From NCBI GenBank assembly GCA_003133325.1, contig PKXA01000128.1, positions 1 through 64,000 of the forward strand: a stretch of DNA of 64,000 nt, written 5' to 3'. Position numbers and translations under genes: made by a program. Below the pieces are notes generated by a model. It made no database searches and was not told the DNA's origin. It saw nothing but the letters and a program-made list of their open reading frames with translations. Position 1 is the stretch's first letter, and the number at the start of each line of letters is the position of its first letter. The stretch is from Acidimicrobiaceae bacterium (GTDB taxonomy: Bacteria > Actinomycetota > Acidimicrobiia > Acidimicrobiales > RAAP-2). This document shows positions 1-64,000 of the stretch, piece by piece.

Positions 1-109
1 TACCACGGAGCCCAGCAAATTCGACCCCGAGGAGCAACTCGACTTGCTGCGCCAGGGTCCGCAGGACGAGGCGGCGATTGCAAACACCACGTCTGCTGAC
101 CCCCAATGA
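1..109 (+). CDS. C-terminal end of an unknown protein (partial)
   Basis: Reading frame 2 is open from the window edge to a TGA at 107-109 and gives a 35-residue acidic tail ending in ANTTSADPQ. The other two frames give Arg/Ser/Pro-rich strings typical of out-of-frame GC-rich DNA, so this frame is the likelier coding one. The tail is too short to assign a family. It could still be non-coding. Confidence 0.35.
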   Translation, partial: TTEPSKFDPEEQLDLLRQGPQDEAAIANTTSADPQ

Positions 110-389
110 TCGTACTGAGGCGGCTTGCGGGTCCTCTTAGACGAGGTGTGGCGTGAGAGCCTCACCGTGACCGGTGCAATTTCTGCCATATGGCGCAGTG
201 TCCCTGAACCCCGGCTGTGGGCGCGTTATCGGGGGACGGGCGCTTGCCACCCGCGAATTGCCACCGACCGGCACTTATCCCACGCTGCGAAGATGACCTC
301 TCGCAAGTTTTGGGACCCGGGTCCCGGAGGACGGACCGACCCGGAGGACCAATGACCCTGGTCGTCGCAACCGTGGAACAATCCCTGGC

Positions 390-689
390 ATGGACGAGCC
401 GCCGGAGCTGCAATACAACGGACACTGGAGGATGGCTGTCTGGGCCCTCCGAGTGGGGTACGTCGGGCTGGCCATCGCCATTGCGGGCCTCATCGTGATG
501 TCGTTGGGATCCACGCCGTGGGTCCTGGCCGTCGGGGTGATCATTTGGCTCGCCGCCGCAGCCGTCACGTTGGCGGGGTTCTTCTGGTCCCGGCACGAGC
601 TTCCCGAGCCACGACCTGGGTACTGGTCGATGCGGTTCATGCTCATCCACGACACGGTCCACGCCCAGTCGTCGGCCCAGCGGTCCTGA
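390..689 (+). CDS. small two-helix membrane protein, unknown function
   Basis: A 99-residue protein with an acidic N-terminus and two predicted membrane helices: roughly residues 17-39 (WALRVGYVGLAIAIAGLIVM) and 44-67, a stretch rich in Val, Ile, Leu and Ala. A short polar tail carries HELPEP and an amphipathic end. The helices are clean and separated by a short loop with a Pro, which supports a real integral membrane protein. No family was recognised. There is no strong ribosome-binding site before the ATG. It stands alone on the plus strand in the accessory region. Confidence 0.5.
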   Translation: MDEPPELQYNGHWRMAVWALRVGYVGLAIAIAGLIVMSLGSTPWVLAVGVIIWLAAAAVTLAGFFWSRHELPEPRPGYWSMRFMLIHDTVHAQSSAQRS

Positions 690-856
690 CGGCTCCTCCC
701 TTCGCGGCTGCGTCCGCCGTGCGGCAGTCTCCCGTCTTGTCGACCCGACCGGGATGTGCCAGTACCGAGCGGGTGCGAAGGGTGCCTCATATCGCCGGAT
801 TGTGGCCGTGAGTTTTAGAGACCACCAGCGGAACCGGCCTCACATCGTCAGGGACG

Positions 857-1027
857 TCAGTCGCGCTCGAAGCCTACGGGCGGTACGCCGAGACTCCCGA
901 CAATCTCGAGGAATTTGGCGGCGTCCTCGTTGCACCCATCGCAGATGAAGACCACCCCGTCGTCGCCGAATATGCCGTCCGATTTCATTAGCTGACACAT
1001 CCCACATCGCCGCATCTCAGCTGCCAT
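857..1027 (-). CDS. 56-residue double-CxxC (zinc-ribbon-like) small protein
   Basis: On the minus strand an ATG at 1027 opens a 56-codon frame with two CxxC knuckles: CGMC at residues 8-11 and CDGC at 29-32. The 17-residue spacing fits one zinc-binding ribbon. GDDGVVFICDGCNEDAAKF reads like a natural short zinc protein. A GAAGG ribosome-binding site lies 8 bases before the ATG. No family was assigned. It is transcribed divergently from the recombinase at 1150. Function unknown; a small regulator or anti-restriction-like protein of the element is possible but unsupported. Confidence 0.5.
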   Translation of the reverse strand: MAAEMRRCGMCQLMKSDGIFGDDGVVFICDGCNEDAAKFLEIVGSLGVPPVGFERD

Positions 1028-1149
1028 CACGCAAACCTTCGCTCTCGATCAGCGTGGATGGGACTCATTCGATTGCACATGTGCGAATGTCCTGTGTCCA
1101 CGATTGCCCTCCCGTGTTGGCTGGTCCTCCCAACCTTAGAAGGAGAGCC

Positions 1150-2061
1150 ATGTCCGTACTCGACTCAGATCCGAACACTTTGGCCACCATAATCGGGGAC
1201 CCCGGCTTCGATGAGGCTCAAGTGGCAGCCGCAGCCTTTCTCGCCAGGTACAACGGCCGCACGCTCGATGCCTATCGCTACGACCTCCGGACATTCTTCC
1301 AGTGGGCCGCCGACGTGGGCCTCACCGTCTTGGAGGCGAAGCGACCCCATATCGAGCTCTACCGCACCGCCATGGAGCAGAAAGGTCTTGCCCCTTCCAC
1401 CATCGACCGGCGGCTGTCCACCGTCTGTGGCTTCTACCGGTTTGCTCACATCGGCGGTCGGGTGAGCGCCAACCCCGCCCAGTACGTCCGACGGCCGAAG
1501 GTCCACCCATCGGAGGGGAGCGGCTTGGACCGCCGGGAGCTGGGCACGTTCCTCTTCACGGCCGAACGATTCGACAAGAGCCACGCCGCGCTTGCCGTGC
1601 TCCTCGGCCTCAATGGGCTTCGGGTGAGTGAGGCATGTGGAACCAACATCGAGGATCTCGCCTTCACCCAGGGACACCGGACTCTCCGGATCATGGGTAA
1701 GGGGAGCAAGCCAGCAGTGATCCCACTGGTGCCGAGGGCCGCCCGGACCATTGATCTGGCCATCGGCGAGCGAACCGAGGGCCCGATCCTGCGCCGGAAG
1801 GACGGAACGAGACTGGATCGGCGGACCGCCCACCGCTGGGTGCGCTCCATCGGCAAGCAGGCAGGGCTCAGCGCGATCTACCCGCACATGCTCCGTTCGG
1901 CATTCATCATGGCGGCCCTCGATGCCGGGGTCCCCCTCCGCGACGTCCAGATCGCCGCTCGCCATGCGGACCCAAGGACCACCACGGTCTATGACCGCAG
2001 GCGGGAGAACTTCGACCGGCATGCCGCCTACGTCGTGGTCGCGTTCGTCGCCGGCGGATAG
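1150..2061 (+). CDS. tyrosine recombinase/integrase (XerC/D-like)
   Basis: A 303-residue site-specific recombinase. The N-terminal SAM-like core-binding domain covers about residues 10-110 (RTLDAYRYDLRTFFQWA). The catalytic domain follows with all six expected residues: Arg in GLNGLRVSEA, Lys in MGKGSKPA, His and Arg in HMLRSAF, His in ARHADPRTTT, and the nucleophilic Tyr in VYDRRR. The usual HxLRHT box reads HMLRSAF, a mild variation. I chose the ATG at 1150 because an AGAAGGAG Shine-Dalgarno lies at 1138-1145; an upstream ATG at 1054 has none. It probably catalyses strand exchange for the mobile DNA in which it sits. It is a second recombinase besides the tRNA-linked integrase. Confidence 0.85.
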   Translation: MSVLDSDPNTLATIIGDPGFDEAQVAAAAFLARYNGRTLDAYRYDLRTFFQWAADVGLTVLEAKRPHIELYRTAMEQKGLAPSTIDRRLSTVCGFYRFAHIGGRVSANPAQYVRRPKVHPSEGSGLDRRELGTFLFTAERFDKSHAALAVLLGLNGLRVSEACGTNIEDLAFTQGHRTLRIMGKGSKPAVIPLVPRAARTIDLAIGERTEGPILRRKDGTRLDRRTAHRWVRSIGKQAGLSAIYPHMLRSAFIMAALDAGVPLRDVQIAARHADPRTTTVYDRRRENFDRHAAYVVVAFVAGG

Positions 2062-2108
2062 GACTGGAGCTGCCCGACCAGGGTCTCTGGTCTTTCGAGT
2101 GCGTCTTC

Positions 2109-2612
2109 TCAGCCTTCGGTCGGCACGAGCCGGACCATCCGACGATCGGCAATCGAGAGGGCGACCTCCTCGACCGAGCGCCCCGTCCGTTCGGCGGCAG
2201 CTCTGGCGAAGATCAGCAGGGCATAGAAGGAATAAAGCCAGAGATCATCGGTCTGCCACCAAGCAGCGTCATCCAGCAGGTCGGGATAGACGCCGCCATG
2301 AATCATGGCGGCGGCGGAGATGGCGTACTTGCTCTTGTAGTGCTGGTTCTTTCCGGAGAAGCGGTGCTCGGGGAGCAATCGCTCTCGAATCTTCTCGAAA
2401 TCGATCGGATCAGCCGCGGTGGCCCCAGACTCATCGATGGCGTCGGAGACGAGCTCGAGCAGCTCCTCGGCCGGAAAGGTGTTGTTTCGAATGTGCAGCG
2501 CCCCGAGCTTCTCGAGTACCGGATCGAAGTCCTGGCCAGACGCCAGGCCGGCGAGGACGATCTGGATGGCATCACTCCGATCCTCTGGCGTGGGCTGCTT
2601 CTTCGGTGCCAT
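2109..2612 (-). CDS. hypothetical protein, 167 aa
   Basis: A soluble, mainly helical protein (acidic, no signal peptide) that starts MAPKKQPTPEDRSDA. An aromatic-rich central part (AWWQTDDLWLYSFYALLIFARAAAERTGRS, about residues 121-150) may be a buried helix pair. GAGGTC lies just before the ATG. It is convergent with the recombinase at 1150-2061. No family was recognised. The composition looks like genuine coding sequence, unlike the overlapping Ser/Arg-rich frames. Confidence 0.55.
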   Translation of the reverse strand: MAPKKQPTPEDRSDAIQIVLAGLASGQDFDPVLEKLGALHIRNNTFPAEELLELVSDAIDESGATAADPIDFEKIRERLLPEHRFSGKNQHYKSKYAISAAAMIHGGVYPDLLDDAAWWQTDDLWLYSFYALLIFARAAAERTGRSVEEVALSIADRRMVRLVPTEG

Positions 2613-2974
2613 GACCTCAACGCTAGATCGAAGGGTTCAACTTTGCAGATATCGTCCTCGAACCGGTGTTAGGTGACTTCTGCCGGAATGTTGGTCGCGC
2701 GTTATGGGACACCCTCTCCACTCGAGATCCGTTGAGCCGGCCAATTCAAGAACTCCTTCGACGTCGAGCGGGCGAGATGCCCTACTGAGCCATCTCAACC
2801 GCTCACTGGAGTTAGCACCGATCCCCGGAACTCCCAAGAAGGGTGACATTTGCCCGGCCGATCTGGACAGTCTGGAAACCACGAAGGAATCGATCCCAAC
2901 ACGGAGCGTTGGAACGTGCTCGATCCGGGGTCAAGTCCCACGCCCTCACGACACCGAAGATGCCGAGGGCTTCC
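2613..2974. other. 362-bp gap without a credible gene
   Basis: It lies between the hypothetical protein at 2109 and the ABC permease. Open frames on both strands (plus strand from 2704, minus strand to 2882) have shadow-like composition and no ribosome-binding site. Lower local GC agrees with the accessory nature of the region. Nothing convincing was seen. Confidence 0.4.
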
Positions 2975-3826
2975 TCATCGCAAGGTCTTCCGTCGGTACA
3001 GGTGAACGGCGAGCGGGGCGAAAATGGCAATAAGGGCGATTGACCATGCCACCGTCGCAAGTTCGGGGTGCTGCATGGGCCAAGCCGAGATGTCCGAGGA
3101 CGGGTTGGGGTTGCCGAAGAGGTTCCGACAGGCCGACGCCACGGCACTGACCGGGTTCCAATTCGCTACGACTTGGAGCCAATGCGGCATCCCTTGGGTC
3201 GGAACGAAGGTGTTCGAGATGAAGACCATGGGGAGGAAGAAGATGAAGCCAACCGCCGCTGCAGCTTCTGGGTTCTTCACCATCGTTCCGGCACACGCGC
3301 CCACCCATGTCATGGCGAACGCGATCAGTAGACACAACCCGAAGGCCAAGAAGGCATCGGCCAGTCCATTGTGGATTCGCCATCCAACGGCGAAGCCGGT
3401 GACGACGAGAACGACTATGGCGACGACCTCGGTCAGGAGGTCGGCGACGACGCGACCGGTCAGAACGGCTGACCGTGCGATGGGAAGCGAACGGAACCGG
3501 TCGGTGAGGCCGGTCGCCATGTCGGTGGAGACGCCCACAGCAGTGCCTTGAGCAGTACCTACGAGAGCCATTCCGAACATGCCTCCGATCAGGTACTCGT
3601 GGTAGCTACCACCGCCAGGAACAGCTATGGCCGACCCGAAGACGTAGACGAAGAGGAGTACGAAGATAAGGGGCTGGATGGTAACGTCGAGCAGCTGTGA
3701 GGGCTCTCGAACAACGCGCTCGACGCCACGCCGGGCCAGAACAAAGGAGTTGAGCAACGCCCACCACGCCCGAGAGGGCAACGACTCGTCATGGGTCGCG
3801 AGCAGCGGATTGAAGGTCAAGGTCAT
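2975..3826 (-). CDS. ABC-2 type transporter permease (DrrB-like)
   Basis: A 283-residue membrane subunit of an ABC-2 exporter with about six hydrophobic segments, e.g. IQPLIFVLLFVYVFGSAIAV, VVAIVVLVVTGFAVGW, AFLAFGLCLLIAFAM and GFIFFLPMVFIS. The family hallmark follows at FVPTQGMPHWLQVVANWNPVSA. The start at 3826 (MTLTFNPLLA) overlaps the stop of the ATPase gene by four bases, so the two are translationally coupled. The longer upstream frame merely shadows the ATPase gene. With its partner it should export a hydrophobic drug or lipid. The substrate cannot be read from the sequence. Confidence 0.85.
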   Translation of the reverse strand: MTLTFNPLLATHDESLPSRAWWALLNSFVLARRGVERVVREPSQLLDVTIQPLIFVLLFVYVFGSAIAVPGGGSYHEYLIGGMFGMALVGTAQGTAVGVSTDMATGLTDRFRSLPIARSAVLTGRVVADLLTEVVAIVVLVVTGFAVGWRIHNGLADAFLAFGLCLLIAFAMTWVGACAGTMVKNPEAAAAVGFIFFLPMVFISNTFVPTQGMPHWLQVVANWNPVSAVASACRNLFGNPNPSSDISAWPMQHPELATVAWSIALIAIFAPLAVHLYRRKTLR

Positions 3827-4836
3827 ACGGGCTCTGCCGTCATGTTCGGATCCGGCACGGGATCGGCCGAATGGCCGGTGAGGGTCAGGAAGACATCGTC
3901 GAGCGACGGCCGGGCCATACCCAGGTCCTCCATCACAACGCCGGCGGCGCTCATCGCCGCCGCGATGTCGGGGATAGCCGCTGCGCCCGCTGGCACGGAT
4001 GCATCGACGCACCGTCGATCAAGGCCAACGTGGACTTCTCCCTCGGCGTGATGTGCGAGCACTGACTTTGCGACGCCCAAGTCGGATTCTGCTACCACCG
4101 TCACCTGGAGGCGGTCACCACCGACCTGCGTCTTGAGCTCGTCTGAAGTTCCCTCGGCGATGACTGAACCGCCGTCGATGACGACGATCCGGTCGGCCAG
4201 CAGATCGGCCTCCTCGAGGTACTGGGTCGTGAGCAGCACGGTCGTCCCGTCTGCCACCAGCATTCGGATGATCTCCCAAAGGGCGATGCGACTGCGAGGA
4301 TCGAGTCCGGTGGTGGGCTCGTCGAGGAACAGGACTGGCGGGCTCGTCACGAGGCAGGCTGCGAGGTCCAATCTGCGGCGCATGCCGCCCGAATAGGTCT
4401 TTACCCCCCGGTCAGCCGCATCGGCGAGATCGAAGCGCGACAGCAACTCGTCGGCGCGCTGCTGGGCCTTCCGCCGCGGAAGCCGGTTGAGCTGGCCGAT
4501 CATCACCAGGTTGCCTGACCCGGTCAGCGATTCGTCCAAAGCGGCCGCCTGACCCGACAGGCCGATTCGGCGTCGCACTTGGGTTGCCTGGGTGACCACG
4601 TCGTAGCCGGCCACCCGCGCTGTCCCTTTGTCCGGTCGAAGAAGGGTCGTGAGGACCCGCACGGTAGTTGTCTTCCCCGAGCCATTCGGCCCCAGGACTC
4701 CGAGGATGGTTCCGGCCGGCACCGCCAGATCAAGGCCCGCCAGGGCCCGGGTCTTCCCGAACGACTTCTCGAGCCCGCTCGCCTCGATCGCGATGGTGCC
4801 GAGGCCGGCTGGGGTACTCGTACGTTGTACGATCAC
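3823..4836 (-). CDS. ABC transporter ATP-binding protein (DrrA-like drug exporter)
   Basis: A 337-residue ATPase. Walker A is GPNGSGKTT, the ABC signature is YSGGMRRRL, and Walker B is PPVLFLDEPTTGLDPRSR followed by a switch region TTQYLEEADLLADR. The C-terminal extension of about 90 residues, ending with a SLDDVFLTLTGH motif, is typical of the daunorubicin-resistance (DrrA) subfamily. A GTG at 4836 was taken as start because upstream codons run into the operator. This start lies between two copies of the palindrome described at 4819-4864, so TetR binding would block expression. First gene of the ATPase-permease pair. Confidence 0.85.
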   Translation of the reverse strand: MIVQRTSTPAGLGTIAIEASGLEKSFGKTRALAGLDLAVPAGTILGVLGPNGSGKTTTVRVLTTLLRPDKGTARVAGYDVVTQATQVRRRIGLSGQAAALDESLTGSGNLVMIGQLNRLPRRKAQQRADELLSRFDLADAADRGVKTYSGGMRRRLDLAACLVTSPPVLFLDEPTTGLDPRSRIALWEIIRMLVADGTTVLLTTQYLEEADLLADRIVVIDGGSVIAEGTSDELKTQVGGDRLQVTVVAESDLGVAKSVLAHHAEGEVHVGLDRRCVDASVPAGAAAIPDIAAAMSAAGVVMEDLGMARPSLDDVFLTLTGHSADPVPDPNMTAEPV

Positions 4837-4864
4837 ACTCAGTACTGTACCGTACGTTGTACGA
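4819..4864. promoter_or_regulatory. twin palindromic operator between TetR and the ABC exporter
   Basis: The 14-mer CGTACGTTGTACGA occurs exactly at 4819-4832 and again at 4851-4864. Each contains a perfect CGTAC-GTT-GTACG inverted repeat. The start-to-start spacing is 32 bp, about three helical turns, so two repressor dimers could sit on one DNA face. A third partial GTAC-T-GTAC lies between them. The site overlaps the likely start of the ABC operon and precedes the TetR gene, so it fits autorepression plus control of the exporter. Confidence 0.75.
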
Positions 4865-4888
4865 CACGCCAAGGGAGAAGGTCCCACC

Positions 4889-5656
4889 ATGGCCAACCTC
4901 AATGACTACTGGCCCCCCTCGGCTGTCGCGACGCCCGACCGCGGTGAGCCCGACCGCCCCCTACGTCGGCGACGGGACAAGATGCTCAACCGAGACAAAA
5001 TCGTCGCTACGGCTATCGCATTGGCCGACGCAGACGGAACCGCTGCCGTCAACATGCGCCGCATCGCCAAGGACCTGAATGCCGGCGCCATGTCGCTGTA
5101 CTGGTACGTGGCGGACAAGGAGCAGCTGCTTGACCTCATGCTCGACGCGGTCGAAGGAGAGTGCAGGGACACCGACTTGAGTGATAACTGGCGAGTGGAC
5201 TTTCGGAAGATCGCCAGACAGCGACGCCGAGTGCTCCTCGAGCATCCCTGGGTCGTGGCCTTCATGAGCGGTCGGAACCAGCTCGGGCCCAATGCGCTTC
5301 TCCATGTCGAGCAGTCGCTCTCGGTGCTCGACGGTGTCGCTCTCGACACTCGAACGGCCCTGAAGATCCTGATGACGATCGATGGCTACGTCACCGGGAC
5401 GGTTCTCAACGAACTGCGAGAGATCCGAGTCGAGGAGACACAGGCCAGGGACGGCTTTAGCGATGCTGAAATCACGGCGGGCATGGAGGACTGGATGGGA
5501 CGCCTCGACGACTCGGGATTATTCGAGCGCGTGCTTGGCATCTTCAGGGAAGGCATCGACCCTGATGCTGCAGAAACGAGGGACGAGCGTTTCGAGTTCG
5601 GCCTCGACTGCGTATTGGATGGAGTAGCTGCCCAACTCGCGGTCTCTTCTTCCTGA
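4889..5656 (+). CDS. TetR-family repressor with tetracycline-repressor-type C-terminal domain
   Basis: A 255-residue regulator. The N-terminal HTH covers about residues 33-80 (NRDKIVATAIALADADG, then MRRIAKDLNAGAMSLYWYVA, matching the TetR recognition helix signature with SLYWYV). The remainder resembles the TetR_C ligand-binding domain (EHPWVVAFMSGR, DGYVTGTVLNEL). The start at 4889 is preceded by AAGGGAGAAGG at 4871-4881. It is divergent from the DrrAB-type exporter and next to a twin operator, so it very likely represses that exporter until a drug-like ligand binds. Confidence 0.85.
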   Translation: MANLNDYWPPSAVATPDRGEPDRPLRRRRDKMLNRDKIVATAIALADADGTAAVNMRRIAKDLNAGAMSLYWYVADKEQLLDLMLDAVEGECRDTDLSDNWRVDFRKIARQRRRVLLEHPWVVAFMSGRNQLGPNALLHVEQSLSVLDGVALDTRTALKILMTIDGYVTGTVLNELREIRVEETQARDGFSDAEITAGMEDWMGRLDDSGLFERVLGIFREGIDPDAAETRDERFEFGLDCVLDGVAAQLAVSSS

Positions 5657-6349
5657 GCTAGCCACAGCTGTCCCATCGTGCGGGCAACTTGCGGGACGGG
5701 TGCCCAGAAAGGGCCGATCCCTGGCAGGGGCACAGTTGCAAGCACCGGGTTCCATCCTGCGCCTCTGGACGTGCCGGACAGCGAGCCATTGGGTGCCAGA
5801 TCGTGACCGAGGACACGTCGCCGGTCGCATCCGTTCGGCCTCTGCGGCCTCGTTAGGGTCGCCCTAAACGCGCGCCCACTTCGAGCGGACGGGTAGCCCC
5901 GAAGTGCCGGTAGGGGACGCTTTCACCCGTGTCATCGCGATATGGGGGCAGCGATGACCGCGAGGCGAATTCTGCCCAGCATTTGACCCAATTCTGTCTT
6001 TCAGTGTCGCAACCCAATGGACGACGTCTCAGGCACTTTTCATCGCACCGGCCTTGAGCCGGGGAAATGGGACGTACAGCGACCGGACAGGACCCTGGGC
6101 GACATCACGGAAGGCGCTCTTAATCCGCCTTGGTTCAGGAGTTGAGCGGGCGACCCTGGGAAGCGAAAAGGCCGGAGTTGCTTCTTGAGTTGACGTGAAT
6201 TTGATCTCTCACGGCTATCACCGTGCTGCGGTGCGGTGCGGACTGCTTCGCCGCGAGTTTGTTTCGCGAGGGTGACGTTGGAGGTGACGTCCATTCGGAT
6301 CATGGAACTCCCTGGACATCGTCTCCCGGGCAGAGTCGAGGAGCTACTC
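5657..6349. other. 693-bp region without a credible gene
   Basis: It separates tetR from the excisionase-like gene. Frames on both strands look like shadows. A short hairpin TTAGGG-TCG-CCCTAA (5853-5867) could end tetR transcription, but no T-run follows. CCGGC-CTTGA-GCCGG at about 6050-6064 is another inverted repeat. In integrated elements such gaps may hold recombination arm sites; nothing here proves it. Confidence 0.35.
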
Positions 6350-6586
6350 ATGCACAACCGCACCACGAGAAACACACCCCGCCCGTTCGTCAGCGTAGAA
6401 GAAGCGGCTCTGCTGCTTGGTGAGGCCCGGTCGACCGTTTACCGCTCAGTGAAGGCTGGCACATTCCCGCTGCCGGTCGTCCGGATCGGCGCGCGCATTC
6501 GGATCCCCCGCATTGCTATCGCTCGGCTCATCGCCGGCGAGGATCCCCGGCTCTCCTACCAAGACCTGCGCCTCTCAAAGGGTTGA
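6350..6586 (+). CDS. excisionase-like HTH (MerR/Xis-type) protein
   Basis: A 78-residue winged-HTH protein: VSVEEAALLLGEARSTVYRS followed by VKAGTFPLPVVRIGARIRIP. This is the standard helix-turn-helix plus wing of the excisionase/AlpA-like DNA-binding family used in directionality control of integrases. The ATG at 6350 has GAGGAG six bases before it; upstream in-frame codons lack such a site. It is convergent with the integrase (6586 against 6633), whereas xis and int are usually in tandem. Likely role: excision factor or regulator for the adjacent integrase. Confidence 0.75.
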   Translation: MHNRTTRNTPRPFVSVEEAALLLGEARSTVYRSVKAGTFPLPVVRIGARIRIPRIAIARLIAGEDPRLSYQDLRLSKG

Positions 6587-6632
6587 TGGCTCGATCTGGT
6601 CTGGTTAGCGCTCCCATCGGATATCGGACTCG

Positions 6633-7832
6633 TCAACCCTGAGCCGGCGTCTCGACCGTCGTCCCGTCCAAGAGATTCCCGATGTGCCTGGCCGCCCGAC
6701 GATCTTCCGCCGACAAGGGGTCGGTGTAGTGGCGCGCCATATGGACGGTCGACCAACCCAGCCGGGCCTGCTTCTGGCGCTCCGGGATCACAGTGTCGAG
6801 CGATGTCGCCTGGAAGTGGCGGAGCGAGTGCAGATGGAGGTCGGAAGGGAGCATCGCAGCGATCCGTGCCTTGTTGAAGGCCCGGCTGAGAGTATCGGGG
6901 TACGGAGGGATCTCACCGTCTGGGTCTGCCGAAAAGACGAAGCCGTCTTCAGGCACGGCAACCTCTGCCAGTGCGGCCAGGGCTTCCTGTTCGACCTGCA
7001 AGATTCGGAGAGCGTCGATGGTGCCAGGGTCGACCGCCACCTGGCGGATGCTGGCTCGGGTCTTCGGCGACTTGATTACCGCTCCCCCGTCAGCCGGAAT
7101 CACCGACTCGTCGATTGTTACGATCGCTTCGTCCCAGTCGATGTCCGACCAGCGGAGCGCGCATGCTTCGCCGCGTCGCATCCCGGTCGCCGCAACTACC
7201 CGCAGCGCCACCGAGTACCGTCGATCCTGCTCAGCCGCAGCCTCGATGAGCGCCAATACTTCCTGGGTGCTGGGTGCCCGGACTGGCTTGGGCAAGTCGT
7301 CCAGTCCCCACGACGGAAGCTCGGTGTCGGTGACCGGATTGTGGAGTTGATTCCCACTCCACTTCCGGGCCAGCCGGCAGGCACGGTGGAGCACGGAGCG
7401 GACGTAGCGGACGGTCTCACGGCCGGCACCATCATTCTTCATATTCCGGAAGTATTTCTCCACGTCGTAGGGACTCAGGGAGGCGATTCGCTTTTTACCG
7501 ATGGCATTCTCGATGTGGAGCCTCCAGATGCTTTCGTACCGACGAGAAGTGACCGGGCTGAGATCGTCCCAGCCGTTGGCCTTCCATCCGCTAATCGCGT
7601 CGTTGATAGTGGTGGTCGGGCCCCAGGGCCGACTGGCCTCGTCGGGGACGACCTGGGGGGCGGCGTCCTGTGCGAGGACCAGGCGAGCGAGCTCCTTTTC
7701 TGCCGCTCGCTTCGAGCCCTGGAACGTGTGGCTCCGATGTCGGATCCGGCCGTTGGAGTCCCGACCCACGTAAACGCGCAGCTGCCAGGTGTTGGGGCCT
7801 CTGTCGGGACGTTTCCGAATGCTCCCTGCCAC
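6633..7832 (-). CDS. int: tRNA-linked phage-type integrase (tyrosine recombinase)
   Basis: A 399-residue integrase. The N-terminal AP2-like arm-binding domain (SIRKRPDRGPNTWQLRVYVG) is followed by a SAM-like core-binding domain (about 75-165) and the catalytic domain: Arg in GMRRGEACALRW, Lys in KSPKTRASIR, HSLRH, Trp or His position in GWSTVHMARHYTD, and nucleophile Tyr in the same motif. The GTG at 7832 was chosen because GGAGG lies seven bases upstream; the longer frame upstream of it would use the palindromic DNA at 7861-7874. It lies 117 bp from the 3' end of tRNA-Ile, so the tRNA is the probable attachment site. Confidence 0.9.
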   Translation of the reverse strand: MAGSIRKRPDRGPNTWQLRVYVGRDSNGRIRHRSHTFQGSKRAAEKELARLVLAQDAAPQVVPDEASRPWGPTTTINDAISGWKANGWDDLSPVTSRRYESIWRLHIENAIGKKRIASLSPYDVEKYFRNMKNDGAGRETVRYVRSVLHRACRLARKWSGNQLHNPVTDTELPSWGLDDLPKPVRAPSTQEVLALIEAAAEQDRRYSVALRVVAATGMRRGEACALRWSDIDWDEAIVTIDESVIPADGGAVIKSPKTRASIRQVAVDPGTIDALRILQVEQEALAALAEVAVPEDGFVFSADPDGEIPPYPDTLSRAFNKARIAAMLPSDLHLHSLRHFQATSLDTVIPERQKQARLGWSTVHMARHYTDPLSAEDRRAARHIGNLLDGTTVETPAQG

Positions 7833-7948
7833 GCTGATTCCTCCGGTCGATTCCTCCGGGCCAACAATTGTTGGCCCAGGTGTTGGCCCGAAGTCCACCG
7901 AGGAGGTGGCCCTCAGAGTGATACCACCTCTGAACTGGGTCTTTGTGG
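7833..7948. promoter_or_regulatory. inverted and direct repeats between integrase and tRNA-Ile (putative integrase-binding DNA)
   Basis: This stretch contains a perfect 14-bp palindrome CCAACAATTGTTGG (7861-7874), two copies of TGTTGGCCC 12 bp apart, GAGGTGG/CCACCTC arms (7903-7909, 7924-7930) and TCAGAG/CTCTGA (7913-7918, 7928-7933). Such density next to an integrase and a tRNA 3' end fits arm-type sites or an integrase operator. This is inference from position. Confidence 0.45.
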
Positions 7949-8022
7949 TGGGGCTAGGAAGAATCGAACTTCCGACCTCAGCATTATCAGTGCTGCGCTC
8001 TAACCAACTGAGCTATAGCCCC
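7949..8022 (-). tRNA. tRNA-Ile (anticodon GAU)
   Basis: The minus strand reads GGGGCTATAGCTCAGTTGG at its 5' end and folds as a full cloverleaf. The acceptor GGGGCTA pairs with TAGCCCC, the anticodon loop is CTGATAA with GAT, and the T-arm carries GTTCGATTC. The discriminator is A. It follows gyrA, as ileT does in other Actinobacteria. The tRNA-Ala gene that normally comes next is absent; an integrase gene occupies that side, indicating insertion at the tRNA 3' end. Confidence 0.95.
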
Positions 8023-8092
8023 GCAAACGGCATCGTGACGCTACACCAACGTCTGTCGTTTCCGACACGGACCACCGGTGTCGCTCGTCCGG

Positions 8093-10585
8093 TCACTCTT
8101 CGATATTCGTTTCCGTCTCCACCGGGGCCACGGCGGCTACCGCGTCACCGTGGTCGAGGTTCATCACCCGCACGCCGGTGGCGTCGCGACCCTGCGAGGC
8201 GATCTCGCGCACCGGCATCCGGATCACCACGCCGCCCGTCGACACCAGCAGGATTTCATCGTCCAACGCGGCCATGAACGCGGCCACCACTTTCCCGCGC
8301 TTGGCGGTGAGCTTGATCCCCCGCACCCCTTGGCCACCTCGGGCTTGGCGATTGAAGCGCTCCAGTTTTGTGCGTTTGCCGAAACCCGCATCGGTCACCA
8401 GCAGAATGTCGGCGTCGTCACGGGCCACATCACAGGACACGACCTGATCACCCGCCTTCAGCCGGACCCCACGCACTCCGGTGGCGTCGCGGCCCATGGA
8501 CCTCACGTCGTTTTCCGAAAAGCGGATCGTCGTCCCGGACTGGGTCACCAAGAACAGATCGTCGTCACCCCCGGTCTCCACCACCCGTACCAACTCGTCG
8601 CCGTCCCGGAGGTTGATGGCGATGAATCCTTCGCGTCGCGACTTGTCGTACTCGGCGAACGAGGTCTTCTTGATCTGGCCCAGCTTGGTGGAGAACACCA
8701 GAAAGTGATCAGCAGAGAAATCACGGGTGCCGATGACGGCTTGAATCTTCTCGCTCGGCGACAGCGGCAACAGGTTGACGATGGCGGTCCCCCGCGCCGT
8801 GCGCTCCTTCATGGGGATCTCCAGCGCCCGTAGTCGGAAGACGCGGCCGCGGTTGGAGAAGAGCAGCAGATGCGCGTGGGCGGAGGTGTGGACCACATCA
8901 TCGATGAGATCCTCTTCTTTGAGTTTGGCCCCCTTCACACCTCGGCCACCCCTGCCTTGGGTGCGGAACGCGTCGGCCGACATCGCCTTCACGTACCCGG
9001 CCCTACTCATAGTGACGACCAGGTCCTCGTCCTCCACCAGGTCCTCGACGTTCATGTCGCCGGGATCGTGGGTGACAACCGAGCGACGTTCATTGGCGAA
9101 CTTGTCTCGGATCTGGCCCAACTCATCGGCGATTACCGCCCGCAACTTCACCGGATCTCCGAGGATGGCCTCCAACCCGGCAATTTCCAGCAGAAGCTTC
9201 GCCATCTCCTCTTCGAGATTGGATCGACCGAGACGAGTGAGACGAGCAAGCGTCATGTCGAGGATGTGGTTCGCCTGCTCCTCGGAGAACTCGAACGGTG
9301 CCGCCTCCAATGCTGCGAGAGCCGCCGGCCGATCGTCTGATCCCCGAATGGCGGCGATCACCGCATCGAGCATGTCGATGGCCTTCAACAAGCCTTCGAC
9401 CACGTGGGCCCGGGCCTTCGCCTTGTTCAACAGGAATTGCGAGCGGCGGGTGATCACCTCCACCTGATGCGCCACGTAGTGGGTCAGGATCTGGGCCAGG
9501 TTGAGGGTGCGCGGCACCCCGTCCACCAGGGCCACGGCATTGACGCTGAAGGCGGTTTGCAACGGAGTCTGTTTGAACAGATTGTTGAGCACCACGTTGG
9601 CATTGGCATCCCGCTTCAACCGGATGACCAGACTCGTCTTACCGCCGGCCGAATCGTCCTGGAGCTCGGCGATACCGTCGAGATCACCGGCACGGACCAG
9701 GTCCTCGATCTTCTTCGACACCATGGCCACCGAAGTTTGATACGGCATCTCCGAGACCACGATGCGGGTGACCCCGTCGCGGCCTTCCTCGGTTTCGGCC
9801 ACCGCCCGCATCTTGATCGAGCCGCGTCCCGTCCGGAACGCGTCGAGGATGCCTTGGCGACCGAGAATAAGCGCGCCGGTGGGAAAATCCGGGCCCTTGA
9901 CGAACTCCATCAGGTCGTCGGGGGTGGCATCCGGATGCTCGAGGATGTGTTTGGTGGCGTCGATCACCTCACCCAAATTGTGAGGAGGGATGCTGGTGGC
10001 CATTCCCACTGCGATGCCCTGGGAACCGTTGACCAGAATATTGGGGAATCGCGCCGGAAGGACGACCGGCTCTTCGGTGGTGGCGTCGTAGTTGGCGATG
10101 AAATCGACGGTGTCCTGGTCGATACCGGACATCAATTCGAGGGCCAACGAATCGAGCCTGCATTCGGTGTATCGCATGGCGGCCGGGCCTTCGTCCGGAC
10201 CGGTACCGCCGAAGTTGCCGTGGCCGTCGATCAGCGGGTGGCGCATGGAGAACTCTTGAACCATGCGGGCCAGCGCCTCGTAGATGGATGAGTCGCCGTG
10301 GGGGTGGTACGAGCCCATGACGTCGCCCACCACTTTGGCGCACTTGGTATGGGGTCGGTCAGGCCGATGTCCCTGATCGAACATCGAATAGAGGATCCGC
10401 CGGTGAACCGGCTTCAAGCCGTCCCGGACATCAGGCAGTGCCCGCGAAACGATGACCGACATGGAGTACTCGAGAAACGAGCGCTCCATCTCTTCCTGAA
10501 TCTCGATGGGCTCGATGAAGCCCGACACCGCTTCGTCGGTGCCGGTTCCGCTGCCGTCGCTTCCCCTGTTGTCGCGTGCTGCCAT
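8093..10585 (-). CDS. gyrA: DNA gyrase subunit A
   Basis: An 830-residue type IIA topoisomerase subunit that cuts and passes DNA with GyrB. The winged-helix region carries the quinolone-determining stretch [16 protein letters not shown]; Ser is kept at the position equal to E. coli Ser83 and the Asp87 position is Glu. The catalytic Tyr lies in [10 protein letters not shown]. The C-terminal beta-propeller has the GyrA box as QGRGGRG and repeated blades ([22 protein letters not shown]). AAGGACAGGG precedes the ATG. It is 64 bp after gyrB on the same strand, ends shortly before tRNA-Ile, and lacks a long acidic tail. Confidence 0.97.
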
Positions 10586-10649
10586 TCCCTGTCCTTACCC
10601 TCGTGCTATCGACCCGTCCTTCGGACTGGAGCCGGTCCCATCGGCAATC

Positions 10650-12611
<1,962 letters not shown>

Positions 12612-12764
12612 TCAAACCTGGTCTGGTCAACGGGGAACCTGGGTGCCCGGGCCGTGGCGCCAATGGCGCTCCTGTCGCTGCCGGTGGACCCCCTGATTCC
12701 GATACCCCAGTGTACCCCGAGGGTGACCCTGTTCCGGCCGATACTGGGACCGCAGCCCGCTATC

Positions 12765-13079
12765 TCAGCGGCGCACGCGGACTTCGAGGTGATCCGGCCT
12801 CGGGCTCCCGGTGGCCTCTGCCACCCGGTCGAGAAGATCGTCCCCGAAATGACGGACTTCGGTGGCCCACGCCGGATGGTCGACGTTGACAACCAGGGCT
12901 TCCTTGTCGAGACGAACGGGTTGCACGTGGCTGGACACGGCCGGTCCGACGATCTCTTCCCACTTGGCGAACAGCCGGCCGAGCCCGAGGGATCCGCCCA
13001 GCCCGAGGTGGTTGGAGAGCGCATCGAGGGAGCCGTCGAGGGGTCGTGGCCCACTATCCCCTCTGCGTCGGCTCATCAT
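12765..13079 (-). CDS. dciA: DciA-like helicase-loading factor (DUF721)
   Basis: A 104-residue protein with the DUF721 core: LFAKWEEIVGPAVSSHVQPV, then LVVNVDHPAWATEVRHFGDDLLDRV, a KH-like fold. DciA proteins load or operate the DnaB helicase in the many bacteria that lack DnaC/DnaI. The start overlaps the recF stop by four bases, so it is coupled to recF. The position between recF and gyrB is the conserved actinobacterial one. The partner DnaB is at 41158. The role is inferred from family knowledge. Confidence 0.85.
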   Translation of the reverse strand: MMSRRRGDSGPRPLDGSLDALSNHLGLGGSLGLGRLFAKWEEIVGPAVSSHVQPVRLDKEALVVNVDHPAWATEVRHFGDDLLDRVAEATGSPRPDHLEVRVRR

Positions 13080-14179
13080 CCATCTCCTCGGTCCGACACC
13101 AAGGCGTTGACCATCCCGGCCGGCTTCACCTCATACGTCGCCGCCGCCGCGACTTCCGGGGGCGGAGGGAGGGCTGTGGTGAGGATCGACTGGCCGGGAG
13201 GCAGCCCCTCCAAGAGGGCCCGGGCCCGGTACGCGTCGAGTTCGGAGAACACGTCATCGAGGAGTAGCACCGGGGCAGATCCGAAGCGCTCCGTGGCCAA
13301 CTGGTGGGTGGCCAGGCGAATGGCGAGGGCCAGCGAGCGCTGCTCGCCCTGTGAAGTGTGGGTGCGGGCGGCCAGGCCGGACAGGGTCAACTCCAGTTCG
13401 TCACGGTGGGGGCCGACCAAGGTGATCCCCCGCACCAGGTCGTCGGGTCTGGACGCAGCAAGAGCATCCCTCAACGTCCCGGACCACGATCGCCGATAGC
13501 GAAGGCCCACGTCCACGGCCTTTCCGGCCAGGCGGGAGTAGTGATGTCCGGCCAACGGTGTGAGTTGCTCGGTGAGGGTCTCTCTCGCCTCGACCAGCGC
13601 GGTCCCGGCCAGATCGAGACGGGCGTCCCAGACGTCGAGGGTGGCCTCCACTTCGGGGCTCAGACGCCCCCCGGCCCGGCGAAGGAGAGCAGCCCGCTGT
13701 CGGAGAACCTTGTCGGTCTCATCGGCGTGAAGGGCGGTCTTGGGAGCCACCACGGCAAGCGTCTCGTCGAGGAAGCGTCGTCGTTCGGACGGCCCCCCCC
13801 GCACCACCGCGATGTCTTCGGGCGAAAATACAGTGATCCGGAGCGCGTCGCCGAGGTCGGACCGGCGCCGGACAGTCTGGCGGTTCACCATCGTTCGGGA
13901 GCGCCCGGACACCGCCAGTTCGGCCTCGATATCCATCGACCGATCGCCAACCATGGTGACCGCCCGGAGAATGGCCCGCTCTGCGCCGATCCGGACCATG
14001 GATTCTTTGGGAGAGCCGCGTAGCGACTGAAGGGTGGCCAGGTATCCGACGGCCTCGAGAAGGCTCGTTTTGCCGGCGCCATTACTACCGGTAATTACGG
14101 TGGTTCCGGTCGGGTCGGGGGTAATGGTGGCGTCGGCGAAGTTTCGAAACTCCGAGACTGTCAGTGAGGCGAGATACAT
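13076..14179 (-). CDS. recF: RecF recombination mediator ATPase
   Basis: A 367-residue SMC-like ATPase that helps RecOR load RecA at gaps. Walker A is TGSNGAGKTSLLEAVGYL, the signature region is THTSQGEQRSLALAIRLA, and Walker B is PVLLLDDVFSELDAYR. The N-terminus FRNFADATI is typical of RecF. It lies 33 bp downstream of dnaN and overlaps dciA, giving a dnaA-dnaN-recF-dciA-gyrB-gyrA series. Confidence 0.96.
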   Translation of the reverse strand: MYLASLTVSEFRNFADATITPDPTGTTVITGSNGAGKTSLLEAVGYLATLQSLRGSPKESMVRIGAERAILRAVTMVGDRSMDIEAELAVSGRSRTMVNRQTVRRRSDLGDALRITVFSPEDIAVVRGGPSERRRFLDETLAVVAPKTALHADETDKVLRQRAALLRRAGGRLSPEVEATLDVWDARLDLAGTALVEARETLTEQLTPLAGHHYSRLAGKAVDVGLRYRRSWSGTLRDALAASRPDDLVRGITLVGPHRDELELTLSGLAARTHTSQGEQRSLALAIRLATHQLATERFGSAPVLLLDDVFSELDAYRARALLEGLPPGQSILTTALPPPPEVAAAATYEVKPAGMVNALVSDRGDG

Positions 14180-14211
14180 GCATTGACCGCCGAGGTCCGG
14201 CCCACCATTGC

Positions 14212-15366
14212 CTACGAGACGCGGACGGGCATCAGGAGATATCGGAATTCGGACTGTTCGGCTCCTGTGACGGTAGCCGGCTTGGAGGCGTCGATCGTCT
14301 CGAGGAGCACTTCGTCACCCATCACCGCGTCGACGCCGTCGATGAGGTAGGTGGGGTTGAAAGCGATGGTGAGGTCGGTTCCTTCGAAATCCGCATCCAC
14401 GGTTTCGCTGGCATCACCAACCTCTTGAGAGACGACCGTGAGGTCCACCCCACCCTGGCGCATCGAAAGCCTCACCGGTGTCATGTTGTCCCGGACCACC
14501 AGGCGGACCCGGCGTAGAGCATCGAGGAGCGAGTCCTTTCCCACGTGGAGACGATTCGGGTATTCGGCCGGGATGAGCTGGCGGTAATCGGGGTAGGTCC
14601 CATCGAGAAGTCGGGTACTCACTTGAACATCCCCGACGGTGAAGGTCACGTCGTGCTCACCAATGGACAAACCCACCATGTGCCCCGGCTTGGTGCCATC
14701 GGCGTTGTCGGGAACGCCCTTGGGGCCCTTGGCATCCACGCTCAGCGCCGACAGCCGTTGGAGTTCTGTCAGGGCCCGGGCCGGGACCAAAATCTGTGTC
14801 GTGCTGAGTGCCTCGTTCCCAACTTCGATATCCCGGAGCGCGAGTCGGTATGAATCGGTGGCCACCAACCGGATACCGGTTCCTTCCGCGGCCATCAACA
14901 CCCCGGTCAAGAGGGGGCGGGCATCATCATTGGATGCCGCCCGCACCACCTGGCGGAGTGCGTTCACCAAGCTACTGGCCGGAAGAAGGGTGGTCGGAGC
15001 AGGAGGCTCGGGAAGTGAAGGAAAGTCGTCAGCAGGAAATGTCTGCAAGCTGAAGCGCGACCTGGCGGCCGAGATTTCGATTTTGTCCTGTTCTGCCTCG
15101 ATGGTGACCGCTCCTGGTTCCAATGAGCGCACGATGTCGGTGAGGAGTTTGGAGGGTGCAACACAGATCCCGTCGGACAGACCGATGGCTTCGGTCGACA
15201 CATGCACGGTGAGATCGAGATCGGTGCCGACAACCATCAACCGGTTGCCTTCGGATTCGATCCGGACCCCGGCGAGGGCCATTGAGGTCGTCGTACGTGA
15301 ACTGACGGCTCGTCCGGCCGTGGTCAAAACCTCCACCAGGGAGTCGCGTTCGCAGCGAAACTTCAC
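14212..15366 (-). CDS. dnaN: DNA polymerase III beta sliding clamp
   Basis: A 384-residue clamp protein with three repeated domains. Typical stretches are RTTTSMALAGVRIESEGN, ATDSYRLALRDIEV, LDGTYPDYRQLIPAEYPN and the end FRYLLMPVRVS. It encircles DNA and holds polymerase III. The GTG at 15366 is preferred over the adjacent TTG because an AAGGA sequence lies seven bases upstream of it. It is separated from dnaA by the origin-like gap, as usual for actinobacterial oriC. Confidence 0.96.
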   Translation of the reverse strand: MKFRCERDSLVEVLTTAGRAVSSRTTTSMALAGVRIESEGNRLMVVGTDLDLTVHVSTEAIGLSDGICVAPSKLLTDIVRSLEPGAVTIEAEQDKIEISAARSRFSLQTFPADDFPSLPEPPAPTTLLPASSLVNALRQVVRAASNDDARPLLTGVLMAAEGTGIRLVATDSYRLALRDIEVGNEALSTTQILVPARALTELQRLSALSVDAKGPKGVPDNADGTKPGHMVGLSIGEHDVTFTVGDVQVSTRLLDGTYPDYRQLIPAEYPNRLHVGKDSLLDALRRVRLVVRDNMTPVRLSMRQGGVDLTVVSQEVGDASETVDADFEGTDLTIAFNPTYLIDGVDAVMGDEVLLETIDASKPATVTGAEQSEFRYLLMPVRVS

Positions 15367-15682
15367 CAAGGAGTCCTTTCTCGGGTTGTTGGTTTCTTGC
15401 TTCTTAAAGACTTAAATTCAAGAGTGGTAGTAATAAGGGCTGTGGATTGTGGATCGGCTGTGGTCGGTGCAGCGTAGGGCACGTTTCTCTTTCCACTGTT
15501 CATCCACTGTTTCCCCACCCACCCACCGATTTGGGAGCCGGAGACCGGAGAGCTATGGACAACCTCGCCTGAACCCACAGGCCAACCACAGGATTGAGCC
15601 CAGGTGTCCACAGGACATCCATACCCGGCCCAAGGCAGAACCGGAGAGATCTCCGAACTGATGGTGTAGTCCGACACCGTGG
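15367..15682. other. oriC: oriC-like region between dnaN and dnaA
   Basis: A 316-bp gene-free stretch. An AT-rich segment at 15392-15436 (CTTAAAGACTTAAATTC) lies next to dnaN and could be the unwinding element. DnaA-box-like 9-mers are TTGTCCATA (minus, 15554-15562) and GTGTCCACA (15604-15612), each 8 of 9 to the actinobacterial TTGTCCACA. Weaker overlapping copies of the ATCCACA core are at 15441-15456, and TCATCCACT is at 15500-15508. The dnaA-dnaN gap is the usual oriC position in Actinobacteria. The strand switch of transcription around dnaA agrees. Confidence 0.75.
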
Positions 15683-17098
15683 TCAGGTCCCCCTCTTGAT
15701 CCGAAGGATCAACTCAGTCACCTGGTTGTAGATCTGGTGGCGCTCCTTCATCAGGTTGGTGATTTTTTGAACCGCGTGCATCACGGTGGAATGGTCTCGC
15801 CCCCCGAACTCCCGGGCAATAGCCGGGAAGCTGAAGTCGGTGAGTTCACGGAAGACATACATGCTGATCTGCCTGGCCGTCACCAGGGGCCGGCGCCGAT
15901 TGGGCCCTCGCAACTCGTCAATGCTGAACCCGAACGTCTCCGCGGTGGCGTCGAGGATCATTTGTGGGGTGATCCGGTGGGGTTGGTTTGCGGACACGAT
16001 GTCGGCAAGGACGGTTTCGGCCAGTTCGAGGGTCAACGGCTGATGGTTGAGGCTGGCGAACGCAGTGGCTCTGATCAGTGCCCCTTCGAGCACCCGGATG
16101 TTGTCCTTGACGTGAGTGGCGATGAACTCGAGGACCTCGTTGGGCACGAAGACCTGTTCCCGTTCGGCCTTGGTCTGCAGAATGGCCAGGCGGGTTTCGA
16201 GCTCCGGAGGCTGGACTTCGGTGATCAATCCCATGAGAAAGCGGCTCCGGAGCCGGTCCTCGAGCGTGGCCATCGCCTTTGGAGGTCGATCCGAGGTGAG
16301 CACAATCTGCTTTGACGTTCCATAGAGGGAGTTGAAAGTATGGAAGAACTCCTCTTGTAAGGACTCCTTCCCTTCCATGAACTGGACGTCGTCGATCAGC
16401 AGCACGTCACACTCGCGATACCCGCGCTTGAAGGCAGTGGTGGTGTTGGTCCGGATGGCGTCCACGAATTCGTTCATGAACGTCTCGGTGGACACGTAAC
16501 GAACATGGCGGCTCTTGAAATTCTCAAGCACGTAATTCCCGATGGCGTGGAGCAAGTGGGTCTTTCCCAAGCCGGCATCGCCATAGATGAACAACGGGTT
16601 GTACGACTGCGCCGGGGTCTCCGACACCGACTGGGCGGCAGCGTGGGCGAAGCGGTTGGATGAGGCGATGACAAAGGTGTCGAAGGTGTAGCGACTATCC
16701 AGCGCAACGGACGGAAAGCGACTGTTTTGGCCTTGACGGCCAGCGTTCCGACGGTTGGAGTTACTGCTCGATGCACCGGAGATCGGGGCCGGTCCGTCTG
16801 GTGCGCCGGGGTCGAATTCGGCGACGGTGTCCTCGGCTGGTTCGTGTAACGGCGCCACCACCTCGAGGCGAATGTCCAAAGGGGCCCCAACGGTGCTGAC
16901 CACCGTGTCCTGGATCAGGCCGAGGAATCGGGCCTCCACCCGATCGCGAATCAGCGTGTTGGGAACACCCAACACAATTTCATTACCGGCCATGGAAAGC
17001 GGTGTAATTCCCGCCAGGTAGGCGCGCCAACTGGCTTCGGAGACCTGCTCGCGCAGTGCCTCCGAGCAGAGAGTCCACAACCCTTCGGTGTCATTCAC
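15683..17098 (-). CDS. dnaA: chromosomal replication initiator DnaA
   Basis: A 471-residue AAA+ initiator. Domain I at the N-terminus ([20 protein letters not shown]), a Ser/Asn-rich linker domain II (about 120-150), then domain III with Walker [19 protein letters not shown] and Walker [15 protein letters not shown]. Domain IV carries the DnaA signature in [20 protein letters not shown]. The GTG at 17098 is chosen because GGAGG lies five bases upstream; an in-frame ATG at 17146 would overlap DnaA-box DNA. Boxes upstream of this start suggest autoregulation. Confidence 0.97.
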
Positions 17099-17456
17099 GT
17101 GGGCCTCCGCCCTTGAGCAGCCAAAATGGTCCACAAGTAAATCCACAGATGTGGATTACCGTCGACCGAGTTTCGATCCATCCTGTTTGGGGAATAAAGC
17201 GGGCCGCTGTGCTTGATTGCTGCATGTCGTTCAATATCGCAGGAAACCACGGCTCTGGCGCTTGGCCCCAACCGGAGTTCTTGCTGTGTTCGGAACGGTA
17301 CACCGTGTACACCGGTTTCGCCGACGAGATGGCCGACTAGAGCGTTGGCCCTGTTCGCGCCTACCATGTGTGGAATTGCCCTAGTCGATGTGACGGGCCC
17401 CCCTGCCGCACTGGACGTCCGAGTCCACGGTTCAGGGCGAGGAAGGAAGTGGAATT
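17099..17456. promoter_or_regulatory. dnaA-rpmH divergent control region with DnaA boxes
   Basis: The 358-bp gap between divergent dnaA and rpmH. DnaA-like boxes are TGGTCCACA (17127-17135), AAATCCACA (17139-17147) and TAATCCACA (minus, 17150-17158). The last two form AATCCACA-GA-TGTGGATT, a perfect inverted repeat at 17140-17157. A second palindrome GTACAC-C-GTGTAC lies at 17298-17310. The boxes fit DnaA autorepression or an origin extension; the second palindrome could be an operator for rpmH or dnaA, which is speculative. Confidence 0.6.
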
Positions 17457-17591
17457 GTGAAACGTACCTATCAACCGAACGTGCGAAAGCGGGCCAAGAC
17501 TCACGGGTTCCGTAAGCGGATGTCGACCAAGGCGGGCCGGGCTGTGATCCGTGCGCGCCGCCTGAAGGGCCGCGCGCGGCTGTCGGCCTGA
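17457..17591 (+). CDS. rpmH: 50S ribosomal protein L34
   Basis: A 44-residue, highly basic protein that starts with GTG and reads [20 protein letters not shown] at its N-terminus, then [18 protein letters not shown]. This is a near-complete match to the L34 pattern KRTYQPsnrkRaRthGFr. AGGAAGG lies about nine bases before the GTG. It is first in the rpmH-rnpA-yidD-yidC-jag operon, divergent from dnaA. Confidence 0.97.
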
Positions 17592-17599
17592 TACCGGCG

Positions 17600-17992
17600 A
17601 TGTCGGTTGCCCTTTCAGCCGGCGCGGGAGTGGAACGGGTCCGGTCGCATAACACCTTTGGTCTTTTTCGCACCTCAGGCAGAGGTGGTGGATCAGGTCC
17701 GGTACGTGTGAAGTTCGTACGGCAAAACTCCTGGTCAAAGCCACAAGTGGCCTATGCCTTGGGAAAGAAGCTGGGAGGGGCGGTGGTGAGAAATCGCCTT
17801 CGTCGTCGCCTTCGGGCAATCGTGTCCGGGTTGGCCGGAGCTCTACCCCCAGGTGCATATCTGGTGAGCGCGGGACCAGGGGCCACCGAGCTTTCTTTTG
17901 ACGAATTGAGGAGGGCGATGAGCCAGGCAGTACGGAGTGCGACGGGAAACCGGGCGGCGGACCTGAGCGAAAGAAAAGATGAGGGAACGTGA
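17600..17992 (+). CDS. rnpA: ribonuclease P protein component
   Basis: A 130-residue basic protein that assists the RNase P RNA in processing tRNA 5' ends. The family signature is [14 protein letters not shown] (about residues 62-75), preceded by the beta-sheet stretch [27 protein letters not shown]. The N-terminal segment is longer than usual by a few residues. It starts nine bases after rpmH and overlaps yidD, the classical arrangement. Confidence 0.93.
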
Positions 17993-18291
17993 TGGCAATC
18001 ACACTGGAAGCTGAGGAGCAGGTGGAAATTCCCGCAGTGGTTGACACTCCATCTCCATCTCTGGGGATGGCCACCCGAGCGCTGCTGGCCATCATCCACT
18101 CCTATCAGCAACTCCGGGCCGGGCGCCCGACCGGGTGTCGCTATCTGCCCACCTGTTCGGCCTACGCCGACGAGGCCATTCGGCGGCACGGTCCGGTCCG
18201 GGGGGGTCTTCTGGCGGCCCGGCGCCTGGCGCGATGCCGTCCATGGGGTGGACACGGGGTCGATCCGGTGCCTGAAGGGAGGGCGAGATGA
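17992..18291 (+). CDS. yidD: membrane protein insertion efficiency factor YidD
   Basis: A 99-residue protein with the YidD core: [34 protein letters not shown], then [21 protein letters not shown] with GGHGVDPVP. The Cys residues in GCRYLPTCS and ARCRPW are the family hallmark. It helps YidC-dependent insertion at the inner face of the membrane. GAGGGA lies five bases before the ATG; a GTG three bases earlier is also possible. It overlaps yidC by four bases (ATGA). Confidence 0.93.
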
Positions 18292-19568
18292 TCCATTCGA
18301 TCAGCCATTCCATCGGGGGGGTTTTCCAGCCGCTGCTGAAGGCGGTTGCCGATTTCCTGGCCTTCTTGTACTCGGTCATCCCCGTGTACCCGATCGATAT
18401 CGCTCTCTTGACCATCGCGATCATGGCGGTTCTCACCCCACTCACCGTCAAGAGCACCAAGAACATGGCGGCGATGCAGGCCTTGGGGCCCGAGATGAAG
18501 AAGCTCCAACAAAAGTACAAGGGCGCCGAAAATCGTGCCCTGCTCAACGAAGAAATGATGAAGCTCTATAAAGAGCACAAAGTAAACCCCGCTTCAGGCT
18601 GTCTTCCGATGTTGTTGCAGATGCCGGCATTCCTTATCCTGTACGACGTAATTCGAGGAGTGACGAATACGGTCACCACCCCGGCTAAAACGGCGATTGT
18701 GGGCGGGATGAAGGTGGTGACCCCGATCCACGTCACCGCGGTGCCCCGTTACATAGGCAGCAATACCAAGATGTTCCACGACATCGTGGCCGCTCACGGC
18801 CAGTTGAACGCCTTTGGAATGGACTTTGCCCAAAAGCTCCTGTCCCACCATGCCTCGTTCATCGGCGGTGCCCCTTACCTGGTGTTGGTGGTGGGATCGG
18901 TTGGACTGCAATATCTACAAATGAGCCGCTTGAATGCCCGGAACCCGAAAGCGAATCAGGCCAATCCGCAGGCAGCCATGATGCAGAAATATATGCCGCT
19001 TATATTCGGACTTATTTATCTGAATGTTGCCGCGATCATCAACATCTATTTTGTCTTTTCCAGCGCGATCCGCATCGCCACGCAAGAAGTGCTGTTCCGT
19101 AAGGGGATTGTGGCCGGACCGCCACCCGCATCGACGTCAGGTTCCAAAGCGATCTCCCCGAAAGGACCTGCGGGCTCCAAAGCGGACAAATCGGAGCGAG
19201 AGATAGCGAAGGCCAGACCTCCGGCTTCGCCGAAGACCGGCGCCGGTGCTTCGGGGCGCAGTCGGACGGGGGGATCCACCGGTTCCACGTCGAAGCCCAC
19301 GCCTGCAAGTGCGCGAAGCAATGGTTCCAATGGCAAGGCAAAGTCCACGTCGGGCGGAAACCGCGCCACGGAGGACACGAACAAGACCAATTCCTCCGAG
19401 GCGACGTCGTCGGGCGGTTCCGGGGCTGCCCGGGTCCCGAAGACGGGCGCGGCGCCTCGGAACAACACCAGCAGACCCAACCGTGCGGCTGGGTCACCGC
19501 CAGAAGACGAGATCATTCAGAAAGAACACCCTCGGTCGAAGGCAAAGCGCGAACGAAAGGATCGATAA
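18288..19568 (+). CDS. yidC: membrane insertase YidC/Oxa1 with long disordered tail
   Basis: A 426-residue insertase. The Oxa1 core spans about residues 20-275 with helices at [34 protein letters not shown], and [15 protein letters not shown], the coiled [10 protein letters not shown] loop, and [21 protein letters not shown] tail of about 140 residues rich in Ser, Gly, Lys, Thr and Pro ends [12 protein letters not shown]; the basic end may contact ribosomes. It inserts membrane proteins with or without SecYEG. It is translationally coupled to yidD and followed directly by jag. Confidence 0.94.
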
Positions 19569-19571
19569 GGA

Positions 19572-20549
19572 GTGGAGTGGGTGGAAGCCAGTGGAAAGTC
19601 ATTAGGCGAGGCAAGGGAAGCCGCCCTTGACTTGTTGGGGGTGGCGGAGGACGATGCCGAATTTATCGTGCTCAGCGAGCCAAAGGCGGGCCTGTTCGGG
19701 CGCTTGAGGGGCGAGGCGCGGGTGCAGGCGAGAGTTCGGCCGGTCACTCCCCCACCGAAGCGGGGCCGGCGTCAACGGCCTGACCGAAAGCGATCTGGGA
19801 GTGGGGGCGGAGACTCATCCGCAGGGGACCGTTCATCGCGAAGCGATGGAGCGGGTGAGGAGGGGCGCCAGGGGCAACAACCTCGACAGGGTGGTCCTCA
19901 GGCCAAAGGGCGTGTCGGATCGAGCCGAGGCAAAGCAGATGCCGCAAGCGACCCGGGACAGAATCGCCGAAGCCGGGGAGGCTCAGAGTCGGGCACCGGA
20001 ACATCACGCTCGGGCTCGGAGCAATCAGGGAAGCAACAATCCGGGCGTGGTCCGGAGGAGAAGGAGGGCATTGTGGAAGAGTCACTAACCATCGGCCAGC
20101 AGGGAGAAGCGGCAAGAGACTTCATGGCCGGGCTGATCCGTGAGTTTGGCCTGCAGGCGGAGATCGACGTCCGGGAGCTGGATGAAGAAACCGTTGAGGT
20201 CGCGGCCACCGGTGACAACCTGGGACTACTGGTGGGCCCTCGAGGATCGACCCTGTCGGCCGTTCAGGACCTGACCCGTACATTTGTACAGCGTCAGTCT
20301 GAAAGTCGCACCGATCGCATCCTGATTGATGTTGGCGGATACCGCGAGAAGCGGTCTGCAGCCCTGCGCCGGTTCACCGAGGGAATCGTGGCCGATGTGA
20401 AGGAATCCGGCTCAGAGCGGGCGTTGGAACCGATGAACGCGGCCGACCGAAAAGTTGTTCACGACGCCGTCAACGAGGTCGAGGGAGTGCAGACCCGATC
20501 CGAAGGGGATGATCCGTCGAGGTACGTCGTCATCGAGCCAGTCTCCTGA
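19572..20549 (+). CDS. jag: Jag/KhpB (EloR) RNA-binding protein, KH-R3H
   Basis: A 325-residue protein. The Jag_N domain lies at about 1-60 (SGKSLGEAREAALDLLGV, EPKAGLFGRLRGEARV), then a disordered Ser/Gly/Arg/Gln linker of about 110 residues, a KH domain with the loop GPRG (LLVGPRGSTLSAVQ), and an R3H domain (MNAADRKVVHDAV). Homologues bind RNA with KhpA and affect cell elongation. A GTG at 19572 keeps the family-like MEWVE start; a GTG at 19581 has better spacing to AAGGAG and may be used instead. A strong terminator follows at 20578. Confidence 0.9.
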   Translation: MEWVEASGKSLGEAREAALDLLGVAEDDAEFIVLSEPKAGLFGRLRGEARVQARVRPVTPPPKRGRRQRPDRKRSGSGGGDSSAGDRSSRSDGAGEEGRQGQQPRQGGPQAKGRVGSSRGKADAASDPGQNRRSRGGSESGTGTSRSGSEQSGKQQSGRGPEEKEGIVEESLTIGQQGEAARDFMAGLIREFGLQAEIDVRELDEETVEVAATGDNLGLLVGPRGSTLSAVQDLTRTFVQRQSESRTDRILIDVGGYREKRSAALRRFTEGIVADVKESGSERALEPMNAADRKVVHDAVNEVEGVQTRSEGDDPSRYVVIEPVS

Positions 20550-20577
20550 CGGTTGCCGGGTTTCCGGAGAGTTGTTC

Positions 20578-20615
20578 CTGCAGCATCGGGCTAAGCCCGA
20601 TGCTGCAGCTGTTTT
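20578..20615 (+). terminator. rho-independent terminator after jag
   Basis: A perfect 13-bp stem CTGCAGCATCGGG / CCCGATGCTGCAG (20578-20590 and 20596-20608), a five-base loop CTAAG, then CTGTTTT. It ends the rpmH-jag operon before rsmG. Confidence 0.85.
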
Positions 20616-20677
20616 CGGGCCCATTCGGATTCGAGGCCCATTCGGGCGTGCTGCCCCTGATCGTCTAGATCTACACC

Positions 20678-21349
20678 ATGCCCGAACTCCCGGAAGGTGA
20701 AGAGAGAGCCAAGGCGGAGCTTGTGGATCACGTGGACCCGATCCTGAAGCGTTCAGCCCTTTTGGGCTTTTTGGGTGGGATGGCCATCGATGAGCAGATC
20801 GATCACGCCCTCGGGTTTCGTGGAGCGGTCGAAGCCGAGCTGAGCGGGCCGCCGACCTTCGCCCTCGATCTTGGGAGTGGTGGAGGGATTCCGGGTTTGG
20901 TACTCACCGCGGTTTGGCCGGCTTCACAATGGGTGTTCCTCGATGCCAGCGAGCGTCGCACCGACTTCTTGAGAGAAGAAGTTGAAACATGGGGTGTTTC
21001 TGAACGGGTCAACGTGGTGAGAGGCAGAGCCGAAGAAATGGGAAGGGCCCCTACCCTCCGAGGTGCTTTCGACGTGGTCACCGCCCGATCGTTCGGATCT
21101 CCGGCGGTCACTGCTGAGTGCGGAGCGCCATTTCTTAGGCTCGGTGGTTTGCTTGTGGTGTCAGAGCCCCCGAACGCCGATCCGACAGAAAGATGGCCGG
21201 TCGAGGGGCTTGCGATGGTTGGCCTGGTCCCATCGTCGAGCTATCGCCATGTGGGAAGATTCGGCTTCCAGGTGATGGAGAAGCAAGTGGAGACTCCGGA
21301 GAGGTTTCCCCGACGGACCGGCATCCCGGCCAAGAGACAACTGTTCTGA
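20678..21349 (+). CDS. rsmG: 16S rRNA (guanine527-N7)-methyltransferase RsmG
   Basis: A 223-residue SAM-dependent methyltransferase. The SAM-binding motif is FALDLGSGGGIPGLVLT, followed by WVFLDASERRTDFLREE and VTARSFGSPAV, which fit RsmG (GidB). The end RRTGIPAKRQLF is also typical (RxGxPxKxPL). It methylates G527 of 16S rRNA; loss gives low-level streptomycin resistance in other species. Separate transcription from jag is likely because of the intervening terminator. Confidence 0.93.
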   Translation: MPELPEGEERAKAELVDHVDPILKRSALLGFLGGMAIDEQIDHALGFRGAVEAELSGPPTFALDLGSGGGIPGLVLTAVWPASQWVFLDASERRTDFLREEVETWGVSERVNVVRGRAEEMGRAPTLRGAFDVVTARSFGSPAVTAECGAPFLRLGGLLVVSEPPNADPTERWPVEGLAMVGLVPSSSYRHVGRFGFQVMEKQVETPERFPRRTGIPAKRQLF

Positions 21350-21917
21350 GTGTGGGGATCCGGGTGTTCAGTTCCGGCGGCTGTTGTTCCGAGCGTCGAT
21401 TCGGATCCGATGGGGGAGCACGGCACAATGTTTCACGTGGAACGTTTGCCCGTCACTCCCCCATCGACATGTCTGGATTCAAGGGCTGATGAAACCGCCG
21501 AGCCGGCAATCGGCGAAGTTTCAAGAGACTTTCCGAAATCACATGTCGTCCTCGCACCGTGTCTGGATGGGGCGCAGCTGTGCTGATTCTCGGTACGATC
21601 TGGGATATTCCGGTCAGGGCTCGTTTCGGAGGAGGTCCGGGTACCTCTCATCGGGCAGGTCTCCGCGCCGAATCAGTCGGCTACCTGTAGGTCTCTTGCG
21701 GAGGAATCCACTCAGCGGTCACCCGAGTTCCCAACGTCTGCAATTCACGAAAGATGACTTCACAGGTCAGTTCTCGGGTGTGAGCGTCAAAGGTTGGGCG
21801 CGTCCTTCGTTGGAGGCAATTCCCATCGTGGCATCGAAGAAACTGGGCAGTTCATCCAAAGGCTCAGATCGGAGCGTGTCCTGTTGAGTTGGGCCCAGAG
21901 GCTCATCTGATAGACGA
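21350..21917. other. 568-bp gap with parS and decayed DNA
   Basis: No intact gene is seen. It holds one parS-like site (21429-21444). On the minus strand around 21690-21780 a short stretch reads ELTCEVIFRELQTLGTRVTAE, which recalls integrase-type transposases of the IS481/IS3 group. It is broken at once by stops, so at most it is a relic. Frames on the plus strand look like shadows. Confidence 0.35.
21429..21444. promoter_or_regulatory. parS: parS-like centromere site 1
   Basis: TGTTTCACGTGGAACG matches the near-universal parS palindrome TGTTTCACGTGAAACA at 14 of 16 positions. It lies 1.45 kb before parA. ParB binds parS and spreads to form the partition complex. Confidence 0.8.
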
Positions 21918-22620
21918 CAGGTCTCGTGACCAGCGGTTCCTTCGGTCGACAAGCTTGGCCGTGAGCAGACGGACGGCGACCAGGGACAACTGTGCGAGTC
22001 GATGGACACTCCGCCGGTCTGTATTCCTGCGGAGGTCACCGAAGCTGGACGGCCACGAGTTGATCCGCTCCATCGGCCACCGCAGGCCCGTCGGGAGGGC
22101 ATTCTTCGCCCGGGGCGCACCCTTCCTCCGCTTCCTCGCGATGATTGCATGGTCGATGTAGCGCTCGGCGTGGTCGATGGACCACCCGACAGGGATGCCG
22201 TTCAAGTCGGCGAGGACAGACCACCTCTACCCGAGTTTGGCCCGGTCGGTCGAGTTCTTTCCGGTTCTCTCGCCCCCACGAGGGACCTTTGCAAGGATCC
22301 GTCGACCGACAGGTCGGAGAGCTCGAGACCGACGATCTTGGCGTAGGCGTGCAACCCTTCTTCCCCCAACCCGTCGAACGCTCCCGCCTTGATCCGCTCA
22401 CCCCGTCGCAACCGCATTGTGGTATCTGACACCTTGTGACCCGAGAGGCACTCGGTATCCTCCCACGGACACCGAGTGCCCCGGTGGATGTGCATGCCGT
22501 CGAGACAATTCCGATCCCAAGCCCTCGGCCGGTTATGACCGAGAGGGTGGGTTCGGTCAGTAGGCGGGACCAGGGGCGCAACATCAGGCCGGACGGCATC
22601 TCCCACTTCGGTCAAGTGCG
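21918..22620 (-). pseudogene. decayed IS5-type transposase
   Basis: Two minus-strand frames together resemble an IS5/DUF4096-type transposase. The first (from about 22615 to 22202) includes TECLSGHKVSDTTMRLRRGE, then AKIVGLELSDLSVDGSLQ with the first catalytic Asp, then RPTGPNSGR. The second (22205 to 21918) starts NGIPVGWSID and ends GLRWPMERINSWPSSFGDL with RRNTDRRSVHRLAQLSLVAV, the conserved C-terminus. A frameshift near 22200 and a missing middle part between GWSID and the final domain (second Asp region lost) mark it as dead. It sits between the two parS sites. Confidence 0.8.
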
Positions 22621-22789
22621 CACACAATGGTGAGGACCACCACGAGTCATTGCTGGTTGTTGTTGAACATCCCGATTCTCTCGGGTTGAACCCAAGGACT
22701 GTTGGATGTCTTGTTCGCATCTTGGGCCTCAAACCCCCTGGTCAGCACCGTGTCACCTATCCGCGCGGCGTCTCGGTCCAGAGTTGGAG

Positions 22790-22805
22790 TGTTCCACGTG
22801 AAACG
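22790..22805. promoter_or_regulatory. parS: parS-like centromere site 2
   Basis: TGTTCCACGTGAAACG differs from the consensus parS at two positions and mirrors the mismatches of site 1. It lies 78 bp before the parA start, so ParB binding could also influence parAB transcription. Confidence 0.8.
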
Positions 22806-22882
22806 TTCCTCTCGAAAGACTTGACCTACCCCTCAATGAAAGGGAGTATGTGTCCCTTGACCCCTGATGCTCTGAGGAGACG

Positions 22883-24055
22883 ATGATGCGCGGCCGCCGC
22901 AGAGATCGAGACCAGTCAACCCCGCGAGGGATGATGGGACATGCGCCATCGTCGGGAGAGACCGACCAGCAAAAGGCCTTGCCCGAGGACGTACTCCTAT
23001 CGGAAGAGGCATTGCCTGAAGGGGTCGAGACTCGCACAGAGGTTGCGCCACAAGCAGTTCCAACCCCCGTTGCGGAGCCCGGCGGAGTGCCAGCATGGCC
23101 TTCTGGGGAGAAACAACCCGAGTCTGAGCCAGCTGCAGAGATAGCCCCGCCGGCAACCGAACAGCTGGCTGCGAAGGCCGAACCGGCCCTGGTAGAGGCC
23201 TCCCAGACAGTGGGATCTGAGGAGAATGCGGATGCCGAGCCCGTTGAGGTTGCGAACGGCCGTATGGTCCAGGCGGCGTCGGGAAATCCGCTTCCCCGCA
23301 TCCTGGCGATTGCCAACCAGAAGGGTGGTGTAGGCAAGACGACCACGTCGGTCAACCTCGGGGCTGCCTTGGCGGAACTGGGGTTCAGGATTCTGGTGAT
23401 AGACCTCGATCCTCAAGGGAACGCCACTACCGGCTTGGGTATTGATGCTCGGAACTTCGAGCGGTCCATGTACGACGTCTTGATGAGAGACACCTCACTC
23501 GAGGACTGCATCGAACCCACCAGCACCAAGAATCTCTTCGTTGCCCCGTCCACCATCGATCTCGCTGGTGCCGAAATTGAACTCGTGCCGGCATTCAGCC
23601 GTGAAACGAAGCTGAAGCGGGCCATCGAGACGGTGATTGATGACTTCGACTTCATCCTGATCGACTGTCCTCCGTCGTTGGGCCTCATTACGGTGAACGG
23701 ACTTGCCGCTGCCGATGAGGTCCTCGTTCCGGTCCAGTGCGAGTACTACGCCCTCGAGGGTTTGACCCAGCTGATGCGTAATGTGCATCTGGTGGCATCA
23801 AACCTCAATGCCGGGCTCGATGTCTCCACCGTGGTTCTCACTATGTACGACGCACGAACCAAGCTCTCGGACCAGGTAGCCCAAGAGGTCCGCCAGCACT
23901 TCGGCAACAAGGTGTGCCGCAGTGTCATCCCCCGAACGGTGCGTTTATCGGAGGCACCGTCGTTCGGGCAGCCGATCACGGCATTCGACCCGACGTCCCG
24001 TGGGGCGATCGCATATCGGGAACTAGCTAAGGAGGTCAGCGGTGGCGCGTCGTAG
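22883..24055 (+). CDS. parA: chromosome partitioning ATPase ParA (Soj-like) with long N-terminal extension
   Basis: A 390-residue protein. The ATPase domain starts near residue 137: deviant Walker A NQKGGVGKTTTSVNLGAAL, Walker A' VIDLDPQGNATTGLG, Walker B FDFILIDCPPSLGLITV, and the DNA-binding/dimer region SVIPRTVRLSEAPSFG. The first 135 residues are acidic, rich in Glu, Pro and Ala, and probably disordered, much longer than usual Soj N-termini. GAGGAGA lies just before the first ATG. ParA moves ParB-parS complexes on the nucleoid. parB overlaps its end by 14 bases. Confidence 0.93.
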   Translation: MMRGRRRDRDQSTPRGMMGHAPSSGETDQQKALPEDVLLSEEALPEGVETRTEVAPQAVPTPVAEPGGVPAWPSGEKQPESEPAAEIAPPATEQLAAKAEPALVEASQTVGSEENADAEPVEVANGRMVQAASGNPLPRILAIANQKGGVGKTTTSVNLGAALAELGFRILVIDLDPQGNATTGLGIDARNFERSMYDVLMRDTSLEDCIEPTSTKNLFVAPSTIDLAGAEIELVPAFSRETKLKRAIETVIDDFDFILIDCPPSLGLITVNGLAAADEVLVPVQCEYYALEGLTQLMRNVHLVASNLNAGLDVSTVVLTMYDARTKLSDQVAQEVRQHFGNKVCRSVIPRTVRLSEAPSFGQPITAFDPTSRGAIAYRELAKEVSGGAS

Positions 24056-24995
24056 TGGATTGGGAAAAGGACTCGGTGCGCTGATCCCGACCGAGGTTGT
24101 GAGCGACCGTTCATCGTCGCTGCGAGAAGTTCCTCTCGGTAGCATCAAGCCGAACCCGCTTCAGCCCAGAGTTCAATTCGACGAGGACACCATGTCTGCG
24201 CTGGCTGCATCGATCAAGGAGCTCGGCATCTTGCAGCCGGTTCTGGTGCGCGAGGTGTCCGGAGGTGGGCCTGACCAGTTCGAGTTGATTGCCGGAGAAC
24301 GTCGCTGGAGAGCTGCCCGGCGAGCCGGTCTGCAGACGATCCCGGTCCTGGTTCAGACATCGAACGAGGCCCACAGCCTCGAGCAGGCATTGGTAGAGAA
24401 TCTCCACCGACAGGATCTCAACGCGTTGGAGGAGTCAGCCGCCTATCAGCAGTTGATCGAGGACTTCGACTATACCCACGACCAGGTGGCAACCAGGGTG
24501 GGAAAGAGCCGGACGGCAGTGACCAATACCCTCCGGTTGTTGCACCTACCGGCGGCAGTCCAACGCTTGTTGATCGAGGGACAGATCAGTGCCGGTCACG
24601 CCAGGGCCCTGTTGGGAACACCGGATCGGGCGTATCAGGAGTCACTGGCAAAATTGATCGTGATCGACAGCTTGAACGTGCGGGCGGTCGAGGTGCTGGT
24701 GAGAGAGCGGTCAGGATCCGACGAGCCACGCGAAGCCGCAGAAGGCGCCCCCAAAGGCAAGGCGGGCGCCACCAAGGGCGGTGCAAAGCCAGATTCGGCG
24801 GAGCAGAGGCGCCTGCCTCCTCCGGGGATTCTCGAATTGGAAGAGTTGCTCTCTGCCCACCTGAACACCCGGGTCAAAGTGGAAATGACTGCGAAGCGGG
24901 GGAGAGTGGCAGTCGAGTTCGCCACCCTCGAAGACCTCGAGCGAATCTATAAGCTGATGGTTGGTTCCCAGGACGACAGTGGAATCTCCGGGTGA
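24042..24995 (+). CDS. parB: chromosome partitioning CTPase/DNA clamp ParB
   Basis: A 317-residue ParB. The N-terminal ParA-stimulating segment is RRSGLGKGLGALIP. The CTP-binding domain contains PLGSIKPNPLQPR, then GILQPVLVR and the GERRWRAARRAG motif, with ENLHRQDLNALEES. The HTH follows (THDQVATRVGKSRTAVTNTL, ISAGHARALL). A flexible Ala/Gly/Lys linker (about 225-255) leads to the C-terminal dimerisation domain (LEELLSAHLNTRVKVEM). It loads at the two parS sites nearby. GTG start inside the end of parA implies coupled translation. Confidence 0.95.
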   Translation: MARRSGLGKGLGALIPTEVVSDRSSSLREVPLGSIKPNPLQPRVQFDEDTMSALAASIKELGILQPVLVREVSGGGPDQFELIAGERRWRAARRAGLQTIPVLVQTSNEAHSLEQALVENLHRQDLNALEESAAYQQLIEDFDYTHDQVATRVGKSRTAVTNTLRLLHLPAAVQRLLIEGQISAGHARALLGTPDRAYQESLAKLIVIDSLNVRAVEVLVRERSGSDEPREAAEGAPKGKAGATKGGAKPDSAEQRRLPPPGILELEELLSAHLNTRVKVEMTAKRGRVAVEFATLEDLERIYKLMVGSQDDSGISG

Positions 24996-25090
24996 AAGCT
25001 CACGCAGAGTGGTAATACTTGACATAATGACGTGAACTAGAGGGTTATGGCTACTCAAAGTGGGATTCTAGCCTTAACCCTCAGTTGAAC

Positions 25091-25124
25091 TTCATCCACA
25101 ACCTGTGGATGAAGTTGTGGATTA
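25091..25124. promoter_or_regulatory. DnaA-box palindrome cluster downstream of parB
   Basis: TTCATCCACA-ACC-TGTGGATGAA is a perfect 10-bp inverted repeat (25091-25113) that contains two convergent boxes TCATCCACA, each 8 of 9 to TTATCCACA. A third box TAATCCACA on the minus strand lies at 25116-25124. The surrounding 211-bp gap between parB and the minus-strand cwlM gene is AT-richer and otherwise gene-free. A T-run is lacking, so a simple terminator is less likely, although the convergent genes would need one. Confidence 0.5.
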
Positions 25125-25206
25125 TGGTGACGACAGATCTGACGTTGAGGTCGACAGTCGTCGGATTGCCCGAGGCGCGTGGGTTGTCCCCCTGCCTGCC
25201 CGTGGC

Positions 25207-26196
25207 TCAATCCCAGGGAGTATCGACCCACTCGGTGAGGGCCTCGACGATCACCCGGGCCAAGGTGGGGGTCTGTTCGACAACCACCGAGGCCGGACCG
25301 ATCTCACAGATCACCGCCGGCATCCGGGTTTCACGGAGGACGGGCAGGGACATACCGCGACTGCCTCCATCGGCCACGCCGAGTTTGGCCGGTAGGGTGC
25401 TCTGGAGTAACTCGGCCAGCCGTCGCCCTCCCAGGGAGGAGTAGCGGTAGCCGGTGTAGTACGCCGTCGAACAGTGTCGCTTGGTGGCATCCAGCCGCAG
25501 TCCTACGTATACCTCGGCGTGACCAGCGTTGGCCTCTGAGGCCTGAATGGAGCCGTCAGGATGGTGATGGGTCGTCACCAGCGCGCTGCGGCCCACCAGT
25601 AGTCGCCTGAGTGCTCCCACCGCGGCGTCGAGGCCGCCTTCTTCACCGATTGCCACCCGCCGCCCGGCCAACGTTCGGGGCGCCTGGCGAAGCAGTTCCC
25701 GGTCCCGAACCGAGCTCACCAGCTCGCTGCCGTCGTGGCGGGATCCGCACCGGAGCAGCTCGGCGACGGTGGAAGCCCCGACGATCCCGTCGACCGGGAG
25801 ACCGACGTTCCGCTGGAAGTCACCCAGACCCGCAGAGGTGAGGTCACCGAGGATGCCGTCCACTCGCCCGGTATCGAACCCGAGGGCACTCAAGCGCTGC
25901 TGCAGCTCCGCCACGTCGTCACCCCGAAGCATCGGGGTCCTCCGGTAGAGAAGCCGATCTCCCAGGCGTCGCCCGGCTTCCACCAGGGCCGACCAGGTCT
26001 GCCGGCCACAGATGCCATCGACCCGCAGGCCGCGGCGGTATTGGAAGGCCTCGACGGCCGTCCGGGTGCCGCGTCCGAAAGAGCCTGCGGTGTCGAGCCC
26101 GATCGACAAACCCAATGCCCCAAGACGATGTTGCACATCGGCGACGGCCGGGCCGGCGTCGCCGACAGCCAGGTGAATGGAAGGAGCCGCGCTCAC
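25207..26196 (-). CDS. cwlM: CwlM-like protein: peptidoglycan-binding domains plus degenerate amidase_3
   Basis: A 329-residue protein. Two PG_binding_1 repeats come first: VGDAGPAVADVQHRLGALGL with RVDGICGRQTWSAL, then RGDDVAELQQRLSALGFDTG with PVDGIVGASTVAEL. An amidase_3-like domain (about 175-329) ends RMPAVICEIGPAS. The zinc-binding His positions of active amidases seem lost: the LDPGHGG-type motif reads AIGEEGGLDAA and the SIHxNA-type motif reads VGLRLDATKRH. Only the last Glu is kept. There is no signal peptide. Mycobacterial CwlM at the same locus is a cytoplasmic regulator of MurA, so a similar role is inferred. The GTG start at 26196 is uncertain. Confidence 0.8.
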   Translation of the reverse strand: MSAAPSIHLAVGDAGPAVADVQHRLGALGLSIGLDTAGSFGRGTRTAVEAFQYRRGLRVDGICGRQTWSALVEAGRRLGDRLLYRRTPMLRGDDVAELQQRLSALGFDTGRVDGILGDLTSAGLGDFQRNVGLPVDGIVGASTVAELLRCGSRHDGSELVSSVRDRELLRQAPRTLAGRRVAIGEEGGLDAAVGALRRLLVGRSALVTTHHHPDGSIQASEANAGHAEVYVGLRLDATKRHCSTAYYTGYRYSSLGGRRLAELLQSTLPAKLGVADGGSRGMSLPVLRETRMPAVICEIGPASVVVEQTPTLARVIVEALTEWVDTPWD

Positions 26197-26251
26197 GCTG
26201 GGGTTACCGGCGGAGTAACCGTCGAAGCGGCCCTTTCGGGGGCGAAACCCC

Positions 26252-26578
26252 CTAGAGGTGGGCAGCCAACTCCTGGAGGAGCTGACCCTTGCCCTTGGCT
26301 CCCACGATGCGGGCCGCCGGCTGGCCATCCTTGAAGAGGATGAGGGTGGGGATGCTCATCACATCGAACCTGCGGGTGATGTCGAGGTTGTCGTCGATGT
26401 TCAGCTTGGCGATGTTCAGCTTGCCCGCCTGCTCGGTGGCGATCTCTTCGAGCACCGGAGCGATCATTTTGCACGGGCCACACCATTCGGCCCAGAAGTC
26501 CACCAGGACAGGAATGTCTGAGGACTTGACATGCTCATCAAAACTAGCGTCGCTCAGCGTGGTGATCGTATCGCTCAT
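26252..26578 (-). CDS. trxA: thioredoxin
   Basis: A 108-residue thioredoxin with active site FWAEWCGPCKMIAP and the cis-Pro motif MSIPTLILFKDGQ. Cytosolic disulfide reductant fed by the thioredoxin reductase encoded immediately upstream. A weak hairpin (TTTCG/CGAAA around 26236-26250) lies after its stop. Confidence 0.96.
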   Translation of the reverse strand: MSDTITTLSDASFDEHVKSSDIPVLVDFWAEWCGPCKMIAPVLEEIATEQAGKLNIAKLNIDDNLDITRRFDVMSIPTLILFKDGQPAARIVGAKGKGQLLQELAAHL

Positions 26579-26697
26579 GGCTGGTGCTCCTCCTGGCCGC
26601 TTGCCGACCGTGTGTCACGTGTTCTTCGATGCACGATGTAACAACGATACCCGGGTCGATTTCATTCCAATCTTCCGGACGGGGAGGAAGCGGAAGC

Positions 26698-27663
26698 TCA
26701 GATACCGCCGGTCTGCTCCTCGATCCAGCGCTCGGCCTCGATGGCCGCCATACACCCTGACCCGGCCGCGGTGACGGCCTGACGGTACTCGTGATCCTGG
26801 ACGTCCCCACAGGCGAAGACACCTTCGACATTGGTACGGGTCCCGCCGAAGGTCCGGACGTACCCGTTGTCCTCCAACTCGAGTTGGCCCTTGAACAGCG
26901 ACGTGTTCGGTTCGTGGCCGATGGCCACGAACAGGCCGGCGATCTCCAGGGTGGATACTTCGTCGGTGGTGGTATCCCGGAGCGTGACTCCGGACACCTT
27001 GTTTTCCCCGAGCACGTCTTCCACCACGGTATTCCAACGGAAGCTGATCTTCGGATGGGCGAAGGCGCGCTGTTGCATCACCTTGGAGGCGCGGAGGCCA
27101 TCGCGCCGGTGGATCACCGTGACCGAATCGGCGAACCGGGTGAGGAAGAGAGCTTCTTCGAGCGCCGAGTCACCACCGCCCACCACCGCGATATCCCGTT
27201 CCCGGAAGAAGAAACCGTCACAGGTGGCACAGGTCGAGACCCCGTAGCCCAGAAGACGCTCCTCGCTGGGCAGGTTCAACATCAGCGAACGGGCCCCGGT
27301 GGCGATGATCAGCGCGTCGGCCCGATAGGAGGGCTCGGCGGCATCGGGGTCACTGACCCACAGCCCGAAGGGACGGGCCGACAGGTCCACCCGGGTGACC
27401 TTGGCCGTGACGTAGTCGGTGCCGAAGCGGGCCGCTTGCTCCCGGAAGGCCTGCATCAACTCGGGCCCCATGATCCCGTTCACGAAGCCGGGAAAGTTCT
27501 CGACCTCGGTGGTCAGCATCAACTGGCCACCGGGTTGGTCGCTGGTAGAGGAGGGCTCGCCTTCGATCACCAGGGGAGAGAGTTGGGCCCTCGAGGCATA
27601 GATCGCCGCGGTCAGGCCGGCCGGGCCCGACCCGACGATGACGACCTGCCTCGACTCGGTCAC
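26698..27663 (-). CDS. trxB: thioredoxin reductase (NADPH)
   Basis: A 321-residue flavoprotein. FAD-binding GSGPAGLTAAIYASRA at the N-terminus, the redox pair Cys145/Cys148 in STCATCDGFFF, NADPH-binding VVGGGDSALEEALFLTR, and the second FAD motif GVFACGDVQDHEYRQAVTAAG. The GTG at 27663 overlaps the stop of the preceding membrane-protein gene (GTGA); a much longer frame upstream is only its shadow. It reduces TrxA with NADPH. Confidence 0.95.
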   Translation of the reverse strand: MTESRQVVIVGSGPAGLTAAIYASRAQLSPLVIEGEPSSTSDQPGGQLMLTTEVENFPGFVNGIMGPELMQAFREQAARFGTDYVTAKVTRVDLSARPFGLWVSDPDAAEPSYRADALIIATGARSLMLNLPSEERLLGYGVSTCATCDGFFFRERDIAVVGGGDSALEEALFLTRFADSVTVIHRRDGLRASKVMQQRAFAHPKISFRWNTVVEDVLGENKVSGVTLRDTTTDEVSTLEIAGLFVAIGHEPNTSLFKGQLELEDNGYVRTFGGTRTNVEGVFACGDVQDHEYRQAVTAAGSGCMAAIEAERWIEEQTGGI

Positions 27664-28016
27664 TTGGCCGACCTGGCGCCGGGACTCCCGTTGGTGCGCA
27701 GGTTCCATGCCACCAGGCCGATGGCGACGAAGACCGCCCCGACCAGAAGCTCGGAGGCCCACACCCGTCCGCCGAAGGCGTAGACGGTGAGGAGGCGGAC
27801 CAGGGAAATGGAGACGAAAACCACCGTTACCGTGGCGGCGGCCAACACGATGATGCCGAAGACGAGGGCACGGGCCACCAGGGTCAGGGGCCGAACCGTC
27901 TTGTCCCTCAGCAGGCTGACCAGCGTCTCGACAAGATCGGCCCCTCGAGCCGGCCAATCCCCAGCTCCGCTGGAGTCAGAAGGAAGGGTTGGCACCTGAC
28001 GCGGCTGCTGATCCAT
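27660..28016 (-). CDS. small membrane protein upstream of trxB
   Basis: A 118-residue protein with a polar N-terminus and two membrane helices: ARALVFGIIVLAAATVTVVFVSISLVRLL (about 47-75) and LLVGAVFVAIGLVAW (about 90-104). It overlaps trxB by four bases, so it is co-translated. No family name can be given with confidence; it resembles holin-like or DUF small membrane proteins seen next to trxB. Confidence 0.65.
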   Translation of the reverse strand: MDQQPRQVPTLPSDSSGAGDWPARGADLVETLVSLLRDKTVRPLTLVARALVFGIIVLAAATVTVVFVSISLVRLLTVYAFGGRVWASELLVGAVFVAIGLVAWNLRTNGSPGARSAK

Positions 28017-28074
28017 GGGGCGAGGATAGCCGGACGATGCGGCCCACCTGCCGTGGGGCGGAATCAGATCGGGC

Positions 28075-28917
28075 TCAGTCGGCAGTAATCAGGCAGAGCC
28101 CGATGGTGCCGGGACCGGTATGGGTTCCCACCACCGGACCCAGGTCCACCACCACCATCGGATGTTCCGATTTCACCCCGTCCAGCATGGAGAGAAAGTC
28201 GTCGATGTCAGTGGCAGCGCCGTTGCACACCGCCATCCGGCTGATAGCCCCGGCATCTCGTGCTTTGCCGGCCACGTAGCGCAACGAACGCGAACGGGTG
28301 CGCTGCTTCGACTCCTCGCCGACCATCCCATCGGTGACCGTGAGCACCGGCTTGATGGCCAACAAAGTACCCAGCAGGGCCTTGGCCCCACCGATCCGGC
28401 CACCCTTCTCGAGATGATCGAGGTTGTCGATGGCTCCGAACACCCGGGTTCTTTTGGTGAGCGCCTCGGACCGGGCCACGATGTCCTCGGGAGAAGCGCC
28501 GGTGGCCGCCAGGGCGGCGACATCGAGGACAATCAATCCCTGGCCCATGGTGGCCGTCCGGGAGTCGACGGTCAGCACCCGAATGCGGTCCTTCACCGAG
28601 TCGGCTGCGGTACGGGCTGATTGCTGGGTGCCGGAAAGGCCGCTCGAGATGGTGATGCAGACCACCGCGTCGTACCCGTCATGGGCGGCGGCGAGGAACG
28701 CCTCTTGGAAGGCACCGGGCGAGGGGGCAGCAGTCTCCGGCAGCACCGGGCTGGCCGCGCACCGTGCCCAGAAGTCATCGGCCGACAGGGTGGCGCCGTC
28801 GACGAACTCCTCGGAGCCGAACCTGATCGACAACGGCACGACAGTGATTCCCTGCTCCTCGGCCAGCGCCGCCGGTAGGTCACAGGCGCTATCGGTCACC
28901 ACCCGCACCCGGGCCAT
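28075..28917 (-). CDS. DegV family fatty-acid-binding protein
   Basis: A 280-residue DegV/EDD-fold protein: VRVVTDSACDLPAALAEEQG, VVPLSIRFGSEEFVDG, TAAPSPGAFQEAF, ITISSGLSGTQQSA, VDSRTATMGQGLIVLD and VVDLGPVVGTHTGPGTIGL. Family members bind a fatty acid and in Firmicutes present it to a fatty-acid kinase (FakA). No kinase gene is visible here. The ATG at 28917 has GAGGGGG before it. It overlaps the end of murJ by 29 bases. Confidence 0.9.
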   Translation of the reverse strand: MARVRVVTDSACDLPAALAEEQGITVVPLSIRFGSEEFVDGATLSADDFWARCAASPVLPETAAPSPGAFQEAFLAAAHDGYDAVVCITISSGLSGTQQSARTAADSVKDRIRVLTVDSRTATMGQGLIVLDVAALAATGASPEDIVARSEALTKRTRVFGAIDNLDHLEKGGRIGGAKALLGTLLAIKPVLTVTDGMVGEESKQRTRSRSLRYVAGKARDAGAISRMAVCNGAATDIDDFLSMLDGVKSEHPMVVVDLGPVVGTHTGPGTIGLCLITAD

Positions 28918-30733
28918 GGAAATCCCCCTCGTCGTCATCGTCCGGCTCACGTTCGACCCTCCGCAGGTGGCGGATCATCGTGTCCGGGTCTACACCGTCG
29001 ATTCTGCCACGGAACGATGGGGATGTCGCCGACGCCGGCTGATCATCGTCAGCAGGCTCGGTGGCTTGCCGGTAGGCACCATTATGGGTTCGGGCGCCCG
29101 ACAACGACATGGCCCGACCGTTGGCCCGCCGGTCGGCGCGGGCCCCGGCAGCACCTGCGGTGGCCAGGTAGGCGAGGGCGCCGGCCACCACGGCCAGCAC
29201 CACCCGGGCCAGTAGCCCTATCCCGTGGGTCGAATCGGAGACGTTGACGGCCAATACAGTGACCACCGCCATCACCGATGAGGCTCCGATGACCCGCTTG
29301 ACCGGGCGGATGAGGGTGTCCCCGCCCAGCCAGCCGATCCTCCGTCGGATGACTCCGACGGCGACGATGGCCGCCACCGTGTAGGCGACGGAGATCGAGA
29401 GGGCCAGGCCCCGGACGCCCAGCGGTCCGACCAGAACCACCCCGAAGACGATGTTGACACTGTTCTCCACCAGGTAGAGGTAGAAGGCGGTCCGGGTGTC
29501 CTGCATCGACTGCAGTACGCGGATCATATAGAGGTACATGCAGAATCCGGGGAGGCCCAACGAGAGCATGGCCAATGCCGCCGCGGTGTTCGCGCCCTGG
29601 GCGGCCGTCTCCGACCCGTGGACCAACACCAGGTCGATGAGAGGCCGGGCGAGGATCAACATCCCGACCGAGGAGGGAATGATGATGGCCAGCATTCCCC
29701 GCATCCCGAAAGCCAGACGGTGGCGGAATCCGGTGGTGTCCCGTAGCGCCCAGCGGGTGGCCAAGGACGGGGTCACCGCGCTCATCACCGAGACCGCCAC
29801 CACGCCGTAGGGGAGTTGGAAGAAGATGTAGGCGTAGGTGTAGGCAGATACTTGACCGGGAGGTCTGATCCCATCGGCCAGGGCCAGAATCACCACCAGC
29901 GCCACCTGGCTCGAGACCACGAACGCGAAGGTCCAACCGGCCAGCCGGATGATGGTCTTCATGGCTTCGTGGGTCGGTTCCCACCGGAACCGGATGTGAA
30001 GGTTGGCCCGTTTCAGAGATGGAAGCAACAGCGCGGCTTGGATGACGACGCCGAGGGTGGTGCCGAGCCCAAGCAGCACCAGAGCACCACGCTGATGGGT
30101 CACCGCGGCCAGGGTCGGATGGGGGACCAGCGCATGGAACCAGAGCAGGACGATGATGACCACCACGTTGTTGGCGATGGCCACGAACATCGGGGCGGCG
30201 AATTTCCGTCGGGCGTTCAACAGCGCGGCGAACAGGCCGATGAGGCCGTAACAGGCCAACTGGGGCACGAACCAGCGGAGCAGGCTGACGGCCACCTGCC
30301 GTTGCTGGACGACGTCGGTGTGGTTGGCCACGGTATAGAGGTCGATGATCGACGGCGTGAGGAACCAGAAGGCCACCGTCGCCACCACCAGGATCACAAT
30401 GGTGACGGTGGTGACCGCGGAGATGGCCCGCCACGCCTCCTTGCTTTCCCGGGTGGCCAACCTGTCGACGAAGACAGGAACGAAGGTGGCCGACAGGACG
30501 CCCCCGATCACGATGTCGGTGATGATGTTGGGAGTGGTATTGGCCAGGTTGTAGGCGTCGGCCGCGCCGAACTGGCCGAGGGCAAGGGCGAGGGCAATGA
30601 GTCGACCCACCCCGGTGATACGCGACAGGGTGGTCCCGATAGCCATTCCGATCGTGGCACCGGCCAGGCCTCGACCCCTCGTGGGTACTGGATCGGCTCC
30701 TCGGGGGACGGCGCCGACTCCGTTATCGGTCAC
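28889..30733 (-). CDS. murJ: lipid II flippase MurJ (MviN)
   Basis: A 614-residue polytopic protein with about 14 helices. N-terminal MurJ features are GTTLSRITGVGRLIALALALG with ADAYNLANTTPNIITDIVIGG. Later segments include PQLACYGLIGLFAALLNARRKF, SAYTYAYIFFQLPYGVVAVSV and MQDTRTAFYLYLVENSVN. The cytoplasmic tail of about 100 residues is polar and acidic (DDDDEGDFHG); there is no fused pseudokinase as in mycobacterial MurJ. It exports lipid II for peptidoglycan synthesis. The GTG at 30733 overlaps the stop of the DUF6049 gene. Confidence 0.93.
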   Translation of the reverse strand: MTDNGVGAVPRGADPVPTRGRGLAGATIGMAIGTTLSRITGVGRLIALALALGQFGAADAYNLANTTPNIITDIVIGGVLSATFVPVFVDRLATRESKEAWRAISAVTTVTIVILVVATVAFWFLTPSIIDLYTVANHTDVVQQRQVAVSLLRWFVPQLACYGLIGLFAALLNARRKFAAPMFVAIANNVVVIIVLLWFHALVPHPTLAAVTHQRGALVLLGLGTTLGVVIQAALLLPSLKRANLHIRFRWEPTHEAMKTIIRLAGWTFAFVVSSQVALVVILALADGIRPPGQVSAYTYAYIFFQLPYGVVAVSVMSAVTPSLATRWALRDTTGFRHRLAFGMRGMLAIIIPSSVGMLILARPLIDLVLVHGSETAAQGANTAAALAMLSLGLPGFCMYLYMIRVLQSMQDTRTAFYLYLVENSVNIVFGVVLVGPLGVRGLALSISVAYTVAAIVAVGVIRRRIGWLGGDTLIRPVKRVIGASSVMAVVTVLAVNVSDSTHGIGLLARVVLAVVAGALAYLATAGAAGARADRRANGRAMSLSGARTHNGAYRQATEPADDDQPASATSPSFRGRIDGVDPDTMIRHLRRVEREPDDDDEGDFHGPGAGGDR

Positions 30734-33054
30734 GACGGCGCCGCGGCGTCTTCGGTCCTCTGCCTCTTGCGACGACGGATCCCTGTCCGTACCCACCAGG
30801 CCAACAGCACGACGACGGCGCCGAGGGAGAGCACCACGCCGACAACCGAGGTGGCGGTGGACCGCACGCTGATGACTCCACTGGTGATCACCACGCCCCC
30901 GGTCGGCGACCGGAAGGTGATCTCCAACTTGGACTCGCCCGAGGTGCGCGTCTTCACGTTGATGTAGAAGTTGTTGGTGGAGGTGGTGAGAGTGGCCGGC
31001 CTCGAGAGTCGCCTGGTTCCATTGGAGAACAACAGTTCGTCGCTGGTGAGGATGAGCGTTCCGGTCACCGGATACGGAGCCCTCGAGTCGATGGAGACCG
31101 GAATGAGCCCATTGCGCGAGGTCAGGGTCACCGCCTGATCGCCCGAGACGGAAATTTGACCGAATTGGGCGTTGATGGCGGCATCGGTGTTGCGAAGCAC
31201 CGATGCCTGTTGTGACGACTTCAAGTTCTCGGACTCGGACGCCAGCACCAGATCGCCAAATTGAGGGGGAAGGGTGTGGGCAACCGGCGAGGAGGGAGAG
31301 ATCGAGGAGGTGAGTCCGGCGATGCGGTCTCGTTGGTTTCGGATGGCACTCACCGGCAGCCCGGCGCCGACCGACGAGGTCGAGGCGCCCGATGTAGAGG
31401 TGAACCTGCACCCACTGCGACACGGTGCCGGCGAGGGGAGGGCTTGAAACAGGCCCTCAGCGGTGACCGCCTGGGTGATCGGGTTGTTGGCCAGATCGGC
31501 CATCAACGTGGTGATCAGGGTCGGGTTGGCGGTCCATCCGGTCGGAGGCACGGCCACCACGGCCCGGGCGGTCGAAAGATTCGGGTACTCGAAGTAGATC
31601 TGAGCAAGTTCGCCCATGAGCTGAGCGGCGGCCAGCACCGGATCTCCGGGGTCGGCGGTGAACCGGTCCGACAGGTCGGCATTGGAGGTGATGGCGGCGA
31701 ACGACGAACCGTGGGAGGAGCTGATCGTGAAGGGTTCGGCCCCCGAGCCGTTCACCGGTGATGAAGTGACATCAGCGGCGGGCAGAATGAGCTGGTTGTA
31801 GCCGGCGGCAGCCAGTTGGCCGAGGGTGTTGTCGTCGAGCCCGTCGTTGGCGATCCATGGAGTGGAACCACCTACGGCGGGTGGGGCGGCCGACCGGTTG
31901 ATCCCGTCGGCGGCCAGGATCTGATCACCTCGGTTGAGTTGGGAGACAAGTTCGGAACCCAGTCCGGCATCGACCAGCGCGGAGCCATCCACAGGGGCGT
32001 AGGGGGACGACGCGAACTGATGGACGGCCGGGGTGTTGGACAGCTCGGCCAGGGCACTCACCGTCGACGGGTGGCCGTCGGACGAGAGGGCCTGCAAAGT
32101 CTGCGCATTGGCAGCGATGGTGACCGGAACCGCGGCGCCGGCCCCGGTGGAAAGGGCCGCGACGAGTTGGTTGATTCCGGTGAGGGCATCGACCGCCGGT
32201 CGGGTCAAGGCGGCGTAGGGGGTGCTCAACAGATGGGCTGCGGTGGGGCGGGACGTCGGTCCGAAAGAGGTGGACACCGGTACCACCATGGCGAAACGAA
32301 GTCTTTGGGTTGCGGGCGTGGTGACGTAGACCAAGAAGGTGGTGAGCGAGGCAACGGTGGTATTCGAGGTGGTGTTCACCAGTTGCAGTCGGACCGGAAA
32401 CACCCCGGCCTGGCACGAGGTGCCGGCGGACCGGAGGCCGATGACCGGGTGGCCCGGACTGATGGTGCTGCCGGCGGATCCGGTGGTGTCCACTCCGAGA
32501 GAGAGGTCGACGCCGGTGGCGTCGGGGTGCAGGCCTGACCAGGGCAGGGGCGAGGCCGTGCGAGAAACAGGAGTGCCCGACGGGCTCGAGGAGGTGGCGG
32601 CCTGGTCGAAGCTCGAGACTGATGAGAGGCAGCTGTAGACGGTCACCGACACGCCCAGGTCCGCCACCGCCGGAGAGCCGGGGCCGGCGCGCAGCTTGAT
32701 ATCGAACGGTTGACCCGGACCCACCCAGGGGGATTGATAGGTCAGGGACAGTGATCCGACGGGTGTCGAAGAAGACGCCGCCGACGCGGCCGACGCCGCG
32801 GACGTCGCCGAAGCGGCCGACGCCGCCGAAGCGGCCGACGCCGCGGAGACAGGTGCCAGGGCGCCAGCGATGGACGGAAACCCCAGCGGGTCGATCATTG
32901 CGACCACCATCGCTACTGCCAGCAGAACGGTGACAGCAACGGAACGGGCACGACGCAGCCCCACCCCGATGACCGGGGCGGGGCCGTCCCCGGTTGGCCC
33001 GAAGCCTCGGGGGCGGTTGCCACTGGGGCACAGACTGCCTGGTTCCCGACTCAC
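30730..33054 (-). CDS. DUF6049-like exported, membrane-anchored protein
   Basis: A 774-residue protein. A basic start and hydrophobic segment (VAVTVLLAVAMVVAMI, about 39-54) act as signal or anchor. A run of Ser-Ala-Ala repeats follows (about 70-95), then a long extracytoplasmic region rich in Ser, Thr, Ala and Gly. A C-terminal helix (TATSVVGVVLSLGAVVVLLAWWV) is followed by a basic tail RRRKRQR. Position directly before murJ and divergent from pcnA equals mycobacterial Rv3909, a DUF6049 protein of unknown function linked to the envelope. The GTG start is weakly supported. Confidence 0.8.
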   Translation of the reverse strand: MSREPGSLCPSGNRPRGFGPTGDGPAPVIGVGLRRARSVAVTVLLAVAMVVAMIDPLGFPSIAGALAPVSAASAASAASAASATSAASAASAASSSTPVGSLSLTYQSPWVGPGQPFDIKLRAGPGSPAVADLGVSVTVYSCLSSVSSFDQAATSSSPSGTPVSRTASPLPWSGLHPDATGVDLSLGVDTTGSAGSTISPGHPVIGLRSAGTSCQAGVFPVRLQLVNTTSNTTVASLTTFLVYVTTPATQRLRFAMVVPVSTSFGPTSRPTAAHLLSTPYAALTRPAVDALTGINQLVAALSTGAGAAVPVTIAANAQTLQALSSDGHPSTVSALAELSNTPAVHQFASSPYAPVDGSALVDAGLGSELVSQLNRGDQILAADGINRSAAPPAVGGSTPWIANDGLDDNTLGQLAAAGYNQLILPAADVTSSPVNGSGAEPFTISSSHGSSFAAITSNADLSDRFTADPGDPVLAAAQLMGELAQIYFEYPNLSTARAVVAVPPTGWTANPTLITTLMADLANNPITQAVTAEGLFQALPSPAPCRSGCRFTSTSGASTSSVGAGLPVSAIRNQRDRIAGLTSSISPSSPVAHTLPPQFGDLVLASESENLKSSQQASVLRNTDAAINAQFGQISVSGDQAVTLTSRNGLIPVSIDSRAPYPVTGTLILTSDELLFSNGTRRLSRPATLTTSTNNFYINVKTRTSGESKLEITFRSPTGGVVITSGVISVRSTATSVVGVVLSLGAVVVLLAWWVRTGIRRRKRQRTEDAAAPS
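32760..32860. repeat. 9-bp tandem repeats coding Ser-Ala-Ala
   Basis: Imperfect 9-bp units such as GCCGACGCC and GCCGAAGCG repeat about ten times inside the DUF6049 gene and give SAASAASAASAASATSAAS. They look like slippage-prone DNA and encode a flexible linker after the signal segment. Confidence 0.8.
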
Positions 33055-33095
33055 CTCGGACGGCAGCCTACGCCAGGCGCACTACCCTCGGCGGC

Positions 33096-34490
33096 GTGTT
33101 CCCTGAGCGACTGAGGCCTCTGGTGGAGGTGACCGCCGACCTGGCCGACCGATTCCAATCGGCCGATCACACCCTCTACCTGGTAGGGGGCTCGGTGCGG
33201 GATGCCATTGTGGCCGGGGAGGGACCGCCCCCGACGGTGGGCGATCATGATCTCGACTTCACCACCGATGCCCGGCCCGATGCCATCGAGGAGTTGGTGA
33301 CCGGCTGGGCCGACGCGGTATGGACCCAGGGCAAACGCTTCGGCACCATCGGATGTGTCCGTAGGGGGCAACGCTACGAGATCACCACCCACCGGGCCGA
33401 GGCGTACCACCCTGACTCCCGCAAGCCCGACGTGGTCTTCGGGGATCGGATCGAAGACGACCTGTCCCGTCGGGACTTCACCATCAATGCCATGGCACTC
33501 CGACTCCCGGATCTCGAGCTGATCGATCCCTTTGACGGCCTGGCCGACCTGGCTGTCCACCGGCTGCGTACCCCGCTCGATCCTGAGGAGTCCTTCGGCG
33601 ATGACCCGTTACGGATGCTCCGGGCGGCACGGTTCGTGGCCAAACTCGACCTCGAGCCCGACCCGGCATTGGTGGAGGCGGTGAGGTCCGGGCACCATCG
33701 GCTGTCGATCGTGTCGGCCGAACGGATCCGGGACGAACTGGACAAGATGATGATGGTCCCGGTGCCCTCGACGGCGTTGTGGTTCGTGGTCAGGACCGGC
33801 CTGGCCGACGAATTCTTTCCTGAGCTCCCGGGGCTCGCCCTCGAGCAAGATCCGATCCATCGTCACAAGGACGTGCTGGCCCACACCTTTGCCGTGGTGG
33901 ACAAGACGAGCCCCGACCGGCTCCTACGTCTGGCCGCCCTCTTCCACGATGTGGGGAAGCCGAAGACCCGGGCCTTCGTGGACGGGGGGGTCACGTTCCA
34001 CCATCACGAGGTGGTGGGGGCCCGGATGACACGCCAGCGGATGTCGGCCCTCAAGTACCCCAAGGACGAGGTCGAGATGGTGACCGAACTGGTCAACCTT
34101 CACCTGCGCTTCCACACCTATCGGTTGGGTTGGACCGACCGGGCGGTGCGCAGGTATGTGAGAGACGCCGGTCCCCTGCTCGACCGGCTCAACGAGCTGA
34201 CCCGGTGTGACTGCACCACCCGGAATGCCGCCAAGGCCAAAGCACTTGGCCGTCGCATGGATGAGCTCGAACTTCGTATCGACGAGCTACGTCAAGAGGA
34301 GGAGCTCGACGCCATTCGGCCGGACCTCGACGGGGCCCAGGTCATGGAACAACTCGGGATACCGCCCGGGCGCGACGTGGGGAGGGCCCTGGCCTTCCTC
34401 CTCGAGCTCAGGATGGACGAGGGTCCGCTCGGCGAGGCCGAGGCCCACCAGCGTTTGGCTGCCTGGTGGGAGGGCGCGTCGGGGACCTGA
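33096..34490 (+). CDS. pcnA: CCA tRNA nucleotidyltransferase with HD domain
   Basis: A 464-residue class II nucleotidyltransferase. The active-site motif is LYLVGGSVRDAI with DHDLDFTTDARPD; the RNA-binding region follows (SRRDFTINAMALRLPD, DPLRMLRAARF, SAERIRDELDK). An HD phosphohydrolase-type domain lies at LAALFHDVGKPKTRAF and HHHEVVGARM. It adds or repairs the CCA end of tRNA. The GTG at 33096 gives the family-like start FPERLRPLVE. It is divergent from the DUF6049 gene and convergent with ino1. Confidence 0.93.
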   Translation: MFPERLRPLVEVTADLADRFQSADHTLYLVGGSVRDAIVAGEGPPPTVGDHDLDFTTDARPDAIEELVTGWADAVWTQGKRFGTIGCVRRGQRYEITTHRAEAYHPDSRKPDVVFGDRIEDDLSRRDFTINAMALRLPDLELIDPFDGLADLAVHRLRTPLDPEESFGDDPLRMLRAARFVAKLDLEPDPALVEAVRSGHHRLSIVSAERIRDELDKMMMVPVPSTALWFVVRTGLADEFFPELPGLALEQDPIHRHKDVLAHTFAVVDKTSPDRLLRLAALFHDVGKPKTRAFVDGGVTFHHHEVVGARMTRQRMSALKYPKDEVEMVTELVNLHLRFHTYRLGWTDRAVRRYVRDAGPLLDRLNELTRCDCTTRNAAKAKALGRRMDELELRIDELRQEEELDAIRPDLDGAQVMEQLGIPPGRDVGRALAFLLELRMDEGPLGEAEAHQRLAAWWEGASGT

Positions 34491-34533
34491 GCCCACCCTC
34501 GGCCTCTTTTCCGGGGCGATCAACCCCTCGGGC

Positions 34534-35631
34534 TCAGTCCTCGGGCCACACCGGGCCGGCCTCACCGGCGGCAAACGACTCGACCATGTCGTGCGCCTCG
34601 TCGTCGTGGAACTGCACCGGGGGCGACTTCATGAAGTACGCCGATGGCCCGATCAGCGGTCCGCCGATGCCCCGGTCGAGGGCGAGCTTGGCGCAGCGGA
34701 CGGCGTCGATGATCACCCCGGCCGAGTTGGGGGAGTCCCACACCTCGAGCTTCAACTCGAGGTTCAGGGGAGCGTCACCGAAGTTGCGGCCCTCCATACG
34801 GATGTAGGCCCACTTGCGGTCCTGGAGCCACGGCACGTGATCCGACGGCCCGATGTGGATATCGTCCTCGGAGAGGACGCTATCTTCGATCTGGCTGGTG
34901 ACAGCCTGTGTCTTGGACACCTTCTTCGACTCGAGCCGGGTGCGCTCCAGCATGTTCTTGAAGTCCATGTTGCCGCCCACGTTGAGCTGATAGGTGTGGT
35001 CGAGAGCCAGGCCCCGGTCCTCGAACAAGCGGGTGAGGATCCGGTGGACGATGGTGGAGCCGACCTGGCTCTTGATGTCGTCGCCGACGATGGGGAGTCC
35101 GGCGTCGTGGAACTTTCGTGCCCACTCGGGGTCCGAGGCGATGAACACCGGGATGGCGTTGACGAACCCGACCCCGGCCTGCAGGCAGGCATCGGCGTAG
35201 AAGCGCTGGGCCTTCTCGGAGCCGACCGGGAGGTAGCTGACCAGTACATCGGCCCGCGAGTCCTTGAGGGCCGCCACCACGTCAACAGGTTCGGCCGGCG
35301 ACTCTTCCACCGTCTCGCGGTAGTACTTGCCGAAGCCGTCGAGCGTCGGGCCGCGCTGAACCATCACACCGAGTTCGCCCACGGAGGCAAAGCGGATGGT
35401 GTTGTTCTGCCCACCGAAGATGGCCTTGCCCAGGTCGGTCCCTACTTTGGCCGCGTCGGCATCGAACGCCGCCACGAACTCGAGGTCGCGAACGTGATAC
35501 CCGCCGAGCACCACATGCATGAGGCCGGGGACTGTCTCTGTCGGATCGGCGTCCTTGTAGTACTCGACGCCCTGAATGAGTGAGCTGGCGCAGTTTCCAA
35601 CGCCGGCGATAGCCACTCGGATAGTGCTCAT
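34534..35631 (-). CDS. ino1: myo-inositol-1-phosphate synthase
   Basis: A 365-residue NAD-dependent synthase. It starts [22 protein letters not shown]-like ([18 protein letters not shown] seen) and contains [62 protein letters not shown] and [19 protein letters not shown], the actinobacterial short form. It makes inositol-1-phosphate from glucose-6-phosphate for phosphatidylinositol and mycothiol. It overlaps the padR stop by four bases, the same pairing as in Mycobacterium (Rv0046c/Rv0047c). Confidence 0.95.
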
Positions 35632-36311
35632 AGTTCAGTTCCCTTCGCTGCTGGAGAGCGGCCCCCGACGGTTCGGGCGCTGCGGTTGTCTGTTGGGGGT
35701 GTTGCCTGCTTCTGTTTCTCGGACTCGATGAGGCTGTCCAGCCAGGAGATGTCGTGCTGGGTGGTATCGGTGCTGTGTTCCACCAGCGACCGGGTGTAGC
35801 TGTCGAAGTCACCACCGGCGGCGACGCGGGCCCGGTCGGCGGCCAGTCGGCGGATCAACTGATCCCGTCGGCGCTCCAAGAGGCCGAGTCGGGCTTGAGG
35901 GGCCAGATGGCGGGCGAAGGCCAGGCGGAGGCCGAAGCTGCGGGCCTCGTCGGTTCCCACGGGCTCCTCGGCGGCGAGCAACCCCTCGAAGGCCCGCCTC
36001 CCGGTATCGGTGATCCGGTAGACCTTGCGTGATCGCTTGGTGCCCCGGGTCGTGCCGGCCCGTCGCGACCGCATGGCGGCCCGTTCTCCTCCCAATGACC
36101 CGGTGAGGGGGATCGGAGCCGACGCCGGGGCGGCACCGACCGACTCGGTGCCGATCACCGCTCCCGATAGTTCGAGGCGCGACAGGGCGGGATACAGCGA
36201 GCCGAATGAGATGTTGGCGAAGAGCCCGAGATCGTCGCGAAGACGCTTGCGGATCTCATAACCGTGGAACTCGTGCTCCGAAAGGAGACCGAGAATGGCC
36301 AGGTCAAGCAT
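35628..36311 (-). CDS. PadR-family transcriptional regulator
   Basis: A 227-residue regulator. The PadR winged helix occupies the N-terminus ([38 protein letters not shown]) and is split by a flexible insert before [19 protein letters not shown]. The C-terminal helical part (about 150-205) would form the dimer. The ATG at 36311 has GGGGGA eight bases upstream. It is in one operon with ino1, which it likely controls. A twin GATATATC operator lies 73-94 bp upstream of the start. Confidence 0.88.
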
Positions 36312-36383
36312 GTCAGTGTCCCCCGGCGTCTGCACCCGCGGGGGCGGGGCGCCACTCGGTATGGTTGAGCTTCATGCCAACAT

Positions 36384-36405
36384 GATATATCAGATCGATA
36401 TATCG
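36384..36405. promoter_or_regulatory. twin GATATATC palindromes (putative PadR operator)
   Basis: GATATATC is found at 36384-36391 and 36397-36404 (the latter within CGATATATCG), 13 bp apart, in an AT-rich island. It lies between padR-ino1 and the divergent PAP2 gene, so it could control both. Attribution to PadR is inference. Confidence 0.55.
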
Positions 36406-36483
36406 ATGCAACATATGTGTCGATAGCCGGTGCACGGGCGTGGACGGGCGTGGACGGCACCGACCGAGGCTGTACGCTGCGGC

Positions 36484-37119
36484 GTGCTCATCGGGACGAC
36501 CAATGTTCTGCCCCCCAAGGACATCAACACCACCTGGTACCTCGATCTCAATCACTTCGCCCGGCAGACCTCCTGGGCCCACGGGTTCATGCATGCCTAT
36601 GCGCTTTGGGCCGGGTTGACAGTTCTGGCGGTGCTGACGGCATTCGTCATCGTCACGGCCCGACTCCGGCCCGATGCCCCCCGGGCGCTGGCCATACCGC
36701 TGTTGACCGCGGCATCGGCGTTGGTGGCCCTGGGAGTCAACCAGTTGTTGTCCCATGGCTTTGGGGAGTTGCGCCCCTACGTTGTCCACCCCTCCGCCCT
36801 GGTGCTGGTGGGTCGGGCCAACGACTTCTCATTCCCGAGCGACCATGCCATCGTGGCCGGCGCCTTGGCGTGCGGGCTCCTGCTCTATGACCGCCGCTAC
36901 GGCATTCCCGCTGCGGTGCTGGCTCTGACAGTGGGCTTCGCCCGTTTGTACGTCGGCTCGCACTACATCGGTGACGTGGTGGGCGGCCTCGTTGCCGGAG
37001 CGGTGATTGCCGCTGTGATCATCTTCGGACTGCGCTCCCTAGTGGAGGCGGGTGCCGACCGGTTGGCCCGGACACCCCTCCGGCCATTGCTCCAGGCCCG
37101 GGCCACTACCGACATCTGA
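36484..37119 (+). CDS. PAP2-type membrane phosphatase
   Basis: A 211-residue protein with about five helices. PAP2 motifs: GELRPY (second half of the KX6RP motif), FSFPSDHAIVAGAL (PSGH-type) and ARLYVGSHYIGDVVGG (SRX5HX3D-type). The Lys of the first motif seems replaced by Ser (LSHGFGELRP), so activity may be altered. Such proteins dephosphorylate undecaprenyl diphosphate or phosphatidate at the outer membrane face. The GTG at 36484 was chosen because the upstream part is poorly structured. Confidence 0.85.
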   Translation: MLIGTTNVLPPKDINTTWYLDLNHFARQTSWAHGFMHAYALWAGLTVLAVLTAFVIVTARLRPDAPRALAIPLLTAASALVALGVNQLLSHGFGELRPYVVHPSALVLVGRANDFSFPSDHAIVAGALACGLLLYDRRYGIPAAVLALTVGFARLYVGSHYIGDVVGGLVAGAVIAAVIIFGLRSLVEAGADRLARTPLRPLLQARATTDI

Positions 37120-37288
37120 ACCGTTCCCGCCGGCCCAGGCCCGGGTTCGGGCCACTTCGGGCACCACCAGCGCCGGGAGTCGGGACTCGGGAGTCGGTTG
37201 CCGGAAAATCATCAGAATACGTGCCCTTTCGGACGGGCGAAGGGTTACCCTGAGACACGTGAGCTTCCGACCTGGAGGGCTCGGAGGT

Positions 37289-37711
37289 GTGCAGACATCC
37301 CCGACCGGAGGACAAGTCGAGTACCGGCTCGCCCGAAAGTCCGTCGTCAGTGAGTACCGCAAGGGTCGGTTGTCCAAGCTCGATGTGTGTGACGCCCATC
37401 CCGAATTACTCAGGGCAGCCGGGCATCTTGGTCTGCCCACCGGTGCCCGGTGCCCTATCTGCGAAGAGTCCGAGTTGGTGGAGGTGACCTTCGTCTTCGG
37501 TTCCCGCCTTCCCCCGGGGGGGCGTTGCGTCACGTCCCATGCCGAACTCGCCCGCTACTGGCGACGGAAGGACCCGGTCGTCTGTTACGTGATCGAAGTG
37601 TGTAACGCCTGCCGTTGGAACCACCTGGTCCGCATGTACCCGGCCGGTGCCGGGGTCGAGGCGGTGGCGCGCCCTTCTCTCGGCACCCGGGCGGCGGCAC
37701 GTCGCGGCTGA
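37289..37711 (+). CDS. DUF5318 zinc-ribbon protein
   Basis: A 140-residue protein: EYRLARKSVVSEYRKGRLSK, DVCDAHPELLRAAGHLG, then RCPICEESELVEVTFVFG and IEVCNACRWNHLVRMY. The two CxxC pairs suggest one zinc site. The GTG at 37289 has GGAGGG nine bases before it and gives a length close to the mycobacterial Rv0049 protein; the longer frame upstream lacks support. In Mycobacterium it lies in the ino1-padR-DUF5318 cluster before ponA. Function unknown. Confidence 0.85.
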   Translation: MQTSPTGGQVEYRLARKSVVSEYRKGRLSKLDVCDAHPELLRAAGHLGLPTGARCPICEESELVEVTFVFGSRLPPGGRCVTSHAELARYWRRKDPVVCYVIEVCNACRWNHLVRMYPAGAGVEAVARPSLGTRAAARRG

Positions 37712-37850
37712 GGTCATCGACACCTGTTCCCTTCGGCTTGCCCCCGAAGTAACCTGACACCGCAGCACAATTCTGTGCCACCGTTCCGGTGTCGACCATG
37801 CCGCCGGCAGCCACGTGGCGCTGGACGGCCGATCAGGAGGGTCACCATCC

Positions 37851-38666
37851 ATGTCCGACATCCGGCCGGCACCGATCACCGTTCCCTCCGTTCGCGCCTC
37901 GAAGCGTCGCGACGGCCACGAACCCCTCGTCATGGTCACCGCCTACGACGCCCCCGGGGCCCGTATCGCTGACGCTGCCGGGGTCGACCTGATTCTGGTC
38001 GGAGACTCGGTGGCCAACAATGTCCTGGGATATGAGGACACCCTGCAGGTCACCATCAACGACATGGTGCATCACACCGCGGCCGTGGCCCGGGCCAAAC
38101 CGAGGCCACTCATCGTGGCCGACCTGCCGTGGTTGAGCTACCACATCGACGCCGCCGATACCGTCAGAAACGCCGCTGCCCTCATTCGGGCCGGCGCCGG
38201 GGCGGTGAAGTTGGAGGGAGGCCGCAAACGGGTCCTGATGATCGAGGCGTTGGTGGCAGCGGAGATACCGGTGATGGGTCACCTGGGGCTCACCCCCCAA
38301 TCGGTGCACACCATGGGCGGCTACCGGGTGCAGGGGAAAGATGACGCTGCCGCCGAGGGGTTGGCTGCAGACGCCAAGGCCATTGCCGCCGCCGGCTGTT
38401 TCGCCATCGTGATCGAGGGGGTTCCCGAAGGGTTGGGAGCTGCCATCACCCAGGTCCTCGACATCCCCACCATCGGGATCGGAGCCGGCCCGGACTGTGA
38501 CGGACAGGTGCTCGTCTTCCACGACTTGCTGGGCCTGAACGCCGCCACCCCCAAGTTCGTCCGGCGCTATGCCGAGCTGGCTGGGCTGGCCACCGACGCC
38601 CTGGCCGCCTATGCCGCCGATGTGCGATCGGGGGCCTTCCCGTCCGACGCGGAGGTGTACCACTAG
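37851..38666 (+). CDS. panB: 3-methyl-2-oxobutanoate hydroxymethyltransferase
   Basis: A 271-residue TIM-barrel enzyme of pantothenate synthesis that adds a hydroxymethyl group from methylene-THF to ketoisovalerate. Motifs: VMVTAYDAPGARIADAAGVD, ILVGDSVANNVLGYEDT, VADLPWLSYH, AVKLEGG, VMGHLGLTPQSVH and IPTIGIGAGPDCDGQVLVFHD. GGAGGGT is ten bases before the ATG. panC/panD are not nearby. A GC-rich hairpin (GCCGCG/CGCGGC near 38695-38713) follows its stop and may terminate it. Confidence 0.95.
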   Translation: MSDIRPAPITVPSVRASKRRDGHEPLVMVTAYDAPGARIADAAGVDLILVGDSVANNVLGYEDTLQVTINDMVHHTAAVARAKPRPLIVADLPWLSYHIDAADTVRNAAALIRAGAGAVKLEGGRKRVLMIEALVAAEIPVMGHLGLTPQSVHTMGGYRVQGKDDAAAEGLAADAKAIAAAGCFAIVIEGVPEGLGAAITQVLDIPTIGIGAGPDCDGQVLVFHDLLGLNAATPKFVRRYAELAGLATDALAAYAADVRSGAFPSDAEVYH

Positions 38667-38787
38667 GCACCGGCTAGAGTGTCCGAGTCGTTCCGGCCGC
38701 GCCAATCACGCGGCTTTCAGTTCCGACCTGCCCCAACCGTGGGGCTCGGGTGCACTGTCACCTGATCCAGAGGGAGGTGAGCCGCAG

Positions 38788-39129
38788 ATGCGGCCATACG
38801 AAACAATGGTTATCTTCGATGCCGCCGCCGACGAGGCTGCGGTCAACGGGGTTCTCGAACGGGCACTCGGTGCCCTGAAGGCAAAGGACGGCAAGCCCGG
38901 CCGGGTGGAGCGGTGGGGGAAGCGCACCTTTGCCTACGAGCTCCAGCACAAGCGTGAGGGCTACTACGTAGTCATCGAGCTCACCGCCGAGCCACCCGCC
39001 GTCGCCGACATGGAGCGGGTCTTCGTCTTGGCTGACGAGGTGCTCCGCCACAAGGTGATGCGGTTGCCGGACAAGGTTGCCGGCCGACGGGCGGAAGCCG
39101 CGGCTGCCTCCTCGTCGAAGGAGGGTTGA
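38788..39129 (+). CDS. rpsF: 30S ribosomal protein S6
   Basis: A 113-residue protein: MRPYETMVIFDAAADEAAVN, RVERWGKRTFAYELQHKREGYY, then VADMERVFVLADEVLRHKVMR. A strong AGGGAGGTGA precedes the ATG. First gene of rpsF-ssb-rpsR-rplI. Confidence 0.96.
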   Translation: MRPYETMVIFDAAADEAAVNGVLERALGALKAKDGKPGRVERWGKRTFAYELQHKREGYYVVIELTAEPPAVADMERVFVLADEVLRHKVMRLPDKVAGRRAEAAAASSSKEG

Positions 39130-39132
39130 CCG

Positions 39133-39645
39133 ATGGCCAACGGAAACAGCGTGTCGCTGGTGGGAAACATCACCCGCGATCCCGAACTGCGGTTCACCAA
39201 CACCGGACAGGCCACCGCCAGCTTCGGGTTGGCGGTCAACCGCCGGTGGCAGAACCGCCAGACCCAGGAGTGGGAAGAGGCCACCTCGTTCTTCGATGTG
39301 GTGTGCTGGCGTGAGATGGCGGAGAACGTCGCCGAAAGCCTGTCCCGTGGTGCCCGGGTGATCGTCACCGGACGCCTCGAGCAGCGAAGCTGGGAGACCC
39401 CTGATGGGGACAAGCGGTCCAAGGTGGAGGTTGTCGCCGACGAGATCGGCCCCAGCATCCGGTGGGCGACTGCACAGGTGACAAAGAACGAACGCCGCGG
39501 CCCCAACCAGGGTGGCGGTTCCAATCAGGCCGGTGGCGCCAATGCACCCGAGAGTGGAGGCGGACCCAGTCCCTCACCTTCGCCAGCTTCGGGTGGCAAT
39601 GCCGGTGAAGCCGCTGGCTACGGATACAGCGAGGAGCCCTTTTAA
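39133..39645 (+). CDS. ssb: single-stranded DNA-binding protein
   Basis: A 170-residue SSB. The OB fold covers residues 1-110 ([68 protein letters not shown]). A Gly/Asn/Pro/Ser-rich flexible tail ends in EEPF, the short acidic tip that binds replication proteins. It starts three bases after rpsF. Confidence 0.96.
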
Positions 39646-39647
39646 TC

Positions 39648-40232
39648 ATGCCGCGCAATAACGATCGTGGAACCAGTAGTAACAGCAATACCCGACGTGC
39701 CCCCAAGGACACCGGCCGCCGGATCAAGAAGAAGCCTTGTGCCATCTGCAAGGACCGGATCGCCTGGGTTGACTACAAGGACGTCAACATGCTCCGCAAG
39801 TACATGAGCGACCGGGGAAAGATCCGGGCTCGTCGGGTGTCGGGCAACTGTGCTCAGCACCAGCGTGATGTCGCCCTCGCCATCAAGACCGCTCGTGAGC
39901 TCGTGCTGCTGCCCTACACGCAGCGGACCACCACCGAACGACCGGGCGGCCGGGGCGGCCGGGGCGGCCGGGGTGATCGTGACGGTGGCTTCAGTGGCGG
40001 TCAAGGCGGTTCCGGCCGGGGTCGGCCACGTTCCGACTCCGATGAGGAGCAGGGCAGGTCTTCTGGCGTTGGGTCTGCTCCCGCCGGCGATACTGTCGCC
40101 GCTCCTGCTGGCGAATCGGCAACCGGTGCCGATGCGGTCGCTACCGATGGGGCGAGCGAAGACGCGGCAGTGACCACCGCCATCGCCACTGAGGCCGAGG
40201 CCGAGGTTGTCGGCGCGGAAAGCGAGGGCTGA
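39648..40232 (+). CDS. rpsR: 30S ribosomal protein S18 with long disordered C-terminal extension
   Basis: A 194-residue protein; the S18 core is residues 20-95 ([61 protein letters not shown]). CAIC and the later Cys/His suggest the zinc-binding (C+) form. About 100 residues are added after the core: a [16 protein letters not shown]-type RGG part and an acidic Ala/Glu-rich end. Normal S18 is about 75-85 residues, so this tail is unusual. It lies between ssb and rplI as in other bacteria. Confidence 0.93.
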
Positions 40233-40233
40233 C

Positions 40234-40695
40234 ATGGCTGACATGAAGGTCTTATTGCGTAGCGATGTCGACGGGGTGGGAAAGCGCGGCGACATCATTG
40301 ACGTGTCCGGTGGATTCGCCCGGAACCACCTGCTTCCCTCCGGCAAGGCCATTGTGGCCACGGCCGGAACCGAGGGACAGGCCGCCGCCATGCGGAAATC
40401 GCGTGACCTCCGCGACGCTCGGGATCGCGAGTCCTCAGATACGATCGCCCGGACCCTGGTTGGTAATACCGTGACCCTGTCGGTTCGCGCCGGTGCCGGC
40501 GGAAAGCTCTTCGGTTCGGTGTCCGGCGCCGACATCGTCAAAGCCGTCGAGGCCCACACCGGTGCGGTGGTCGATCGCAAAAACCTTGTCCTTCCCGAAC
40601 CGATCAAGACGATCGGCGTCCATGGCGTCCGGGTGGAACTGCTCGGAGGCGTGGTCTTCGAGTTGACCCTCGACGTGGTGGCCGCCGAAGCCTGA
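40234..40695 (+). CDS. rplI: 50S ribosomal protein L9
   Basis: A 153-residue protein: MKVLLRSDVDGVGKRGDIIDVSGGFARNHL-type N-domain (VLLRSDVDGVGKRGDIIDV and GGFARNHLLPSGKAI seen), a central helix, and a C-domain with GGKLFGSVSGADIVKAV and IKTIGVHGVRVELL. GAGGG lies before the ATG at 40234. Last of the ribosomal run; a 13-bp hairpin follows. Confidence 0.95.
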   Translation: MADMKVLLRSDVDGVGKRGDIIDVSGGFARNHLLPSGKAIVATAGTEGQAAAMRKSRDLRDARDRESSDTIARTLVGNTVTLSVRAGAGGKLFGSVSGADIVKAVEAHTGAVVDRKNLVLPEPIKTIGVHGVRVELLGGVVFELTLDVVAAEA

Positions 40696-40732
40696 GCCGT
40701 GGCCTGACGCCGGTCGAGTTTCACCAATGTGC

Positions 40733-40763
40733 ACACTGCCGGCGGTCCACCCGCCGGCAGTGT
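40733..40763 (+). terminator. hairpin after rplI
   Basis: A perfect 13-bp stem ACACTGCCGGCGG / CCGCCGGCAGTGT with a five-base loop (TCCAC). The nearest T-run (CCTTTTTTGG) is about 30 bases downstream, so it may work with Rho or as a processing hairpin rather than as a classical intrinsic terminator. Confidence 0.7.
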
Positions 40764-41157
40764 CGCATCAGCGGTTGAAACATGTCGGGGTCCTTTTTTG
40801 GAGTTGAGTTGGCAGAGTGATCGCCGACCTCTCTCAATTTCCACCTCCCGGCGAATTGGTCGTTTCAAACGGAGGACATGACACCCGATGTGTTGGAAGC
40901 GTCCCGAAGGGTGGCATCGAGAACACATCCGGATCGTCGGGACGTGGAGCCAACCAACGCTCCGTTGCTCTCGGGTCCGTATCCAACCGGGCCCCTATCC
41001 GGAGTCGCGTCACACCCACCTGGGATGATCGTCAGATGATCCGACCTTTCCCCAGAAACCGAATCCTGTCCACTGGTCGTCCACAACCATGACGCCTGAT
41101 TTCCCCAAGAAGAGACCCTTACGTTCCACAGTCCCTGGCCGCGAGGGTTAGAGCACA
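40764..41157. other. 394-bp leader region before dnaB
   Basis: It lies between the rplI hairpin and dnaB. Open frames on both strands look like shadows. It probably holds the dnaB promoter; no clear operator or RNA element was recognised. Confidence 0.4.
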
Positions 41158-42546
41158 ATGGTTCAGGCTTTTGACGACACACGCCCGCGAAGGCTCATCA
41201 CCGCTCCGAGCGGTCGAGGCGGATCGACCGGGCGCATCCCACCCCACAACCTCGAAGCCGAGGAGTCGCTCCTGGGCGCCATGCTGCTCTCCCGGGACGC
41301 GATCTCCGCCGCCATGGAGTTCTGCAACCCCGAGGACTTCTACAAGCAGTCCCACGGTCACATTTTCGCCGCCATCACCTCCTTGTACAGCCAGGGAGAG
41401 CCGGCTGACTGGGTGACGGTCACCGAGGAGCTCCGACGGCGGGGCCTTTTGGAGAACATCGGCGACCCTTCGGTGTTCGTGTCGTTGCAGGCCAATACAC
41501 CGTCGATCGGGAACGCCGAGAACTACGCCAAGATCATCGAGGAGCATGCTCTCCTCCGCCGGTTGGTCGCGGTGGCGGGCGAGATCAACGAATTGGGCTA
41601 CAGCCTCCCCGAGGATGTTTCCGATGTACTGGACAAGGCCGAGAGCCTGGTCTTCGACGTGGCCCAGCGTCGGGTGGTGGACTCGATGACACCCTTGCGC
41701 GATCTGCTTGGACAGAGCCTCGATCATTTGGAGGTCCTGTTCAGCCGGGGTGAGGCCATCACCGGTCTGGCCACCGGATACACCGATCTGGACGAGCAGT
41801 TGGCCGGGTTGCAGCCCTCCAACCTCATCGTGGTCGGGGCCCGTCCTGCCATGGGCAAGACCAGCTTTGCTCTGGGCATGGTGGCCAATGCCGGCATCAA
41901 GCTCAAGAAGCCGGTGCTGCTCTTCTCATTGGAGATGAGCCACATGGAGTTGACCCAACGCCTGCTCTGCTCCGAGGCGAAGGTTGACGCCACCCGCATG
42001 AGGACCGGCAAACTTCACGACGCCGACTGGACGAAGATCGGCAACGCCATCAGCCGGATGAGTGAGGCCCCGATCTTCATCGATGACAACCCGAACCTCA
42101 CGGTCATGGACATTCGGGCCCGGGCCCGGCGTCTCAAGAGCCGGGAAGGGCTGGGTCTTGTCGTCGTCGACTATCTCCAACTGATGACCGGCCGGCACGG
42201 CGCGGAGAACCGTCAGGTCGAGGTATCGGAGATCAGCCGGGGCCTGAAGATCCTCGCTCGCGAGCTCGAGGTGCCGGTGGTGGCTCTCTCCCAGTTGTCC
42301 CGTGGTTTGGAGATGCGACAGGACAAGCGACCGATGCTCGCCGATCTTCGTGAGTCAGGGTCGATCGAACAGGACTCGGACGTGGTGTTGTTCCTCTATC
42401 GCGACGAGATCTACAACCCCGACTCCGCCGAGAATCAGGGGATGGCCGAGATCATCGTGGCCAAGCACCGTAACGGGCCGACCGGCGTGACCCGTCTGGC
42501 CTTCATCGGCCAGTACGCCCGCTTCGACAACATGGCACGGATCTAA
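41158..42546 (+). CDS. dnaB: replicative DNA helicase DnaB
   Basis: A 462-residue hexameric helicase. The N-terminal domain is PPHNLEAEESLLGAMLLSRD. The RecA-like motor has Walker A GARPAMGKTSFALGM, the H1a LFSLEMSHMELTQRLL, Walker B GLVVVDYLQLMTG, SQLSRGLEMRQDKRP and the end DVVLFLYRDEIYN with AEIIVAKHRNGPTG. No intein interrupts it, although mycobacterial dnaB often has one. It is loaded by DciA (12765) at the origin. Confidence 0.96.
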   Translation: MVQAFDDTRPRRLITAPSGRGGSTGRIPPHNLEAEESLLGAMLLSRDAISAAMEFCNPEDFYKQSHGHIFAAITSLYSQGEPADWVTVTEELRRRGLLENIGDPSVFVSLQANTPSIGNAENYAKIIEEHALLRRLVAVAGEINELGYSLPEDVSDVLDKAESLVFDVAQRRVVDSMTPLRDLLGQSLDHLEVLFSRGEAITGLATGYTDLDEQLAGLQPSNLIVVGARPAMGKTSFALGMVANAGIKLKKPVLLFSLEMSHMELTQRLLCSEAKVDATRMRTGKLHDADWTKIGNAISRMSEAPIFIDDNPNLTVMDIRARARRLKSREGLGLVVVDYLQLMTGRHGAENRQVEVSEISRGLKILARELEVPVVALSQLSRGLEMRQDKRPMLADLRESGSIEQDSDVVLFLYRDEIYNPDSAENQGMAEIIVAKHRNGPTGVTRLAFIGQYARFDNMARI

Positions 42547-42633
42547 CTGGGCAGCCGGGTCTTTCCGGCCGGTGGTGACCGCCATCAGGTGCCACTCGTC
42601 GGGCTTCGAGGTCGACCTCGGTCCGGCGCTGCC

Positions 42634-42999
42634 TCAGCCGCCGAGCGCTTTGCGGATCGCGGCGATCCGGTCCGGATTGGCATGCCACCAGGTCCATTTG
42701 CCTCGCTTCTCACCGGTGATGATCCCGGCGTCGGCGAGGACTTTGGTGTGATGGGAGATGGTCGGTTGGCTCTTGGCCAGAGGTCCTTCGAGTTCGCACG
42801 AGCAGACCTCGGGGCTCGAGGCGACGATGGACAGCAATCGGAGGCGAACCGGATCGGCCAGGGCGGCCAAAATCCGGGCGAGTTCCGTGGCCTCGCTTTC
42901 GGCGAGAGGGGCGGCTGTCACCGGCGAACAGCAGACGAGGTCGTCGCTGTGGGCGTCGAGTGAACTGGCTGCCCTCTTCACCGTGAGTGATTCAGCCAA
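42634..42999 (-). CDS. arsR: ArsR/SmtB-type arsenic-responsive repressor
   Basis: A 121-residue winged-helix repressor: LARILAALADPVRLRLLSIV, then VCSCELEGPLAKSQPTISHH and the wing TGEKRGKWTWW. CSC in the recognition region (the ELCVCDL equivalent) and a CC pair near the N-terminus (DLVCCSP) are candidate As(III) ligands. The TTG at 42999 has GGGAGG five bases before it; a GTG at 42981 is possible. It is divergent from the resistance genes, with a palindromic operator between them. Confidence 0.9.
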   Translation of the reverse strand: MAESLTVKRAASSLDAHSDDLVCCSPVTAAPLAESEATELARILAALADPVRLRLLSIVASSPEVCSCELEGPLAKSQPTISHHTKVLADAGIITGEKRGKWTWWHANPDRIAAIRKALGG

Positions 43000-43033
43000 T
43001 TCATCCTCCCATCCGACGATACATTGACAGTAA

Positions 43034-43063
43034 TCGATATGACTGGCATAGTAAACATATCGA
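43034..43063. promoter_or_regulatory. ArsR operator-like inverted repeat
   Basis: TCGATATG-N14-CATATCGA is a perfect 8-bp inverted repeat (43034-43041 and 43056-43063) in the 94-bp gap between divergent arsR and cadI. Place and form suit an ArsR dimer site that controls both directions. Confidence 0.7.
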
Positions 43064-43093
43064 CGTGTGTCGATGCTACCAGGAGGTGCGTGC

Positions 43094-43567
43094 ATGTCCC
43101 GTGTCCAGCTTGCCCTGAACGTCGCCGATCTCGACCAAGCTGTCGTGTTCTATTCCAAGCTGTTCGCCACCGAGCCGGCCAAAGTCCGCCCCGGCTACGC
43201 CAATTTTGCCGTAGCCGACCCACCGCTCAAGTTGGTCCTCATCGAGGATGCCACCAAAGTGCCGGGCACGCTCAACCACCTCGGTGTCGAGGTCGCGTCG
43301 ACCGACGAAGTGACCGCCGCGCAGGTCCGTCTGGCCGCAGGCGGATTGGCCACGGCCGTCGAGGAGCAGACGGAATGCTGCTACGCCCTCCAGGACAAAG
43401 TGTGGGTCGACGGACCCGGCGGGGAGCCTTGGGAGATCTACACGGTCCTGGCCGACGCGGACATGCCCGACGGGCAGCTCCGAGCCGCGAATCCGAGCGG
43501 AGCGGCATGCTGCGCCACCCGGCCCGACCTCGCCGGCGGCACTCCTGCGGCCAACACGTGCGGCTGA
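43094..43567 (+). CDS. cadI: ArsI/CadI family vicinal-oxygen-chelate protein
   Basis: A 157-residue glyoxalase-fold protein: SRVQLALNVADLDQAVVFYS, KVRPGYANFAVADPPLKLVL, LNHLGVEVAS, TECCYALQDKVWVDGPGGEP and WEIYTVLAD. It closely resembles mycobacterial CadI and ArsI C-As lyases. The vicinal CC (ECCYA), His in NHLGVEV and Glu in WEIY are retained; the first metal-ligand position is Gln (VQLALNV), as in CadI, where ArsI has His. It may cleave methylarsenite or bind As/Cd. AGGAGG precedes the ATG. A Cys-rich end (ACCATRP, NTCG) may also bind metal. Confidence 0.88.
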   Translation: MSRVQLALNVADLDQAVVFYSKLFATEPAKVRPGYANFAVADPPLKLVLIEDATKVPGTLNHLGVEVASTDEVTAAQVRLAAGGLATAVEEQTECCYALQDKVWVDGPGGEPWEIYTVLADADMPDGQLRAANPSGAACCATRPDLAGGTPAANTCG

Positions 43568-43595
43568 TCCCGGCCTCGGCGCTCGAGGTTGCGCA

Positions 43596-44702
43596 GTGAG
43601 CAACGTCGTCTCCGAACAATTGACCGTCGGTACGGAGATCGACAAACCGGTGGGCGCCCGGCTCTCGTTTCTGGATCGCTTCCTTCCGGTGTGGATCATC
43701 GTGGCCATGGCGGTCGGGATCGGCCTGGGCCGTGTCATACCCAGCCTGGGGACGCATCTGAACGCCATCCAGGTCACTTCGGGAACTTCGCTGCCGATCT
43801 TCATCGGTCTGTTGATCATGATGTATCCGGTGTTGGCCAAGGTCCGCTACGGCCAACTCGGCTCGGTCGCCCGGGACCGGCGGATGCTGGTGTCGTCGCT
43901 GGTCCTCAACTGGATCATCGGCCCTGCCCTGATGTTCACTCTCGCCTGGCTGCTCCTTCCCGATCAGCCCGCATACCGGACCGGGCTCATCATCGTCGGC
44001 CTCGCCCGGTGTATCGCCATGGTCCTCATCTGGAACGACCTCTCAGGTGGTGATCGCGAAGCGGCCGCGGTGCTGGTGGCCATCAACTCGCTGTTTCAGA
44101 TCGTCGCCTTCGCCCTGCTCGGCTACTTCTACCTCAGAGTGCTTCCGGGATGGCTCGGCCTCAGCACCGTGGGGCTGCACCTGTCGATCGGGAAGATTGC
44201 CGAGACCGTGGCCATCTTCTTGGGCATCCCCCTGGTGGCGGGACTCCTCACCCGCACGCTTGCCGAGCGCGCCAAGGGGCGACAGTGGTATGAGAACGAG
44301 CTTCTGCCTCGCCTCGGCCCGTTCTCCCTTTACGGTCTGCTCTACACCATCGTCATTCTTTTCGCTCTCCAAGGCCACACCATCACGAGCCACCCCGTCG
44401 ATGTCGCCCGCATTGCCCTGCCACTGCTGGCTTACTTCGCCATCATGTGGTTCGGATCGTTTGCCTGGGGACGGGCGATAGGCCTGTCCTACGAACGAAC
44501 GGCCACCCTCGCCTTCACCGCCGCCGGCAACAATTTCGAACTGGCCATCGCCGTGGCCATCGGTGTGTTCGGAGTGACCAGCGGACAAGCCCTTGCCGGG
44601 GTCGTGGGCCCCCTCATCGAAGTCCCGGTCCTCGTCGCCCTCGTCTACGTCGCTCTCTGGGCCCGGAGGCGCTACTACTCCTCGGCAACGGAGCCGATAT
44701 GA
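43596..44702 (+). CDS. acr3: arsenite efflux permease Acr3
   Basis: A 368-residue protein of ten helices from the BASS superfamily. The family signature is LIIVGLARCIAMVLIWNDLS with the conserved Cys that handles As(III); also FTAAGNNFELAIAVAIGVFG. It pumps arsenite out in exchange for protons. GTG start at 43596, 28 bases after cadI; overlaps arsC by four bases. Confidence 0.93.
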   Translation: MSNVVSEQLTVGTEIDKPVGARLSFLDRFLPVWIIVAMAVGIGLGRVIPSLGTHLNAIQVTSGTSLPIFIGLLIMMYPVLAKVRYGQLGSVARDRRMLVSSLVLNWIIGPALMFTLAWLLLPDQPAYRTGLIIVGLARCIAMVLIWNDLSGGDREAAAVLVAINSLFQIVAFALLGYFYLRVLPGWLGLSTVGLHLSIGKIAETVAIFLGIPLVAGLLTRTLAERAKGRQWYENELLPRLGPFSLYGLLYTIVILFALQGHTITSHPVDVARIALPLLAYFAIMWFGSFAWGRAIGLSYERTATLAFTAAGNNFELAIAVAIGVFGVTSGQALAGVVGPLIEVPVLVALVYVALWARRRYYSSATEPI

Positions 44703-45109
44703 CTGATGACCAGATTCCCGAAGTCCTCTTCGTCTGTGTGCACAACGCCGGCCGTTCGCAGATGGCCGCAGGGCTCCTCGAGCACCACGCCGCCGGACGG
44801 GTCAAGGTCCGCTCGGCGGGGTCCGCTCCCGCCGACACCCTCAACCCGGCGGTTGTGGCCGCCATGGCGGAGATCGGCCTTGACATCAGCCACCACCACC
44901 CCAAACCGCTCACCTCCGAAGCCGGTCGAGCCGCCGACGTCATCGTGACCATGGGATGTGGCGATACCTGCCCTGTCTACCCGGGCAAGCGTTACCTCGA
45001 CTGGGAGCTCCCCGACCCCGCCGGGCAACCTCTGGAGGTGGTGCGGGCCATCCGCGTCGACATCGAACGACGAGTGAAAGCCCTCATCGATGAGCTGACC
45101 GGGGATTGA
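44699..45109 (+). CDS. arsC: arsenate reductase (LMW phosphatase fold)
   Basis: A 136-residue enzyme that reduces arsenate to arsenite for export by Acr3. The P-loop is FVCVHNAGRSQMA with nucleophile Cys13; Cys87 and Cys91 in MGCGDTCP are the likely relay cysteines. The DWELPDPAG region bears the general acid Asp. Reduction by thioredoxin (TrxA here) or mycothiol/mycoredoxin is possible; the sequence does not decide. Coupled to acr3 (ATGA). Confidence 0.93.
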   Translation: MTDDQIPEVLFVCVHNAGRSQMAAGLLEHHAAGRVKVRSAGSAPADTLNPAVVAAMAEIGLDISHHHPKPLTSEAGRAADVIVTMGCGDTCPVYPGKRYLDWELPDPAGQPLEVVRAIRVDIERRVKALIDELTGD

Positions 45110-45211
45110 GCCGAGCCGCCGGGTGGTCCTGATCACCGAAGGCAGGCGCCACGCAGCTGCCAGTGCCCATTGGAACGGCCCACCGCCGGCTCGCAATTGT
45201 GACGTGAGGGT

Positions 45212-45679
45212 TCAGGCGCTGGCGATCCCCGGGGAGGAGGGCGGGCTGATCCGGTCGAGGATGTTCTCGATCGCCTTGTCCTGGGCTTCGAGATGTTGTT
45301 GGATCTGCAGCGCCTCGTGGAGGACGGCATCGGCGTCGTTATAGGTGGCTTCGGCCCTTTTGTCCGACGCCGTGCTCTGGATGTTCTGTCCCACGATGAT
45401 GATCGACAGCAGCACCAACTGGAGGAAGGTCTGCGCGATCCACGAGATGATCGCCGGCCTCCCCAGTTTGATGGCGTCGGGAAGGCTGATGAGGGCCAGG
45501 ATGGCAAAGGCATAGGCACACCACATGGTGCCGACGCCGTTGGTGATCTTCATCGCCAACCATGCGTTCGCCTTGGCCGCCGGACCGGTCGTTCGGAGTT
45601 GATCGGCGACCTTGACAGGGGTCTGCGTGCGACGCTCTTCGATGTGCGGATGGGGTATGTGGGTAAAGAGGGTGGACAT
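45212..45679 (-). CDS. DUF1003-like small membrane protein
   Basis: A 155-residue protein with two helices (MWCAYAFAILALISLPDAI, and WIAQTFLQLVLLSIIIVGQN) followed by a long coiled-coil-like cytosolic tail (ASDKRAEATYNDADAVLHEA, IQQHLEAQDKAIENI). The helix pair plus GQNIQ and tail resembles the DUF1003 group. The ATG at 45679 is chosen since the upstream part overlaps the LysR gene end. Function unknown. Confidence 0.75.
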   Translation of the reverse strand: MSTLFTHIPHPHIEERRTQTPVKVADQLRTTGPAAKANAWLAMKITNGVGTMWCAYAFAILALISLPDAIKLGRPAIISWIAQTFLQLVLLSIIIVGQNIQSTASDKRAEATYNDADAVLHEALQIQQHLEAQDKAIENILDRISPPSSPGIASA

Positions 45680-45728
45680 GCCACGATCATCGCAGCCGTT
45701 GTTGGAAATGTCGGCGATGATCGGCCCG

Positions 45729-46394
45729 TCAACCACCCCGTGGCGCGGCCGGTCGCGGGGTGAAGGCGCTGATGTGGTCACGGCCGACATCGCCGATTCG
45801 GGTGCAGGTGAACCAGGGTTCTGACGGGAGGATGGCCGACACCGGAAAGAGCTCGACGATGCGGTCTTCTGCCAGTTCCTCCATACACACGAATGTGGGT
45901 AGCAGGCTCACGCCGTGGCCGCACTCCACGGCCTTGACCACCGCTCGTCGTGCCGGGGTGGTACTGGTCACCGCTGTGTCGAGCTCCCCTCGTTCGAGCA
46001 ACCCGATGACCTCGTCGTCGCCTCCGAAGGTGGCCACGATGGCCGGTCCGGACGGATCGAACCTGGGAACGACTTCGAAAGAGAAATACTCGGCGGAGGA
46101 ACCGAAGCGTATGGACGGCGGGGGAGTGGCCGCCGCTCCGCCGTCCAGGCCCACCAACACCGGCTCGAGATGATCGAGCTGTTCGGCCACTTGTGCGTAC
46201 AGCTCGCGACCGCGGCGGGTGGGCTCCACTCCGGTGGCTGTCCGGATGAAGAGCGGGACGCCGGCGTTGCGCTCGAGGCCACTGAGGTGCTGGCTGCTCG
46301 CGGGTGGGGAGAGTCCCCTCAGCGCCGCCCCGGCGGTCACCGATCCTGCCCGGTAGATGGCGACGAAGGTGCGGAGCCACTCGGATGCAGGCAT
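45729..46394 (-). CDS. LysR-family regulator with internally shortened effector domain
   Basis: A 221-residue protein. The HTH is normal (WLRTFVAIYRAGSVTAGAAL, SPPASSQHLSGLERNAGVPL, TGVEPTRRGRELY). In the effector domain the text jumps from ERGELDTAVTSTTPARR directly to AVVKAVECGHGVSLLPTFV, which in full-length relatives are about 70 residues apart. The frame stays open, so it looks like an in-frame internal deletion. It may lack ligand control. It is divergent from the methyltransferase at 46464. Confidence 0.8.
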   Translation of the reverse strand: MPASEWLRTFVAIYRAGSVTAGAALRGLSPPASSQHLSGLERNAGVPLFIRTATGVEPTRRGRELYAQVAEQLDHLEPVLVGLDGGAAATPPPSIRFGSSAEYFSFEVVPRFDPSGPAIVATFGGDDEVIGLLERGELDTAVTSTTPARRAVVKAVECGHGVSLLPTFVCMEELAEDRIVELFPVSAILPSEPWFTCTRIGDVGRDHISAFTPRPAAPRGG

Positions 46395-46463
46395 TCGGTC
46401 ACCTCAAATCAGACGTCTCCAATACTTCTTTGCGAATCGGTCGAAGCGAGCGACACTGGACCC

Positions 46464-47327
46464 ATGGACACCGTCACCGACGAAGGACAGCATCAGGACA
46501 GGCACAACGTCCCCTATACCCACGGCCATCACGACAGCGTGCTGAGGTCTCATCGCTGGCGCACCGCCGAAAACTCGGCCGGCTATCTGCTTCCCCATTT
46601 GGCTCCGGGGATGTCCCTGCTCGACGTGGGGTGCGGACCCGGGACGATCACCGGCGACCTGGCTGCTCTTGTGGCGCCGGGCCGGGTGGTGGGACTCGAC
46701 GCTTCGGTCGAGGTGATCGAAGAAGCGCGCCGGACGGCCGCCGAACAGGGGACCGCGGGTTTGACCTTTGAGGTGGGTGACCTCTTCAACCTCGACTACG
46801 AGGACGGGACCTTTGACGTCGTGCACGCCCACCAGGTGCTCCAACACGTCGGGGACCCGGTGGCGGCACTGCTCGAGATGAAACGGGTGTGCCGGCCTGG
46901 CGGAGTGGTGGCGGCGCGTGACTGTGATTACCCGTCCATGACCTTCTTTCCTGCTTGCCCCGAGCTCGAAAGGAGCCTGGAGGCCTATCGGGCCGCCACC
47001 CTGGCCAATGGTGCCCAGTGTGACGCCGGCCGGAAGATCCTCGGCTGGGCCCACCGAGCCGGTTTCGCGTCGGTGGTCCCGTCGGCATCGGCCTGGTGTT
47101 ACGCCACTCCCGAGGAGCGGAGGTGGTGGGGCGATCTTTGGGCCGATCGGGTGACCAGGTCATCGTTGGCCGACCAATTGCTGGCCCGCCACATCGCCAC
47201 CGAAGATGACCTGGTCAGTTTCGCCGCCGCCTGGAGGGGCTGGGCGTCGGAGCCCGACGGTTGGTTTGCCATCCTGCACGGTGAGGTCATCTGCACCACA
47301 AGGCCGGAACGCGGGCACGTCGTGTAG
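46464..47327 (+). CDS. class I SAM-dependent methyltransferase
   Basis: A 287-residue Rossmann methyltransferase: MSLLDVGCGPGTITGDLAAL (motif I), VVGLDASVEVIEEARR, LTFEVGDLFNLDYEDGTFDV, HAHQVLQHVGDPVAALLEMK and RVCRPGGVVAARDCDY. It resembles the UbiE/menaquinone-type group in general, but the substrate is unknown. The ATG at 46464 begins a compact protein; the LysR gene is divergent 69 bp away and may regulate it. Confidence 0.85.
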   Translation: MDTVTDEGQHQDRHNVPYTHGHHDSVLRSHRWRTAENSAGYLLPHLAPGMSLLDVGCGPGTITGDLAALVAPGRVVGLDASVEVIEEARRTAAEQGTAGLTFEVGDLFNLDYEDGTFDVVHAHQVLQHVGDPVAALLEMKRVCRPGGVVAARDCDYPSMTFFPACPELERSLEAYRAATLANGAQCDAGRKILGWAHRAGFASVVPSASAWCYATPEERRWWGDLWADRVTRSSLADQLLARHIATEDDLVSFAAAWRGWASEPDGWFAILHGEVICTTRPERGHVV

Positions 47328-47360
47328 CCGGCATGCCGGGTTGTCGGGCAGGCGTTCCCT

Positions 47361-48278
47361 TCAGTTCAGCCCGCGTTGCACCCCGGCCAGGAATCTGTCG
47401 GGAGCTTCGATCATGGGGAAGTGGCCGACGCCGTCGAGGACCTCGACTCCGGCGTCGGGCCGGGCGCGGCCCAGGCGATCGACCATGGCGACCACCGCGA
47501 TTGGATCGTCGGCCCCCCACACGATGTGCAACGGTGAGGGATGATCTTCGATGGCGCCGGTGAACCGACCTTGGTTGCGGCGCCGCTCCTCGATATAGCG
47601 GATGGTCCGCGGAAGGAGAGACAGCCCAGCGGACCGGGCCGCCAGCTCACAGGAGCCGGCAAGCTCTGCTGCAAGCACCGAAGACGACGGGCTGAAGGTG
47701 GCGGCCAGACCACCGGCCAAGGTGTCGGCGTCCATCGGTGCATCGTCGCCCAGACGTTGATCGGGCAAGCTCAACAGAAACTCCTGGCCGGCACTGAGAT
47801 GAGCCAGCTCCATGTAGATGCTTCCGTTGGTAATCACCCGCCGCACGATCTCCACCGGCCAGCGCCCTTCCTCCTGGCGGGCCAGGAGCTCGCCCCCCAC
47901 GGTGTCCCCATAATCGTGGGTGAGCAGAGAGACCTTGCCGAGCCCCAGCCGTTCGGTGAGGGCCACCACCACGTCCGCCTGGAGATCGACGGTGTAGGCC
48001 AGGTCGGGTTTTGCCGACAATCCGTAGCCGACCATGTCGAAGAGGACCACCCGGCGACCCCGGGCCAGTTCGTCGGCCACCAGATGGAAGTCGAAGGACG
48101 AGGTGGGAAAGCCGTGGATCACCAGCAGCGGTTCGCGCCTCTCGGCCCCGGATCCGCCGGGCTCACCGGGCTCACCGGGCTCGGCCCGCCTTGGGTCGAT
48201 GTCGATCACGAAGACTTCGTGCCCGGCGAGCGGGATACGCCCACCCCGCTGCTCCCAAGCGTCGGTGCCGGCGGTCAC
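47361..48278 (-). CDS. alpha/beta hydrolase with Asp nucleophile (haloalkane dehalogenase/epoxide hydrolase-like)
   Basis: A 305-residue hydrolase: LLVIHGFPTSSFDFHLVADE (oxyanion HGFP), VVLFDMVGYGLSAKP, nucleophile elbow LLTHDYGDTVGGEL with Asp instead of Ser, acid region IVWGADDPIAVV and catalytic His in DGVGHFPMIEAP. The Asp elbow places it near haloalkane dehalogenases and epoxide hydrolases. A short GEPGEPGG insert near residue 33 comes from tandem DNA repeats. It overlaps the following dienelactone hydrolase gene by four bases. Confidence 0.85.
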   Translation of the reverse strand: MTAGTDAWEQRGGRIPLAGHEVFVIDIDPRRAEPGEPGEPGGSGAERREPLLVIHGFPTSSFDFHLVADELARGRRVVLFDMVGYGLSAKPDLAYTVDLQADVVVALTERLGLGKVSLLTHDYGDTVGGELLARQEEGRWPVEIVRRVITNGSIYMELAHLSAGQEFLLSLPDQRLGDDAPMDADTLAGGLAATFSPSSSVLAAELAGSCELAARSAGLSLLPRTIRYIEERRRNQGRFTGAIEDHPSPLHIVWGADDPIAVVAMVDRLGRARPDAGVEVLDGVGHFPMIEAPDRFLAGVQRGLN

Positions 48279-49063
48279 CCGAGGAGCCGCTCGGTGAAGA
48301 AGGCCAGCACTTGATCGAGGGCGGCCCGGGTAGGGGTGCCCTCCCGGTCGTCGAGGTCTTCGGTGAGGACCGAATGGGCGATGGATTTATGCCCGTAGGG
48401 GTTTCCGCGGGACGAGTCGATCTCCACCGCGATGAAACCGTCACCCAGCACCTCCCGGAGGTGTTCGAACCGTTCGGGAGGACTGAGCCGATCGCCGGTG
48501 AAGCGCAACCCCAGGACACACGTTCCGGCCGCCACCCGATCCTGGACGACCTTGAGATCGGCGTCGGAGATCCCCAGACCTTTCTTGTGGCTCTTGCCTA
48601 CCGGAAACGGCAGGGACGGTTGGCTCAGCACCGGTGCGACCACCACGTCGTCGACCATCATGGCCAGTGCGAACCCCCCGGTGAAGCACATCCCCACGAC
48701 ACCGACTCCCGGTCCCCCACAGGTGGCGTGCTCGGCCTTGGCCAAGGCCCGAAGCCAGGTGGTGATGGGACTGGTCCTATTCAGCGCCATGGTGGTGAAC
48801 TCGCGGGAGATGCATCCCTGGGCCAGCGACTTGGCCGTGTACCCCATCGTTGGTTGGCGCCCGTCCTCACCGAACACGTGAGGCAGCACAGCCGTGCAGC
48901 CGGATGCTGCTACTTTTCGCCCGAACTCGGCGACGTGGGGTGTGATGCCCGGCATCTCACTGATCACGATCACCGCCGGCCCCGTCCCCGTCCTGTACAC
49001 GGTTCGGGTGGTGCCCTCGGCGGTGAATCGGTTCTTCTCGAATCCATCCAGTGCGTCGACCAT
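48275..49063 (-). CDS. dienelactone hydrolase family protein
   Basis: A 262-residue protein: GPAVIVISEMPGITPHVAEF, GVVGMCFTGGFALAMM with nucleophilic Cys, LGLRFTGDRLSPPERFEHL with the acid Asp, and SSRGNPYGHKSIAHSVLTED with His. Members open lactones in aromatic degradation, but many have other ester substrates. It is the first gene of a pair with the alpha/beta hydrolase. Confidence 0.88.
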   Translation of the reverse strand: MVDALDGFEKNRFTAEGTTRTVYRTGTGPAVIVISEMPGITPHVAEFGRKVAASGCTAVLPHVFGEDGRQPTMGYTAKSLAQGCISREFTTMALNRTSPITTWLRALAKAEHATCGGPGVGVVGMCFTGGFALAMMVDDVVVAPVLSQPSLPFPVGKSHKKGLGISDADLKVVQDRVAAGTCVLGLRFTGDRLSPPERFEHLREVLGDGFIAVEIDSSRGNPYGHKSIAHSVLTEDLDDREGTPTRAALDQVLAFFTERLLG

Positions 49064-49159
49064 GCGCTGACGCTAGTCCGATAGCCCCCTGGTGGCCCCC
49101 GTGGACCTGACGCCGGACCTGACGCCGGACCGCTCAGTTCCGGACGGGATCAAGTCGCT

Positions 49160-50014
49160 TCACGCGGTCGGCGACAGCCCCACCTCTAGCGACACCCGCA
49201 CCGGAAGATGATCAGATCCCGAGCTTTGGGCGATCCGGGCGTCGACCACCGATACCGACGGGGTGACCAGCACGTGATCGATTTGGCTGTGCGGGCGGTA
49301 GGAGGGCCAGGTGCGTCCGCGGACCGCCCGTCGCCAACCCGGGAAGAGTGCGGCCAGCGGCGGTCCCCACAGGTTCATGTCACCGATCAGGGCGACGGCG
49401 GAACCTGTGGGGTCGGGCAATAGAGACCGTAATTCGCGGAACTGCGCCGGGGAGCGTTGCAACAGGTGGGACATGTGGGTGCCGACAACTGTCAACGCCT
49501 CCCCGCCGACCGGGACGGTGCAGGTGATGGCCAGCCGGCGGGCCGGGTCGCGCTTCAGTTGGCTCAACGAAATCACCGCCCGGTCACTGACCGGGATGCG
49601 GGTGAGCACCGCGACCCCGAAGGTGCCGGTGGAGAAGTGCGGATGGAGACGATCGAAGTTGCGGCGCCGGCGTCTGGGGTCATCGAGGCGGAACGAAACG
49701 TGGGCATAGCGGGGCCGCGGGCCCCACCGGTAATCGGCCGATGGATCAGGGCTGAAGAGCCGGCCTCGAGCCATTCCTTCTTCGATGACGTCGTAGCCGA
49801 GGCGGTCACCCACGGTGGCGGCCGTGCTCGGCCCTCCATCCGAGGGAGCCCATGATTCCTGCAGCACCAGCACATCGGCGTCGAGAGCGGCGCACTCCGC
49901 TACCACGTCGAAGGGACGACCCCATCCGTCGACGCCTCCGTGCACATTGAAGGTGGCCAGGGTGAGCTGGGGTCGGCCGCCGGTGCCGCCCACCCGGTCA
50001 ACGGTGTTGTCCAT
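49160..50014 (-). CDS. endonuclease/exonuclease/phosphatase (EEP) family protein
   Basis: A 284-residue protein with the EEP metal-dependent motifs in order: LATFNVHGGVDGWGRPFDVV, ADVLVLQESW, VVGTHMSHLLQRSP, ALIGDMNLWGPPL, and SGSDHLPVRVSLEV. It may act on DNA or on phospholipid or inositol phosphates; the substrate is unclear. The ATG at 50014 is taken as start; a GTG at 50035 is possible. Divergent from the hydrolase at 50164. Confidence 0.85.
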   Translation of the reverse strand: MDNTVDRVGGTGGRPQLTLATFNVHGGVDGWGRPFDVVAECAALDADVLVLQESWAPSDGGPSTAATVGDRLGYDVIEEGMARGRLFSPDPSADYRWGPRPRYAHVSFRLDDPRRRRRNFDRLHPHFSTGTFGVAVLTRIPVSDRAVISLSQLKRDPARRLAITCTVPVGGEALTVVGTHMSHLLQRSPAQFRELRSLLPDPTGSAVALIGDMNLWGPPLAALFPGWRRAVRGRTWPSYRPHSQIDHVLVTPSVSVVDARIAQSSGSDHLPVRVSLEVGLSPTA

Positions 50015-50163
50015 CCGCCCGGCGTCCTCGCCCACCCGGCTCAGTGCCGACCCGGGGTGGATGTGACCGACTTCAGGTCACCGCGGAACCGGGGGGCGGC
50101 GAGCTCGGCCGGGGCACGGGCGCCGGCCGGAGTGCAGATCGGGGGAGCCATAGACTCCTCAGT

Positions 50164-51081
50164 GTGCCAGATCCGCTGCCGGGCTACGACGAGTTCTCGA
50201 TGTTCGCCGACAACGCCTCCGAAGCCGGACTCCCCTGGCATGGCGATCCCGTCGTGCGCCGCACCTCGGTCGAAGTGGCCCCGGGCCGACGGCTCAGCGC
50301 CCTGGTGTGGGGGACCGAGCCGGCCGAGCTGGTGCTGCTCCATGGCGGCGGACAGAACGCCCACACCTGGGACACCGTGGCGCTGGCGCTGGACCTCCCA
50401 CTGGTGGCCATCGACCTCCCTGGGCACGGTCACTCCGACTGGCCCGGTGACGGCCGGGCTCTCGACCCGGCGGCCATGGCCGACGACGTGGCCCAGGTGA
50501 TCGTCGCCTTGGCCCCGGCGGCACGGGTGGTGGCGGGGATGTCGCTGGGGGGGATCACCGCCATCGTCCTGGCCTCCCGTCATCCCGAACTGGTGCCCCG
50601 ACTGGTGCTGGTCGACATCACCCCGGGAACCGACAAAGAGAAGAGCTCGGACATCCGGGCCTTTCTGGCCGGGCCCGAGACGTTCGCCAGTTTCGACGAG
50701 ATCCTCGAGCGCACCATTCTCTTCAATCCCACCCGCTCCGAGTCATCACTCCGGCGTGGCGTCCTCCACAACTCGGTGCAACGCGACAACGGGACGTGGA
50801 CGTGGCGCCACCAACTGGGCCGGCCCTCGAGTTCCTCGGGTCTGCACATCGAATCGGTGGATTTCACGTCGCTGTGGGATGACCTCGGAAGCATCACCGC
50901 CCCCACCTCGTTGGTGCGTGGCGGGCTCTCGCCGGTGGTCGGCGACGACGACGTGGCCGAGCTCATCCGGCGTCGGCCCGACGCCGAGGTGATGGTGGTG
51001 GCCGAGGCGGGGCACAGCATCCAGGGCGACAAGCCACTGGAGCTGGCCCGGATCCTCGCCGGGGTCTTGGACGAAGACTGA
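50164..51081 (+). CDS. alpha/beta hydrolase (Ser type)
   Basis: A 305-residue hydrolase: AELVLLHGGGQNAHTWDTVA, LVAIDLPGHGHSDWPGDG, nucleophile elbow VVAGMSLGGITAIVLAS with Ser, TSLVRGGLSPVVGDDDVAEL, and His in VVAEAGHSIQGDKP. Substrate unknown. The GTG at 50164 starts a protein beginning VPDPLPGYDEFSMFAD; the upstream frame is poorly supported. Convergent with lon. Confidence 0.87.
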   Translation: MPDPLPGYDEFSMFADNASEAGLPWHGDPVVRRTSVEVAPGRRLSALVWGTEPAELVLLHGGGQNAHTWDTVALALDLPLVAIDLPGHGHSDWPGDGRALDPAAMADDVAQVIVALAPAARVVAGMSLGGITAIVLASRHPELVPRLVLVDITPGTDKEKSSDIRAFLAGPETFASFDEILERTILFNPTRSESSLRRGVLHNSVQRDNGTWTWRHQLGRPSSSSGLHIESVDFTSLWDDLGSITAPTSLVRGGLSPVVGDDDVAELIRRRPDAEVMVVAEAGHSIQGDKPLELARILAGVLDED

Positions 51082-51103
51082 GCATTGGGCCGATGGGGCG
51101 TCC

Positions 51104-53479
51104 CTAGGCGGCGGACGCTACGGCATCGGTGCGCTCATCGGCGGCCGCGTCCGCCACGGCCAACGCCGCGCCGAGCACATCACCGATCTCCGCGGCCAGA
51201 TGGAAGGTCATCTGGTCCCGAACTGCTTCAGGAACGTCCTCGAGGTCTGGGCCGTTACGGGCAGGAAGCACCACCTCGGTGAGCCCGGCCCGGTGGGCGG
51301 CCAGCACCTTCTGTCGCACACCGCCGATGGGCAGCACCCGGCCCTGGAGAGTGACCTCGCCGGTCATGGCCACCGCCGAGCTCACCGGGATGTCCCGGAG
51401 CAGGCTCACCAACGCGGTGGTCATGGTGACCCCGGCCGACGGCCCGTCCTTGGGGGTTGCCCCGGCGGGGACGTGCACGTGGAACCGCTTGCCCACGAAG
51501 ATGTGGCTGTCGATACCGAGCTCCTCCGCGTGTGACCGGACATAGGAGAGGGCGATCTCCGCCGACTCCTTCATCACGTCGCCCAACTGCCCGGTGAGGG
51601 TCAGGCCTTCCGGTCCGTCCATCATCGAGACCTCCACGTAGAGGACATCGCCGCCTGTGCCGGTGACGGCCAGACCGGTGGCGACCCCGGGCACCGCGGT
51701 GCGATCGGCGGCTTCGAAGAAGAAGCGCGGGCGACCCAACCAACCCCGGACGTCCTCGGCGTCGACGGCTACCGGTGCCTCGCTCTCACCCGAGGCGATG
51801 CGGGTCGCCACCTTGCGCAGCAGCCGACCGAGCTCGCGCTCGAGAGACCGCACGCCGGCTTCGCGGGTGTAGTCGGCCACCACGTTGCGCAGGGCCTCAT
51901 CGGTGATGGTCACCTCGTCGACCCTCAAAGCGGACCGCTCGAGTTGGCGGGCGACCAGATGGTGCCGGGCGATGGCCACTTTCTCTTCCTCGGTGTAGCC
52001 GTCGAGGCGGATGATCTCCATCCGGTCGAGCAGGGGACCGGGAATGGTGTCGATCATGTTGGCGGTGGCGATGAACAGCACCCGCGACAGATCGAGCTCC
52101 ACCTCGAGGTAGTGGTCACGGAAGGTGTGGTTCTGGGCCGGGTCGAGGACTTCGAGCAGAGCCGACGACGGATCGCCCCGGTAGTCGGCGCCCAACTTGT
52201 CCACCTCGTCGAGAACGATCACCGGGTTCATGGTCTGTGCCTCGCGAAGCGCCCGAACCAACCGGCCCGGTTGTGCGCCCACGTAGGTACGACGGTGACC
52301 CCTTATCTCGGCCTCGTCCCGCACCCCGCCGAGGGCTACCCGGACGAAGGAACGCCCGAGGGCCCGGGCCACCGACTCGCCCAGGGAGGTCTTGCCCACT
52401 CCGGGCGGACCCACCAGGGCCAGAATGGCGCCGCTGCCGCGACCGGCCACCGGGGCCAGGCCGCGCTCGGCCTGCAGTTTTCGGACGGCCAGGTGCTCGA
52501 GGATGCGCTCTTTCACATCGTCGAGGCCGTCGTGGTCCTCATTGAGGATGCGGGAGGCCTCGTCGATGTCCAAACGGTCGTCGGAAAGCTTGCCCCAGGG
52601 GAGCTCGAGCACGGTGTCGAGCCAGGTGCGGATCCACCCGTTCTCAGGATTCTGCTCACTGGTGCGCTCGAACTTGCCGATCTCGCGTTCGACCGCCTTG
52701 CGCACCGCCTCGGGCAGATCCCTACCCTCGATGGCCGTCCGGTAATCGTCGGGGGCATCCTCGTCGCCGGGATTGATCTGGCCGAGCTCCTTGCGGATCG
52801 ACTCGAGCTGACGCCGCAACAGGAACTCGCGCTGGGTCTTCTCCATGCCCTGCTCGACGTCGTTCTTCACCCGCTCGCGCAAGGTGATGTCGGCCAGGAC
52901 CTCGCGGGCCCAACCCAGTACCAGACGCAGGCGTGCCTCGACATCGATGGTCTCGAGCACCTCTACTTTTTGGTCGAGCGACAGGTCGGGCGAGTAGCCG
53001 GACACGTCGGCGATCCGGCCCGGGTCGGTGACGTCCCGAAGGCGCTCGGCGAAGCGACCGGCCCCGCGGCTCAACAGAATGTTCTCGAGGACGGCTCGGT
53101 ATTCGCGGGCCAACTCGCTGACCTCGTCGGACGGCTCGGGGTCTTCGATGGACTCGACCTGGACCCACAGTGCCTGGCCGGTGCCGGGTACCGCGGTGCC
53201 CAGGGTGGCCCGCTCGGTGCCCCGCACCACCACCGCCTGCATCCCGCCCGGCAGCTCTCCGGTCTCCATCACCTCGGCGATCACACCCACTGTGGCGTAG
53301 CGCTCATCGATGAAGGGAACGATCACCAGGCGACCGCCGGAAGCCCCGGCCGCCTCCACCGCAGCCTTGGCGTCCTCGGACTCCAAAGCCATGTTGAAGA
53401 CCATCCCGGGCAGCACCACGCCCGAGGTGAGGGGGAGCAAGGGCAGATTCTGGTTGATCTCGTCGACTGTCTTTTCCAC
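51104..53479 (-). CDS. lon: ATP-dependent protease Lon
   Basis: A 791-residue protease. N-terminal LON domain (NLPLLPLTSGVVLPGMVFNM), helical region with KTQREFLLRRQLESIRKELG, AAA+ module with Walker A LVGPPGVGKTSLGESVARAL, Walker B NPVIVLDEVDKLG, and the Ser-Lys dyad in TPKDGPSAGVTM and GGVRQKVLAAHRAG. It degrades damaged and regulatory proteins in the cytosol. GTG start with CGGAG before it. An inverted repeat CAGTT-GT-AACTG (53504-53515) lies in its short upstream region. Confidence 0.96.
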   Translation of the reverse strand: MEKTVDEINQNLPLLPLTSGVVLPGMVFNMALESEDAKAAVEAAGASGGRLVIVPFIDERYATVGVIAEVMETGELPGGMQAVVVRGTERATLGTAVPGTGQALWVQVESIEDPEPSDEVSELAREYRAVLENILLSRGAGRFAERLRDVTDPGRIADVSGYSPDLSLDQKVEVLETIDVEARLRLVLGWAREVLADITLRERVKNDVEQGMEKTQREFLLRRQLESIRKELGQINPGDEDAPDDYRTAIEGRDLPEAVRKAVEREIGKFERTSEQNPENGWIRTWLDTVLELPWGKLSDDRLDIDEASRILNEDHDGLDDVKERILEHLAVRKLQAERGLAPVAGRGSGAILALVGPPGVGKTSLGESVARALGRSFVRVALGGVRDEAEIRGHRRTYVGAQPGRLVRALREAQTMNPVIVLDEVDKLGADYRGDPSSALLEVLDPAQNHTFRDHYLEVELDLSRVLFIATANMIDTIPGPLLDRMEIIRLDGYTEEEKVAIARHHLVARQLERSALRVDEVTITDEALRNVVADYTREAGVRSLERELGRLLRKVATRIASGESEAPVAVDAEDVRGWLGRPRFFFEAADRTAVPGVATGLAVTGTGGDVLYVEVSMMDGPEGLTLTGQLGDVMKESAEIALSYVRSHAEELGIDSHIFVGKRFHVHVPAGATPKDGPSAGVTMTTALVSLLRDIPVSSAVAMTGEVTLQGRVLPIGGVRQKVLAAHRAGLTEVVLPARNGPDLEDVPEAVRDQMTFHLAAEIGDVLGAALAVADAAADERTDAVASAA

Positions 53480-53552
53480 TGGTACTCCGTTCGGCTCAGC
53501 TGTCAGTTGTAACTGTTGCTATATCAACGGTATGCCGATGCGAGTATTCCCG

Positions 53553-53580
53553 GACGGTGCGTGGACGGTGCGTGGACGGT
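53553..53580. repeat. short 11-bp tandem repeat upstream of lon
   Basis: GGACGGTGCGT is present twice in tandem and then partly (GGACGGT) just beyond the lon promoter region. It is the only repeat in the lon-crcB gap; function unknown. Confidence 0.6.
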
Positions 53581-53594
53581 AGCCGCCATGGGTT

Positions 53595-53963
53595 TCAGAT
53601 GAGCGTGCCGAGTGCCAGCCCGGCGATGGCGGCACCCAGCCCAGCCACCAGGCTGACCAGCACGTTCGTCACCGCGGCGGCGGGCGCATCGCTCCCGAAC
53701 AGCCGAAAGGTGTCGTAGGTGAACGTCGAGAACGTGGTGTAGGCGCCGATCAGACCCGTGCCGAACACCGTCACCCAGTTGGTGGCCAGGCCGTGATGGA
53801 GAGCCGACCCGGTGAGGAAGCCCAGAACCAGCGAGCCGGTCACATTGATCAACAGGGTCCCGTAGGGAAAGTCGGATTCGACCTTCCCCTGGACGAACCG
53901 GTCGATCAGATACCGGAGGACCGCTCCGGTTCCCCCGGCGATCATCAGACCGCCGATGATCAC
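53595..53963 (-). CDS. crcB: fluoride channel subunit CrcB/Fluc (second copy)
   Basis: A 122-residue four-helix protein: GGTGAVLRYLIDRFVQG, PYGTLLINVTGSLVLGFLTG and GLIGAYTTFSTFTYDTFRLF, the Fluc signature with the Phe/Thr track. Last gene of a three-gene operon; GTG overlaps the DUF190 stop. With the first copy it likely forms a heterodimeric fluoride channel. Confidence 0.94.
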   Translation of the reverse strand: MIIGGLMIAGGTGAVLRYLIDRFVQGKVESDFPYGTLLINVTGSLVLGFLTGSALHHGLATNWVTVFGTGLIGAYTTFSTFTYDTFRLFGSDAPAAAVTNVLVSLVAGLGAAIAGLALGTLI

Positions 53964-54322
53964 GTGGTGGCCCCCGGATCGGGGGCCGGCCCGGAGCCGT
54001 AGGAGACCACCTGAATCGGCTCCCGCACCACGAGACCGCTCACCTGCAGGTCACGGATCTGGGGCAGAAAGGCGTCGATCTTCTCGGTGGTGTCGATGAT
54101 CTCCACCATGATGGGCAGGTCGTCGCTCAGACTGAGGATACGGGTGGTGTGGATGTGATTGTTGGCTCCGTACCCTTCAAAGCCCTTCCACGCCGAAGCA
54201 CCGGCCATGCCGGCGGCATGGGCCCGGTGGATGATCTCCGCGTGCATGGCCACGTGATGATGGCGGTCTGACTCGCCGAGATAGATGGTCAGGCGTTCGG
54301 CCGCTCCGGAGAGGGTGGTCAT
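53960..54322 (-). CDS. DUF190 protein of the fluoride operon
   Basis: A 120-residue PII-like protein: RLTIYLGESDRHHHVAMHAE, HAAGMAGASAWKGFEGYG, IHTTRILSLSDDLPIMVEII and QVSGLVVREPIQVV. DUF190 proteins often stand between two crcB genes. They have a PII/GlnB-like fold and may modulate the channel; this is family knowledge and inference. Four-base overlaps on both sides show tight coupling. Confidence 0.9.
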   Translation of the reverse strand: MTTLSGAAERLTIYLGESDRHHHVAMHAEIIHRAHAAGMAGASAWKGFEGYGANNHIHTTRILSLSDDLPIMVEIIDTTEKIDAFLPQIRDLQVSGLVVREPIQVVSYGSGPAPDPGATT

Positions 54323-54825
54323 GGGGTTGTCCTTTGTTCGGTTTCGGGTTCGGGGCGGGCGTCGAATTCTGAGTCGGGATCGGTACTCAGCAGACCTGAC
54401 GTGTCCCCGCGCCGGCTGCGGGCCAAAAGGACACCGAGTCCCACCGCCGCCACCCCGGCCACCACCGAGACGAACAGGTAGACGACGCCCAGAGTCGGAT
54501 AGCCGTCCTGAGTCCGCCGGACGGCTTCGACCATCAAGGTGGAGAAGGTGGTGAACCCGCCGCAGAACCCGATGGCGGCAAATGGCAGGGCGTAGCGGGT
54601 TGGTGGCCACCGTTCGGCCACCACCGTGATGATCACTCCCAGCAGTAGGGAGCCGACCACGTTGACGGCGAATGTGGCCCACGGGAACCCGTTGGCGGAG
54701 ACGACCACCGCCTGGCTCACCTCGTAGCGGGCCAGGGTGCCGAGGGCACCGCCGCCGGCGATGACCACGATGCGGAGTACGGGCGCGGAGCCCGGTCCGG
54801 TGGCTCGCTTCGTCGGTGAGGGCAC
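54319..54825 (-). CDS. crcB: fluoride channel subunit CrcB/Fluc (first copy)
   Basis: A 168-residue four-helix protein: AGGGALGTLARYEVSQAVVV, PWATFAVNVVGSLLLGVIIT and GFCGGFTTFSTLMVEAVRRT. It has a polar C-terminal tail of about 30 residues. The GTG at 54825 is chosen because AAGGAG lies seven bases before it. An in-frame ATG at 54873 lies inside the fluoride riboswitch and would need the RNA to be coding, so it is rejected. Confidence 0.93.
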   Translation of the reverse strand: MPSPTKRATGPGSAPVLRIVVIAGGGALGTLARYEVSQAVVVSANGFPWATFAVNVVGSLLLGVIITVVAERWPPTRYALPFAAIGFCGGFTTFSTLMVEAVRRTQDGYPTLGVVYLFVSVVAGVAAVGLGVLLARSRRGDTSGLLSTDPDSEFDARPEPETEQRTTP

Positions 54826-54861
54826 AGACTCTCCTTCCGGTGTCACGACTCGCGGTGTTCC

Positions 54862-54913
54862 GGTAGGAGCCATCAGCCGTCACCGGCGGTTGGGGCGAGC
54901 TCCATCGCCTCGC
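54862..54913 (-). ncRNA. fluoride riboswitch (crcB motif)
   Basis: On the minus strand the RNA reads GGCGATGGAGCTCGCC, then AACCGCC, then GGCTGATGGCTCCTAC. These are the conserved blocks of the fluoride aptamer, including the two pseudoknot halves and the GCTGATGGCTCCTAC 3' block. It ends about 37 bases before the crcB start codon. Fluoride binding would switch on the crcB-DUF190-crcB operon, probably through access to the ribosome-binding site or readthrough. Its 5' edge touches the IS605 element end. Confidence 0.92.
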
Positions 54914-54919
54914 TCAGTG

Positions 54920-55090
54920 TGAACTACACCCCACCTGAAGGTGGGGGCTTCGTGAGCTAGTCCCGGTCATGCTGCGACCGTCCTCTGGCCCAGTCTGTTT
55001 TCCCGCTTCCCCGGCCCGTCCAACTTCAACGGTGCCTCAGTCCCGACCGGCGGCATTGCATCCGTTCGTTCCTCCAGTTCGTACCTGGAG
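54920..55090 (-). ncRNA. putative TnpB omega RNA (reRNA) at the right end
   Basis: In IS605 elements the guide RNA covers the 3' part of tnpB and the right-end hairpin and continues into flanking DNA as guide. Here the minus strand gives the hairpin CCCACC-TTCA-GGTGGG and then GTAGTTCAC at the edge. The guide would be the next bases, ACTGAGCGAGGCGATG, which are the start of the fluoride riboswitch. Length and 5' end are estimates. Confidence 0.55.
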
Positions 55091-56415
55091 CGGGCATCAT
55101 CCACAATTCCTGCGGACAGCGTGGGTACAAGGCCCCCACTCACGGCACGCATGAGGATGTTGCAGGCCGCATTGAAGTCGGCGTTACCGGTCCAGCCGCA
55201 GTCGGTGTCCCCACACACGAGCAATGCTTGGTTCTTGCGCTGTCCGGGTGTGGTGGACCCACATGTGTGACACGTCAGTGACGTGAACGGTGCTGGGACG
55301 GTGACGACGGCTCCTCCGTTATCAGCCATCTTGTATCTGGTGAGATCGAGCAATGTTCCCCAACCTTCGTTGAGGATGACCCGGTTGAGACCGGACTTGG
55401 CTGCGACGTTGGTGCCGGGTGCCTTCACACTCCCGGCCGCCGACTTGGTCATGTTCTTGATCCGGAGTGCCTCGAACACGGCCACGCTGTAACCGTCGGC
55501 GATCTTGCGGGAAGTCTGGTGGTGCCAGTCCTTGCGACGACGGGCGGCCTTGGCCTGCACAGAAGCGATGGCGTCGTAGGTCTTGCGCTCGTTGGCACCG
55601 ATCCTGCCCTTGCCCCGCCCATCGGAGCGGTCCCATCTGGCGTGGCGCTCCCGGGCACTCTGGCGCTCCAGATATCGGAGGTGGCGTTTCTCGCCGGGAG
55701 TCAGCCAGTCGGGATGGTTGAACTCAGTTCCATCTGATCCGGCCAGGGGGATGACCACGCCCCGGTCGAACCCGACGACCGGCCGGGACTCCACCGGGGA
55801 TCGCAGCTCCGGCTTCGGTAGTTCCACCCGCAGCGCCAGCGTCCAGCGTCCGTGGTCATTGGTGACACGAGCACCAGTAACTCTGGCTCCGACCGGAATC
55901 GGGCGGTGGTACCGGATGGTCACCTTTCCCACCTTGGGGACCTGGACGGTGGCGAACTTTTTGGAGACCCTGGTGATGTTCAGGTCTCGGGCCTGGGGGA
56001 TGTCGAACGACGGGCGATCCTTCAACCGACTGTGAAAGTTCGGCGCACCACCGACACCGGACCAGCACCGCTCCCACGTTTGCCAGTACCTCTTGGCAAC
56101 GGCTTTGCATGCTTGGGCGGGCAACTCTGCCAACCATGGGATGTCCGTGCGGGCTTGAGCCACCACAGCATCCAGATCGGACTTCTTCACCCGGCGCAGC
56201 GGACGACTGGACATCAACCACCACTGGTGGGTCATGTTCCACAGTGCCCGGTCGAGGTCGGTCATCCTACCCATCCCGGCGCCCAGTTCGACGGTCGGGT
56301 CCATGCGGTACAGCAACCCGCGACTGACCGACGGATGGGCAGCCTTCCACCGGGCAAGCTTCGCCGCCTTGGCTTTCCTGCTCCGCTCGGCGGGGCTGTT
56401 GGAGTCGCGCTTCAC
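54967..56415 (-). CDS. tnpB: RNA-guided nuclease TnpB (IS605 family)
   Basis: A 482-residue TnpB that seems intact. A basic N-terminus and REC/wedge region precede the RuvC domain. RuvC-I Asp is in VVGFDRGVVIPLAGSDG, RuvC-II Glu in VAVFEALRIKNMTKS, the zinc finger is CHTCGS with CGDTDCGWTG, and RuvC-III Asp is in GNADFNAACNIL. TnpB cuts DNA beside a TAM, guided by RNA from its own 3' end, and helps keep the element in place. GTG start. Transcription runs toward the crcB riboswitch. Confidence 0.93.
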   Translation of the reverse strand: MKRDSNSPAERSRKAKAAKLARWKAAHPSVSRGLLYRMDPTVELGAGMGRMTDLDRALWNMTHQWWLMSSRPLRRVKKSDLDAVVAQARTDIPWLAELPAQACKAVAKRYWQTWERCWSGVGGAPNFHSRLKDRPSFDIPQARDLNITRVSKKFATVQVPKVGKVTIRYHRPIPVGARVTGARVTNDHGRWTLALRVELPKPELRSPVESRPVVGFDRGVVIPLAGSDGTEFNHPDWLTPGEKRHLRYLERQSARERHARWDRSDGRGKGRIGANERKTYDAIASVQAKAARRRKDWHHQTSRKIADGYSVAVFEALRIKNMTKSAAGSVKAPGTNVAAKSGLNRVILNEGWGTLLDLTRYKMADNGGAVVTVPAPFTSLTCHTCGSTTPGQRKNQALLVCGDTDCGWTGNADFNAACNILMRAVSGGLVPTLSAGIVDDARSRYELEERTDAMPPVGTEAPLKLDGPGKRENRLGQRTVAA

Positions 56416-56510
56416 TACGCTCCAGTGTAGCGCCTGGTAGTATCGGTGTTATACCCATAGAGCCAGATATACGCCGAGGCAGACACGCTATTTGGGCTTG
56501 TCATGCCCAT

Positions 56511-56867
56511 TTGGTGTTTGTCACCAAGTACAGACGTGGGGTGTTCACTGGTGCCATGCTCACGACCTGCGAACGGACCATGCGTGAAACGTGTGACGAC
56601 TTCGGGGTCACCCTGGTGGAGTTCAACGGCGAGGACGATCACGTCCACCTGCTGATTGAGTTTCCTCCGACCGTGCAGCTCACTCGGCTGGTGAACTCGC
56701 TGAAGGGTGTGTCGTCCCGGATGTTGCGCCAGAGGCATCCGGTCCAAGTCAAGAAGTACCTGTGGGGGGACCACTTCTGGTCCCGCTCCTACTACGTCGG
56801 TACCGCTGGGGGTGCGCCGCTGAGCGTCATCGGCGAGTATGTCGAGAGCCAGCGACGGCCAGCCTGA
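56511..56867 (+). CDS. tnpA: Y1 (HUH) transposase TnpA of IS200/IS605
   Basis: A Y1 transposase that cuts and joins single-stranded DNA. The HUH motif is GEDDHVHLLIEF and the catalytic Tyr is in LSVIGEYVESQ. Family likeness continues upstream of the TTG at 56511 in the same frame (IEPDIRRGRHAIWACHAHL, from about 56457), but there no ATG, GTG or TTG is available; codons at the expected start are ATA. So either a rare start is used, or the original start was mutated and the gene is truncated. The coordinates give the part from the TTG. Confidence 0.8.
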   Translation: MVFVTKYRRGVFTGAMLTTCERTMRETCDDFGVTLVEFNGEDDHVHLLIEFPPTVQLTRLVNSLKGVSSRMLRQRHPVQVKKYLWGDHFWSRSYYVGTAGGAPLSVIGEYVESQRRPA

Positions 56868-56972
56868 CTCTGTGTGCGCCGGACAAGCGATTCACCTCCT
56901 GCCTGAAGGCGGGAGCACTCTCGCCAAAATCGGGTAGAGCGGCCATGTGTGGGCGGGTGGCAGGATGCGGAC

Positions 56973-57374
56973 ATGGAGACTCAGCTCATCGGGATGGACA
57001 CCTCTGGTCGCCAGGTGGTCGACCTGACCGGTGCAGTGTCGTCATTCTGTGAGGGTAAGGGAGACGGGCTGGTGCACGTGTTCGCCCCCCACGCCACCGC
57101 CGGGGTGGCCCTGATGGAGCTGGGGTCCGGGTCGGAGTCGGACCTGGTCGAGGCCATCGAACGCCTGCTGCCCCGGGACGACCGCTATCGGCACCGGCAC
57201 GGCGCCACTGGGCACGGAGCAGACCACGTCCTCCCGGTCTTCATCAGTCCGTCCATGGTGCTGCCGGTATTCGACGGCACCCTGCAGTTGGGGACATGGC
57301 AGAAGGTGGTGCTGGTGGACACCAACGAGGACAATCCCCATCGGACGGTGCGCCTCAGCTTCGTGTCCGGCTGA
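56973..57374 (+). CDS. yjbQ: YjbQ/UPF0047 family protein
   Basis: A 133-residue protein: GLVHVFAPHATAGVALMELG, AIERLLPRDDRYRHRH, TGHGADHVLPVFISPSMVLP, and GTWQKVVLVDTNEDNPHRTV. The conserved His/Glu/Asp set of UPF0047 is present. Some members show a weak thiamine phosphate synthase side activity; the true role is unresolved. The ATG at 56973 is the start closest to the conserved domain. Confidence 0.9.
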   Translation: METQLIGMDTSGRQVVDLTGAVSSFCEGKGDGLVHVFAPHATAGVALMELGSGSESDLVEAIERLLPRDDRYRHRHGATGHGADHVLPVFISPSMVLPVFDGTLQLGTWQKVVLVDTNEDNPHRTVRLSFVSG

Positions 57375-57481
57375 GCGATCGGCCCCGGCCGGAATGTTCG
57401 GGGAGCCATCGGCGTTCACCTTAGGTAGTTCGCAGTGTGCCGAGGCACCCGAATCACCCACTTGTCAGTCGAGGATTTCGT

Positions 57482-59038
57482 ATGCCCCGTATTCACATCA
57501 GCCAGAAGGTCGCCGTAAGCGTCGTCTTCGTCTCCGCCATGTTCATGAGCATCATGGACATCACCATCGTCAATGTGGCCCTGCCCAGCATCGGCAAGCA
57601 GTTCCACGAGAGCACAGCCAGCCTCGACTCCATCGTGATCGGGTTCCTGGTGAGCCTGGCCGTCTTCATTCCGGCCGCCGGATGGCTGGGTGACCGGTTC
57701 GGCATGAAGCGAGTGCTGCTCATCGCCATCGCCATCTTCACCGCTTCCTCGGTGTTGTGCGGTATGGCCGGGACCCTCTCGCAACTGGTGCTGTTCCGGG
57801 TCGTCCAGGGGGTGGGCGGGGGCATGTTGACCCCGGTGGGGATGGCCATGCTGTTCCGCGCCTTCCCGCCGGCGGAACGGGTGAGGGCCGCGAGCATTCT
57901 CACGGTTCCCACTGCGGTCGCCCCGGCCGTGGGCCCGGTGCTCGGAGGACTGCTGGTGACCGACCTGTCATGGCGGTGGGTCTTCTTCGTCAACCTCCCC
58001 ATCGGCATCCTGGCCTTCCTGTTCGGCCTCATCTGTCTGGAGGAGCAACGCCATCCGGTCAAAGGCCGGTTCGACATCCCGGGATTCGTGCTGTCAGGGG
58101 TGGGTTTCGCCCTGCTGATGTTCGGTATCAGTGAAGCTCCCAACCGGGGATGGGGCTCGCCGATGATCGTCGCGGCCATTGGGGTGGGCGTGGCCATGAT
58201 CATCGTCATGGTGATGGTCGAGCTGGCCACCAAGGCCCCCTTGCTGCACCTCCGACTGTTCGCCGATCGACTGTTCCGCTCCACCAGCCTGGTGCTGGTG
58301 CTCTCGGTGATGGCGTTTCTGGGCGTGCTGTTCGTGGTGCCACTCTTCTTTCAGTTGGCCCTCGGCCTCTCGGCACTGCAGTCAGGGTTGAACACCTTCC
58401 CCGAGGCCATCGGCATCATGATCGGCGCCCAGTTCGCCAGCCGGTATCTCTACCCCAACCTCGGGCCACGCCGGCTGGTGGCCGGGGGGTTACTCGGGGT
58501 GGCAGCGTCGATCGGGTTGATGACCCTGATCGGCTTCGGCACAGACTTGTGGTGGATGCGGCTGCTCATGTTCACCATGGGGCTTTCGATGGCGCAGGTA
58601 TTCATCTCGAGCCAGGCCGCATCGTTCGCCACCATCTCCCATGCCGATACCGGGCAGGCGTCATCACTGTTCAACAGTGAGCGCCAGTTGGGAAGTGCCA
58701 TCGGTGTGGCCATTCTCTCCACCGTGTTGGCCGCGGTGGGCACCGAGCACGTGGCGAGGGGTCACCTCACCGCCAACCTGGCTTCGTATCACGCGGCCTT
58801 CATGGTGGCCGCCGGTATCGCCCTCCTCGGCTCCCTGGTCGCACTCACCATCAGCGACTCCGATGCCGCCGCCACCATGGTCCACCACAGCCAGGCCAAG
58901 GCCAACGCCAAGGCCCGGTCCGACGAGAACAAGAAGGCCCGGGTTGCCGCCGGACCGGGTGGGGGGCTGGGACCCGATCCCTCCAGCGATCCCTCCAGCG
59001 ATCCCACCAGCGAACCCTCCCTGACCCCGGCCACCTGA
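57482..59038 (+). CDS. MFS transporter, DHA2 (EmrB/QacA) type drug exporter
   Basis: A 518-residue protein with about 14 helices. The family motif is [18 protein letters not shown] in helix 1, [14 protein letters not shown] (motif A) and [14 protein letters not shown]. The end is a polar tail with a [15 protein letters not shown] repeat. It likely exports drugs or lipids by proton antiport. The ATG at 57482 is 107 bp after yjbQ. No regulator lies beside it. Confidence 0.9.
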
Positions 59039-59120
59039 TCATTCCGATTCGCCCGCAGTACGGTGCGAAGAGCACCCGGAATCCCGGGTCGGCCCGATAA
59101 GCACGGGAACGGAGCCCAGC

Positions 59121-60767
59121 ATGACCGACGTGGACGACATCACCGGGACCGAGGAGTGGCGTCTCCTCCGCGGCCATTTCGACAGGATCGGCCAGGACAG
59201 CCTGCGCCACTTGTTCGACACCGATCCCGAACGCGGGACCCGGATGACGGTGAGCGCCGCCGATCTCTATCTCGACTACTCCAAGCACCGGGTCAACGAG
59301 GAGACCATGGATGCCCTGATGGCGGTGGCCCGGGCGGCCGGCGTCGAGGCGCGACGCGATGCCATGTTCGCCGGACAGCACATCAACACCACCGAGGACC
59401 GGGCCGTGCTCCACGTGGCGCTCCGGATGCCCAGGGATGCCCAACTGACCGCCGACGGGCAAAACGTGGTGGGCGACGTCCACCGGGTGCTCGACCGCAT
59501 GGGCGAGGTGGCCCGGCGCATCCGCTCGGGGGAGTGGACCGGCCACACCGGTCACCGGATCACCGCGGTGGTCAACATCGGCATCGGGGGATCGGACCTG
59601 GGCCCGGCCATGGCCCACGAGGCCCTGGCCGACTACGCGGCTGACGACATCACCTGCCGGTTCGTCTCCAACGTCGACCCGGTCGACCTCTTCAACAAGA
59701 CTCGCGGCCTCGACCCGGCCGGGACGCTGTTCGTGGTCAGTTCCAAGACGTTCACCACCCTCGAGACCCTGACCAATGCCGCCGCCGCCCGGGAATGGCT
59801 GCTCACCGGGATAGGGGCCGGCAACGAGGCGGTGGCCAAGCATTTCGTGGCCGTCTCCACCAACGAGCAGGCGGTCACCGAGTTCGGGATCGACCCGGCC
59901 AACATGTTCGGCTTCTGGGACTGGGTGGGCGGGCGCTACTCCTACGACTCCGCCATCGGCTTCTCCTTGATGGTGGCCATCGGGCCCGATGCCTTCGCCC
60001 AGATGCTGGCCGGCTGCTACGCCATGGACCGGCACTTCGCCACTGCCCCGCTGGAGGCCAACATGCCGGTCATCCAGGGGATGCTCAACGTCTGGTACAA
60101 CAACTTCTTCGGTGCCCAGACCCATGCGGTGCTGCCCTACAACCAACGGTTGGCCCGCTTCCCGGCCTATCTGCAGCAGTTGACCATGGAATCGAACGGC
60201 AAGTCGGTGCATCGCGACGGGTCACCGGTCACCGGGCAGACCGGAGAGATCTTTTGGGGCGAGCCCGGGACCAACGGGCAACACGCCTTCTATCAACTCA
60301 TCCATCAGGGCACCAAGCTCATCCCCGCCGACTTCATCGGATTCGTCGACTCCACCCACGAGACCGGCGACCAGCAGGACCTGCTCATGGCCAACTGCTT
60401 CGCCCAGTCGAAAGTGCTGGCTTTCGGGCGCACCGCCGAGGAAGTGGCGGCAGATGGGACCCCCGCCGAGTTGGTGCCCCACAAGGTGATGCCCGGCAAC
60501 CGGCCCAGCTCCACCATCGTGGCGCCCAAGTTGACCCCGTCGGTGCTGGGCCAACTGGTGGCCCTCTATGAGCACACCGTCTTCACCGAAGGGGTCATCT
60601 GGGGGATCGACTCGTTCGACCAGTGGGGGGTGGAATTGGGCAAGGTGATGGCCGGGCAACTGGCTCCGGCACTCGTCGACCCGTCGGCGCCGGATCTTTC
60701 CGACCAGGACGCCTCGACGGCCGAACTGGTGCGCCACTACCGCAGGCTGCGGGGTCGGATCGGCTAG
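59121..60767 (+). CDS. pgi: glucose-6-phosphate isomerase
   Basis: A 548-residue PGI. Signatures: [89 protein letters not shown] and [19 protein letters not shown]. The catalytic Glu (GEPGTNGQH), His (STHETGD) and Lys (GVELGK) are kept. It interconverts glucose-6-P and fructose-6-P and thus also feeds Ino1. A long antisense frame over it is a GC shadow. Confidence 0.97.
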
Positions 60768-60774
60768 GCAACGC

Positions 60775-61710
60775 TCAGGCGGAGGCGAGGGCCTTCCACA
60801 GCGAGCGGTAGTTGGGATAGGTGATGCCGGGGGTCACGTAACCGGCTTCGATCAACTCGGCGTGGAACCTGGGGAGATTGCGGAACGGGATGCCCATGTC
60901 CACGTGATGGGCCAGATGCCAACCGGTGTTGTAGGGGACGATCCAGAACCGGGCCAGCAGTGACTGGCGGACGTCGTGGGTGGTCACCCGGCGGTCGTCG
61001 CTCGCCTCCATGCCCCCGTGCTCGGCGATGGCCCGCAGCCGGTTGATCACCTTCCACTGGGTCATCCACGGTGCCAACCACAACAGCGGGTAGATCCACC
61101 ACCGACCGGTGGCCGCCCATGCCACCGCCCACAGTCCGACCTGCATGGCGATGATCGGGAGCGACACCGGCCGGTAGGCCCGCACCTTCACCGACTTCAA
61201 CAGCGGGGAGAGGTTCTTCCATCCCGAGATGCCCACCGCGTCGCGTACCAACCGTCGGGCCAGGGTACGCCGGTCACACCGGTAACCGCCGTAGAAGGCC
61301 ATGTCCGGCTCCTCCGGCCCGAACTCCTGACGGTGATGGGAGAAGTGGCCCCGCCGGTAGAGCTGAATGGGAACCAACGCCGGGTAGGCGATGACCCAGG
61401 TCCCGACCCAGTCATTGATCCTCTTGTTGGTGAAGAGGAGTTTGTGAGCCGCCTCGTGCATGAGGATGGCGAAGCGGGCGTGGATCGGGCCCATCAGGAT
61501 GAAGACCGCCAGGTAGGCCAAGGGGTTGTCGATCCACACCGCCAGAGCGACCATGGCCACCACCCACATCCAAAGTCCGCCGACGGTGAGAGCGTTGCGG
61601 AGATCGTTGATCCGCCGGAGGTCCTGGCGTAGCGCGGGCCGGCACTTGCCGCTGGCCAACAGGCGGTCGGTGGGCAATACCGACGGACGCACCGCGGCAT
61701 CGGGCACCAT
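60775..61710 (-). CDS. fatty acid desaturase-type membrane protein
   Basis: A 311-residue protein with the three His boxes of membrane desaturases/hydroxylases: HEAAHKLL, HFSHHRQEFGPEEPD, and WHLAHHVDMGIPFRN. Four to six helices are visible (LWMWVVAMVALAVWI, LAYLAVFILMGPI, IIAMQVGLWAVAWAA). It uses di-iron to oxidise a lipid or carotenoid substrate; the exact substrate is unclear. It is divergent from a PaaX-like regulator, whose operator may overlap its promoter. Confidence 0.9.
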   Translation of the reverse strand: MVPDAAVRPSVLPTDRLLASGKCRPALRQDLRRINDLRNALTVGGLWMWVVAMVALAVWIDNPLAYLAVFILMGPIHARFAILMHEAAHKLLFTNKRINDWVGTWVIAYPALVPIQLYRRGHFSHHRQEFGPEEPDMAFYGGYRCDRRTLARRLVRDAVGISGWKNLSPLLKSVKVRAYRPVSLPIIAMQVGLWAVAWAATGRWWIYPLLWLAPWMTQWKVINRLRAIAEHGGMEASDDRRVTTHDVRQSLLARFWIVPYNTGWHLAHHVDMGIPFRNLPRFHAELIEAGYVTPGITYPNYRSLWKALASA

Positions 61711-61729
61711 GGTGGCTGTCACGGTCCCT

Positions 61730-61769
61730 ATATTACAATGAAAGAACAGATGCCGCAAGATCGTAATAT
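61730..61769. promoter_or_regulatory. ATATTAC/GTAATAT inverted repeat at the desaturase-PaaX junction
   Basis: ATATTAC (61730-61736) and GTAATAT (61763-61769) form a perfect 7-bp inverted repeat with 26 bases between, in an AT-rich island. It sits at the divergent starts. If the regulator starts at 61774, the whole repeat is upstream and is a good operator candidate. Confidence 0.5.
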
Positions 61770-62502
61770 CCCGATGACCGCCCGATCGGTCCTGGCCAGC
61801 ACCTTGCTGGGGGTGGATCCCCCCGAGCTGCCGGTGGCCTACCTGGTCCATGTGGCCGGCCTGTTCGGGATCAATGACAACCGGGCCCGGGTGGCACTGA
61901 GCCGGATGGTGGCATCGGGAGAGGCGATCACCGCCGGCGGCGGACGGTACCGACTGGCCGGCCGCCTCCTCGATCGCCAAGGGCGGCAGCGGGCCAGCCG
62001 GGCCGGACGCACCGGTCAGTGGTCGGGGGAGTGGCGGGTGGTGGTGGTGACCACGACGGGAAGCTCGGCGGAGATCCGGGCCAAACGGCGCAGTGCCCTG
62101 GCCTTTGCCCGGTTGGCCGAGTTGCGCGAAGGGATATGGATGCGTCCCGACAACCTCGAGGTCCGACTCGACCCCGAGGTGCAGCGGGACTCCACCGTGT
62201 TGTCGGCCCGGCCCGAAGAGGACCCGTCCGGGTTGGCGTCCAGGCTTTGGGATGTGGAGGCATGGGCAGGGCGGGCCTGCCGGCTGATGCGCCAGATGGC
62301 CGACCAACTCCCCACGGGGCCCTCCGATCTGGCTCCCGGCTTCGAGTTGTCGGCCTCGGTCCTCCGCCACCTGCAAGCCGATCCCCTACTGCCGGTCGAA
62401 CTGCTGCCCGCCGGCTGGCCGGGTGGGGTACTCAGGGAGCAGTATGACGACTGGGACGCCCGCTATCGCTCGATCCTCGAGAAGTGGGGTCGCACCACCT
62501 GA
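61738..62502 (+). CDS. PaaX-like transcriptional regulator
   Basis: A 254-residue protein: TARSVLASTLLGVDPPELPV, LVHVAGLFGINDNRARVALS with RMVASGEAITAGGGRYRLAG (winged helix), then a PaaX-type middle part (WRVVVVTTTGSSAEIRAKRR, WMRPDNLEVRL) and a C-terminal part with LREQYDDWDARYRSILEKW. PaaX repressors sense phenylacetyl-CoA or similar; here it probably controls the divergent desaturase. An ATG at 61774 is as likely a start as 61738; neither has a clear ribosome-binding site, so it may be leaderless. Confidence 0.85.
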   Translation: MKEQMPQDRNIPMTARSVLASTLLGVDPPELPVAYLVHVAGLFGINDNRARVALSRMVASGEAITAGGGRYRLAGRLLDRQGRQRASRAGRTGQWSGEWRVVVVTTTGSSAEIRAKRRSALAFARLAELREGIWMRPDNLEVRLDPEVQRDSTVLSARPEEDPSGLASRLWDVEAWAGRACRLMRQMADQLPTGPSDLAPGFELSASVLRHLQADPLLPVELLPAGWPGGVLREQYDDWDARYRSILEKWGRTT

Positions 62503-62534
62503 CGGCCACCGTCATCGACCAACCAAGGAGACCC

Positions 62535-63389
62535 ATGAGCGAGGCTGACCCATCCCTGCCGTTGCAGGGACAAGTGGCGATCATCACCGGGGGGGCCCGG
62601 GGCCAGGGCCGCAGCCATGCCCTGGAACTGGCTCGTCTGGGCGCGGATGTGGCCCTCTGCGACCTGTGTGAGGACGTCGCCACCGTCGGGTACCCGTTGG
62701 CCACCCGCGACGACCTGGCCGAGACGGCCAAGCTGGTGGAAGCGGCCGGGCGACGGTGTGTGTCGGAAGTGGTGGACGTCCGCGATCTGCAGGCGGTCAT
62801 CGCCTTCGTCGACGAGGTGCAAGCGTCGTTGGGCTCGGTCGACATCATGGTGGCCAACGCCGGGGTGACGGCCATCGGCTCGATCTGCGACATGGATGCC
62901 GCCCAGTGGGGCAACGTCATCGACATCAACCTCACCGGTGTGTTCAACGCCATCCGCGCCGCCGCGCCCCACATGAGATCCCAGCGCTCCGGCCGGATCA
63001 TCGGCATCTCGTCGATGATGGGTCGCACCTCGCAACCGGGCATCCCCGCCTATACCGCCTCCAAGTGGGGGGTCATCGGGCTGTGCAAGTCCGCCGCCTA
63101 CGAGTTGGCCGGCTTCGGGGTGACCGTCAACGCAATTGCCCCGGGCAACGTGTCGACCCCGATGATTCACAATGAGGAGCTCTATCGGCTGATGCGGCCC
63201 GATCTCGAGCACGCCACCAAGGACGATGTGGCCCCGGTCATGGTCGCCCTCCACGTGCAGCCGGTTCCCTGGCTCGAGCCCGAAGAGATCACTGCCGCGG
63301 TGGTGTACCTGGTCTCCGCCGGGGCCCGCCACATCACCGGATCGGTGATCGACGTGGATGCCGGGGCGTCAGCCCGGTTCACCGCCTGA
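62535..63389 (+). CDS. mycofactocin-coupled SDR oxidoreductase
   Basis: A 284-residue SDR: QVAIITGGARGQGRSHALEL (cofactor site), DLCEDVATVGYPLATRDDLA with the insert typical of mycofactocin-associated SDRs, VANAGVTAIG, catalytic Ser in IIGISSMMG, and YTASK. GSVIDVDAGASA ends it. Members hold NAD tightly and pass electrons to mycofactocin. AAGGAG is before the ATG. No mycofactocin biosynthesis genes are in the window, so they should be elsewhere. Confidence 0.88.
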   Translation: MSEADPSLPLQGQVAIITGGARGQGRSHALELARLGADVALCDLCEDVATVGYPLATRDDLAETAKLVEAAGRRCVSEVVDVRDLQAVIAFVDEVQASLGSVDIMVANAGVTAIGSICDMDAAQWGNVIDINLTGVFNAIRAAAPHMRSQRSGRIIGISSMMGRTSQPGIPAYTASKWGVIGLCKSAAYELAGFGVTVNAIAPGNVSTPMIHNEELYRLMRPDLEHATKDDVAPVMVALHVQPVPWLEPEEITAAVVYLVSAGARHITGSVIDVDAGASARFTA

Positions 63390-63411
63390 CAGGCGGCTGA
63401 CCGCCGGCCCC

Positions 63412-64000
63412 TCATTCCGTCGTCGGCTGCCCGCAGTGCCGGCCCGACGTCTTTTCGCCTCGGTCCAGCGCTCTGTGGATCTCGTACCGGGCACGGCCCC
63501 CCTGCTTGGCCCGGTACATGGCTCCATCGGCGTTGGACAGAACCACGGCGGGGTCGTCACCCGGAGAGGCGACCGTCACCCCGATACTGGCCGACGGTGT
63601 GAGAATCCGTCCGTCGATGACCAACGGAGCCGACAGAGCTTTGCCGATCCGGCCGGCCAGTGCGGCGGCGGCGGTGTTGCCACCATGCAGGTCTTCGCAC
63701 AGGACGACGAACTCATCGCCGCCGAGGCGGGCAGCGGTGTCGCCCGGACGCACGATCTGGGACAGTCGGACGGCGACGGCAATGAGGAGTTGATCCCCCA
63801 GAGAATGACCCCCCAGGTCATTGACCGACTTGAATCGGTCGATATCGAGGTAGAGCACGGCAACCTGGGCGTTCCGATGACTGAGGGTTCCCAGGGCACG
63901 GTTGAGCTGTTCGATGAACAGGGCCCGATTGGGAAGGCCGGTGAGCGGATCGTGCAGGGCCAGAAAGCCCAGACGGGCATGTTCCTCGGTCAACTGCGCG
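63412..64000 (-). CDS. GGDEF-domain diguanylate cyclase (partial at window end)
   Basis: At least 194 residues of a protein whose 5' part lies beyond the window. The GGDEF domain is complete: HDPLTGLPNRALFIEQLNRA, VLYLDIDRFKSVNDLGGHS, RPGDTAARLGGDEFVVLCED, and PSASIGVTVAS with NADGAMYRAKQGGRARYEI. The active site GGDEF and the inhibitory RxxD (RPGD, five residues upstream) are intact, so it should make c-di-GMP and be feedback-controlled. Sensor domains may lie upstream. Confidence 0.92.
   Translation of the reverse strand, partial: AQLTEEHARLGFLALHDPLTGLPNRALFIEQLNRALGTLSHRNAQVAVLYLDIDRFKSVNDLGGHSLGDQLLIAVAVRLSQIVRPGDTAARLGGDEFVVLCEDLHGGNTAAAALAGRIGKALSAPLVIDGRILTPSASIGVTVASPGDDPAVVLSNADGAMYRAKQGGRARYEIHRALDRGEKTSGRHCGQPTTE

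Follow-up and report, generated by a model that had tools for sequence, protein, structure and literature searches.

A conserved array of three DnaA-type boxes downstream of parB in Acidimicrobiales, a probable origin-proximal DnaA-binding control site

In the intergenic gap downstream of parB in this Acidimicrobiaceae genome, three DnaA-type boxes make up a 33-bp array that is under strong selection while its surroundings drift. Comparison of the sequences suggests, with a probability of roughly three in four, that in most of the Acidimicrobiales sampled this module serves, near the origin but outside oriC, as a control site to which DnaA binds; the binding itself is very likely. The window, i.e. 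the whole stretch of DNA analysed, comprises 64,000 nucleotides of a fragmented source assembly of 133 contigs. To our knowledge, little is known of DnaA control outside oriC in Actinobacteriota, and a search of the open-licence PMC literature found no DnaA site downstream of parB for this group.

The gap spans 211 bp (24996–25206) between parB (24042–24995, forward strand) and a convergent cwlM-like gene (25207–26328, reverse strand) whose name is taken from the initial annotation. It had been described as a gene-free and AT-richer interval, and both its bounds and its composition bear this out: its GC content is 52%, compared with 61% for parB, 68% for cwlM and 64% for the whole window. Box 1 (TCATCCACA, 25092–25100, forward strand), the middle box 2 (TCATCCACA, 25104–25112, reverse strand) and box 3 (TAATCCACA, 25116–25124, reverse strand) each match TTATCCACA at 8/9 positions, in agreement with the earlier report of two convergent boxes and a third. 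Together they form the arrangement box(+)-ACC-box(-)-AGT-box(-) with an exact 12-bp pitch (25092–25124, forward strand; R1 model match 40.2 bits), directly downstream of parB and about 8 kb from dnaA. Since the window holds nine such boxes compared with 4.46 expected, three inside 33 bp are beyond chance, and the site has the several close, clustered box matches that define a DnaA-box cluster. A scan of the 64 kb for three-box arrays in 303 overlapping 420-nt segments gave only two sites above the threshold, the present array and another upstream of dnaA.

The module is present downstream of parB in all 90 scored genomes of the window's family (Acidimicrobiaceae-like; scored from 143 genomes with a parB match) and in 87 of 105 scored genomes outside it, covering 49 of the 57 other families of Acidimicrobiales, which indicates conservation under selection. 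The latter sample consists of parB-downstream DNA from 105 of 108 genomes; outside it stand G090 and G197, both of which carry the module (L148 and L149), and G087, in which parB was matched in part only. Other orders of the class keep parA-parB and mostly the cwlM-trxA neighbours, but among the best-scoring 30 of 39 parB-bearing genomes (from 40 searched) none of the 30 gaps was positive, the profile score being at most -14 and the three-box score at most 2.09. Since the same gene neighbourhood lacks it there, the module is a trait of the order Acidimicrobiales.

A DNA search with a 236-nt gap query matched 39 of 100 relatives, and past the closest congeners the matches shrank to at most ∼80 nt, mostly at query positions 93–146, which comprise the boxes and some flank. 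A 35-column profile scored above 12 in 111 of the 118 gaps of a first set, from which L022 (parB not located), L077 (contig ends) and L140 (the same genome as L086) had been dropped beforehand, and in 39 of the 77 gaps of a second, more distant set; single-base shuffles of the first set reached at most -5.5. A looser three-box test, allowing the order (+)(-)(-) or (+)(+)(-) and pitches of 10–13 bp with a threshold of 2.30, was passed by 117/118 gaps of the first set and 60/77 of the second, by 0/385 shuffles and by none of 110 fragments of parB coding sequence used as a control. The latter replaced an earlier control set (29/232 passing), which was discarded as contaminated, since the module itself might lie in many of its pieces. 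When the pitch was left free between 9 and 18 bp, 108 of the 117 first-set gaps that had passed settled on 12/12, as did 33 of the second set.

By the three-box score 18 of the 105 genomes outside the family are without the module, so that, as far as these gaps can tell, it is not indispensable. Every scored member of f29 (three), f34, f56 and f35 (two each) lacks it, as does the only scored member of each of f5, f42, f54 and f60. The f60 genome (G208) carries a module beside cwlM on another contig, though it is missing from the parB gap. An R1 search of 16 genomes lacking the module at parB revealed no general second home; the best match in G231 lies just upstream of dnaA and, beyond this genome and G208, matches were weak or absent.

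The consensus module is TNATCCACA-ACC-TGTGCATGA-GGT-TGTGGATTA, i.e. box(+)-ACC-box(-)-GGT-box(-). Over 111 modules the 33-column core carries 1.36 bits per base compared with 0.19 and 0.07 in the two 40-nt flanks; within the core the middle box is highest (1.59), followed by box 3 (1.40), box 1 (1.32) and the spacers (1.02). The TCCACA core is found in the outer boxes only in 62/111 modules and in the middle box only in 21/111, the latter being typical of genus g9, as in L102 (TTATCCCCA-AGT-TGTGGATGA-AGT-TGTGGGTTA); in most relatives outside g9 the middle box is TCATGCACA. The entire module has the opposite orientation in 12 of the 118 gaps (genera g5, g10, g12, g19 and g21; families f11 and f61).

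The initial annotation centred on a perfect 10-bp inverted repeat. The repeat is indeed perfect and is longer than claimed, with 13-bp arms (25088–25100 and 25104–25116) and a 3-nt spacer. However, a comparison of the parB–cwlM gaps of relatives, as had been proposed, shows that it is lineage-specific: within the genus only the window species and a single congener, two genomes out of five, have it perfect. The middle box of this genus is TGTGGATGA in L029 and L030 and TGTGTATGA or TGTGCATGA in L031, L035 and L024, and the perfect palindrome of the window thus results from the middle box having become TGTGGATGA. The palindrome was therefore rejected as the conserved unit; the conserved symmetry is that of box 1 with box 3.

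Some short words recur around the module. CTCAACC (CCCTCAACC-type repeats) is present in 24/111 upstream flanks compared with 0.3 in shuffles (e.g. L126, L137 and L109) and GTTGAGG in 16/111 downstream flanks compared with 0.2. At the parB end of the gap, CAC-N3/4-RAGTG motifs occur in 17/120 gaps (in the window at 25000–25035; also in L034, L036, L042, L053 and L134), and some relatives have a TGACATAA word there, GACATAA being found in 15/111 upstream flanks compared with 0.5 in shuffles.

The convergence of parB and cwlM would suit a bidirectional terminator, with the box arms forming an RNA hairpin on both strands. The hairpin predicted for the window species is strong (46 nt, -18.6 kcal/mol, z -4.2), as is that of L039, although in L057 it is weak, with 19/200 shuffles folding as well. 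Conservation of pairing alone, with compensatory changes, had been named beforehand as the mark of such a terminator. The sequences do not show pairing as the only thing conserved. Across 48 distinct sequences, 77.6% of the cells in the outer-arm helix are paired compared with 77.1% after shuffling (173/500 as high), 12/48 rows lack the pair at columns 8/28 and 11/48 that at columns 12/24, and it is the hairpin `loop' that is best conserved, its TGTG being invariant in 48/48. A weak covariation score (0.149 compared with 0.125 shuffled, 15/500 as high) and an excess of cells changed on both sides (27 compared with 16.8, 5/500 as high) do favour a hairpin; this weak covariation may reflect relatedness or a drift of the two boxes towards one shared box variant. 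There is no U tract, a search of 24800–25500 found no terminator-like site (a GC-rich hairpin with a T run), an Rfam search of the site gave no match at E values up to 1, and nothing similar occurs between the same convergent genes in the gaps scored from other orders. Reversal of the module alters the RNA loop but leaves the set of boxes unchanged. Because the loop is the best-conserved part and several lineages carry the whole module reversed, the module is probably not accounted for by a terminator or another RNA element; as its sole cause a terminator or RNA hairpin was rejected, given the loop conservation, the shuffle-like pairing and the lack of terminator sites and Rfam matches, and the terminator explanation is highly unlikely. 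A better terminator candidate lies just upstream of the module, where a separate imperfect inverted repeat (25027–25095; 27-nt arms, 74% complementary), the 3′ arm of which shares 4 nt with box 1, could form a parB-side RNA hairpin.

The second site found in the scan is a sister three-box module upstream of dnaA (17127–17158, reverse strand), with an 11/12-bp pitch in the direction of dnaA. Among 30 genomes, a three-box array precedes dnaA in 28, 16 at a pitch of 11/12 and six at 12/12 in (+)(-)(-) order, which upholds the likeness to the dnaA-upstream layout that had been noticed earlier. The two sites share the (+)(-)(-) array and the type of box; they differ in that the dnaA-upstream array mostly has the 11/12-bp pitch and adjoins the start of dnaA, whereas the parB-gap module has 12/12. 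The profile also locates the module in the rpmH–dnaA gap of f102, a different family of the same phylum. Arrays of the parB-gap kind therefore occur at dnaA as well.

The f102 pattern beside dnaA could be taken to favour a second origin, or part of a split oriC, at which DNA is unwound in the parB gap. The basal unwinding system of oriC, as outlined in PMC8287927, consists of two DnaA boxes followed by DnaA-trios; the parB-gap site resembles this description in that adjacent boxes are separated by no more than 3 bp, and differs in being without trios, which lie in the dnaA–dnaN gap instead. With trio-like repeats defined as two or more copies of [CT]TA no further than 22 nt from a CCACA, they were found in 22 of 30 dnaA–dnaN stretches of the order, in none of 30 dnaA-upstream stretches and in none of 118 parB gaps. 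In the window, a DnaA box CAATCCACA followed by GCCC and the trio-like TTATTACTA in the dnaA–dnaN gap (15426–15449, reverse strand) is the likely unwinding site of oriC. The absence of trio-like repeats from all 118 parB gaps led to the rejection of an unwinding origin there, and the reversals of the module also speak against it; such an origin is very unlikely. The GC skew of the window was too noisy for placement of the origin.

Domain IV of the source-genome DnaA is standard and aligns well to solved domain IV structures, with GGRDHSTV aligned to GGRDHTTV of 1j1v. From known DnaA biology, three DnaA protomers would be expected to bind the module side by side and cooperatively, as in a small orisome, with two strong boxes anchoring one weak box and the reverse in genus g9. 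Because it is without DnaA-trio repeats the site should not unwind DNA, and it would therefore act by retaining DnaA near the origin, in the replication start region beside the parAB/parS locus. It might in this way be a dose or timing sensor for DnaA, either through titration or as a switch read by the segregation machinery, and the analysis leans about equally towards titration or timing and towards a segregation switch. The initial annotation had proposed a DnaA-box site near the origin with three possible roles; conservation strongly supports a selected site, although the palindrome is not its conserved unit and the sequence does not choose among the three roles.

A site of the datA or DARS type has an IHF or equivalent partner site and affects the nucleotide state of DnaA. 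A datA-like titration or inactivation site may be tentatively proposed for the module, as this needs only early replication: strong boxes clustered near the origin would be doubled soon after initiation, and the module has no fixed orientation. It has only three boxes, however, and no IHF-type partner site was identified in it. The likeness to datA and DARS of Escherichia coli (partly described in PMC4585315) is a descriptive one; these are also conserved, intergenic DnaA-box clusters outside oriC, whereas the parB-gap site has three boxes only, lies close to the origin and has no known IHF site.

The other role, somewhat more doubtful, is a switch like that of Caulobacter, in which DnaA near the centromere starts or licenses ParB–parS origin segregation. 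According to a review (PMC6399470), DnaA of C. crescentus binds parS about 8 kb from Cori (Mera et al., 2014, cited therein), and at low levels it moves the centromere in the absence of replication. In the window, too, the boxes belong to a parABS neighbourhood and are about 8 kb away from the origin; the module adjoins parB, with parS-like sites 2.3 and 3.6 kb away. In contrast to the Caulobacter boxes described in that source, the module lies downstream of parB in a fixed 33-bp three-box array, with the parS-like sites 2–4 kb off. Its boxes do not lie at parS itself: the gap has no parS-like site with up to three mismatches, the nearest being at 22790. Moreover, the conserved gene order makes nearness to parB uninformative and the link to parB inseparable from mere closeness to the origin. 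A bolder form of this idea, a three-protomer switch with interchangeable weak and strong boxes at an exact 12-bp pitch, in which a dedicated landing site beside parB would let DnaA license origin segregation and which would have evolved in the whole order independently of Caulobacter, is rather unlikely. Being short, fixed in position throughout an order and sharply present or absent from one order to the next, the module is a clean target for testing whether the control of DnaA is coupled to ParABS segregation at this site.

The two parS-like sites of the window (21429 and 22790, two mismatches each) lie near both ends of a stretch of about 1.5 kb without an evident gene between rsmG and parA (21350–22882). 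Two parS sites occupy like places in L231, and in L238, a g9 relative, five perfect parS sites, four of them spaced 109–111 bp apart, lie upstream of parB (8477–9147).

Within the class, L172 and L176, and also L174, L175 and L177, have a second three-box array, after which come TTACA-like and GTGTNAT-like words; its pattern has no match in the window's genome. Its neighbours are a thiolase and a DUF881 gene in L172, a thiolase and a glutamine amidotransferase in L176 and a PASTA protein in L175.

What the first reader, a model, noticed from the sequence alone, without database searches (positions are those of the whole stretch)
54862..55090. IS605 end lies on the fluoride riboswitch, so the TnpB guide RNA would target the riboswitch
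The right end of the IS200/IS605 element stops at about 54919, only about six bases from the 5' edge of the crcB fluoride aptamer. TnpB guides are the bases that follow the element end, here the first bases of the riboswitch (ACTGAGCGAGGCGATG). The element is oriented so that tnpB and its guide RNA are transcribed toward crcB. The crcB operon may therefore now depend on element transcription, and TnpB would be programmed against the riboswitch allele without the insert. Sequence placement is seen directly; the functional link follows from known TnpB biology and is inferred.
Basis: partly seen in the sequence, partly recalled or inferred. Interest (0 to 1): 0.75.

Follow-up and report, generated by a model that had tools for sequence, protein, structure and literature searches.

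The report
IS605 insertion in a fluoride-riboswitch promoter
A common jumping gene has landed exactly in the promoter of a fluoride-export operon, so its built-in RNA-guided cutter should now recognise the riboswitch leader of chromosomes that lack the insertion; a neat but essentially ordinary case of known TnpB biology.

Summary
The placement is real. A 2015-nt IS200/IS605 element (54919-56933; tnpA and tnpB divergent) ends at 54919, directly against the Rfam fluoride aptamer (54918-54857, 56.9 bits). Its ends were fixed in two ways. Related copies with unrelated flanks all end in GTTCAC. A congener (G004) has the uninterrupted site GGCCGCTCTAC^ACTGAGCGAGGCGATGG. There is no target duplication, and 2 nt are ambiguous. 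The likely target/TAM is TCTAC; other copies mostly show TCTAY. The predicted TnpB guide, ACTGAGCGAGGCGATG, perfectly matches the congener's empty allele behind that TAM. It has no TAM-plus-target match (up to 3 mismatches) elsewhere in the held genome.

New here: the insertion splits a -10 box (TAC^ACT). A TANNNT at this position occurs before 18 of 30 fluoride riboswitches in relatives, against a 0.5% background. The tnpB strand has no other TANNNT within 1.3 kb. crcB transcription therefore probably now comes from the tnpB side. The riboswitch looks translational: the aptamer's CUCC..CCGG pairs with the Shine-Dalgarno region. Fluoride gating could therefore survive on a chimeric omega-RNA/crcB transcript.

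No transcription, cleavage or fluoride response was measured. TnpB targeting the empty site is generic to TnpB elements, so this is a new member of a known kind.

The parts
54919..56933 (-). IS200/IS605-type element, 2015 nt, left end at 56933, right end at 54919 (register ambiguous by 2 nt)
   Evidence: empty site in G004; conserved right ends of related copies
54967..56415 (-). tnpB, 482 aa; RuvC residues D217, E315, D413 align with D191/E278/D361 of ISDra2 TnpB (ISDra2 numbering from memory except D191); RuvC-III motif NADFN; zinc ribbon
56511..56867 (+). tnpA, Y1 transposase (HUH motif HVH); conserved frame extends upstream to about 56451 but without ATG/GTG/TTG
54929..54947 (-). right-end subterminal hairpin CCCCCACC-TTCA-GGTGGGG
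   Evidence: one A-U to G-C compensatory change in a G056 copy
56896..56915 (-). left-end subterminal hairpin CTCCCGCC-TTCA-GGCAGGAG
54919..55060 (-). predicted omega-RNA scaffold (3' end of tnpB plus right end); 5' boundary unknown
   Evidence: conserved across the stop codon in 6 copies; inferred from TnpB biology; fold not more stable than shuffles
54903..54918 (-). predicted 16-nt guide ACTGAGCGAGGCGATG
   Evidence: first 16 nt after the right end; identical in the empty allele of G004
56934..56938 (-). target/TAM TCTAC, left flank of the element
   Evidence: other copies TCTAC, TCTAT, and divergent TTCTC and TTTAC
56934..56936 (-). TAC, first half of the -10 hexamer TACACT split by the element
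54916..54918 (-). ACT, second half of the split -10 hexamer; with the element end it now reads CACACT
54857..54918 (-). fluoride riboswitch aptamer RF01734
   Evidence: 56.9 bits
54860..54869 (-). anti-Shine-Dalgarno strand CTCCTACCGG (3' part of aptamer)
54831..54840 (-). CCGGAAGGAG, Shine-Dalgarno region complementary to 54860-54869
54319..54825 (-). crcB (first copy), start GTG 54825 behind AGGAG
53960..54322 (-). DUF190 gene
53595..53963 (-). crcB (second copy)
56424..56429 (-). TACACT, candidate -10 of tnpB just upstream of its GTG start
   Evidence: sequence only
56949..57374 (+). UPF0047/YjbQ-like gene, divergent from crcB, downstream of tnpA after the insertion

Best explanation
An IS605-type element inserted, without target duplication, 3' of TCTAC in the divergent promoter region between a yjbQ-like gene and a fluoride-riboswitch crcB-DUF190-crcB operon. 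Shown by sequence: it cuts the hexamer TACACT, at the operon's -10 position, into TAC^ACT and places the riboswitch directly after the element's right end. Inferred: RNA polymerase reading tnpB continues through the right end into the riboswitch, so one transcript holds tnpB/omega-RNA, guide and crcB leader. TnpB takes the omega-RNA whose guide is the 16 or so nt after TTCAC. TnpB cleaves the element-free allele (TCTAC-ACTGAGCGAGGCGATG) that is left when TnpA excises the element, which retains or restores the insertion. The element's own junction reads TTCAC instead of the TAM and is spared. crcB stays fluoride-gated because the switch acts on ribosome access rather than on its own promoter or a terminator.
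For: Aptamer and genes. Exact empty site in congener G004, and clean 2015-nt insertion by BLAST. Right ends of related copies all ...GTAGTTCAC, GCAGTTCAC or, in one diverged copy, GGTTCAC, with unrelated flanks. Left flanks of related copies mostly TCTAC/TCTAT. TANNNT 5-9 nt before P1 in 18 of 30 fluoride riboswitches, against a 0.5% background. No TANNNT on the tnpB strand between about 56264 and the riboswitch, and no sigma70-like site. Guide plus TAM perfect in G004, and no TAM-plus-target match with 3 or fewer mismatches in the host outside the junction itself, which has 2 mismatches, both in the TAM. RuvC triad intact by alignment to 8bf8. Anti-SD pairing beyond the SD core exceeds mismatched pairings in all but 2 of 2000 shuffles. 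Published: TnpB binds RNA from the right end plus about 16 nt of flank and is proposed to cut the TAM-bearing donor joint (PMC8612924); it processes its own mRNA at the 5' end and tolerates 3' extension (PMC10278001).
Against: No RNA, protein or cleavage data. The -10 is inferred from position only; the rebuilt hexamer CACACT keeps A-11 and T-7 and might retain activity. The TAM rests on few copies, with two divergent ones (TTCTC, TTTAC), and the register is ambiguous by 2 nt. The predicted omega-RNA fold is no more stable than shuffles. tnpA lacks a canonical start codon before its conserved N-terminus, so the element may no longer move. The anti-SD shuffle test does not correct for relatedness of sequences.
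Confidence: 0.65

Rival explanations
1. Ordinary, functionally silent insertion: the IS landed in the promoter region, TnpB/omega-RNA is weakly or not expressed, and crcB is either switched off or driven from the rebuilt CACACT box.
For: Single copy in the host; tnpA without a canonical start; only one hexamer position changed (T-12 to C); no promoter consensus in the region.
Against: tnpB open with intact triad; crcB1, DUF190 and crcB2 remain open, with synonymous changes at least as common as or close to non-synonymous ones between congeners; right end and 3' non-coding stretch conserved across genomes.
Confidence: 0.28
2. The element was co-opted: a TnpB-derived regulator (TldR-like) uses its guide to control the fluoride operon.
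For: The guide overlaps the operon's promoter/leader; TldR proteins are known TnpB-derived RNA-guided transcription factors (PMC13418256 abstract).
Against: RuvC triad D217/E315/D413 intact; transposon ends and tnpA present; guide is the immediate flank; no TAM at the occupied site; no second target with TAM in the host; no transposon right end seen before the other riboswitches examined.
Confidence: 0.03
3. Assembly chimera: the junction between element and riboswitch is an artefact of a fragmented assembly.
For: The contig set is fragmented (133 contigs); the element is not found whole elsewhere.
Against: Both junctions fit the empty site exactly and obey the end and target rules of related copies; flanks are about 95% identical to G004 on both sides; the element is single-copy in the host, so it is not a collapsing repeat.
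Confidence: 0.04

Closest known systems
IS200/IS605 family, IS605 group (IS608, ISDra2)
   Same: Y1 tnpA plus tnpB, subterminal hairpins at both ends, insertion 3' of a short motif without duplication, guide taken from the right flank
   Different: target/TAM TCTAY rather than TTAC (IS608, from memory) or TTGAT (ISDra2, PMC8612924); sits in a riboswitch promoter
TnpB of the 'Derived' clade (RuvC-III NADXN) in PMC10278001
   Same: RuvC-III motif NADFN, zinc ribbon, right-end hairpin within 10 nt of the guide
   Different: nearest solved homologue 9j09 only a partial match (E 1.9e-22); activity not tested
Translational fluoride riboswitch (for example Pseudomonas syringae, Burkholderia pseudomallei; PMC13273304)
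   Same: crcB-motif aptamer upstream of fluoride exporters; no tailed terminator found; SD can pair with the aptamer's CUCC
   Different: here preceded by a transposon end instead of its own promoter

Membership tests
IS200/IS605 (IS605 group) | Y1 HUH transposase | tested here: met
   Pfam Y1_Tnp E 2.8e-39; start codon unclear
IS200/IS605 (IS605 group) | subterminal hairpins at both ends | tested here: met
   54929-54947 and 56896-56915
IS200/IS605 (IS605 group) | insertion 3' of a short target, no target duplication | tested here: met
   empty site G004; 2-nt register ambiguity
IS200/IS605 (IS605 group) | active single-strand transposition | not testable with these tools
   needs an excision assay
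TnpB RNA-guided nuclease | RuvC D-E-D triad and zinc ribbon | tested here: met
   D217, E315, D413; CHTC...CGDTDC
TnpB RNA-guided nuclease | omega-RNA ending in the flanking guide | not testable with these tools
   right end conserved through the non-coding part, no RNA data
TnpB RNA-guided nuclease | empty site = TAM + guide target | tested here: met
   TCTAC-ACTGAGCGAGGCGATG in G004; TAM by inference
TldR (TnpB-derived repressor) | loss of the RuvC active site and of mobility features | tested here: not met
   triad intact, ends and tnpA present
Fluoride riboswitch RF01734 | aptamer sequence and structure, upstream of fluoride exporter | tested here: met
   56.9 bits, crcB/DUF190/crcB downstream
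Fluoride riboswitch RF01734 | fluoride-dependent expression | not testable with these tools
   needs a reporter

The most novel reading that the evidence does not exclude
The guide and the fluoride aptamer share nucleotides (guide positions 10-16 are the 5' strand and loop of P1) on one chimeric transcript. Aptamer folding, and so fluoride, could affect guide availability, or omega-RNA maturation could consume crcB leader RNA. That would make TnpB targeting and fluoride export mutually dependent.
Probability: 0.05. Interest if true: 0.65.

Novelty: new member of a known kind. Interest (0 to 1): 0.34.

Why it matters
It is a clean natural case in which a TnpB element appears to have replaced a riboswitch's own promoter. 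The ends, empty allele, guide and likely TAM are all readable from sequence. It allows simple tests of whether riboswitch gating survives on an omega-RNA read-through transcript, and whether TnpB maturation and downstream gene expression compete for the same RNA. It also shows how an element with a TCTAY target can land inside a -10 box.

Tried and rejected
The genome-contig scan with the TnpB protein found no relative. A pattern scan found three contigs of one Acidimicrobiales MAG (DAIDHF01) and one Actinobacteria MAG (JAMDDE01). TldR-like co-option was rejected on the intact triad. Multiple riboswitch targets were rejected: the host has one fluoride riboswitch and no other TAM-plus-guide match. 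A stable omega-RNA fold was not supported by energy (z 0.42). No paper in the library was found that links TnpB and fluoride riboswitches (titles and abstracts judged). No structure was predicted, because sequence alignment already answered the catalytic-site question.

Full report
Observation. The window holds a full-length fluoride aptamer on the minus strand at 54918-54857 (RF01734, 56.9 bits). Behind it lie a crcB, a DUF190 gene and a second crcB. On the other side lies an IS605-type element with tnpB on the same strand as crcB and tnpA divergent. Related copies in G056 (DAIDHF01, an Acidimicrobiales MAG), G095 and G181 carry different right flanks but end GGGGGTAGTTCAC, GGGGGCAGTTCAC or, in one diverged copy, GGTTCAC. 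The right end is therefore base 54919, directly against the first position of the Rfam model and 9 nt before P1.

Empty site. The same-genus genome G004 has the locus without the element: GGCCGCTCTAC^ACTGAGCGAGGCGATGGAGC. BLAST of both flanks shows a clean insertion with two shared bases and about 95% identity on either side. Left flanks of related copies end GCTCTAC, TTCTAC, TTCTAT and ATCTAT, with more divergent TTCTC and TTTAC. TCTAY is thus the likely target and TAM. By the usual IS605 convention I place the cut after TCTAC; the sequence alone leaves 2 nt open.

Guide. By known TnpB biology the guide is the first 16 or so nt after the right end (PMC8612924), here ACTGAGCGAGGCGATG. It is identical in G004 behind TCTAC. 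In the host, TAM plus guide matches nothing else within 3 mismatches except its own junction, where the TAM is replaced by TTCAC. The target is therefore the insert-free allele of this locus. That is the normal retention role of TnpB (PMC8612924; gene-drive form in PMC11870625), not a special attack on riboswitches.

Promoter. In 18 of 30 fluoride riboswitches of the family and order, a TANNNT hexamer ends 5-9 nt before the anchor at P1, against 0.5% in upstream background. In G004 this hexamer is TACACT. The insertion splits it as TAC^ACT and leaves CACACT. On the tnpB strand the last TANNNT before the riboswitch starts at 56269, and a TACACT stands right upstream of tnpB. No sigma70-type site was found, and no tailed terminator was found on the tnpB strand between tnpB and crcB. 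Read-through from tnpB into crcB is therefore the simplest source of crcB RNA, but it is inferred.

Riboswitch output. Downstream of the aptamer, CUCC-UA-CCGG can pair with CCGG-AA-GGAG, the Shine-Dalgarno region of the crcB start GTG 54825. Across 27 relatives that could be parsed this pairing extends further than in mismatched pairings (observed 148 pairs, mean 122.4, sd 6.7, 2 of 2000 shuffles as high; related sequences not corrected for). Translational fluoride riboswitches are known (PMC13273304). Such a switch does not need its own promoter, so gating can persist on a longer transcript.

TnpB. Alignment to ISDra2 TnpB (8bf8) places D217, E315 and D413 on the catalytic D-E-D. The RuvC-III motif NADFN is that of 'Derived' TnpBs (PMC10278001). 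That paper shows 5' processing by TnpB, no 3' processing, and tolerance of 3' extension. A guide still attached to the riboswitch need not block activity. P1 begins at guide position 10, so the first nine guide bases are free of P1 pairing.

Population hint. In G001, another congener, the contig carrying the riboswitch ends exactly at the last base common to empty and occupied alleles, and the yjbQ contig ends about 21 nt before the insertion point. This fits a segregating insertion there but could be chance; element sequence was not found in that bin.

Verdict. All functional steps remain to be tested.

Noticed in passing
G001:C93 end (L003/L100) and G001:C212 end (L069/L101): Two contigs of a congener break at this very locus, one at the exact base where empty and occupied alleles diverge; possibly the insertion segregates in that sample.
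   Followed up: partly
56416-56511: The tnpA frame with the conserved N-terminus (DIRRGRHAIWACHAHLVFVTKYRR) has no ATG/GTG/TTG before TTG 56511; the transposase may use a rare start or be crippled. A related copy in G181 (L092) appears frame-shifted there.
   Followed up: partly
56424-56429 and the empty site of L004: The candidate -10 of tnpB (GCTACACTGGAGCG) resembles the split riboswitch promoter (TCTACACTGAGCG); probably coincidence.
   Followed up: no
56934-57374: The divergent insertion also puts the yjbQ-like gene downstream of tnpA, so both neighbours may receive element transcription.
   Followed up: no
L093/L098 (G095:C74:1-157): A left end of a related element matches on both strands around its hairpin, close to a contig end.
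   Followed up: no
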